Part shown: positions 1 to 23,066 of the stretch, piece by piece | Position numbering within the stretch: the stretch's first letter is position 1 | Layout: each line of letters begins with the position of its first letter | Virus record (IMG/VR): IMGVR_UViG_3300031565_000400 | Location: 1-23,066 of that record | Source: a virus | Length of the DNA stretch: 23,066 nt | Direction: 5' to 3' (one strand) | Program-made: the position numbers and the translations under genes | The notes under the pieces: model-generated | What the model was told of the DNA's origin: nothing | What the model saw: the letters and a program-made list of their open reading frames with translations, nothing else | Databases searched by the model: none

Positions 1-156
1 TCCATCCGCCTTGGTAAATACACCAATATACTTTTCACCGTTAATAAATTTTTCATATAGATTGCTAGTGTAATAGGTATCACCAGTTACAGCATTTTTG
101 ACTTTGGTTATTGTCTCACCACGTCGTAAAATTTTCGGTTTTTCTAATTCGGTCAT
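1..156 (-). CDS. Hypothetical protein, 3' part cut by window edge
   Basis: The frame opens with ATG at 156 and stays open for 52 codons to the window edge. An AAAGGA ribosome site lies about 8 bp upstream of the ATG. The start reads MTELEKPKILRRGETITKVK, followed by a Tyr-rich stretch ending in KYIGVFTKADG. It looks like a small basic soluble protein. I recognise no family. It lies 13 bp downstream of the membrane-protein gene at 170-379 and is probably cotranscribed with it. Confidence 0.6.
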   Translation of the reverse strand, partial: MTELEKPKILRRGETITKVKNAVTGDTYYTSNLYEKFINGEKYIGVFTKADG

Positions 157-169
157 TTTCTTATTCCTT

Positions 170-379
170 TTAATGGGCTGCTATTATCATTATATATAAA
201 AACGGCAAAAACATTAATATTGAAACAGCGAACGCAATCACATTGGCTAAAAGAAATCGTCTTCTGCCCGTTGACCATGTGTGTGATTCATGTATTATTG
301 TATAGAGTGTCGCTAGCCACATTATAAATGTAGGTACAAAAAATAACCAAAGCATAATTAAAGTATATGGTGGAATCAT
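170..379 (-). CDS. Small two-helix membrane protein
   Basis: 69 residues with two hydrophobic segments, about residues 5-27 and 44-66, separated by a short basic loop (STGRRR). This predicts an inner-membrane hairpin protein. Its ATG overlaps the stop of the upstream gene by 4 bp (ATGA at 376-379), so the two are translationally coupled. No family recognised. It lacks the ILK tail seen in the membrane proteins at 5.4-7.0 kb. Confidence 0.7.
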   Translation of the reverse strand: MIPPYTLIMLWLFFVPTFIMWLATLYTIIHESHTWSTGRRRFLLANVIAFAVSILMFLPFLYIMIIAAH

Positions 380-597
380 TTTCGATCCTTTATAATATTA
401 AATTCTAACTCATATAATTCACAATATTTCCACCTCCACCAATCATTTTCATATCCTGCTTGATATTCTCCTATCCGCCCGATATATGTTAGGAAATGAA
501 TATGTGATCCAATACGAGTCGGCCACCAAACAAACCATTTATGCCATACTTCTAACCGGTTTCGTTTTTCTTGCTTTGATTCAGAATACCATTTCAT
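376..597 (-). CDS. Small Trp-rich protein of the KWFxW family, copy 1
   Basis: 73 residues, very rich in Trp, Tyr and basic residues. It begins MKWYSESKQEKRNRLEVWHK, continues with KWFVWWPTRIG, and ends YELEFNIIKDRK. The same layout (WYSE, H/EKWFxW.PV/TR, aromatic C-terminus, F-x-I-x-K tail) recurs at 5839-6063 and in the first half of 594-941, so the three are paralogues about 5 kb apart. No function is known to me. It overlaps both neighbours by 4 bp. Confidence 0.75.
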   Translation of the reverse strand: MKWYSESKQEKRNRLEVWHKWFVWWPTRIGSHIHFLTYIGRIGEYQAGYENDWWRWKYCELYELEFNIIKDRK

Positions 598-941
598 TTT
601 ACTTTCCGTCTAGAAAAACTACTATATGGTAATAAATCCCATCCAAAACCATCATATATAAAAAAATTATTATTTTTCACATCACACCAAACCATTCCGA
701 TAATAGGATTAGATGGGGGAGATGAATTTTTAATACGTGGTTCTTTAAGAAGATCGAAAAGAGTTTTATACTCCCAATTCCCATGTTCTTCCCAGCCCAG
801 TTCAAACCATTCAAACCATTCTAATTGGCGCCGATATATTGATTTGCCCCACACCCGTGTTCCATTTACTTTAACAGGATACCAAGCAAACCATTTCTCC
901 CATGGTGATTCTGATTCGAATTTTTCTAATGGACCATCCAT
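594..941 (-). CDS. KWFxW-family protein, copy 2, with C-terminal extension
   Basis: 115 residues. Residues 13-70 match the Trp-rich KWFxW family: EKWFAWYPVKVNG, then WGKSIYRRQLEWFEWFELGW, then LFDLLKEP. The rest adds a motif of the form GMVWxDxxNNxFFxYDGxxW, similar to short repeats found in many phage virion proteins. This is the first gene after a promoter (948-976). Its ATG lies 6 bp past the -10 box and has no Shine-Dalgarno sequence, suggesting leaderless translation. Function unknown. Confidence 0.75.
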   Translation of the reverse strand: MDGPLEKFESESPWEKWFAWYPVKVNGTRVWGKSIYRRQLEWFEWFELGWEEHGNWEYKTLFDLLKEPRIKNSSPPSNPIIGMVWCDVKNNNFFIYDGFGWDLLPYSSFSRRKVK

Positions 942-947
942 CTAACT

Positions 948-976
948 AGTGTAATATAAAAGATAAGGAAAGTCAA
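948..976 (-). promoter_or_regulatory. Sigma70-like promoter of the 941 to 1 operon
   Basis: On the minus strand, TTGACT (971-976), a 17 bp spacer, then TACACT (948-953). The ATG at 941 begins 6 bp after the -10 box, where transcription should start. The -35 box overlaps the T-tract of the upstream terminator. Confidence 0.65.
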
Positions 977-1001
977 AAAAAAGGACATACGAATATGTCC
1001 T
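975..1001 (-). terminator. Rho-independent terminator after the HTH gene
   Basis: On the minus strand the stem AGGACATA, loop TTCG and stem TATGTCCT (982-1001) are followed by a run of eight T (975-982). The 8 bp stem is perfect. It lies 29 bp past the stop of the gene at 1030-1251. Confidence 0.9.
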
Positions 1002-1029
1002 ATTTTCCGTTTACGTTTCGGCTTATGAC

Positions 1030-1251
1030 TTAGGCGTAAACTCGACGGCTAACTGCATACGCAGAACGGCCTTCTCCATTTTTACGGGTGCGTACCGTAA
1101 ATCCTGCATCTCGCAACTCACTCATTCTTGCACGGAGATTTTGAATTCCATACAATGATTCGGCTTGAGCCGAGGTAAGTTCACGACCAGTACCACGAAG
1201 ATACTTAACTAGAAAGTTATTTTGTGAAGTTTTGATAGTAGCAAATGACAT
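1030..1251 (-). CDS. Small winged-helix/HTH DNA-binding protein (HTH_39-like)
   Basis: 73 residues. The stretch LTSAQAESLYGIQNLRARMS, followed by ELRDAGFTVRT and a basic hairpin (RKNGEGRSAYAV), is the helix-turn-helix plus wing pattern of small phage proteins of the HTH_39 type. It probably binds DNA as a regulator. AAGGAG lies 8 bp before the ATG. It is a single-gene unit with its own promoter (1275-1303) and terminator (975-1001), which fits a regulator set apart from its neighbours. The target is unknown. Confidence 0.75.
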   Translation of the reverse strand: MSFATIKTSQNNFLVKYLRGTGRELTSAQAESLYGIQNLRARMSELRDAGFTVRTRKNGEGRSAYAVSRRVYA

Positions 1252-1274
1252 ATTATGTCTCCTTTATAAATTGC

Positions 1275-1303
1275 AATATACAATAATACTTAGTTACCAG
1301 CAA
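1275..1303 (-). promoter_or_regulatory. Sigma70-like promoter of the HTH gene
   Basis: Minus strand TTGCTG (1298-1303), 17 bp spacer, TATATT (1275-1280). It leaves a leader of about 20 nt containing the AAGGAG ribosome site of the gene at 1251. Confidence 0.55.
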
Positions 1304-1337
1304 TCTGAGGAGAATTTTTTGCTACCAAAGTGATTTA

Positions 1338-1748
1338 TTAGCGGGTTTCGACGTTACCGTCCGGCCAAATGATAATTGTCAATTTTCCAACTTTAGCTGC
1401 GTATCGAATTGTTGCCCAAGTACCACTTCTTAATTCCTCTGGACCTTTTGGACAGGCTACGAGCAACTCAGTTTCATCAACAATGTTGTGATTCCTTACC
1501 AAATATTCTGCAGGTTCCCGTTCTTCGTCGTCATCACAAAGAGCCATTTTGGATTGGTTAATTGGAGGATGGCCCACTGTTTTATAATTTAACCGTTTAG
1601 CAACAGTATAGGCTTCTTTATCAGCGCCGAGGCATTTGCCATGATGAAATTGGGTTCCTGGTTCAAATCCAGCTGTAAGAATATAAATGAGTTCGGTCAA
1701 CTGCTCATCAGTCATTCCAATTTGGGTTCCTGTAAATCCAACTTTCAT
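1338..1748 (-). CDS. SLOG-superfamily (DUF2493/YspA-like) nucleotide-binding protein
   Basis: 136 residues with a Rossmann-like pattern. The N-terminus MKVGFTGTQIG gives a glycine-rich turn at residues 4-8. FHHGKCLGADKEA (34-46), GHPP (59-62), EYLVRNHNIVDE (81-92) and RSGTWATIRYA (107-117) follow, then a last strand TIIIWP. These are the conserved blocks of SLOG proteins, which bind nucleotides or nucleotide-derived signals. Length fits the family. The substrate is not visible. Its ATG overlaps the upstream stop as TAATG. In a phage such a protein could bind NAD-derived or cyclic-nucleotide defence signals, which is inference. Confidence 0.7.
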   Translation of the reverse strand: MKVGFTGTQIGMTDEQLTELIYILTAGFEPGTQFHHGKCLGADKEAYTVAKRLNYKTVGHPPINQSKMALCDDDEEREPAEYLVRNHNIVDETELLVACPKGPEELRSGTWATIRYAAKVGKLTIIIWPDGNVETR

Positions 1749-1984
1749 TATTTCACCGTTTTAAATTTTAGAATTTTAGAAGTTATGTTATTACATCGAA
1801 CACAATGACTTTCTAACTCAATAAGTTTAGTTTTAATACTAAACGAATATTGTCCGTTTTTAATTACACGGCCGATCTCCTTCCATTTAGTCCAGGTATG
1901 AAAACCAAGACTACATGAAAATGAGGTGCGAAGCAAGTCTTGATCTTTTAATGCGCGCCAGGTGTTTTCTTGGTCTTCGGTCAT
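1748..1984 (-). CDS. Small putative zinc-binding protein
   Basis: 78 residues. CSLGFHTWTKWKEIG near residue 24 and ESHCVRCNN near residue 58 give Cys/His and CxxC pairs that could hold one zinc, as in small phage zinc-ribbon proteins. It has a basic Lys-rich C-terminus. Coupled to the SLOG-like gene by a TAATG junction. No specific family recognised. Confidence 0.65.
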   Translation of the reverse strand: MTEDQENTWRALKDQDLLRTSFSCSLGFHTWTKWKEIGRVIKNGQYSFSIKTKLIELESHCVRCNNITSKILKFKTVK

Positions 1985-1995
1985 TTGTTCTTATA

Positions 1996-2376
1996 TTAAT
2001 TTTGGATTTTAATAGCGGAATCCAGCAATGAATTACCAACAAACATTTTAACTTCCTTAGGCTCAGTTGTCCGGCCACAGGATCCGTCGTAAACCTCGTC
2101 AACACCTTCGATTGCGAAAAGCTCATCCCAATCTTCTAGCTCACCAACAATGGTCATAGCTAGTTGGTTACAACGACCATTTTCATGGTCGTCACTTGCT
2201 AGATTGAGAAGTGCTTCTGCGGCCACTGTAGCAGTGACCTTACGAAACATAGTTACCAATTCATCAATATCCATTACTTCATCCGCTCCCTTGTCATCGA
2301 AGGAATAAGTGCCGAACATTTTGAGGCCTTCAGTAAGATCTTTTTTGCACCGGTCAACTAAAGAATTCGCATCCAT
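1996..2376 (-). CDS. Acidic hypothetical protein
   Basis: 126 residues, strongly acidic and mostly helical by composition (for example VTATVAAEALLNLASDDHEN). It begins MDANSLVDRCKKDLTEGLKM. No signal peptide or membrane segment. AAGGAA lies upstream of the ATG. It lies between two other small genes downstream of the DNA ligase and is likely cotranscribed with it. Family not recognised. Confidence 0.7.
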   Translation of the reverse strand: MDANSLVDRCKKDLTEGLKMFGTYSFDDKGADEVMDIDELVTMFRKVTATVAAEALLNLASDDHENGRCNQLAMTIVGELEDWDELFAIEGVDEVYDGSCGRTTEPKEVKMFVGNSLLDSAIKIQN

Positions 2377-2395
2377 TTCAATTTCCTTGTTAATG

Positions 2396-2605
2396 TTAAT
2401 ACCATCCTGTAATTCTAAGTTCTCTTACTCGTTTTCCGTATTTAACGTAAATTTGATTCTTAGAGGTTTCAATTACGTCTTCCTCAACCATAGTATCGAT
2501 AGATCCGATATATGGCATTTTAGCAGTCACCTCAGTACCATCGTCAAGAGTCCCTTCAAGACGGATCACACCCTCACCAAATAATTTTTTAAGCCAATCA
2601 AACAT
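2396..2605 (-). CDS. Small hypothetical protein with amphipathic N-terminus
   Basis: 69 residues. The first 11 (MFDWLKKLFGE) form an amphipathic helix; the rest alternates like a small beta-barrel (TLDDGTEVTAKM, IYVKYGKRVRELRI). AAGGAAAA lies before the ATG, 21 bp after the ligase stop. The helix could attach it to a membrane, but that is inference. Confidence 0.7.
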   Translation of the reverse strand: MFDWLKKLFGEGVIRLEGTLDDGTEVTAKMPYIGSIDTMVEEDVIETSKNQIYVKYGKRVRELRITGWY

Positions 2606-2626
2606 AATTATTTTCCTTGGTCTAAG

Positions 2627-3973
2627 TTAAATTTTCTCGCCAGCTTTGAAGCCACGAAATGCTTTGAAACGCGGGAATCGGATACTGTGGTAATCATTCC
2701 CGTCACTCTTACTAAGGGCATCGCCGCGCACTTCCGCGACCATGCCGATAAGCTTTTTCTGTGCTGCTGGCGCAAACCATTCCTCACGTTGTTTGTCGCT
2801 GTAACCACTGCCGACACTAACGCGGATCTTGACTCCGTCATCGACGCCTTCGCAAAGCAGGGCACCCATTTTACCGACATTTTTCGTACCGGCCTTGCCC
2901 TCTTCAACTTTGATTACTTTGAGGCTAACTTCGATAAACGGTTTCAGCTTTAACCAATCTACCGAACGTTTGCAGCGATACGGTGCGTCGAGGTTTTTAA
3001 TCATAATACCCTCGTACCCACCTTTAATTGCTTTGTTGTTGATCTCGGTAAATTTCTTTTGGCCTGCAGCCGTGTCCAAATCTACAATGTCATGTTCCAG
3101 TATGCGAACATTGTCACCGATTGCTAATTGAACAAAAATATGTGAATGCCATTTTTTTAGCGCCGCAGTACGATCAACCTGCTTGACCTTACTGGAGCCG
3201 GCTGTAAATTCTTTCACGGTTACCATATCAAACAAATACAGAACCGCATCCTTAGCATTGACATTAGATTTGCGATTAATTTGCGTCATCAAATCCTGGA
3301 ACGTCGCGCTCATAATTTCACCATCAAGCACCATCGGTTCTTTGAATTGTTTAATACTCTTGCTAATCTGTTCCTTGATATGTCCGAAATTATGTAGTTC
3401 TTTTCCGTTCCGGCTATACTGGATAACCTCACCAGTTGCAGGGTACACAAAAGTTAGGACGCGCACACCGTCCAGTTTGGTTTCGATCATTTTTTTACCA
3501 CTAACCTTACCTTCGTGATTTTTGCTGTCATGTGCAAGTTGGGCCTCAAACACGGGAACACCATACTCCTTCATTTTGCCCATCGCCTTAGCCATTTTGT
3601 TTACCGTGCGCTCACTCATACCACAGCGTAGGTCTTTAATAAGGATGCGTCGGTACCAGCCGTTCCATTGTTCGTTTGTAGCCAACCTCATGGCAGTATC
3701 AATCTCTGCCAAAGCAGCGTGTCCGGTAGCTTTTCTTTGGGAAAGGCGATCTGCTAAAATTTCAAACGTCGGCACAGTAAGACCAATGCCATCCTGTCCT
3801 TTGCGAACCGGAACCTTTTTAACACCGAATGTAACCATTGCATCATACGCAAGGCGCACACCGGCAAAAAATTCTTTGTTGTCTGCTTTGATTTCGCGGG
3901 TGACGATGGCTTGTTTTGCAAGCTTACTATTGTCAGCTTCGAGGTCCGCAATTACTTTCCACGGTTTATTCAT
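2627..3973 (-). CDS. ATP-dependent DNA ligase (T4/T7-type)
   Basis: 448 residues. The adenylation lysine K166 is in ETKLDGVRV (motif I, KxDG). The other motifs follow in order: SRNG (187-190), LDGEI (216-220), LFDMV (248-), EGIMIK (321-326) and WLKLK (340-344). The C-terminus fits an OB domain with GSGYSDKQR and a closing RFPRF. Residues 1-140 resemble the helical DNA-binding domain of T4 ligase. It seals nicks in DNA during replication and repair using ATP. All catalytic motifs are intact. Its GC content is visibly higher than that of neighbouring genes. It has its own promoter (4009-4037) and a TAGGAG ribosome site, and heads the operon running toward 1338. Confidence 0.95.
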   Translation of the reverse strand: MNKPWKVIADLEADNSKLAKQAIVTREIKADNKEFFAGVRLAYDAMVTFGVKKVPVRKGQDGIGLTVPTFEILADRLSQRKATGHAALAEIDTAMRLATNEQWNGWYRRILIKDLRCGMSERTVNKMAKAMGKMKEYGVPVFEAQLAHDSKNHEGKVSGKKMIETKLDGVRVLTFVYPATGEVIQYSRNGKELHNFGHIKEQISKSIKQFKEPMVLDGEIMSATFQDLMTQINRKSNVNAKDAVLYLFDMVTVKEFTAGSSKVKQVDRTAALKKWHSHIFVQLAIGDNVRILEHDIVDLDTAAGQKKFTEINNKAIKGGYEGIMIKNLDAPYRCKRSVDWLKLKPFIEVSLKVIKVEEGKAGTKNVGKMGALLCEGVDDGVKIRVSVGSGYSDKQREEWFAPAAQKKLIGMVAEVRGDALSKSDGNDYHSIRFPRFKAFRGFKAGEKI

Positions 3974-4008
3974 TGAAATGACGCTCCTAGTTAACGTTTT
4001 ATTCTACT

Positions 4009-4037
4009 ATTATAGCAAAATCTGATCATTTCGTCAA
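4009..4037 (-). promoter_or_regulatory. Sigma70-like promoter of the DNA ligase gene
   Basis: Minus strand TTGACG (4032-4037), 17 bp spacer, perfect TATAAT (4009-4014). It leaves a leader of about 29 nt carrying the ligase Shine-Dalgarno sequence TAGGAG. Confidence 0.8.
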
Positions 4038-4065
4038 CAATTTGGGGCCTAGCTAAGTTATTGTT

Positions 4066-4332
4066 TTATAAGAGATTTTTATCTTTTATTGGTACTATGC
4101 ACCAGGCACCTACTATTTGGCCATTTACTCCGTTAAACGGTCCATTTCTATCTCCTATAAACCTGCGGCTGCGCATAGAGTTAAGACCTCGAGCCATATT
4201 TTGACAATCGAGTGAAGTTTTAAATTGAGGTCCGGATTCATATACTTTAGTATTTGCAACCTTCCAATCAACGTTGGGTGGATTTTGACCTGAAAATATC
4301 ATTAATACAATACCAAAAATAAATTCATTCAT
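4066..4332 (-). CDS. Small secreted or membrane-anchored protein
   Basis: 88 residues. The first 15 (MNEFIFGIVLMIFSG) form a hydrophobic signal or anchor segment. The rest is polar, with two Cys (in SLDCQNMARG and GAWCIVPI) that could form a disulfide in the periplasm. Overlaps the upstream gene by 4 bp. Family not recognised; similar small Cys-containing exported proteins are common in phages. Confidence 0.65.
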   Translation of the reverse strand: MNEFIFGIVLMIFSGQNPPNVDWKVANTKVYESGPQFKTSLDCQNMARGLNSMRSRRFIGDRNGPFNGVNGQIVGAWCIVPIKDKNLL

Positions 4333-4592
4333 TTGCCTAGAAACTCCATTAATCTACTTTCAGCTTCTTTCCATTCTATCCTAGCCTGGTGCTCATCGCC
4401 ACCAATGCCTTCTGTATACAGAAAATAGATATGTTCCTTAGCTGAACATTCCCATTCTAATGCAGAACGTTGAGATTCTAATGCAGTGCGCTGAACAACA
4501 GTAAGGGTTTCCTTTAACCCATCGATTGTTTTTAGCTGCTTTTTTATTTGTGTTTCTAATTTCTTTATTGTAGCTTTATCGGAGGTTGTCAT
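4329..4592 (-). CDS. Small coiled-coil protein
   Basis: 87 residues from the chosen ATG at 4592, which has AGAGG 7 bp upstream. An in-frame ATG at 4643 was rejected because it lies within the tmRNA terminator hairpin. Residues 5-40 (for example ATIKKLETQIKKQLKTIDGL) form a coiled coil; the C-terminal half is acidic and helical and ends SRLMEFLGK. It is the first gene after the terminator and may depend on read-through. Function unknown. Confidence 0.65.
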   Translation of the reverse strand: MTTSDKATIKKLETQIKKQLKTIDGLKETLTVVQRTALESQRSALEWECSAKEHIYFLYTEGIGGDEHQARIEWKEAESRLMEFLGK

Positions 4593-4609
4593 TTTTAGCC
4601 TCTTAGTTG

Positions 4610-4648
4610 AAAAAACCCTAGTTGTTTTGTTAACAAGGCACAACTAGG
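4610..4648 (-). terminator. Terminator of the tmRNA operon
   Basis: Minus strand CCTAGTTGT, a 14-nt loop region holding the self-complementary TTGTTAACAA, then ACAACTAGG and GTTTTTT. The 9 bp outer stem is perfect. It lies just past the tmRNA coding piece. Confidence 0.85.
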
Positions 4649-4846
4649 AAATCCCCGGGTAATGGTTTTTAAGCCAACTCTGCTTCGGCAGTAACGAAAC
4701 TGGAGAGTTTAATTCCTTTTCCGCTAACTACGAAAGTACCATTTTTTGTAAATTTGTCATTTACAGTTTTTGCTCTGCTTACGGCAGTCGCCTATCGTGC
4801 TGTCCATTCAGTTACTCATTTGCCCTGTCGAAACCTTGTCATCCCC
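4649..4846 (-). other. ssrA: tmRNA coding piece
   Basis: Starts with GGGGATGACAAGGTTTCGAC, which matches the acceptor strand and D-loop of tmRNA 5' ends. Helix 2 and a small hairpin (CTGC, loop CGTAA, GCAG) follow before the tag frame. The piece probably ends between the tag stop (4669) and the terminator stem (4648). Confidence 0.85.
4669..4764 (-). other. ssrA: tmRNA-encoded proteolysis tag frame
   Basis: The most likely resume codon is GTA at 4762-4764. An A lies four bases upstream, as in E. coli, and VNDKF then aligns with the usual ANDNF-like tag start. The tag has 31 codons: VNDKFTKNGTFVVSG, then KGIKLSSFV, then TAEAELA and TAA. A GCA three codons earlier (4771-4773) is an alternative resume codon. 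The tag is long and ends ELA rather than the usual LAA or VAA. Confidence 0.7.
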
Positions 4847-4981
4847 ATCAGAAGAGCACTTACTAACTAAGTCAAATAGTTCGGCGCAAATATCTAAGCC
4901 ATAATATTCATCTAGCTTAAACATATCATAATTTCTAGAAAACCATTTATTTACCGCAACTATCTTTTCCGTATCTGTCAT
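4808..4981 (-). CDS. Possible 57-residue protein nested in the tmRNA intervening segment
   Basis: ATG at 4981 begins 12 bp after the CCA end of the acceptor piece. The frame runs through the whole spacer and ends with TGA at 4808, inside the coding piece. It reads MTDTEKIVAVNKWFSRNYDM, then FKLDEYYGLDICAELFDLVS, then a short acidic tail. Composition is protein-like, and AELFDLV recalls the LFDLLK/FDILK tails of neighbouring small proteins. No Shine-Dalgarno sequence is visible, and RNA processing of the tmRNA would cut the message. It may be real, a remnant, or chance. Confidence 0.4.
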   Translation of the reverse strand: MTDTEKIVAVNKWFSRNYDMFKLDEYYGLDICAELFDLVSKCSSDGDDKVSTGQMSN

Positions 4982-4992
4982 AAATGCTTTTT

Positions 4993-5061
4993 TGGTGGAG
5001 ATGGCGGGAGTCGAACCCGCGTCCAGAACACCTTTTACCTCACTTCATACAGCAATAGTAA
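4993..5061 (-). other. ssrA: tmRNA acceptor piece
   Basis: Holds the 3' strand of helix 2 (5024-5030), the T arm with stem GCGGG/CCCGC and loop TTCGACT (5004-5020), the acceptor strand CATCTCC and encoded ACCA ending at 4993. The 5' limit is bounded by the preceding stop codon at 5062 and is otherwise not determined. Confidence 0.85.
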
Positions 5062-5388
5062 TTATTTAGCTTTCCGTCTTTCCTCAAGCCCAATATCATG
5101 CCAAATTTTAATGAAAGTCCAACCTATAAACATAAGAGCTAATATACCGAGTAATAATCCGGCGCTAAAAAATGATAACAAAATGCTCATCATAACAACT
5201 GGAACTAATCCAACCGGATCATTGAGAAACCAAAAGAACATAAAAATGAAAGATACAGCATAACACAACCAATATACTAACCAATGATTTTGAATTTTTC
5301 CAGTTTTTATTTCGCCAGCAATTTTACGAATAGAATCTAATACAGTAGTTGTGACTCCGACCCAAAGATTTAATAGAAATTCTTTCAT
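5062..5388 (-). CDS. Small membrane protein
   Basis: 108 residues. It starts MKEFLLNLWVGVTTTVLDSI, resembling the amphipathic N-terminus of its upstream neighbours (MKFLKYLILGW, MLEFFKHLWLGF). Two long hydrophobic segments follow, about residues 38-58 and 62-95. It ends with basic residues (LEERRKAK). Last protein gene before the tmRNA and probably in the same transcript. Shares its start base with the stop of the upstream gene. Function unknown. Confidence 0.75.
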   Translation of the reverse strand: MKEFLLNLWVGVTTTVLDSIRKIAGEIKTGKIQNHWLVYWLCYAVSFIFMFFWFLNDPVGLVPVVMMSILLSFFSAGLLLGILALMFIGWTFIKIWHDIGLEERRKAK

Positions 5389-5837
5389 TAGTTTGAAACT
5401 CCTTTTATTTTTACATTTCTATGTTTTTGTTTATATAATAGCGATTTCTGATTGCGATGATGCATCATTGCCCCCAGCAGGTCCGTAGCATCATCGTCAT
5501 CTCGTTTCTCATTATCCTCTTGTTTTAATACGTTAAACATTTTTTCTTTAATTTCAATACCACGATTATTTAAAAATTTAATCCATTTAATTAATCTCAC
5601 AATGTTATTAATAATTATAAAATTTAAAATTGCGCTGAGAAGAATAGAAATTACAATAGAAAGAGAAAATATTGCCCACATTGGTGGATTCCCTGATCCT
5701 ACTGTAGAATAAAGAAATAGATTAGTAGGGATTAAAAATACAAAAAATCCGATCCACAATGCAACTGATTCTCGAAATCTGTCTAGATTGTCATTCCATT
5801 TTTCTTTAAGCGCCAACCATATGTTATACCAACTCAT
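5388..5837 (-). CDS. Membrane protein with acidic C-terminal tail
   Basis: 149 residues. An N-terminal amphipathic stretch (MSWYNIWLALKEKWNDNLDR) precedes two or three hydrophobic segments between residues 25 and 85. MFNVLKQEDNEKRDDDDATD follows, matching the ILK/VLK tail of the neighbouring family but in a longer cytoplasmic domain that ends basic. One base separates it from the upstream gene. Function unknown. Confidence 0.75.
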   Translation of the reverse strand: MSWYNIWLALKEKWNDNLDRFRESVALWIGFFVFLIPTNLFLYSTVGSGNPPMWAIFSLSIVISILLSAILNFIIINNIVRLIKWIKFLNNRGIEIKEKMFNVLKQEDNEKRDDDDATDLLGAMMHHRNQKSLLYKQKHRNVKIKGVSN

Positions 5838-5838
5838 T

Positions 5839-6063
5839 TTACATCTCCTTCAATATATCAAATTCATTTTCTGCATACGACCATGCCCACCAGTCACCTA
5901 ATAGGGCAGTATTTAATCGTCGGCAATGCCGAGTGCCCTTTCTATATATTGTTTGTAGCCAATAAATTCTATCATTTACCCGGACTGGTTTCCAAGCAAA
6001 CCATTTATGTACGCTTGATAAACGTTTTTCTTTATTCTGCCATGTTTCAGAATACCAATACAT
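5839..6063 (-). CDS. Small Trp-rich protein of the KWFxW family, copy 3
   Basis: 74 residues: MYWYSETWQNKEKRLSSVHK, then KWFAWKPVRVNDRIYWL, then AENEFDILKEM at the end. Clearly paralogous to the proteins at 376-597 and 594-941. Its tail (FDILKE) also matches the C-termini of the unrelated membrane proteins next to it, suggesting a shared docking peptide. No membrane segment. Function unknown. Confidence 0.75.
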   Translation of the reverse strand: MYWYSETWQNKEKRLSSVHKWFAWKPVRVNDRIYWLQTIYRKGTRHCRRLNTALLGDWWAWSYAENEFDILKEM

Positions 6064-6351
6064 TTAAAATTCCTCCGGCTCTGTTTTTAATATTTCAAAT
6101 AATTTAGTGTGGTATAGTTTTCTTCCATAGTAAAATGATGCTATTATTGGTTCCGACAACGAACCAATTCCCATCCCAAAAAAAACAGACGATACAATAC
6201 CATATATTGTACCATATCCAGCTACAAATGATACGGTACCGAACCCAATAGTCAAACATGCTATGAGAATAAGCCACAACGTTTGATGCGGTGAAAAATT
6301 AGTACGTCGTATATCCACCCAGCCTAACATAAAATATTTAAAAATTTTCAT
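6064..6351 (-). CDS. Membrane protein of the LGW/ILK family
   Basis: 95 residues from the ATG at 6351, chosen because MKIFKYFMLGW then aligns with MKFLKYLILGW of the next gene upstream (an ATG at 6360 is also possible). Two hydrophobic segments follow, with a basic linker, and the end is KLFEILKTEPEEF. Overlaps the upstream gene. Part of a tandem set of diverged paralogues; role unknown. Confidence 0.7.
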   Translation of the reverse strand: MKIFKYFMLGWVDIRRTNFSPHQTLWLILIACLTIGFGTVSFVAGYGTIYGIVSSVFFGMGIGSLSEPIIASFYYGRKLYHTKLFEILKTEPEEF

Positions 6352-6634
6352 GATGCTCATTCTTTAAAATATCAATCACACTATAATATTTTCGTTTTCC
6401 CGCTGAAAATAATTGAAATAGAAAAACAGTTAATAAAGTTAGCCAACATGTTAATATAAATCCATTCCCCATCATTTCAAGCCAAGAGATGCTTTTAATA
6501 AAAACAATATAAAAATATAATGAGGTATTTAATATAACGCAACATAATAATATAATAGACATCAATTGAGAATTTGAAAACGGCCCTAGATGATAATGTT
6601 TCCAACCCAAAATGAGATACTTAAGGAATTTCAT
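6338..6634 (-). CDS. Membrane protein of the LGW/ILK family
   Basis: 98 residues: amphipathic N-terminus MKFLKYLILGWKHYHLGPFS, two hydrophobic segments (about 25-47 and 57-76), basic linker AGKRKYYS, tail VIDILKNEHHENF. Same architecture as its two neighbours. Overlaps both neighbouring genes. Function unknown. Confidence 0.75.
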   Translation of the reverse strand: MKFLKYLILGWKHYHLGPFSNSQLMSIILLCCVILNTSLYFYIVFIKSISWLEMMGNGFILTCWLTLLTVFLFQLFSAGKRKYYSVIDILKNEHHENF

Positions 6635-6977
6635 TTCTATCCGGATCCTGTTTTAAAATTTCTATTATTCTAAATTCTTCTTTTTTTCCTGCGGTAATGA
6701 GGTTGTTAACTATTAATATAATTTTCTCTATCAAACCACCTATTAGAACTAATGCTAATATTGTAAGAAACCAACCCGCCGATCCTAAAAATATAGAAAA
6801 TATCACTCTTCCTGCAAGGGGGAGATTCTCAGGCATCAAATAATTAAATGCGATCATGAACATAATAGGAACGATCACAATTACTGAACCGAGCATAATA
6901 GTACTATGAGCAAAATTACTATCATCACGCATTTTAGCTTTAAATCCCAACCATAGATGTTTAAAAAATTCAAGCAT
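6621..6977 (-). CDS. Membrane protein of the LGW/ILK family
   Basis: 118 residues from the second ATG (6977), which aligns MLEFFKHLWLGF with the paralogues; the ATG at 6980 is equally possible and both follow AAGGA. Two hydrophobic segments (about 28-48 and 58-84) are followed by AGKKEEFRIIEILKQDPDRN. Overlaps the neighbours at both ends. The family looks like tandem duplication followed by strong divergence. Confidence 0.75.
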   Translation of the reverse strand: MLEFFKHLWLGFKAKMRDDSNFAHSTIMLGSVIVIVPIMFMIAFNYLMPENLPLAGRVIFSIFLGSAGWFLTILALVLIGGLIEKIILIVNNLITAGKKEEFRIIEILKQDPDRNEIP

Positions 6978-7719
6978 CATTTTTTTCCTTATATCCTGTG
7001 TTGATTGAAATCTTTTTAATTAGCCTTACGTCGTATAATGTTAAAAATCCAAGATTATTTAAATCGTCAGTACCAAACCAAGGTTTAACCCATCTACTAG
7101 TTGGTCCATTTTTTTTATAATAATTTATATCATTTTCCATCCAGAATTGATAAAGTATATCAACCTGTTTGCAATAGTTAAATATTTTAATAAGCAGGTC
7201 CGCATCGTAACGATCTTCCTTTCCTTCAATATAATATTTTGCTTTAGTTCTTGGTTTATATACTTGTCCAATACTTTCTGCCGTAAACATATTAAGTTCT
7301 GGTGGAAGGTTAAGTTCGTGTTTATGTTTTTTAGGAGCATATACTTGACTAATATAAGAACGATTGTTCGGGGTCAGTATTTTAATAAACTCTAACATAT
7401 CTTTTTCATTAGTAAACGATATTGTAAATTTACTTTCTCTGATTCTTCTTCTAAAAAAGAATTTAATACCTCGGTTTAAATATTTTGCTGCCCGATACCA
7501 AGGATGAGCCGGATCCACTTTATGATGATATTTTGGAAATACAGCTTCTACAAATTCACGGCTTCCATTTTTTTGTCTATTAAAAACAAATTCTATTAGA
7601 AATAAACAACCAGTTTTATTTGATGTTCTATATAGTCGCTGCGATACCTGTGGCAATAAAGTTAAATATTGCTCACTATTAAGACAGGTATTTTCTATTA
7701 TGTGGGTTTTACGTCGCAC
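6970..7719 (-). CDS. Hypothetical basic protein, about 249 residues
   Basis: The frame is open from 7920, but its first 67 codons lie over the DHH gene and read as shadow sequence. I place the start at GTG 7719, which overlaps the DHH stop by 11 bp. The protein then begins MRRKTHIIENTCLNSEQYLT. It is rich in basic and aromatic residues (FFRRRIRESKFTISF, YKPRTKAKYYIEGKEDRYDA) and ends in a Trp-rich region (SRWVKPWFGTDDLNNLGF). No membrane segment or known motif. The KFTISF and GTDDLNNLGFLTLYD stretches suggest a structured soluble protein. Function unknown; start uncertain. Confidence 0.65.
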   Translation of the reverse strand: MRRKTHIIENTCLNSEQYLTLLPQVSQRLYRTSNKTGCLFLIEFVFNRQKNGSREFVEAVFPKYHHKVDPAHPWYRAAKYLNRGIKFFFRRRIRESKFTISFTNEKDMLEFIKILTPNNRSYISQVYAPKKHKHELNLPPELNMFTAESIGQVYKPRTKAKYYIEGKEDRYDADLLIKIFNYCKQVDILYQFWMENDINYYKKNGPTSRWVKPWFGTDDLNNLGFLTLYDVRLIKKISINTGYKEKNDA

Positions 7720-8593
7720 TTTTCTTTTTAAGCCAAGTGTGTCCATAACCAGGCATTTCTGCCATTTCAGCAAATGTAATATGAAAACCTGATGCATGTT
7801 TATGCCCACCACCACCGTATGCAACAGCAATCTCAGAAACATCGAGACCGTTTGGGCTAGAACGTAAACTAAATTCTCTATGCTTTGGTGTATCCCAATA
7901 ACATGCTGCATATGGGACACCTTCTTCAGCGGCCATAATATGGCCCGCGTCAGAGGACAATGTATATGGTAATGATGCTACAGGAATATCAAGCCCATCA
8001 ATGTTCATCTCTCGTTGACAAACAGCAAGGAGTTCTTTTACATCTTTAAAATGCTTTCGAATAATTGGTTCGCCTTCAGCAACCAAATCTCCGATCTTAG
8101 ATTTAACAAGTTTATCCCAATTAGCAAATGAATATTCATAGCTAAAAATTGCGGCATTAACTTCTTTTGAATTAATTAATTTATATTGCCATAAGTCTCT
8201 ATCTTGAACATATCCAATTAGAGGTGGTTTACTAAGATCAGTAAAGAACCAGTCCCACGTTAACATTGCGCCGCTGCGTTCAATATCAAAGTATGTCGTT
8301 AACTTCGGATACTGTTCCTTTAAGCCATCTAAATCAGCAATAGCCGACTTGTGATGGTCAATGATGTAGATAGGAATATCTTCCTTCAACAAGGTTTCCA
8401 TTACTGCCCTCTTGTAGCTAAAGTCTACAAGATAAACTTCTTCATATTCTTTAATCTCAGGTGGATCATCTCTGTACACACCTGGAAAGAAATCAAAGGG
8501 TAATCCGCTTTCGATTGAAAATTGCTTTACTACCCAAGCAGCCGTAAATCCATCAATACAGTTGCCATGATAAATGCATAGTCTTTTTTTCAT
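7709..8593 (-). CDS. DHH-superfamily phosphoesterase
   Basis: 294 residues. YHGNCIDGFTAAW (residues 8-20), VDFSYKRA (56-63) and DHHKS (79-83) are the metal-binding DHH motifs; GGGGHKHASGF (260-270) is the DHHA1 substrate-binding motif. Length and order match stand-alone DHH/DHHA1 enzymes, which hydrolyse short oligonucleotides, pAp or cyclic dinucleotides with Mn2+. The substrate cannot be told from sequence. It shares an operon with a cREC-type protein, so degradation of nucleotide signals is a plausible role. Recycling of short RNA would be the alternative. Overlaps the upstream gene by 4 bp. Confidence 0.88.
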   Translation of the reverse strand: MKKRLCIYHGNCIDGFTAAWVVKQFSIESGLPFDFFPGVYRDDPPEIKEYEEVYLVDFSYKRAVMETLLKEDIPIYIIDHHKSAIADLDGLKEQYPKLTTYFDIERSGAMLTWDWFFTDLSKPPLIGYVQDRDLWQYKLINSKEVNAAIFSYEYSFANWDKLVKSKIGDLVAEGEPIIRKHFKDVKELLAVCQREMNIDGLDIPVASLPYTLSSDAGHIMAAEEGVPYAACYWDTPKHREFSLRSSPNGLDVSEIAVAYGGGGHKHASGFHITFAEMAEMPGYGHTWLKKKSAT

Positions 8594-8808
8594 TTTTTAC
8601 ACCTTTTTGAATATTTCTCTTCTTCTAATTTAACCGTTTGTCCTGTAGGAAAAACAAACACAGCAACACCATCAATACATTGTATTTCGTATGCGATCGC
8701 TTTTTCTAATTTAGGCACGCTAAATTGATCACTATTAATGATTTGATAAAATGCCGCCGACAAGATAAAAATACCAACAATAATGCCAATTAATCGAAGT
8801 GTTCTCAT
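8590..8808 (-). CDS. Small membrane-anchored protein
   Basis: 72 residues. MRTLRLIGIIVGIFILSAAF gives one N-terminal membrane anchor. A soluble domain follows, with two Cys (IQCIDGVAVF and SKRCKK) that could pair in the periplasm. Between the cREC-type and DHH genes in the same operon. No family recognised. Confidence 0.7.
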   Translation of the reverse strand: MRTLRLIGIIVGIFILSAAFYQIINSDQFSVPKLEKAIAYEIQCIDGVAVFVFPTGQTVKLEEEKYSKRCKK

Positions 8809-8815
8809 GTTATTC

Positions 8816-9028
8816 CTATCTCTTTTTGTATCGAGCTTCTAGAATCTGTTTTAACAAACCATCATAATCTACATCATGTTTTGTTAGATTATGACGTTCG
8901 AGTATCTCATTTAATGCTGCATGTGGGAACATTCCCATGCCAACATTCGGATAAGCATCGTCGTATTCTAACCTACCAAGGGCTAATTCCACGATTGGTA
9001 CTGGCACTGTTATTACTTTCTTTTTCAC
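8816..9028 (-). CDS. Small hypothetical protein
   Basis: 70 residues, no membrane segment. It begins MKKKVITVPVPIVELALGRL and ends in a helical stretch (YDGLLKQILEARYKKR). Overlaps the upstream cREC-type gene by 4 bp. Family not recognised. Confidence 0.65.
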   Translation of the reverse strand: MKKKVITVPVPIVELALGRLEYDDAYPNVGMGMFPHAALNEILERHNLTKHDVDYDGLLKQILEARYKKR

Positions 9029-9348
9029 GTTAATCCCTGTTGCTTGAGATCTAAATATTGACGTAAATATTTTTCAATGTTTTCACCACCGATAATGTTT
9101 GCTGAATGAACTTTAAAATCAAAATCTTTTGGCAAATATTTCCCATTGCTTGATAGGTCTAAACCAACAAGATATACTGCAAAATCTTGACCACTCGGTC
9201 CATCACCTAAATCATGATCGAATGAGATGAAGTTAGGGCCCTCAGGATGATCTAACAACCATCCTACGCCCTCATCAAATGATCGAACAACAATCCAATC
9301 ATAATCCGGCGGCATGCGTTCGTCGTCTAAAAATAGTTTGGACATCAT
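9025..9348 (-). CDS. Cyclic-phosphate-processing receiver domain protein (cREC-like)
   Basis: 107 residues. LFLDDERMP (residues 5-13), ISFDHDLGDG (41-50) and KVHSANIIGGENI (79-91) are the three conserved blocks of the cREC_REC family, a receiver-like fold predicted to process cyclic nucleotide phosphates. The acidic triplet, the D-H-D motif and the H-S-A-N motif are all present. First gene of the operon, with a strong promoter (9354-9382). Its ATG lies 5 bp after the -10 box, with no Shine-Dalgarno sequence (a second ATG lies 8 bp after). Early expression and family suggest anti-defence or RNA-end processing, which is inference. Confidence 0.78.
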   Translation of the reverse strand: MMSKLFLDDERMPPDYDWIVVRSFDEGVGWLLDHPEGPNFISFDHDLGDGPSGQDFAVYLVGLDLSSNGKYLPKDFDFKVHSANIIGGENIEKYLRQYLDLKQQGLT

Positions 9349-9353
9349 ATTAC

Positions 9354-9382
9354 ATTATACTGATGTTTCCATAGTAAGTCAA
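9354..9382 (-). promoter_or_regulatory. Strong sigma70-like promoter of the 9348 operon
   Basis: Minus strand TTGACT (9377-9382), 17 bp spacer, perfect TATAAT (9354-9359). The ATG at 9348 follows after 5 bp. It probably drives the genes down to the tmRNA terminator at 4610. Confidence 0.85.
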
Positions 9383-9424
9383 ACAAATACTGAACGCTAA
9401 ATTGTTGTTTTCACATAGTTATTC

Positions 9425-9432
9425 AATAAATA
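9425..9432 (+). promoter_or_regulatory. Late-promoter-like box of the radical SAM gene
   Basis: AATAAATA, one base from the T4 late consensus TATAAATA, 4 bp before the ATG at 9437. No Shine-Dalgarno sequence is visible. The same box precedes the genes at 11766, 13448 and 13475. Confidence 0.55.
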
Positions 9433-9436
9433 TACA

Positions 9437-11755
9437 ATGAAAACCAAAATCAGTCTAGTACAACCAAATTTTCAGCAAGGCCCGAAAGAATTAAATAGTT
9501 ATTACCTTCCATACAGCGTGGGAGTAATTTGGTCTTATGCTGCTAAATTTGAAGAGATAACAAATCAATTTGAATTGGATGTTTTAATATGGCAGCGAGA
9601 AGATTTAGATGAAACTGCTGAACGACTTGCAACTTCAGACATTGTTGGATTTAGCACTTACATATGGAATAGAAATTATAATTATGCTTTGGCGAAAAGA
9701 ATAAAAGAAAAGAATCCAGATTGTTTAATTATCCTAGGAGGTCCAGAACCTCCAATTACCAAGTTGGATATGTTTGAACACTTACCCTTTGTTGATCTAG
9801 TAGTTAAACAAGAAGGTGAGATTACATTTAAACGCATACTAGATCATTACAAAACAAAAGATTTTGAAAATATCTCAGGACTTGTTATCAACAAAAATTT
9901 AGAAGCAGTTGATACTGGTATGCCTGAACGTATAAGTGAATTAGCAGAACTTCCTAGTCCTTATACTACAGGGGTTTTTGATAAATTGGTTGCAGAGAAT
10001 CCTATTATAGAATGGAATGCTACATTAGAAACGAATAGGGGTTGTCCATTTCAATGTTTTACAGGAAATACAAAAATTATTACATCAAATTGTCCAAACA
10101 AAAAAGCAAAAAATATCCAAATTGGTGATAAACTAATTGGATTTGATGAAGAAACAAAAAAGCTTGTTGAAACTGAAGTTTTCCAAACAGTTAAATATGA
10201 TACTGATGAAATTTATATAATTAACTTTCAAGATGGTACGATTATCGAAACTACCGAAGAACATCCATTTTACGTGAATGGAGAATGGAAAGAAACTAAA
10301 AATCTTTGTATTGGTGATGAAATTTATGATATTACATATAATGGTAAGAAAATTATTTCTATTGCTATAGAAAAACGACAAGAATCAGTTTATAATTTCG
10401 AATGTTCCCCACATAAGAATTTTTTTGCAGAATATTTATTAAGTCATAATTGTACGTTCTGTGATTGGGGATCACTCACATACAGTAAAGTTAAGAAGTT
10501 TGGACTAGAAAAAATCAATGAAGAACTAGAATGGATCGGTAAGAATAAATGTGGTTTTGTTAGCATTGCTGATGCAAACTTTGGCATGTTTGTTGAGAGG
10601 GATAATTTAATTTCCGATAAGATTATTGAAGTAAAAGGCAAATATGGTTTCCCGTATACCTTCGGTGTTAATTGGGCAAAGAATCAGAAAAATGAAGTAG
10701 TCGATCTAGTAAAGAAGATTAGTAAAGCTAAATTGTTTGCGCCGGGATTAACAGTTAGTGTTCAAAGTATGGACGAAGGTGTATTAGAAAATATTAAACG
10801 TAAGAACTTAGGTATTAACAAAATCGAATCTATCTTCCAATTATGTGACTTAGCTGCAATACCTGTAGTTACAGAGCTTATCCTAGGATTACCAGGTGAG
10901 ACATTAGATACATGGCGCAATAACTTTTGGCGCTTGTTTGATGCTGGAAATCATACAGGAGTAGAAATATTTCAAGCTCAACTATTAGAGAATGCTGAGA
11001 TGAATTTGCTGCAACGTAAACTATACAAACTAAAATCTACCACAGTTTACGATTACATGAGTGGAAGTTATAACGAAGATGAAATAGCTGAGGGCGTTGA
11101 TGCAGTTATTAGCACAAGCACATTATCACTCGACAAGATGGTGGAATGCCAGGTCTTTAGTTGGTTTATTAATACATTTCACATACAAGGCCTAAGTACT
11201 TACTTAGCTAGATTTACTACAAAATATGCCAATATATCATACAAGGAATTTTATCAAACATTGTTTGACATGTTGAACGAAGATCCGTGGTTTAGAAAAG
11301 AACGAGAAACTATAGAACACTATTACAGAAAATGGATGGACGGTGGAAGAATCGATCATCCACCCATTGGTGGAATTTCTATACATGGATGGAATTTAAT
11401 ACATCGCACATTGCTTAATATACATGCTAATAATGAATATGATGTTGTATTCGGCAAACTTAAAACATTTATCTCAACTATTATTAAGGATGAGAAATTA
11501 GCAGCAGAGCTAATCGAATTCCAAGCTAGCCATATTGTGCATTATCCAATGATTAAAGAATATCCGCTTGAGAAAGAATTTACACACGATATACTAGGTT
11601 ATATACAAGATGATTCTCCAAACCTGCATAATCCTGCAAAATATGCATTCGTTTTCCCTGAGGAGAATAATATCTCATTAGCTAAGTTTTTAGAACTAAT
11701 TTATTTCGGTAGGCGCAGAGGATTCGGGAAAACTAGAATCACCAAATCTAAATAA
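9437..11755 (+). CDS. B12-binding-domain radical SAM enzyme interrupted by an intein
   Basis: 772 codons; 640 residues after removal of the intein (residues 207-338). Residues 5-150 form a B12-binding-like domain (LPYSVGVIWSYAA, DIVGFSTYIWN, IILGGPEPP, VVKQEGEIT). The [4Fe-4S] motif CxxxCxxC exists only after splicing: GCPFQ joins CTFCDWGS. Radical SAM strands follow, including SIADANFG and LILGLPGETLDTW. The C-terminal 250 residues resemble other large B12/radical SAM proteins but show no motif I can name. The enzyme should cleave S-adenosylmethionine and perhaps methylate or rearrange a substrate; which one is unknown. It starts the plus-strand late block. Confidence 0.92.
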   Translation: MKTKISLVQPNFQQGPKELNSYYLPYSVGVIWSYAAKFEEITNQFELDVLIWQREDLDETAERLATSDIVGFSTYIWNRNYNYALAKRIKEKNPDCLIILGGPEPPITKLDMFEHLPFVDLVVKQEGEITFKRILDHYKTKDFENISGLVINKNLEAVDTGMPERISELAELPSPYTTGVFDKLVAENPIIEWNATLETNRGCPFQCFTGNTKIITSNCPNKKAKNIQIGDKLIGFDEETKKLVETEVFQTVKYDTDEIYIINFQDGTIIETTEEHPFYVNGEWKETKNLCIGDEIYDITYNGKKIISIAIEKRQESVYNFECSPHKNFFAEYLLSHNCTFCDWGSLTYSKVKKFGLEKINEELEWIGKNKCGFVSIADANFGMFVERDNLISDKIIEVKGKYGFPYTFGVNWAKNQKNEVVDLVKKISKAKLFAPGLTVSVQSMDEGVLENIKRKNLGINKIESIFQLCDLAAIPVVTELILGLPGETLDTWRNNFWRLFDAGNHTGVEIFQAQLLENAEMNLLQRKLYKLKSTTVYDYMSGSYNEDEIAEGVDAVISTSTLSLDKMVECQVFSWFINTFHIQGLSTYLARFTTKYANISYKEFYQTLFDMLNEDPWFRKERETIEHYYRKWMDGGRIDHPPIGGISIHGWNLIHRTLLNIHANNEYDVVFGKLKTFISTIIKDEKLAAELIEFQASHIVHYPMIKEYPLEKEFTHDILGYIQDDSPNLHNPAKYAFVFPEENNISLAKFLELIYFGRRRGFGKTRITKSK
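10055..10450 (+). other. 132-residue mini-intein in the radical SAM gene
   Basis: Starts with Cys1 in CFTGNTKIIT (block A), has TTEEHPFYV (block B, T67 and H70), then VYNFECSPHKNFFAEYLLSHN (split: VYNFECSPHK, NFFAEYLLSHN; blocks F and G), ending His131-Asn132, with Cys as the first extein residue. All splicing residues are present. There is no homing-endonuclease domain. The insert is clearly more AT-rich than the flanking extein, suggesting later acquisition. It separates the first from the second cluster cysteine. Confidence 0.93.
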
Positions 11756-11758
11756 ATA
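11751..11758 (+). promoter_or_regulatory. Late-promoter-like box of the nucleotidyltransferase gene
   Basis: AATAAATA overlapping the TAA stop of the radical SAM gene, 7 bp before the ATG at 11766. Confidence 0.5.
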
Positions 11759-11765
11759 TTAGATA

Positions 11766-12446
11766 ATGAGATTACGAGAGATAATTAGTGAAGGCGGCAA
11801 CGCATTTAAAGGAGACCTAGCAACTCAACGGATTAACAAATCCGATGTTCCTAGTACAGTAGCTTGGTTGGGTAAAATATTAGAACTTAATATTGCTGAT
11901 AGCTTATTAGGTACGACAGGTAAAACTGCTACCTCCGGAGATATTGATGTTGGCATACAAGATAACGCTGGCGTTACTAAAGAAACATTAGTACAGCGGT
12001 TGACATCTTGGTGTGTTAGAAACAAATTAGATCCGCGCGCCTATGTTAAAAAATCCGGCGTCAATGTACATTTCAGAACTCCTATTAATGGTGATCCTAA
12101 ATTAGGACATGTTCAAACAGATTTAATGTTGTTACCGAATTTGGAATTAGCTAAATTTACAATGACTCCAAATTTTACATCGAAATATAAAGACGCACAA
12201 AAACATATTCTTTTATCAAGTGTAGCTAAATTTTCAGGACTTAAATGGATTCCTACAACAGGTTTGGTTTCAAGAACTACCGGTAAAGTAGTTGCTGACG
12301 ATCCAGAACACATGACAGAAATATTGTTAGGGCCAAATGCTACTACATTAGATCTAACCTCAGTTGAAGGAATAATGCGACATTTAGACAATGATCCGGA
12401 ACGAGAAGCAAAGATTGCAGACGCAAAGGCTACATTAGGATTATGA
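11766..12446 (+). CDS. Nucleotidyltransferase-fold protein with putative capsid-targeting leader
   Basis: 226 residues. GTTGKTATSGDIDVGI (residues 49-64) gives the G-x-D-x-D motif (D59, D61), and VQTDLMLLP (117-125) gives the third carboxylate D119, as in DNA polymerase beta-type nucleotidyltransferases. Such enzymes add NMP to RNA, protein or small molecules. The first nine residues, MRLREIISE, end in I-S-E before GG. That is the kind of site cut by T4-type prohead protease and closely resembles the start of the next protein. This suggests packaging in the head. Similar proteins are familiar to me from aquatic T4-like phages, but the target is unknown. Overlaps the next gene by 4 bp. Confidence 0.75.
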   Translation: MRLREIISEGGNAFKGDLATQRINKSDVPSTVAWLGKILELNIADSLLGTTGKTATSGDIDVGIQDNAGVTKETLVQRLTSWCVRNKLDPRAYVKKSGVNVHFRTPINGDPKLGHVQTDLMLLPNLELAKFTMTPNFTSKYKDAQKHILLSSVAKFSGLKWIPTTGLVSRTTGKVVADDPEHMTEILLGPNATTLDLTSVEGIMRHLDNDPEREAKIADAKATLGL

Positions 12447-12805
12447 GGTTAAAAGAAATTCTTTCTGAAATGGTTCACATTCCTGCAGGTCCGGGTGGAA
12501 GGGCAACGGTTCCTGCTCCAGCAGTTTTATATCATTCTTTAAGAGGACGTCCTGCAACCGATGCTGGTATTAAAGCTCTTCCATTATCTCCCAAAGAACA
12601 TGAATTGGCTTTTATGTTTCCATCGGAGAAACGACAGAATGGTTTTATTTGGTTAAGTATGGGTGCATTATCCAACGATGCTTATCAAATTGATGCGCAC
12701 AAATTAGATTCTACTAATTTACGATTTACAGGACAAAGCGAAGGATACTTATTACATGCAGGAGATATTCCTGCAGAAGCAATTATTAAGCGGCTTGCTT
12801 ATTAG
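12443..12805 (+). CDS. Small ADP-ribosyltransferase-like protein with putative capsid-targeting leader
   Basis: 120 residues. Leader MRLKEILSE is almost identical to that of the upstream protein and ends in L-S-E. The body has LYHSLRG (29-35), GFIWLSMGA (67-75), QIDAHKLD and GYLLHAGDIPAEAI near the end. This order (YH, W-L-S, valine/isoleucine-D-x-x-x-L, G-D-I-P-x-x-I) resembles small ART-fold domains that use NAD. The match is by pattern only, so confidence in function is moderate. Coupled to the nucleotidyltransferase by an ATGA overlap; its end overlaps the convergent kinase gene by 20 bp. Confidence 0.6.
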   Translation: MRLKEILSEMVHIPAGPGGRATVPAPAVLYHSLRGRPATDAGIKALPLSPKEHELAFMFPSEKRQNGFIWLSMGALSNDAYQIDAHKLDSTNLRFTGQSEGYLLHAGDIPAEAIIKRLAY

Positions 12806-13448
12806 CCCTATTAGCTAATTCGTTTTGAATCCATTCTGTTGCAGCTGGTTGAGTCGGCTTTTTATTTAGGAATTGTTCTAAACGCTTTGAAATAATTTGT
12901 ATGTCAGCATCAGGCTGTGAATTATCAACAATAAAGAAATTACCACTAAATGCATTTTGCAAATGTCCAAGATTATCTTGAGTTGTTTTCCAATTTTGCT
13001 CTACTCTATCTAACGGAACAGAGCGCCCTATTTGTTTTGCTCTAGCTAAGACTCGTTGAGTTGCGGTTTCTAAATCAGTATTAACAAATATCATAGCAAC
13101 ATCGTATCCGATTTGTTCAAGCACTTGTTTTGTTTTTTGTATGCGTCGAAGATCTTTTGCAGTACCATCAATTACCATACCCAATCTACCGTAGATATAG
13201 TTTTTTCGCTGCTTCATTAATTTATGCCAATAATAGTCATAATCTTTCGATCTATCTTGTTTAAGCATATTGAAGAATTCCCACCACTTATCAATATCTA
13301 CTTCTTTAAGACCAGTGTGGGCTAACAGTTTTTTTCTAATTGTAGTTTTGCCGGCACCAGGTGCCCCAGCCATAAAAATAGCTTTAAAAATATGAGGATC
13401 GTGTACACCTTCTTCTATTTGTTCTTCTTTTAGGTCTGAATAGCGCAT
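12786..13448 (-). CDS. P-loop kinase (zeta-toxin-like) with putative capsid-targeting leader
   Basis: 220 residues. The Walker A motif GAPGAGKTT (28-36) follows a hydrophobic strand. DIDKWWEFF and MVIDGTAKD match the substrate and Walker B regions of zeta-toxin/AAA_33-type kinases. The segment GVHDPHIFKA just before the P-loop is one I associate with kinases of T4-like aquatic phages. The leader MRYSDLKEEQIEE ends in I-E-E before G, a possible prohead-protease site. Such kinases phosphorylate nucleotide sugars, RNA ends or small molecules; the substrate is not visible. It is on the opposite strand to its neighbours but carries the same type of late box. Confidence 0.8.
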   Translation of the reverse strand: MRYSDLKEEQIEEGVHDPHIFKAIFMAGAPGAGKTTIRKKLLAHTGLKEVDIDKWWEFFNMLKQDRSKDYDYYWHKLMKQRKNYIYGRLGMVIDGTAKDLRRIQKTKQVLEQIGYDVAMIFVNTDLETATQRVLARAKQIGRSVPLDRVEQNWKTTQDNLGHLQNAFSGNFFIVDNSQPDADIQIISKRLEQFLNKKPTQPAATEWIQNELANRANKQAA

Positions 13449-13450
13449 AG

Positions 13451-13469
13451 AGTATTTATTATAAATACT
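13451..13469. promoter_or_regulatory. Palindromic bidirectional late promoter
   Basis: AGTATTTA, TTA, TAAATACT is a perfect inverted repeat in the 26 bp between divergent genes. Plus strand: TATAAATA (13460-13467), the exact T4 late consensus, 7 bp before ATG 13475. Minus strand: AATAAATA (13453-13460), 4 bp before ATG 13448. Confidence 0.65.
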
Positions 13470-13474
13470 GAGTT

Positions 13475-14614
13475 ATGAAAGTAGACGATATCATTCTTCA
13501 AGAAGCCCCATCTAATGGACAGAAGAAGAAGAAATTAAAAAAACGACCAGATATTCTGCCAGACATTGATGATGATGTACGGTACATCAAATTTGATACG
13601 GTATATGGACCATTAATTCAGAAAAATTGCAAAAAAATATTAAAAATTTATAAACAATTTAATGGTTTTAAATTATTATATAGAGGAATAAGTTCAATAC
13701 AGGATTCATTTATTGGGAAATCAATTGACAATCGAAGACCAGTTGATACTAGAAACAGAATACATAAGCAATTAGTCCAACTAATGATAGATACTGGATT
13801 TAAAGCGCATAGAGGTAATAGTATATTTACAACGACCTTCCTTAACCAGGCTGGTCGATATGGTGCTCCATACATTATATTCCCGATTGACGGATTTAAT
13901 TATAGTTGGTCTGTAAAACATGGTGATTTGTTTGGGTCAGTATTAGATGGAATACATGATATCACAGCGGTAGGAACTAACGATATTCTTTTCCCTTATT
14001 TACAACAAGCCGACAAATATGATTATAACTTTGTTAATATGATTGAACGGATGGAAAATCTTGTAAGTAGGTACGAAGACGAAAGTCCAGTAACTGGAAC
14101 GTCAGATTTTAAAATATATGAACGGTTATATACGAATGTATCATCAGCCCTTAATGAGCTAGCAAATAGGATAAATTTTGATTTTAATCTTAATATTGAT
14201 GAAGATGGTATTTCTTTGTCCACAAAACAATTATTAATGGGATATAATAGTCAGATTAAAAAATTAAAATATTCAATTAATAAATTAACTATTATTCTTA
14301 ATACTACACGAGCCTCCACCCACAAATTGATAATATCACTTAAGAAATTCACTGTTGAAACTATTAAAAAACTAACTATTTTTCTGAAAAATGTTATTCA
14401 ATCGGATACTGCTATTAAACAGGTATTTGCCAAATCTCAATTCTCCGATTTAGCATCGAAGAAGAAATTAATTCAAAAAATGGGATTAGTTAGTAACACA
14501 GCATTAGGAACAGCATTGCAAACTAGACATGAGATTTTAATAAGTGGTAGATATTATGCCTTTAACGAAGAAGAATGGCATGTTAAGATTCGGAAATGGA
14601 TCCGATCACTTTAA
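13475..14614 (+). CDS. ADP-ribosyltransferase-like protein with putative capsid-targeting leader
   Basis: 379 residues. The leader MKVDDIILQE ends in L-Q-E before APS and is followed by a Lys-rich linker. LLYRG (67-71, R70), NRRPVDTRNRIH (86-97), NSIFTTTF (115-122) and GRYGAPYIIFPIDGF (127-141) form the N-terminal half of an ART-like fold. RHEILISGRYYAF (351-363, E353) would supply the catalytic glutamate. Together these give an R-S-E type arrangement, as in T4 Alt, which is also packaged and injected. About 200 Lys/Ile-rich residues separate the two halves, unusually far. Enzyme activity is inferred. Its 3' end overlaps the convergent gene by 9 bp. Confidence 0.65.
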   Translation: MKVDDIILQEAPSNGQKKKKLKKRPDILPDIDDDVRYIKFDTVYGPLIQKNCKKILKIYKQFNGFKLLYRGISSIQDSFIGKSIDNRRPVDTRNRIHKQLVQLMIDTGFKAHRGNSIFTTTFLNQAGRYGAPYIIFPIDGFNYSWSVKHGDLFGSVLDGIHDITAVGTNDILFPYLQQADKYDYNFVNMIERMENLVSRYEDESPVTGTSDFKIYERLYTNVSSALNELANRINFDFNLNIDEDGISLSTKQLLMGYNSQIKKLKYSINKLTIILNTTRASTHKLIISLKKFTVETIKKLTIFLKNVIQSDTAIKQVFAKSQFSDLASKKKLIQKMGLVSNTALGTALQTRHEILISGRYYAFNEEEWHVKIRKWIRSL

Positions 14615-15148
14615 ATCTTCTAACGTTGCTAGGATAATATCACCTTTATAGTTATCCCAATTTGTAAATTTGCTGTTGGTGGTAAGCTTTTTCAAATCGT
14701 GGCACCAAACTCCTGGATTCGTTTCATTAAATCCCTGGTCATCAATTTTTAAGAAACAATTGTGTTTTTGAAATTCTTTAATGTATGGAATCGCCAAACT
14801 AACCATTAGCGTTAATTTCTTGGATTTTGGCAAGTGTGGAATTAGACGGCAAAGATCGTTTGGTGCGCCATCTATCGTTACATGAAATTTTTTGAGGAGT
14901 TTTTTTACTGTCTCAGTATCTTCATGTTGCCAGAATTTTAAACTCATATTAGCAGATGCAAATATATGATTGATTTTTTTCTTGGTTCTTTGTTCAGCAA
15001 TTTTATGCCATTTAACAATTTCGGCGTATGGTCTAGGGCCCGCGACAAATAAGGTCAATTCCCCAAATTCAGAGGTGCGCTCGATTTCTTTGCCAACAAA
15101 ATAAACAACCTTTTCTTTATCGTTATGGCCCTGATAGTTTCTTTTCAT
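14606..15148 (-). CDS. Conserved phage-type hypothetical protein
   Basis: 180 residues. The start EKVVYFVGKEIERTSEFGEL, then LFVAGPRPYAEIVKWHKIA and INHIFASANMSLKFW, is a pattern I know from T4-like aquatic phages, without a known role. No membrane segment. AGGA lies before the ATG, 11 bp past the terminator stem of the upstream gene. Confidence 0.75.
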   Translation of the reverse strand: MKRNYQGHNDKEKVVYFVGKEIERTSEFGELTLFVAGPRPYAEIVKWHKIAEQRTKKKINHIFASANMSLKFWQHEDTETVKKLLKKFHVTIDGAPNDLCRLIPHLPKSKKLTLMVSLAIPYIKEFQKHNCFLKIDDQGFNETNPGVWCHDLKKLTTNSKFTNWDNYKGDIILATLEDLK

Positions 15149-15158
15149 TTTAAATCCT

Positions 15159-15188
15159 AAAAAGAAGAAAGGGCAGTTTCCTGCCCTT
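15159..15188 (-). terminator. Rho-independent terminator
   Basis: Minus strand stem AAGGGCAG, loop GAAA, stem CTGCCCTT (15169-15188), then a T-rich tract with five T at 15159-15163. It ends the unit at 15229-15591. Confidence 0.85.
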
Positions 15189-15228
15189 CCTGTACATCTA
15201 TATCAATACTGCTCGATAAAAACTGCGG

Positions 15229-15591
15229 TTAGGCAGTAACCTCCGGCGCCGTAACTTCCGGGGTAATTTCCGGAGCCGCCTCAGGCGTCTTCACCTTGGC
15301 CGGAGCCTTGGCTTTTACTTTAACTGCTCCCTTTTTGGCCGTAACCTTGACGGTCGTGGCACCATTGTATTTGACGTCGGCCGCCTTAAGGGCTTCGCGG
15401 TTTTCACCGGTGAATTCCTTTTGGCTGAGCAAGAACTTGACAACGTCACCCTTTTTCATCGCTTTGGGCAGCTCAATCAAGTTGATATTGGTGTGGCCAC
15501 CTTTATCCAAAACCTTGACACGCGACATTTCATTCGCGAAACGAACCTTCACTTTCCCCTTCATTTTTGAAACTCCAGCAACTTTAAACAT
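15229..15591 (-). CDS. Small conserved phage protein with Lys/Ala/Pro-rich tail
   Basis: 120 residues from ATG 15591, chosen because AAGGAG lies 6 bp upstream; an in-frame ATG at 15615 lacks a ribosome site. Residues 1-65 form a compact domain (MFKVAGVSKMKGKVKVRFAN, then GHTNINLIELPKAM) that I associate with a widespread small protein of aquatic phages. The last 45 residues are low complexity: first Lys/Ala (VKVKAKAPAKVK), then Pro/Glu/Thr repeats (PEITPEVTAPEVTA). The tail resembles histone H1 and may bind nucleic acid. The gene is markedly more GC-rich than its neighbours and has its own promoter and terminator, so strong expression is likely. Confidence 0.75.
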   Translation of the reverse strand: MFKVAGVSKMKGKVKVRFANEMSRVKVLDKGGHTNINLIELPKAMKKGDVVKFLLSQKEFTGENREALKAADVKYNGATTVKVTAKKGAVKVKAKAPAKVKTPEAAPEITPEVTAPEVTA

Positions 15592-15650
15592 AAACTCTCC
15601 TTGGTTGAAAATCAAAAGTATTAACTAACGAAAGTCATACTGTAATCAGT

Positions 15651-15679
15651 ATATTACTACCAAAATGCTTTGGTGTCAA
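15651..15679 (-). promoter_or_regulatory. Sigma70-like promoter with inverted repeats
   Basis: Minus strand TTGACA (15674-15679), 17 bp spacer, TAATAT (15651-15656). The spacer holds ACCAAA/TTTGGT arms, and AACCAA, 5 bp, TTGGTT lies just upstream (15679-15695). These may be operators. Confidence 0.7.
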
Positions 15680-15707
15680 CCAATTTATTTGGTTAATTTC
15701 ACCAAAA

Positions 15708-16082
15708 TCACAGGTATTTTGGGTCTACATTGGTCTCCTCTTTTGATGAGATGATTTCGAATACTGAATTCACCAGGTTGTTTTTAACCAAAATTTCACG
15801 ACGTTGTCCATCAGTCAAATCCATCCATTTTTGCATGATTTCGTCTGTCCCCCAACTTTCTATTGGTGCTTCCCAAACTACCCATTTAAAAATATCTGCA
15901 AATGCTGGTTTATTTGCGATGTCTGCTTTAAATACAGCATTCTCTAATTCTTTTAATAGCATCGAGGTTAAAAATCCACCTGGTGGAAGACCATGAATTA
16001 AATATCCAGCCAAAGCTTCTTGTGTATGTGGCGGAATACTTAAACTATTACGACGGAACGATTCCGCAAGTTTCTTGTCCAT
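15708..16082 (-). CDS. Conserved phage hypothetical protein
   Basis: 124 residues from ATG 16082, one base after the upstream stop. The longer frame from 16139 would overlap the upstream gene by 56 bp. The core IPPHTQEALAGYLIHGLPPG, then GFLTSMLL and KPAFADIFKWVVWEAP, matches a short protein found in many unrelated phages, with the conserved H-T-x-x-A-L, H-G-x-x-P-G-G-F and A-D-I-x-K-W elements. Its role is unknown to me. Confidence 0.8.
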   Translation of the reverse strand: MDKKLAESFRRNSLSIPPHTQEALAGYLIHGLPPGGFLTSMLLKELENAVFKADIANKPAFADIFKWVVWEAPIESWGTDEIMQKWMDLTDGQRREILVKNNLVNSVFEIISSKEETNVDPKYL

Positions 16083-16083
16083 A

Positions 16084-17439
16084 TTAATTAATCCAATATT
16101 TAATTTGAACGATCGGTTGTTTTGCACCATCAATTTCAAACATTAATTGATACACATTACAATCACTGTTTGTTAAATCTGACTGAACACGTCGTTCATA
16201 ACCGGAACCAAAATATGAGTTGTTACGTTGATATTGTGTCTTATAGATTTTAGTAAAATCACCGTTTAGTAAACGATCAGTATGAATATGGTTTTTCTGA
16301 GGCATCTGGTTTGATGCTGGATAAGCTTTTAAATGCGAATCAATTTGATAAAATTCATCATCTTGATTGATGAGCATAAATGTTTTATATTGATAGTTTA
16401 TCACATTAAGCTTGATTTTTGTATCTTCAATAGATATTTTAACATCCTTAGCACTAACTGGTTTATCTGAAACAAATACAACTAATATTTTTTCATTCAT
16501 AGTTTCATGTACGTCATTAGAGGAAATTTGTGCTCTTATCTCAGAAAGTAATTGTTCCATATCAATTTTAAGATCTTGTTTCTTAACAATCGAACTAACC
16601 TTAGTAGATGTAGTAAAAACTACACCAGTTGTATCTCTGAACAATGGTTTTAAAATTGTTTCCATATTATGGACGTTAAGGTTGTTACGTTGTTTTTGTG
16701 TATACACAATGCAATAAAATTTACCTAGATAATGACATTCGCCAGGATAATCTTTACTAAGCATAACAACCTTATCCCCTGGTGTTAATTCTTTAAGAGG
16801 AACAGTTGTAATAAGTTTTTTGGTTGTAACAACAGCCTCTCTATATACGTCCGAATTTTCTGGAAGTAAAACATTTTTAGCGCCATCGCGACCCCAGCAA
16901 CATTTTCCTTGAATAACGCCATTCACAATAGTAGCGCAATCAATAATTCGTTGTAAATTCTCTGACGAGATTTCGAGTTCAAAATCTCGCGGATCAGTAA
17001 CTCGCCATACTACATTACTTCCACTCCACCCACCACCGCGCCGGACCCTTTTATTAATCTCAAATCCCGACAAACTTTCGTTGTCTATAATAGCCGGATA
17101 ACAGTTAAGCATAAATGCTTCCGTACCATCACCTTCAGTAAGGGTGATTTGATCCTGACCTCTAACTTCAAATCTGAGTTGATTTCTCTTGCCGTTAACA
17201 TAGTTATTATACGCCCAGTTATCTTGTGTAATTCTACGTTTTTCAAAGGCAGCATTTTTTTCATAAGGAGACATAAATCCGAGGCGAGTAACGTCTCGAC
17301 TTCTACGCTGAAATGTAACGTATAATTTCTTTGGAATTTTAATCATGTTTTTTTCATAAGGAGACATAAATCCGAGGCGAGTAACGTCTCGACTTCTACG
17401 CTCAAATGTAACGCATAATTTCTTTGGAATTTTAATCAT
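16084..17439 (-). CDS. Large hypothetical protein with duplicated N-terminus
   Basis: 451 residues from ATG 17439; 420 if translation begins at ATG 17346. The first 31 residues (MIKIPKKLCVTFERRSRDVT, then RLGFMSPYEKN) are repeated at once with two substitutions (C to Y, E to Q). The rest is a soluble protein with Gly-rich (VRRGGGWSGSNVVWRV) and Asn/Gln-rich parts and no motif I recognise. KTFMLINQDDEFYQIDSH and QLMFEIDGAKQPIVQIKYW give beta-rich sections. AGGAAA before the first ATG lies in the preceding gene. A neighbour of small unknown genes; may be virion or regulatory. Confidence 0.75.
   Translation of the reverse strand: MIKIPKKLCVTFERRSRDVTRLGFMSPYEKNMIKIPKKLYVTFQRRSRDVTRLGFMSPYEKNAAFEKRRITQDNWAYNNYVNGKRNQLRFEVRGQDQITLTEGDGTEAFMLNCYPAIIDNESLSGFEINKRVRRGGGWSGSNVVWRVTDPRDFELEISSENLQRIIDCATIVNGVIQGKCCWGRDGAKNVLLPENSDVYREAVVTTKKLITTVPLKELTPGDKVVMLSKDYPGECHYLGKFYCIVYTQKQRNNLNVHNMETILKPLFRDTTGVVFTTSTKVSSIVKKQDLKIDMEQLLSEIRAQISSNDVHETMNEKILVVFVSDKPVSAKDVKISIEDTKIKLNVINYQYKTFMLINQDDEFYQIDSHLKAYPASNQMPQKNHIHTDRLLNGDFTKIYKTQYQRNNSYFGSGYERRVQSDLTNSDCNVYQLMFEIDGAKQPIVQIKYWIN
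17254..17439 (-). repeat. 93-bp tandem direct duplication
   Basis: Copies at 17347-17439 and 17254-17346 differ at two internal positions plus the boundary base. Both begin ATGATTAAAATTCC after an A-rich run. The identity extends about 9 bp through the A-run upstream, so slippage or unequal exchange there is likely. Confidence 0.95.
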
Positions 17440-17692
17440 GTTTTTTTCCTAATAATTTAACAATTAATTCAGGCCTAACCCAAGTGTCTAATGTGGTTAC
17501 CTTCGATTCAACCACTTCATATTCTATTACTTCCCATTTCGGAGAAATCTTGTACGGCCCATTAATCATTCTGGTAATATGTGTGCGCAATTGCCCTTCA
17601 GTCCATAGATGACCATGCACGGCCCATTTCGGACTATCACCACGAACTTGATACCATCCAGTTTCCTTATCCCGAACCCGAAACAGCTTCAT
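17432..17692 (-). CDS. Small basic hypothetical protein
   Basis: 86 residues: MKLFRVRDKETGWYQVRGDS, then SPKWAVHGHLWTEGQLRTHI, then a C-terminal VRPELIVKLLGKKHD. The W-x-x-x-G-x-x-W-x-x-x-G pattern is like small phage beta domains that describe a table-like fold, but I name no family. Overlaps both neighbours (4 bp upstream, 8 bp downstream). Confidence 0.7.
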   Translation of the reverse strand: MKLFRVRDKETGWYQVRGDSPKWAVHGHLWTEGQLRTHITRMINGPYKISPKWEVIEYEVVESKVTTLDTWVRPELIVKLLGKKHD

Positions 17693-17934
17693 TCGTCAAT
17701 ATCCAATTCTAATTTGGTGGGCGGAAGGGGAAATTCACCTTGTAATTGCCCGCAATCGAGACAGTAATCAAACTCAATATAATCACCACCACCGATGCCC
17801 ATATCACGAGGAACGTATCCATCATGATTGAGACATTCGGGGCTAGCATTTATTGAAATACTGTTACAATCACTGGATTTCGATCCAATTCCCGCAACCC
17901 GTTTACTATTACACCGTTGACATTTTATAATCAT
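17689..17934 (-). CDS. Small zinc-ribbon protein
   Basis: 81 residues. IKCQRCNSKR near residue 3 and YCLDCGQLQG near residue 58 give two CxxC knuckles for one zinc; ECLNHDGY lies between. Similar small zinc-ribbon proteins are common in phages with a role unknown to me. GGAGG lies upstream; starts within a TAATG junction. Confidence 0.75.
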   Translation of the reverse strand: MIIKCQRCNSKRVAGIGSKSSDCNSISINASPECLNHDGYVPRDMGIGGGDYIEFDYCLDCGQLQGEFPLPPTKLELDIDE

Positions 17935-18341
17935 TATCGCCTACCTCCTTTTATAGTTAACACTCCTTGAGGGAGTGGATCGGCACCTCGCGAGAACCTA
18001 ATAAATTTATCACAATCCTGTATGAACATGGGGCCAACATCCATGCTCACATAATCCTCACCCTGCATTCCTTGCTCCGAATAAGTTACATCAGCAATCG
18101 CTTCTTTGGTGAAGTGAAGCTGTTCGAGATACTTCTTAAAATTTTCTATCCACAGCTCATCGGTATAAATCAGACCATCTTCTTTTACGTCCCAATCATT
18201 AATGTCAAAATGCACCCGCAGTTCACCAAACTTTGATCCGAAGGGGCCGTTTCGAACCAAAAGTTCTAGTAGCTCAAGTCGGACGTCTTTTTCTTGTTGA
18301 CTCCAAAATCCCTTACCATCTGTTTTGCAAGTCGCAATCAT
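17934..18341 (-). CDS. Acidic hypothetical protein
   Basis: 135 residues, acidic and soluble. It begins MIATCKTDGKGFWSQQEKDV and contains VRNGPFGSKFGELRVHF and YVSMDVGPMFIQDCDKFIRF. No motif recognised. Starts in a TAATG junction with the upstream WGR-like gene. Confidence 0.7.
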   Translation of the reverse strand: MIATCKTDGKGFWSQQEKDVRLELLELLVRNGPFGSKFGELRVHFDINDWDVKEDGLIYTDELWIENFKKYLEQLHFTKEAIADVTYSEQGMQGEDYVSMDVGPMFIQDCDKFIRFSRGADPLPQGVLTIKGGRR

Positions 18342-18646
18342 TATTTCACCTTGTTAGCAAGGACACAGAACGAAAGACGTTGTTCTAGGTCGTCGTAAAA
18401 ATGAGGCCAGATTGTCAACATCTGCTGCTCTGACATTTTGTCATAACCTTTCTTCGTTTTTGAGTACTGAAGCTTTTCTAGCTCTTCGCTAGCGTAATAT
18501 CCGACCGCCGGAAATTGCTTGAAGTTAAGAGTTTTACCGCGGCGCCCCCAAAACGTATAATACAGCTTGTCGTTCTGGAAGTAGCCCCAAATCTTGTCAT
18601 TGGTGGAAGTTTTCATCCAACCGATCCATTCAAATTTAAAGTTCAT
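18341..18646 (-). CDS. WGR-like domain protein
   Basis: 101 residues. TNDKIWGYFQNDKLYYTFWG followed by RRGKTLNFKQFP resembles the WGR nucleic-acid-binding domain (aromatic strand, W-G-R turn, F-x-x-F). SKTKKGYDKMS follows at the place where WGR domains have a K-K-x-x-K-G-Y stretch. It may bind DNA or RNA ends. GGAGGG precedes the ATG, which overlaps the previous stop. Confidence 0.6.
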   Translation of the reverse strand: MNFKFEWIGWMKTSTNDKIWGYFQNDKLYYTFWGRRGKTLNFKQFPAVGYYASEELEKLQYSKTKKGYDKMSEQQMLTIWPHFYDDLEQRLSFCVLANKVK

Positions 18647-18927
18647 TTACCCTCCGATATTAGCTTAACAGATTTAGTTAACATGGGTAATACAAAAGCT
18701 TCAAAGCTACGTCCACTACCATCTGCATGATCACCGTCTTTAAACTGTGATGTTAGTGCTGTAATTAATGACGAGTTGTTAATTCCTAAAAGCCAACCAT
18801 GCCCATTCCATTCTACATTAAGGTTATCAATATACTGTGCTTTTACTCGCCCACAAAAACATTGAGACATTACATTTACCCGAAGTGATCGGATATCATT
18901 ACATTTTTCACAACAAAGAAGTTTCAC
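18643..18927 (-). CDS. Hypothetical protein with N-terminal zinc ribbon
   Basis: 94 residues starting at GTG 18927 with AAGGG about 9 bp upstream. LLCCEKCNDI and SQCFCGRVK give two Cys pairs for zinc. The rest (WNGHGWLLGINNSSL and later) is not recognised. Overlaps the next gene by 4 bp. Confidence 0.7.
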   Translation of the reverse strand: MKLLCCEKCNDIRSLRVNVMSQCFCGRVKAQYIDNLNVEWNGHGWLLGINNSSLITALTSQFKDGDHADGSGRSFEAFVLPMLTKSVKLISEGK

Positions 18928-18931
18928 TTAA

Positions 18932-19111
18932 TTAACCCTTCAATTCTTCAAGAAGTTTGTGCGCTTCGTATGCAGCATTCTTCCACACTGCCGCCACCTC
19001 GACCATAAGGTTATATGCCTCTTCTTCATCATCGACCATTTCAGAATCATTAATCAATTTCTCGGCTTTTTTACGCGCCGGTTCAAGTGCTTCGATTTTT
19101 TTATCGGTCAT
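18932..19111 (-). CDS. Small acidic helical protein
   Basis: 59 residues: MTDKKIEALEPARKKAEKLI, then NDSEMVDDEEEAYNLMVEVA and a helical end HKLLEELKG. AAGGA is 8 bp upstream and the ATG overlaps the preceding stop (ATGA at 19108-19111), so it fits the operon well. Probably a helical hairpin; function unknown. Confidence 0.7.
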   Translation of the reverse strand: MTDKKIEALEPARKKAEKLINDSEMVDDEEEAYNLMVEVAAVWKNAAYEAHKLLEELKG

Positions 19112-19290
19112 TTGATTTCCTTTCCAATTCTTAATTTCTGTTTGTAAGAGGTTTTGTTCGGACTAAAGGCACATAGATATGGCCGATAACTAAAGTGATT
19201 GTTTGGGCGATATCCGCAGTTGGCACAAACAAGGAGATCCAATTGTTCGGCTTCTTCTTTGGTGAAGGAAACTTTAATTCGTTTGGCCAT
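19108..19290 (-). CDS. Small basic Cys-containing protein
   Basis: 60 residues from ATG 19290, preferred for its GGAG 9 bp upstream; the longer frame from 19323 overlaps the upstream gene by 50 bp. MAKRIKVSFTKEEAEQLDLL is followed by VCANCGYRP and YLCAF, a possible zinc site. Function unknown. Confidence 0.6.
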   Translation of the reverse strand: MAKRIKVSFTKEEAEQLDLLVCANCGYRPNNHFSYRPYLCAFSPNKTSYKQKLRIGKEIK

Positions 19291-19501
19291 CTTGTTCTCC
19301 GTTACGTTGGGCACGCCGCGCACCTGCGCGATATGCTAGGTCATATCCTAAATGTGTATGTTCATCATATGTTGCAAAAGTACTCGATCTATATCCACGA
19401 TCATATGCAAGCCATCGGATGATTGAATCAAGCACTACCTTAGAACGTAGAAATGTTTTAAAACGATTACCGACTAAATATCTTTCATAACCTTTATTCA
19501 T
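19274..19501 (-). CDS. Small basic hypothetical protein
   Basis: 75 residues, basic (MNKGYERYLVGNRFKTFLRS; later GARRAQRNGEQDGQTN). The motif AYDRGYRSSTFATYDEHTHL suggests a soluble fold. GAGGGA lies before the ATG. Family not recognised. Confidence 0.65.
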   Translation of the reverse strand: MNKGYERYLVGNRFKTFLRSKVVLDSIIRWLAYDRGYRSSTFATYDEHTHLGYDLAYRAGARRAQRNGEQDGQTN

Positions 19502-19524
19502 AATTCCCTCAATTCAATTGTAAG

Positions 19525-19731
19525 TTATTTAACCTTTGCAATAACCCCATTTACTACCTCAACTTGGGCATACCATTTATGCGGTTGAGGATATTGTGGT
19601 CCTTCTATTACATCACGTCCGTTTTGTTTTACCGGAAAAGGACCCGGCGACCAGGTTGTAATTTGTTGACCAGAATCGATTGCATTTTTCAATTCTTTCT
19701 TTGTCTTAAAATTAATTGATGTATAAGCCAT
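19525..19731 (-). CDS. Small hypothetical protein
   Basis: 68 residues: MAYTSINFKTKKELKNAIDS, then a Pro-rich part (TTWSPGPFPVKQNG) and HKWYAQVEVVNGVIAKVK. The W-Y-A-x-V-x-V-x-x-G-x-I-x-K-V end is a beta hairpin seen in many small phage proteins. GGAG upstream of the ATG. Confidence 0.7.
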   Translation of the reverse strand: MAYTSINFKTKKELKNAIDSGQQITTWSPGPFPVKQNGRDVIEGPQYPQPHKWYAQVEVVNGVIAKVK

Positions 19732-19733
19732 TA

Positions 19734-19949
19734 TTAGTCTCCAATGTTTGGCGGAAAATTTTCCATTAAGTCAGCCATAAAATCTTGCATCTTCATCATG
19801 GCCTTTTGCGACTCAATTTCGCACTTGCAATCCTTAGCAGAACAAAACATGCCGTTGTCGTTTGTGCGGTCGATTGGCAATCCAGAAATCTCGCATGTGA
19901 TTTCGAGATCCATTTGATTCTTGCCGATTTTGGTTTGTTTAATTTTCAT
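19734..19949 (-). CDS. Small Cys-rich hypothetical protein
   Basis: 71 residues. CEISGLPIDRTNDNGMFC and KDCKCEIES give four Cys that may bind zinc. The helical end contains Met-rich KAMMKMQDFMADLMENF. Two bases separate it from the downstream gene, and it overlaps the upstream gene by 4 bp. Function unknown. Confidence 0.7.
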   Translation of the reverse strand: MKIKQTKIGKNQMDLEITCEISGLPIDRTNDNGMFCSAKDCKCEIESQKAMMKMQDFMADLMENFPPNIGD

Positions 19950-20170
19950 GGAAGTACCTTTTTAAATTTGGGGAGATAACGGCGATATGCTTTAAGCCAT
20001 ATTTCACTGCCTGGACCATGTTCCAATTTAGAATATGGAAAAGTATGCTTTAGATAAGCGTTATACCATAAACATTGTGCCGCTGCATTGGCAGCATTTT
20101 TCGCTGTTCGGTAAGTCCTGCCGCTAATGACTACCGCGGTTGTAAATTTAGCATCCAACTTCATCGTCAT
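19946..20170 (-). CDS. Small basic hypothetical protein
   Basis: 74 residues from ATG 20170, the third of a run of ATG codons and the one 6 bp after GGAG; ATG 20164 is also possible. The core KFTTAVVISGRTYRTAKNAA, then NAYLKHTFPYSKLE and a basic end. Overlaps the upstream acidic gene by 23 bp. No family recognised. Confidence 0.6.
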   Translation of the reverse strand: MTMKLDAKFTTAVVISGRTYRTAKNAANAAAQCLWYNAYLKHTFPYSKLEHGPGSEIWLKAYRRYLPKFKKVLP

Positions 20171-20327
20171 CATCATCTCCAAAGAAGCCGTTGGCGCCGC
20201 ACATGTCCCCCACGTCATATTCGCTCATGTAATTCACACAAGCTAGGATAACTGTATCCTTGTCAAGGATGCCCTGCTCAACTAGGTCGAGTAGTTTGCG
20301 GGTGGATTGTCTACTTTCGTTTGCCAT
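20148..20327 (-). CDS. Small acidic conserved phage protein
   Basis: 59 residues from ATG 20327, with AGGAG 9 bp upstream; the open frame to 20438 was not used. MANESRQSTRKLLDLVEQGI, then LDKDTVILACVNYMSEYDVG and a very acidic end (GDDDDDEVGC). This is the pattern of a small protein I know from large phages, role unknown. May be a nucleic-acid mimic or a partner of a basic protein, by charge only. Confidence 0.7.
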   Translation of the reverse strand: MANESRQSTRKLLDLVEQGILDKDTVILACVNYMSEYDVGDMCGANGFFGDDDDDEVGC

Positions 20328-20338
20328 ACTTATTTCTC

Positions 20339-20503
20339 CTAGAGTGAGTAAAGAATAACAAATGCCGAAATGCTTCCAGCCATTAAAAATGTTTGTCCCT
20401 GCGAAACCGCTTGTCCACGTGCTGCTCGGGCAACGCAAGTAAAACCATATGCGATCCCTGCTGTTAGTGACATAAATTTCATAAGCATAATAAGTTCAAT
20501 CAT
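20339..20503 (-). CDS. Small two-helix membrane protein
   Basis: 54 residues from ATG 20503, with AGGAG 8 bp upstream; the frame to 20623 was rejected as overlap. Two hydrophobic segments (residues 2-24 and 37-54) flank ARAARGQAVSQGQ. Belongs to a run of four genes with near-identical TAGGAGAA/CAGGAGAA ribosome sites. Could be part of a lysis or membrane-modifying set; no direct evidence. Confidence 0.65.
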   Translation of the reverse strand: MIELIMLMKFMSLTAGIAYGFTCVARAARGQAVSQGQTFLMAGSISAFVILYSL

Positions 20504-20504
20504 T

Positions 20505-20771
20505 TTAGTTCTCCTGAAATTGATGTTTGTTTTTACTTCGATTAAGAGCGTTTTGTGTACGTTGATAATGTGCTTCGCGCATCTCTGCCGGAGTAAGAAC
20601 CCGATTAGGTTCCTCAAATTCAACTACCGATATAACTGCATTTTTGTTCTTCTTCTTTTTATCAGCATATATATCACGCAATTGCATAATGGAGAAAAAC
20701 AGCATACCGAGTGCCCAAGCGTACATAACCAGGTCGTTTCCCATTTGCTGAACAAAGACAATTAAGCTCAT
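20505..20771 (-). CDS. Membrane-anchored protein with basic tail
   Basis: 88 residues from ATG 20771 (TAGGAG 8 bp upstream); TTG at 20777 is a less likely start. One N-terminal membrane segment (about 12-31), then a basic cytoplasmic tail (ADKKKKNKNAVISV) with TPAEMREAHYQRTQNALNRS. One base separates it from the next gene. Function unknown. Confidence 0.7.
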   Translation of the reverse strand: MSLIVFVQQMGNDLVMYAWALGMLFFSIMQLRDIYADKKKKNKNAVISVVEFEEPNRVLTPAEMREAHYQRTQNALNRSKNKHQFQEN

Positions 20772-20790
20772 CTTCAATTCTCCTAGTTAA

Positions 20791-21186
20791 TTACTGTTGG
20801 TGTTCGTAATCTTTAATGCAAGACATCGCAACGGAAAACAAATGGGTACCAAATTCCTTCTCAACTCCCTTGGACGCCCAATACTTCTCCGATACCATGT
20901 ACGCTTGTTTTTCAACTTTCAGCGCACAATCCATCGAGGAATTATACGTTCCTGCGAGGTATTGCAAGTAGTGTACCAATTCGTGGACGACCGCAGCATT
21001 CCATTCGACGCTGCCTTCGACCAGGGTTTTGTCAATCAAAACCCTGTCCGGGTTCTTCCAACTGTATTCGCCTTGCTTAACACCTAGGTCGGCTTGCATG
21101 ACAATCGGTACCGGGCACTCAGTTTTGACACACATTTCTTGGAAGCCACCAACCTGTATCGCAAAAGTAAGAAGAAGTTCAATCAT
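20791..21186 (-). CDS. Exported HExxH zinc-metallopeptidase-like protein
   Basis: 131 residues. The first 16 are hydrophobic and look like a signal peptide (MIELLLTFAIQVGGF). VVHELVHYLQ carries the zinc motif H68-E69-x-x-H72; a third ligand is not obvious. Length and the HELVHYLQ sequence match small DUF6647-type proteins of phages. Four Cys (CVKTEC, DC, SC) suggest disulfides in the periplasm. It may act on envelope proteins or during lysis, which is inference. TAGGAGAA ribosome site. Confidence 0.75.
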   Translation of the reverse strand: MIELLLTFAIQVGGFQEMCVKTECPVPIVMQADLGVKQGEYSWKNPDRVLIDKTLVEGSVEWNAAVVHELVHYLQYLAGTYNSSMDCALKVEKQAYMVSEKYWASKGVEKEFGTHLFSVAMSCIKDYEHQQ

Positions 21187-21195
21187 CTGTTTCTC

Positions 21196-21510
21196 CTAGT
21201 ATTGGTTCAGTTCAGGTTTCAGTTCCGCGATCAGCTTGCGTTCTTCGCCGTGCGCTGCAATACGTCCGCGCACTTTGCCGATCAATTCCATCACAAACGC
21301 CTCGGCACCATATTTGCGGATGCTGCGGCAAAATGCCCAATGACGTCCTTCAGTGACTGCGCGACGAACATGTTTCTGCCAGCGCACTTTGAGGGTTTTC
21401 TTCACGCCACCTTTAAGCACGGTGATACCGATATAACGCTCACCGGTTTCACAATTAGCAATCATGTAAATTGCGTGGTTGCGATCATTGCGTACTTTGC
21501 GTTTCACCAT
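21196..21510 (-). CDS. GIY-YIG nuclease, probably stand-alone homing-type
   Basis: 104 residues from ATG 21510. AIYMIANCETGERYIGIT (13-30) is the GIY-YIG pair; KVRWQKHVRRA supplies the arginine R43; GEERKLIAELKPELNQY gives the catalytic glutamate. All key residues are present. It cuts DNA and may be mobile or serve in recombination. The start is 6 bp after the -10 box with no Shine-Dalgarno sequence. First gene of the operon that continues toward 20 kb. Confidence 0.85.
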   Translation of the reverse strand: MVKRKVRNDRNHAIYMIANCETGERYIGITVLKGGVKKTLKVRWQKHVRRAVTEGRHWAFCRSIRKYGAEAFVMELIGKVRGRIAAHGEERKLIAELKPELNQY

Positions 21511-21516
21511 ACATAC

Positions 21517-21545
21517 ATTATACGTTGATCTACCCAAAAATGCAA
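21517..21545 (-). promoter_or_regulatory. Sigma70-like promoter of the GIY-YIG gene
   Basis: Minus strand TTGCAT (21540-21545), 17 bp spacer, perfect TATAAT (21517-21522), then 6 bp to the ATG. Confidence 0.75.
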
Positions 21546-21555
21546 CCAAAACAAG

Positions 21556-21650
21556 AGGTTATATAAGTCATTGATTTATAAGGGTTTACTATAGTTAAAT
21601 TCAGTTTACTTTCAATAGGTTATAAGTCGTTGATTTTGCTATAATTAAAC
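21556..21650. repeat. Pair of imperfect direct repeats between genes
   Basis: AGGTTATATAAGTCATTGAT (from 21556) recurs as AGGTTATAAGTCGTTGAT (from 21617), and TACTATAGTTAAA recurs as TGCTATAATTAAA. Spacing is 61 bp. Function unknown; might be a regulatory site or remnant of a duplicated promoter. Confidence 0.6.
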
Positions 21651-22136
21651 CTTTACAAAGTCAATCCGCGTATTAGTATCGTGGATGTTAACGGTTCGAT
21701 TTCCCACCATGTCGTCTAATAGGACAATATGCTTATTAGCAAATTCACGGGCCTTTAATTTAATCCAATCCTCTAAGGATCGATCCTTACCCCACATAGG
21801 ACAAAAGTCCCACAGGTCAATCTTCTGCAAATTAAATCCTTTAAGTTCGCATACAGCATCGATCATTTCTTTTACAGTAATGACGTCTACAAAGTTGAGA
21901 TTAAATTCATCCTCTAACCAAAACTTTGTTTCAGTATTAAAAATAATACGATCCCTATCATCCCAAATTGCAAAGGACCACACTGTAGCATCCAATGGAC
22001 GGTTGTGCCTTGAATGCTCAAAATGCTCAGCTAGCAATTCAACAACACGGTGTTTAGGACCGAGCGTATTAGTCCCCCAGGTATCAATAAGGGTTCTTTC
22101 GAGGTCGACAAATAGGTGTTTTGATAGATGTGCCAT
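21645..22136 (-). CDS. HAD-like phosphatase
   Basis: 163 residues. LFVDLERTLIDTW (residues 8-20) is motif I, with D11 as nucleophile and E13 in place of the more usual second Asp. VLLDDMVGNRT (138-148) is motif IV with two Asp. FAIWDDRDRIIF and KHIVLL frame the core. Such phage proteins remove phosphate from nucleotides or nucleic-acid ends; the substrate is unknown. The ATG lies 6 bp after the -10 box and lacks a Shine-Dalgarno sequence. Confidence 0.75.
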   Translation of the reverse strand: MAHLSKHLFVDLERTLIDTWGTNTLGPKHRVVELLAEHFEHSRHNRPLDATVWSFAIWDDRDRIIFNTETKFWLEDEFNLNFVDVITVKEMIDAVCELKGFNLQKIDLWDFCPMWGKDRSLEDWIKLKAREFANKHIVLLDDMVGNRTVNIHDTNTRIDFVKV

Positions 22137-22142
22137 CCTAAC

Positions 22143-22171
22143 ATTTTACTTAAAAAATGCTAGGATGTCAA
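22143..22171 (-). promoter_or_regulatory. Sigma70-like promoter of the HAD gene
   Basis: Minus strand TTGACA (22166-22171), 17 bp spacer, TAAAAT (22143-22148), then 6 bp to the ATG at 22136. Confidence 0.75.
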
Positions 22172-22198
22172 CAACTATTAACTATTTGATTTTAAAGA

Positions 22199-23066
22199 CT
22201 ATTGCAGTTGGATTTTCTTGACCAGGCCAGCTGAGAAATAATTTTCATACTTATCATATACTTGCTCAGTCATTTGCTTAAATTTCTCAATTTCAGCCTC
22301 AGGAAGATCTACAACGTCAATGTCATCCTTAGCGCAACGTGCTTGAACTAATTCGATATCTTCCAAACTAATTGCACGTTCGTACCTTGCAGCATTTTCT
22401 GCGGCTGTTTGGATTTTATCTTGCGTGTCTTTATTTAGGCTATCCCAAAATTCAGTGTTAACAATAATTGAGGTTAGGAATAAACTATGCTTGGTGTCGT
22501 TAATAAATCCACAGGCTTCATTCTGCTTTAGTGCATAGAAACGTGGGTAAGTACTTTCACCACCTTCAATTTCACCATCCTTGACAGCATTGGTAATCGC
22601 TTCTAATTCCATTACTACTGGATCTGCTCCGATTGCTTTGAGAATATCTATAGCGACTGGACTTCTATTAGAACGTACTTTTAGTCCTTTGAAATCATCC
22701 ATGTTATTAATTTGTTTAGTGGCCGGAATCATTCTATATCCACCACTGTAAGTAAATGCTAATCCTTTTACATTACTATCTGTTCCGAGACCGTTAAGTA
22801 ATCCCTTACCAATTTCTCCGTCAAGGACTCTTGCTGCATGTTCGTGATCCTTAAATAAGAATGGAAGATCTAATACATGCATGTCCTTCGAATATCTTTC
22901 TCCCAACCAAACGGTGTACATTTGGCTCATTTCAATATCGCCCGATTCCATTAAATCTAATAGATCGTGTTTTGTAATTTTCTTTCCACCGTGGTATTTG
23001 TTGCCGTATTCGCTCAATGTCATAATTTCAAATTCCATTAAGCCTGGCATTGTAACGCTCAACTCT
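22199..23066 (-). CDS. TRAP transporter solute-binding protein (DctP-like), N-terminus outside window
   Basis: At least 288 residues; the frame is open to the window edge, and by family length about 20-40 N-terminal residues, including any signal peptide, are missing. GDIEMSQMYTVWLGE, LPFLFKDHEHAARVL and NMDDFKGLKVRSNRSPVAID, then GADPVVMELEAITNAVKDGE and IEGGESTYPRFYAL, are the conserved DctP blocks. Family members bind carboxylic acids in the periplasm and deliver them to a TRAP membrane pair. No membrane subunits are visible here, so it would work with host subunits or change uptake during infection. Followed within 63 bp by the HAD gene. Confidence 0.88.
   Translation of the reverse strand, partial: ELSVTMPGLMEFEIMTLSEYGNKYHGGKKITKHDLLDLMESGDIEMSQMYTVWLGERYSKDMHVLDLPFLFKDHEHAARVLDGEIGKGLLNGLGTDSNVKGLAFTYSGGYRMIPATKQINNMDDFKGLKVRSNRSPVAIDILKAIGADPVVMELEAITNAVKDGEIEGGESTYPRFYALKQNEACGFINDTKHSLFLTSIIVNTEFWDSLNKDTQDKIQTAAENAARYERAISLEDIELVQARCAKDDIDVVDLPEAEIEKFKQMTEQVYDKYENYFSAGLVKKIQLQ

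Follow-up and report, generated by a model that had tools for sequence, protein, structure and literature searches.

The window analyzed here, a stretch of 23,066 bases that makes up a virus record, carries at positions 5085-4610 of its minus strand a permuted, two-piece phage tmRNA gene, the only tmRNA of that record. Judging from the sequences, only the tag cassette and the intervening sequence of this gene were replaced with respect to its closest relative, a tmRNA located at the same place of the viral contig L122, and the parts needed for ribosome rescue were conserved. We consider it likely that the gene encodes a two-piece rescue tmRNA whose tag and intervening block were exchanged and which would give a weaker ClpXP signal. 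The RNA itself is of an already known kind, an ordinary phage two-piece tmRNA; what is new is its divergent tag, apparently the product of a clean natural tag swap.

Identity of the tmRNA gene and of its tag frame

The gene was assigned to the permuted tmRNAs because two programs, ARAGORN and Rfam, agreed on it. ARAGORN detected one tmRNA in the window, of the permuted form, at 5085-4578 (-), and called its tag as VNDKFTKNGTFVVSGKGIKLSSFVTAEAELA. The Rfam model RF04321 (tmRNA_permuted) matched the window with 109.6 bits (E 6.5e-21; cut-off of 47 bits) and was covered over its full length (1-213). Both programs found the permuted order, with the acceptor piece located upstream of the coding piece and an intervening sequence joining them (Table 1). 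According to the sequence and the covariance-model alignment, the acceptor stem is closed (GGGGATG with CATCTCC) and contains the G3-U70 pair used for alanine charging, and the acceptor piece encodes its ACCA end. A conserved A is situated four bases 5' of the resume codon (GTAAAT before GAC), and the tag frame is closed by a TAA codon. The canonical end of ssrA tags, Ala-Ala after a hydrophobic residue (LAA type), is absent, since the window tag ends in ELA.

Table 1. Parts of the tmRNA gene of the window.
Feature	Coordinates	Strand	Basis
Acceptor (3' tRNA-like) piece: T arm, half acceptor stem CATCTCC, ACCA	4993..5063	-	RF04321 alignment; same base as L122 at 70/70 compared positions
Intervening sequence, 146 bases, expected to be excised	4847..4992	-	Form as in PMC11915505 Fig. 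1
Coding piece, 5' part: GGGGATGACAAGGTTTCGACAGGGC tRNA-like half, then stretch ending one base before the resume codon	4759..4846	-	RF04321; 82/88 identical to L122
Tag frame: resume codon GAC 4758-4756, 29 codons (predicted tag DKFTKNGTFVVSGKGIKLSSFVTAEAELA), stop codon TAA 4671-4669	4669..4758	-	ARAGORN, Rfam, L122 alignment
Perfect 7-bp A/U-rich hairpin TGTAAAT-GACAA-ATTTACA, resume codon in the loop	4747..4765	-	Predicted minimum-energy fold; sequence
Coding piece, 3' block: hairpin CCTAGTTGT-loop-ACAACTAGG, then T run; likely 3' end	4610..4657	-	6-sequence alignment; RF01850 3' hairpin fit in L122

The match of the window to RF01850 (beta_tmRNA) reached 77.8 bits, under the gathering cut-off of 84, because it is interrupted by the tag and the 3' part; the L122 tmRNA reached 97.6 bits. 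A beta-type 3' hairpin is nevertheless present after the window tag. In the alignment of six sequences, each of its nine pairs (9/9) is paired in all six, and six pairs carry compensatory changes on both sides; as read from this alignment, the hairpin is under selection for pairing. Structurally, the window gene is closest to the beta type among permuted tmRNAs. It resembles RF04321 and RF01850 in its permuted order, the tRNA-like domain, the G3-U70 pair, the UAAAU before the resume codon and the 3' hairpin, and it differs from them in its tag of 29 residues ending in ELA and in the 146 bases of its intervening sequence. Complete permuted ssrA genes are likewise found in the genomes of the OM43 phage Melnitz (PMC9004378) and of Stenotrophomonas Menderavirus, as well as in L122, where host SmpB is presumably used, as in the window. 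Most phage two-piece tmRNAs have been obtained from samples of marine and aquatic origin (PMC9004378).

The preliminary description of this DNA had reported a tag frame of 31 codons from GTA (4764), or 34 from GCA (4773), with the end TAEAELA and the stop codon at 4671-4669. Its coordinates, frame, codon counts, peptide end and stop codon were all correct, and of its account of the tag length the frame and the end stand, but the two start codons do not. Resumption at GTA or GCA, as called by ARAGORN and in that description, was rejected in favor of GAC 4758-4756 on the basis of the RF04321 and L122 alignments. The RF04321 consensus UAAaU followed by GCa is aligned to UAAAU followed by GAC in the window, the resume codon of L122 (GCA) is preceded by the same 18-base spacing as the window GAC, and a GAC resume codon after AAAU also occurs in the relatives L335, L336 and L024. 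These three observations make GAC 4758 the most likely resume codon, which predicts a tag of 29 residues. The hairpin that encloses this codon (4765-4747, minus strand) also pairs the conserved A upstream of it.

The length of the tag could by itself be due to chance, as a random frame of the same base composition would run through 29 codons without a stop with P about 0.13. The codon make-up of the tag frame falls inside the range of the genes of this phage, and none of the stop-free windows, either shifted (0/192) or antisense (0/1023), scored as high in total. This signal came from the amino-acid composition, which gave P about 0.001 when compared with random stop-free codons, and not from the synonymous choice (P 0.08). 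Such a protein-like frame, known from one sequence in a single metagenome contig, would fit either a captured gene piece or selection on the peptide.

The ends of the intervening sequence of the window can pair (GCATTT with AAGTGC), and relatives show comparable end pairing. An ORF of 57 codons (4981-4808, minus strand) begins in the intervening sequence, which contains the larger part of it, and reaches the tRNA-like domain. This ORF is also protein-like in composition, although more weakly than the tag frame (P about 0.003 in total), and could represent either a captured piece of a gene or a product of chance. No significant match to a phage-protein source was obtained for the tag or for this ORF in phages or in the loci collected here.

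Comparison with the closest relative and with other tmRNAs

L122 is a viral contig of 43.5 kb that is syntenic with the window around the tmRNA and whose DNA ligase is 90% identical to that of the window. Its tmRNA has the ordinary tag ANDSAYFEDLRLAA. The structural blocks of both genes are nearly identical, with 70/70 matching bases in the acceptor piece, 82/88 in the 5' part of the coding piece and 45/48 in the 3' hairpin block, where the differences include a compensatory pair change. The flanking protein-coding DNA shows about 79% identity, with a divergence of 0 to 30% depending on the block. By contrast, the stretch from the resume codon to the 3' hairpin (window, 101 bases; L122, 52 bases) has no detectable homology, and local alignments of the tag segments were no better than those of shuffled sequences (P 0.67 and 0.94). 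We also considered that the window tag might be what remains of the tag of L122 after a frameshift, which was rejected since no alignment exceeded chance. The intervening sequences differ as well (146 bases in the window, 79 in L122), and their ends can pair in both. Since the structural blocks are almost the same while the tag stretches lack homology, the tag cassette appears to have been swapped. No relatives beyond L122 were obtained in searches that started from the 3' tail, from the acceptor piece or from the downstream protein.

The acceptor piece of L122 (end at about 4860) encodes CCACCG instead of CCACCA, so that the host would need to complete its CCA end. Upstream of the window tmRNA, similar small proteins, probably membrane-spanning, are encoded in tandem (5062-6980, minus strand), and a similar run occurs in L122 (3057-4791). 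Elsewhere on the window, a B12-binding radical SAM protein (9437-11755, plus strand) is split by a mini-intein (HINT/intein domains, residues about 206-331) that sits within the CxxxCxxC cluster motif (CPFQ, intein, CTFC). At the contig edge, 23062-22199 (-) encodes a substrate-binding protein of TRAP transporters, of the DctP family (Pfam E 5e-49); the phage may have acquired this gene from a host.

Nine viral loci with the same 5' domain were detected in addition to L122. ARAGORN called tags in 8/9 of them, all of 13-15 residues with an LAA end and representing four distinct tags; in the ninth locus, L338, the aligned frame, as read from the sequence, is ANDNFYNEEYALAA. The window tag is hence unusual for its own kin. 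The preliminary description had regarded long tags and ends other than AA as exceptional, a view that was not supported, as both turn up among viral and bacterial tmRNAs. Tags of at least 20 residues were found in 12/76 distinct viral and 8/84 distinct bacterial tags (Fisher P 0.24), and tags that do not end in AA in 10/76 and 14/84, respectively (Fisher P 0.66), as counted with one search pattern and one program (ARAGORN), some frames being probably miscalled. The proposal that viral tags exceed bacterial ones in length, or in the frequency of ends other than AA, was therefore discarded, given that this same-pattern control gave no significant difference. All viral outliers put through Rfam were above the tmRNA cut-off. 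Among isolated phages, tag ends other than AA occur in G (QVA), Rey (VGA) and X1 (RYA). In the tmRNA database, the commonest tag length is 10 residues, and 79 phage tmRNAs have been counted (PMC11915505).

Unlike the window tag, those of L122, Menderavirus Marzo, DLP_6, QDWS359 and Rb1 are ordinary and end in AA. Long tags in permuted tmRNAs, as in the window, are present in the Tunturiibacter phage Tunturi_4 (33 aa) and in L024 (31 aa), which also shares the GAC resume codon; both tags are unrelated to that of the window in sequence and end in AA. The standard tmRNA of L037 has a tag of 27 aa ending in ELALA, a Leu-Ala end like that of the window within an unrelated sequence. The mycobacteriophage DS6A tmRNA (PMC4131195; PMC11915505) is, as that of the window, altered in its mRNA part. 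However, it has no tag, consisting of the tRNA-like domain only, and a similar molecule inhibits tmRNA, whereas the window gene keeps an open tag frame and a stop codon.

One viral contig, L038, contains a GOLLD RNA together with a standard tmRNA with a tag of 24 residues, AVELSTMTFEDAMAFVGADYAVAA (2810-3221, 5794-6173). The tag of L039, of 26 residues, is similar to it, which suggests that some long viral tags are conserved. In L214 (Tunturi_4; 418-1270), the gene next to the permuted tmRNA carries the annotation RF-1 domain peptide chain release factor, and its product may be a second factor for ribosome rescue, of the ArfB type.

Proposed function and alternative explanations

According to the explanation that we favor, a single precursor would be transcribed and its intervening sequence removed, after which the acceptor piece would pair with the coding piece. 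The host alanyl-tRNA synthetase would charge this two-piece tmRNA and host SmpB would deliver it, so that ribosomes stalled on broken mRNA would be rescued by the phage tmRNA during infection. Ribosome rescue with both host factors is the economical reading; no SmpB gene was found in the window, in the 43.5 kb of L122 (both of them fragments) or in the related records searched. Between the resume codon and the 3' hairpin, a longer and unrelated block of protein-like coding sequence would have taken the place of the former tag stretch; the intervening sequence would also have been exchanged, with every rescue part retained. Tagged chains would thus gain a tail of 29 residues ending in E-L-A, a weaker ClpXP signal than LAA, although another protease, e.g., Lon or ClpAP, might still recognize it. 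A point against this explanation is the predicted hairpin around the resume codon, which might hinder resumption; a base-paired region at the resume site of E. coli tmRNA has been suggested to impair it (PMC2481249).

The earlier suggestion that a changed end could alter degradation is in line with data from E. coli, where the KM for ClpXP rises when either of the two final Ala residues of the tag is changed (PMC7652416), so that the loss of the penultimate Ala should weaken recognition. Because the terminal Ala and its carboxylate are kept and the penultimate Ala is changed to Leu, recognition would be weakened rather than abolished: by analogy, ClpX should most likely read the window tag poorly, but perhaps not ignore it. 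In addition, the AND...Y/F stretch of the relatives' tags is absent from the window tag; in the E. coli tag, AANDENY is the part that binds SspB (PMC8512704). The bacterium Mesoplasma florum provides a case of a protease-specific tag, which its own Lon reads and which for the most part evades the proteases of E. coli (PMC9097571).

Overlapping with the favored explanation, and differing from it solely in that the peptide would have no function, is the possibility that the phage needs ribosome release only, its tag having drifted or been overwritten and the 29-residue frame being whatever stays open. We hold this to be conceivable though doubtful. The two parts free of constraint, tag and intervening sequence, were exchanged so far that no homology is left, while the structural parts were kept, the open run is within reach of chance, and the template of the E. 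coli tag can be altered with little effect on rescue (PMC2481249), all of which agrees with such decay. The protein-like amino-acid make-up of the frame argues against it, although a captured gene fragment could explain this feature, as does the Leu-Ala end after Ala-Glu-Ala-Glu, which resembles the ends of long viral tags (VEAEAIAA, KQELALA). The same make-up would also agree with a tag swapped under selection, so that, as the preliminary description had suggested, stalled chains would be protected or redirected: they would be released and either spared from ClpXP or sent to another protease or to a different fate serving the phage. The divergence from the LAA ends of all near relatives, with conserved rescue parts, and the M. 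florum precedent point in the same direction. Such protection is unlikely, however, since it would rely on one sequence, the Leu and C-terminal Ala that remain make the loss of the signal unclear, ends other than AA are common among tmRNAs generally, and a changed tag is equally expected if the tag is simply unconstrained.

A misassembly or chimera could also have put foreign DNA inside a tmRNA whose true tag is similar to that of L122. The single metagenome contig, with an outlier stretch between nearly identical blocks, would be compatible with such an artifact, and an exact 17-base search over the tag start found no other tmRNA. Yet the junctions coincide with functional borders, the aligned resume codon is followed by an open frame, and the varying divergence of the flanking blocks rules out a simple mosaic of L122, which makes this origin very improbable.

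The tag swap described here bears on the question of why phages carry tmRNAs. Under the explanation that we favor, as under its alternative without a function for the peptide, the window and L122 constitute a natural pair, that is, nearly the same tmRNA with tag and intervening sequence swapped, and this pair would allow a direct test of whether phages need the tag or ribosome release alone.

Follow-up and report, generated by a model that had tools for sequence, protein, structure and literature searches.

The gene for a B12-dependent radical SAM enzyme on a virus contig was found to be interrupted by a 132-residue mini-intein, which is inserted exactly in front of the second cysteine of the iron-sulfur cluster motif CxxxCxxC. 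This element is, with a probability of about 75%, a cis-splicing, endonuclease-less class 1 mini-intein that either invaded a favoured insertion point in a phage enzyme or was inherited there. Its anatomy, its exact site, its sporadic distribution in the gene family and the repeated use of the site by several intein lineages were observed directly, and the location of the insert at the motif is not due to chance. Splicing of the window intein, in turn, is predicted from its sequence.

The intein and its host gene

The window, which is the whole stretch of DNA analysed here, comprises 23,066 bases of one virus contig (IMG/VR record IMGVR_UViG_3300031565_000400). The ORF at 9437-11755 (+) encodes a precursor of 772 amino acids, or 640 amino acids once spliced, and was identified by Pfam, NCBIfam and a PDB profile search as an intein-interrupted gene for a B12-binding/radical SAM enzyme resembling KedN5 and TokK. 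Pfam detected both the B12-binding and the Radical_SAM domains, and together with the CxxxCxxC motif that is formed after splicing they assign the product to the B12-dependent radical SAM enzymes. The nearest NCBIfam family was that of the KedN5 B12 radical SAM methyltransferases (NF033712), with a score of 216.5 bits that lies under the family cut-off of 700, and a PDB search with the family profile A1 retrieved TokK (7kdx, E = 2.8e-105) and also CysS. The insert-free protein sequence around the motif is ETNRGCPFQCTFCDWGS, and both extein halves are complete and show no decay. The TokK/KedN5-like phage family to which the gene belongs (window 9437-11755 and L002-L091) was represented by at least 242 stretches in viral contigs, and cellular relatives of the enzyme were found at 46 loci, many of them in Alphaproteobacteria and Nitrosopumilales.

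Several neighbouring features of the window were recorded, all on the minus strand. A cyclic-phosphate processing receiver domain (cREC_REC, 7e-19; 9025-9348) lies immediately upstream of the radical SAM gene on the opposite strand, and a Zeta-toxin/AAA_33-like kinase (12786-13448) is also near it. A GIY-YIG nuclease match at 21196-21549, weak and below the cut-off, may represent a free-standing homing endonuclease. The TRAP-transporter solute-binding protein DctP at the end of the record (22199-23062, E = 5e-49) could be a metabolic gene or mark a host boundary. An ARAGORN call of a tmRNA with a 31-residue tag (4578-5085) overlaps ORFs and is probably spurious.

The intein occupies 10055-10450 (+), corresponding to precursor residues 207-338, and is a Hint/intein domain. 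It begins with the catalytic Cys1 (protein residue 207, codon TGT, 10055-10057), contains block B as T67-E-E-H70 (TxxH, 10253-10264), and closes with blocks F and G, VYNFECSPHKNFFAEYLLSHN (10388-10450), the last codon of which is that of Asn132 (AAT, 10448-10450). The C-terminal junction reads LLSHN|C, in which the penultimate His131 and Asn132 are followed by the +1 Cys. The top Pfam family for the insert was PT-HINT (8.6e-15), followed by Intein_splicing (2.9e-11, 43.8 bits against a cut-off of 35.8), and TIGR01445 scored 31.5 bits against a cut-off of 24.5. The nearest PDB sequence was 2lwy, a bacterial intein-like domain (1e-9), and further PDB matches, among them the gp41-1 intein, were weaker. 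Only Hint-type families found support in Pfam, and no endonuclease domain was matched within the 132 residues, as is typical of a mini-intein. Cys1 with TxxH, the C-terminal His-Asn with a +1 Cys, and the precise in-frame insertion are those of a class 1 intein; the exception is block F, VYNFECSPHKNFFAEYLL (VYNFEC), which carries Asn at the place of the usual Asp. Since the block F residue varies among inteins, this Asn leaves class membership untouched but makes efficient splicing less certain. The G+C content of the insert was 0.275 as compared to about 0.33 around it.

On the N-extein side, the motif part C203-P-F-Q (10043-10054) places the first cluster cysteine, which is invariant in alignments A1 and A2, at intein position -4. 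On the C-extein side, C339(+1)-T-F-C342(+4) (10451-10462) supplies the second and third cluster cysteines according to sequence and alignment, Cys339 being encoded by TGT at 10451-10453. Joined, the exteins would read ETNRGCPFQ|CTFCDWGS, restoring CxxxCxxC. The motif was unbroken at this point in 89/89 viral and 44/44 cellular relatives translated, many of which had been fetched by a motif pattern that misses interrupted genes. It was likewise unbroken in all 28 viral relatives that carry the motif-independent seed STYIWNR, a fairer sample that is a subset of the 89, which indicates that the insertion between the spacer and the second cysteine is exact and rare. The distribution of inteins in the gene family is thus sporadic: none of the 28 seed-selected members was interrupted, and one other member (L138) carried a different intein. 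The first-pass annotation had placed the mini-intein at 10055-10450 and between the first and second cysteines, with the +1 Cys as second ligand. These boundaries are right to the base, and the comparison with the intein-free relatives bore out the site. The sequence also supports its view that cluster binding has to await splicing, insofar as the +1 Cys would act first as splicing nucleophile and then as second cluster ligand, so that CxxxCxxC should be whole only in the spliced product.

Other inteins in the CxxxCxxC motif

The second member of the gene family with an intein, L138 on a viral contig, carries a 297-residue HNH intein at the identical site, and was recognised by a pattern of Asn followed by CTFCDWG. 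Other B12/radical SAM genes also proved to hold inteins at the second-Cys site, as retrieved by a pattern with the intein start right after GCxxx. When viral contigs were searched with sequence of these inteins alone (A4), host sequence being excluded, all 19 full-length relatives of the HNH inteins (L178-L196), complete at both junctions, preceded the second cysteine of CxxxCxxC, and none of the 61 weaker matches lay at a second-Cys radical SAM site. Eleven of the 19 were seeds picked for this site, and five (L181, L182, L186, L187, and L191) were wholly new. The host exteins of the 19 fall into about 9-10 groups that are unlinked at 35% identity over 100 residues. L178-L196 form an HNH intein clade specific to the second-Cys site. 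One and the same host gene contained an intein of 140 residues in L146/L193/L194 vs one of 296 residues with HNH in L148/L178, a pair in which endonuclease loss is visible. Among 196 genomes in the phylum of G004, the pattern for second-Cys-site inteins gave two bare matches that showed no intein, and no member of the HNH clade was found among 151 genomes in the phylum of G002 in a search that had no positive control.

With a search pattern in which the intein begins after GCxxxCxx, inteins before the third cysteine came to light as well. Both junctions were present in L160, L165, L166, L167, L169, L171, L173, and L175, and the N junction alone in L168, where the gene is cut. The hosts are Rv2578c-like proteins (L165 and L166, and by motif L167, L169, and L171), B12 types (L160 with its copies, and L173) and QueE (L175 complete, L168 cut). 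LAGLIDADG_3 endonucleases were found in L160, L165, and L166, and an IscB/HNH-like match in L175. The phage QueE genes with this insertion lie at L175:2163-3602 (+), with a match to an IscB model inside the intein, and L168:2-529 (-). On the 11.5 kb contig L171, a radical SAM gene with a third-Cys intein occurs twice, in opposite orientations (3186-3226 (-) and 8320-8360 (+)), which may be an assembly artefact. NF038136 is a curated NCBIfam model of intein-containing Rv2578c family radical SAM proteins. Residue 112 of L166 aligned with position 62 of this model and its Cys1 (residue 126) with position 76, so the described Rv2578c family uses the third-Cys site; Cys1 of the window intein also aligned with position 76. 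An Rv2578c query aligned across the motif without a gap in relatives on plasmids. Pattern matches L154, L161, L163, L172, and L174 were discarded as noise, and L155 (DNA polymerase III) and L156 contain inteins outside radical SAM genes.

The first-pass annotation knew of no intein described at this site. That holds for the second-Cys site, for which no description was found in the openly readable papers covered here. It does not hold for uniqueness in kind: 19 other viral second-Cys loci, several third-Cys loci, NF038136 and the published intein of Pyrococcus abyssi MoaA (PMC10663303, PMC3922620) stand against it. An insertion at the same site is present in viral contigs including L138, but the intein there is a different one. 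The observation is therefore confirmed and the earlier interpretation partly supported.

The window intein itself appears to have another ancestry than the HNH clade. In phmmer searches, its best matches were a QueE intein (L175, 4e-17; 43% identity over 93 columns) and the UvsW intein of Salmonella phage S16 (2e-14), and the best match in the second-Cys clade reached 4e-8. A tree of 67 rows separated all 17 rows of the second-Cys site from the window intein by a branch (99/89), and the window intein joined L175 and L168 (96/83) and S16 (96/95). Forcing it into the second-Cys clade cost 21 log-likelihood units (AU test, p-AU 0.032). The window intein thus groups, with weak resolution, with the QueE and S16 UvsW inteins, and an independent arrival at the second-Cys site is likely rather than proven, given an alignment of 107 columns with long branches. 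No close relatives of the window intein alone were found in viral contigs. A Streptococcus phage GXN1 match spanning the intein turned out to be a terminase intein and not radical SAM. A Streptomyces plasmid match (H15) covered 91% of the query.

Splicing and its possible control

The proposed course of splicing is as follows. Cys1 would undergo the N-S acyl shift. The N-extein would then be transferred to the +1 Cys, and Asn132 would cyclise with the assistance of His131. The exteins would be rejoined as CPFQCTFC, and loading of [4Fe-4S] would be possible only from then on. In the reducing cytoplasm, splicing is most likely constitutive, and we infer that it is unregulated. Inteins require Cys, Ser or Thr at +1. 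A motif that is very conserved could be recognised by homing endonucleases and would provide the obligatory +1 nucleophile, here Cys; as the motif is also essential, imprecise loss of the intein would kill the enzyme. Conserved functional motifs are indeed favoured by inteins (PMC5050341). The homing endonuclease was presumably lost from the window intein, as in same-site relatives. Taken together, the rule for the +1 residue, the preference for conserved motifs and the sporadic occurrence of the intein mean that its coincidence with a cluster ligand needs no regulatory explanation.

Redox or metal gating of the window intein is nevertheless possible, if unlikely. In the form proposed by the first-pass annotation, a gate responding to redox state or oxygen, oxidation would join Cys1 in a disulfide with Cys-4, Cys+1, Cys+4, or intein Cys13, Cys85 or Cys117 and stop splicing, and the enzyme would be made only in a reducing cell. 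There are precedents for such traps: according to PMC10663303 and PMC3922620, a redox trap between Cys-3 and Cys1 was reported in 2011 for the P. abyssi MoaA intein, that is, within the radical SAM superfamily, and the mycobacterial DnaBi1 intein has an internal one between Cys48 and Cys118 (PMC6195587). Seven cysteines are found within the window intein or next to it. However, its nearest N-extein cysteine is at -4 and not at -3 as in MoaA, where Cys-3 would fit an insertion before the third cysteine, and the intein is sporadic and not conserved along with the enzyme. Moreover, the flanking cysteines are cluster ligands and hence present in every intein-free homologue, which means that they do not point to selection for a gate. 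Sequence support for an oxygen switch would amount to the presence of cysteines and nothing beyond, and we regard such a switch as improbable. A related proposal starts from the precursor, in which Cys1 occupies the place of the future second cluster cysteine (C-P-F-Q-C). Since the Hint fold unites both splice junctions, Cys-4, Cys1, Cys+1, and Cys+4 should be close together, and this nest of both nucleophiles and three future ligands might bind Fe, Zn or Fe-S or form disulfides. Splicing would then read the metal, cluster or redox state before maturation, and the recurrent use of the motif would partly reflect this; we consider the proposal rather improbable. The different spacing (-4), the flanking cysteines of intein-free homologues and the habit of inteins to settle in conserved motifs make the ordinary mobile element the most likely reading.

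The Asn in block F and PT-HINT as the best Pfam match imply that splicing could be slow or conditional. Along with 2lwy as the top PDB match, the same features would suit a bacterial intein-like (Hint) domain that splices poorly or not at all and cleaves the protein, thereby inactivating or modulating the enzyme. Exact in-frame insertion at an invariant cysteine, the +1 Cys, the penultimate His, the Asn and the complete, undecayed exteins argue against such a domain, and the related L175 intein, which has the PT-HINT signature too, is likewise inserted exactly at a radical SAM motif, that of QueE. We consider this explanation very improbable.

Should redox or metal gating be real, phage inteins would act as natural switches that control Fe-S enzymes after translation. 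Without a gate, too, the radical SAM cluster motif takes its place beside the P-loop as an intein insertion hot spot, which spans two positions (the second and third cysteines), several intein lineages, more than one endonuclease type and one HNH clade over about nine divergent host groups. This recurrent use of the motif is more interesting than the window case alone, and the radical SAM inteins provide naturally occurring splice sites rich in Cys for testing conditional splicing.

Relation to known systems

The host enzyme resembles the TokK/KedN5-type B12-dependent radical SAM methyltransferases by profile, a likeness that gives its family, but it is viral and scores below the NF033712 cut-off. 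The HNH inteins of the second-Cys site (L138, L142, L148, and others) share with the window intein the insertion point and a +1 Cys that is the second cluster ligand, and in L138 the host gene belongs to the window's own family. Unlike the window intein, they are mostly 277-327 amino acids long, contain HNH_3, end in VLV[KHS]N and have Cys in block F. Nearest in sequence to the window intein are the phage QueE inteins (L175, which is PT-HINT-like too, and L168) and the S16 UvsW intein; the QueE inteins, however, precede the third cysteine, and UvsW does not belong to the radical SAM enzymes. NF038136 likewise describes an intein in CxxxCxxC, and its N-extein and first ~100 intein positions align with the window protein, but its intein starts before the third cysteine, as judged from L166, its host family is another one, and its viral relatives are of the LAGLIDADG type. 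As described in PMC10663303 and PMC3922620, the intein of P. abyssi MoaA (Callahan et al. 2011) has a radical SAM host, a flanking cysteine near Cys1 and a proposed oxygen or redox control. The window intein differs from it in preceding the second cysteine, in having its cysteine at -4 and in residing in a phage enzyme of the B12 type.

Follow-up and report, generated by a model that had tools for sequence, protein, structure and literature searches.

Four neighbouring genes in an uncultured viral DNA fragment (IMGVR_UViG_3300031565_000400, positions 1-23,066; the whole 23,066-nt stretch is called the window below) begin with leaders that are probably T4-type capsid-targeting propeptides, and the genes would then encode a set of enzymes ejected into the host. 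From the sequence comparisons we put the probability of this reading at roughly 0.78. All four leaders (9-13 residues each) end in [L/I]-x-E, as the first-pass annotation had proposed. Comparison with homologues supports the leader function well, and packaging and ejection we infer from T4 and from a gene cluster of the jumbo phage Atu_ph07.

The features are collected in Table 1. The four leader genes are indeed adjacent, but gene 3 lies on the opposite strand, convergent with gene 2 (20 bp overlap) and divergent from gene 4. Because of this convergent and overlapping arrangement, the four genes do not form one operon. Leader 3 may possibly be cut a second time after E8 (LKE).

Table 1. Leader genes, predicted cut sites and upstream boxes in the window (↓, predicted cut).
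Feature	Position	Strand	Evidence or remark
Gene 1, nucleotidyltransferase-like, 226 aa, SGDIDV...VQTDLM, mature domain from GGNAFKG	11766..12446	+	motifs invariant in distant homologues
Leader 1, MRLREIISE, ends I-S-E, predicted cut after E9	11766..11792	+	homologue comparison
Gene 2, 120-aa protein without family match	12443..12805	+	
Leader 2, MRLKEILSE, ends L-S-E, predicted cut after E9	12443..12469	+	relative with MRYKEIVTE in same position
Gene 3, P-loop kinase (Zeta_toxin/AAA_33), 220 aa	12786..13448	-	PF06414 E=2e-16; phrog_12810 E=4e-51
Leader 3, MRYSDLKEEQIEE, ends I-E-E, predicted cut after E13	13410..13448	-	[LIV]-x-E↓G conserved
Gene 4, 379-aa R-S-E (ART-like) family protein	13475..14614	+	phrog_11975 E=4e-31; R70, S116, E353 invariant
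Leader 4, MKVDDIILQE, ends L-Q-E, predicted cut after E10	13475..13504	+	TIQE↓AP (L001) and QLNE↓AP (L002) in relatives
T4-late-promoter-like box TATAAATA, 15 nt ahead of gene 4 start	13460..13467	+	only exact copy in window
Box AATAAATA, 12 nt ahead of gene 3 start	13453..13460	-	
Box AATAAATA, 15 nt ahead of gene 1 start	11751..11758	+	
Box AATAAATA, 12 nt ahead of radical SAM gene	9425..9432	+	
B12 radical SAM enzyme (KedN5-like) with intein, shares box	9437..11755	+	without L-x-E leader

The first-pass annotation had named the cargo as a nucleotidyltransferase, two ART-like proteins and a kinase, and this list stands in part. Gene 3 is a kinase with a P-loop and a PF06414 family match of 60 bits against a cut-off of 22. 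The SGDIDV motif and later D of gene 1 form a nucleotidyltransferase pattern, while a profile-library search with this gene gave no match. The two ART-like proteins are unproven. Searches of Pfam, PHROG and NCBIfam gave no assignment for gene 2, and an enzymatic function of this protein is not established. For gene 4, the R, S, E triad stands in ART order and is invariant in 14 sequences of the family, but neither profile nor structure comparison linked the protein to a known ART. Its profile aligned to T4 Alt, ModA and ModB with an hhalign probability of 0.1. The AlphaFold2 model of the window protein, built from 5 sequences, was useless (pLDDT 40), and a homologue model of pLDDT 86 had OspC3 and CopC as PDB hits at probability below 0.1. 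Since this homologue model had no significant PDB match, no ART fold is claimed for gene 4. Gene 4 was also considered as a KptA-like RNA-repair protein; this was rejected, as its motif is R-S-E and the KptA motif differs from it.

A syntenic relative (contig 3300031539_000091, L001 in Table 1 and also handled as G001) carries these genes in unchanged order plus one additional small gene. Body identities for genes 1-4 are 61, 83, 80 and 32%, and this contig holds the one relative of gene 2. Its leaders read MRLFEFTRTLAE↓GG, MRYKEIVTE↓MV, MKCFEVINQPIEE↓G and MTDKTIQE↓AP, so that leader lengths (window/relative) are 9/12, 9/9, 13/13 and 10/8. Most leader residues differ, yet [LIV]-x-E is kept in 4/4 orthologues at an unchanged distance to the mature domain. 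In the gene 3 leader, 9 codons differ non-synonymously and 0 synonymously with IEE unchanged, as one would expect if the leader tolerates change but the cut site is fixed.

A wider comparison was possible for gene 1. With an alignment as query, at least 584 relatives were recovered in viral contigs, while the single-sequence query was unsuccessful. Of about 80 homologues from viral contigs, all except two have E directly before GG, preceded by leaders of 4-15 residues or by an upstream domain; many of these leaders have 5 residues, shorter than the 6 of T4 Alt. Atu_ph07 gp065 and Phosso gp447 are leaderless, with the initial M abutting the GG of the predicted cut (M↓GGRAFDG versus ISE↓GGNAFKG with a leader). 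DUF6267 proteins also occur with a leader (MYNDLLVE↓DKNTHLEHLED in HTVC008M, MINFSKYITE↓DKGG in Melnitz) and without one (MAKNTHLEHLED in cyanophage P-TIM40). In both families the leader is thus separable from the folded domain. DUF6267 itself (e.g. locus L035, 6242-7474) has KWDGAP and EG[FY]VA motifs reminiscent of nucleic acid ligases, and no paper on this domain was found among open-licence papers.

Many gene-1 homologues are fusions, about 620 aa long, of the nucleotidyltransferase with DUF6267. Across 46 aligned fusions, only two columns had [LIVF]-x-E in all sequences, one before GG and one at the domain junction. After reduction below 75% identity, both [L/I/V/F]-x-E sites were kept in 27/27 non-redundant fusions, and at the junction P3 (I or L) and P1 (E) are fixed while the other positions vary. 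Other domains follow the same pattern. The kinase domain has [LIV]-x-E↓G upstream in 11/11 contexts (7 N-terminal, 4 internal), the LFDT/LFEP domain has L/I-x-E at 4/4 starts, all internal, and the IDNKDGAG domain has hydrophobic-x-E at 5/5 starts, one internal. A leader is present in 21/23 proteins of the gene-4 family. Among the cut sites in general, some have valine instead of L/I at P3. A random position has a chance of about 23% of carrying a hydrophobic-x-E-type motif within six residues; given this background the individual sites are weak evidence, but the whole set is not.

These data bear on a different role for the leaders, namely that they are helices for targeting or interaction in some other function, such as docking onto a complex of the host or the phage or forming part of the fold, the glutamate being structural. 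Such a role would fit the near-invariance of E↓GG even behind a 5-residue N-terminus. It would not fit the leaderless homologues that begin directly at GG, the junction that varies except at P3 and P1, or the same signature ahead of at least five unrelated domains, and we consider it unlikely.

Leader genes also form arrays elsewhere. In Atu_ph07, eleven consecutive genes (gp053-gp063) begin with M[RK]W..L.E or MRLFQLLE; homologues of genes 3 and 4 lie within this array and a gene 1 homologue two genes off. In gp063, a GNAT-like domain is joined to a gene-4-like domain via SITE↓TAE, and gp053 combines several unrelated domains in a single chain, with candidate cuts after VTE, LTE, LNE and ITE. 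At locus L112 six leader genes stand in a row, among them those for an amidoligase and a gene-1 homologue. Locus L105 (910-5643) encodes a multidomain protein of 1577 aa that has both a leader and L/I-x-E sites further inside, and in which ART-like, GNAT-like, ParB-like and nucleotidyltransferase-like stretches were seen by eye. The Atu_ph07 virion is reported to contain 131 proteins, of which 29 come from CDS 31-76, a regional figure for a range that contains gp053-gp063 (PMC6102473). In GenBank gp053-gp063 are annotated as 'hypothetical', and some other virion proteins are labelled structural.

The tagged proteins could instead be packaged and processed components of the head core or internal structure that stay in the virion for assembly and are not injected. 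The T4 core proteins gp22, gp67 and gp68 and the vertex protein gp24 do bear the same kind of site, and the Atu_ph07 cluster proteins have been described as structural. However, the conserved catalytic motifs of the kinase, the nucleotidyltransferase and the R-S-E family would be needless in structural parts, and T4 Alt and the internal proteins with such leaders are ejected (PMC9026906). We regard a purely structural role as quite unlikely.

Taken alone, the L/I-x-E ending is weak evidence; it is the comparative evidence that makes it strong. In its loose form (L/I-x-E complete by residue 14), the motif was found in 9 of 100 annotated lambda and N4 proteins, and outside the four genes in only 1 other of the 37 curated window genes. 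A chance run of four such genes has a probability of about 0.003 over the window, a figure that ignores the post-hoc choice of the motif. We also defined a stricter two-part motif, which requires L/I/V/T-x-E together with hydrophobic residues spaced like T4 residues 4 and 7. The leader pairs L-R-E-I, L-K-E-I, Y-S-D-L and V-D-D-I match T4 Y-Q-E-F at these positions; as the motif was derived post hoc from the four leaders, it is treated as descriptive. A search of the window for further proteins starting with this stricter motif returned exactly these four genes (0.5 expected). The same motif was found in 0 genes of lambda, 0 of N4 and 11 of T4 (2.3 expected), the last including ipI, ipII, ipIII and gene 24. 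Genome-wide loose L-x-E counts were only modestly raised, not in every relative, and carry no weight in our conclusions. Leaders 1 and 2 are, as had been noted at first pass, alike in protein (7/9 residues identical) but diverged in DNA (19/27 nt identical), with different codons at 4 of the 7 shared residues. This small sample is compatible with selection on the protein. The 9% rate in unrelated phage genes and the lack of a genome-wide excess in several relatives would suit short L-x-E N-termini that arose by chance and were picked post hoc, but this highly improbable reading is already contradicted by the comparative data, in which the cut site is conserved though leaders diverge, stays invariant in 27 non-redundant homologues, recurs at internal domain starts and marks exactly where leaders are gained or lost.

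The T4-type reading also calls for a prohead protease. An S77 prohead protease (PF03420) was found in 5/5 complete named phages with homologues and in 4/4 records of at least 150 kb with homologues, i.e. in 9/9 complete or long records. No such gene was found in the 23-kb window or in the shorter records, and these are uninformative on a gp21-like protease. As the site persists where the rest of the leader has changed, recurs at domain junctions and belongs to phages carrying S77, the leaders are best described as removable modules. The first-pass view of T4-type leaders is thus supported in part, namely as to discrete modules with a gp21-type cut site; the packaging and injection that it proposed are predicted. 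In one relative, a 157-kb phage, the prohead protease gene (L023 17605-19281, G014 74605-76284) contains an intein with a LAGLIDADG domain. Many genes at 63-120 kb of this genome, several of them near the protease, begin with an amphipathic leader of greater length, e.g. MKLSKLKTLIKECILE, which is possibly that phage's own capsid-targeting sequence.

Most genes of the array share an upstream element. T4-late-promoter-like boxes stand 12-15 nt ahead of the start of 4/5 array genes, the radical SAM gene included, versus 0/38 others (p=4e-5). Over the whole window [TAC]ATAAATA is depleted (5 copies on both strands versus about 11 expected). The syntenic relative has the box before the same four genes. 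The T4 late boxes that were checked lie 31-42 nt from the start codon, whereas the spacing of 12-15 nt would imply nearly leaderless mRNAs or another role of the box. Ahead of gene-1 homologues in other phages, which lie mostly inside operons, the box was not found. Because it lacks the L-x-E leader, the radical SAM protein is probably not cargo. Its intein interrupts the radical SAM cysteine motif, and the G001 gene is intein-free. Elsewhere, the window encodes a cyclic-phosphate processing receiver domain (cREC) protein (9025-9348) and a DctP solute-binding protein of the TRAP transporter type (22199-23062), the latter a possible host-derived metabolic gene.

Under the propeptide reading, the tagged proteins would be made late in infection and attached to the prohead core by the N-terminal leader, with hydrophobic residues at i and i+3 as at T4 residues 4 and 7. 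The S77 prohead protease would cut after [L/I]-x-E and free the enzymes within the head, from which they would pass into the next host along with the DNA. In the window phage they are separate genes with a leader each. In relatives the same domains are strung into polyproteins with a cut site at the junctions, so that one packaged chain would yield several enzymes. In the host, gene 4 might serve protein ADP-ribosylation or modification, and genes 1 and 3 RNA or nucleotide modification. Counting against the propeptide reading are the 5-residue leaders of many gene-1 homologues, valine at P3 of some sites, the short spacing of the boxes, the fragment's lack of a protease gene, the 'hypothetical' labels of gp053-gp063 and leader counts that are raised in some relatives only.

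The same tag or cut site in hundreds of related phages suggests that co-injection of enzymes with viral DNA may be widespread. We lean, by a small measure, towards a general injection system in uncultured T4-related phages, in which any enzyme domain could become cargo through a short [L/I]-x-E leader or junction, and polyvalent effector polyproteins would enter the head intact, where the prohead protease would divide them into single-domain enzymes. If so, the two-part leader would make cargo readable straight from genome sequence. Injected phage proteins are mostly unknown beyond a few model phages, and with a sequence tag marking them, thousands of phage genes that now lack annotation would become injected effectors open to testing. 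Such a tag would also join two separate ideas, T4 capsid targeting and polyvalent effector proteins. The scale of the arrays looks new, as do polyproteins with cut sites where their domains meet and the large number of relatives in uncultured phages; no description of leader arrays or junction-cut polyproteins was found in the open-licence papers searched.

Among known systems, the window leaders resemble those of T4 IPI-IPIII and Alt. T4-type cuts are published (PMC9026906, PMC5694885), the comparator sites being MKTYQEFIAE↓A and MELITE↓L, and residues 4 and 7 matter for IPIII targeting (PMC9026906). Common to both are the short leader ending in [L/I]-x-E, hydrophobic residues at positions 4 and 7, an S77 protease (gp21 in T4, here in relatives) and an R-S-E family among the cargo. 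The window cargo is, however, not homologous to the T4 internal proteins, and profile comparison linked gene 4 to none of Alt, ModA and ModB. Arrays of 4-11 consecutive tagged genes and relatives with polyproteins and internal sites further set the present system apart. Many myovirus ARTs are predicted from gene neighbourhood and fusions to be packaged and injected (PMC9503650); this prediction is shared here, and that paper does not mention propeptides or Atu_ph07. In the phiKZ and SPN3US ejection proteins (PMC5694885, PMC10052503), the prohead protease likewise removes propeptides after E, but it cuts at S/A-x-E, with S, A, G or T at P3 versus L/I in the window leaders. Polyvalent proteins, as described in the part of Iyer et al. 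2017 (PMC5512222) considered here, share ART-like, GNAT and nucleotidyltransferase domains, are multidomain and are thought to be injected; their processing is attributed in that part to an embedded metallopeptidase (P1 DdrB), not to a prohead protease. In contrast, the window domains are separate genes, with the multidomain form seen only in relatives (Atu_ph07 gp053, L105), where the domains are joined by T4-type prohead protease sites.
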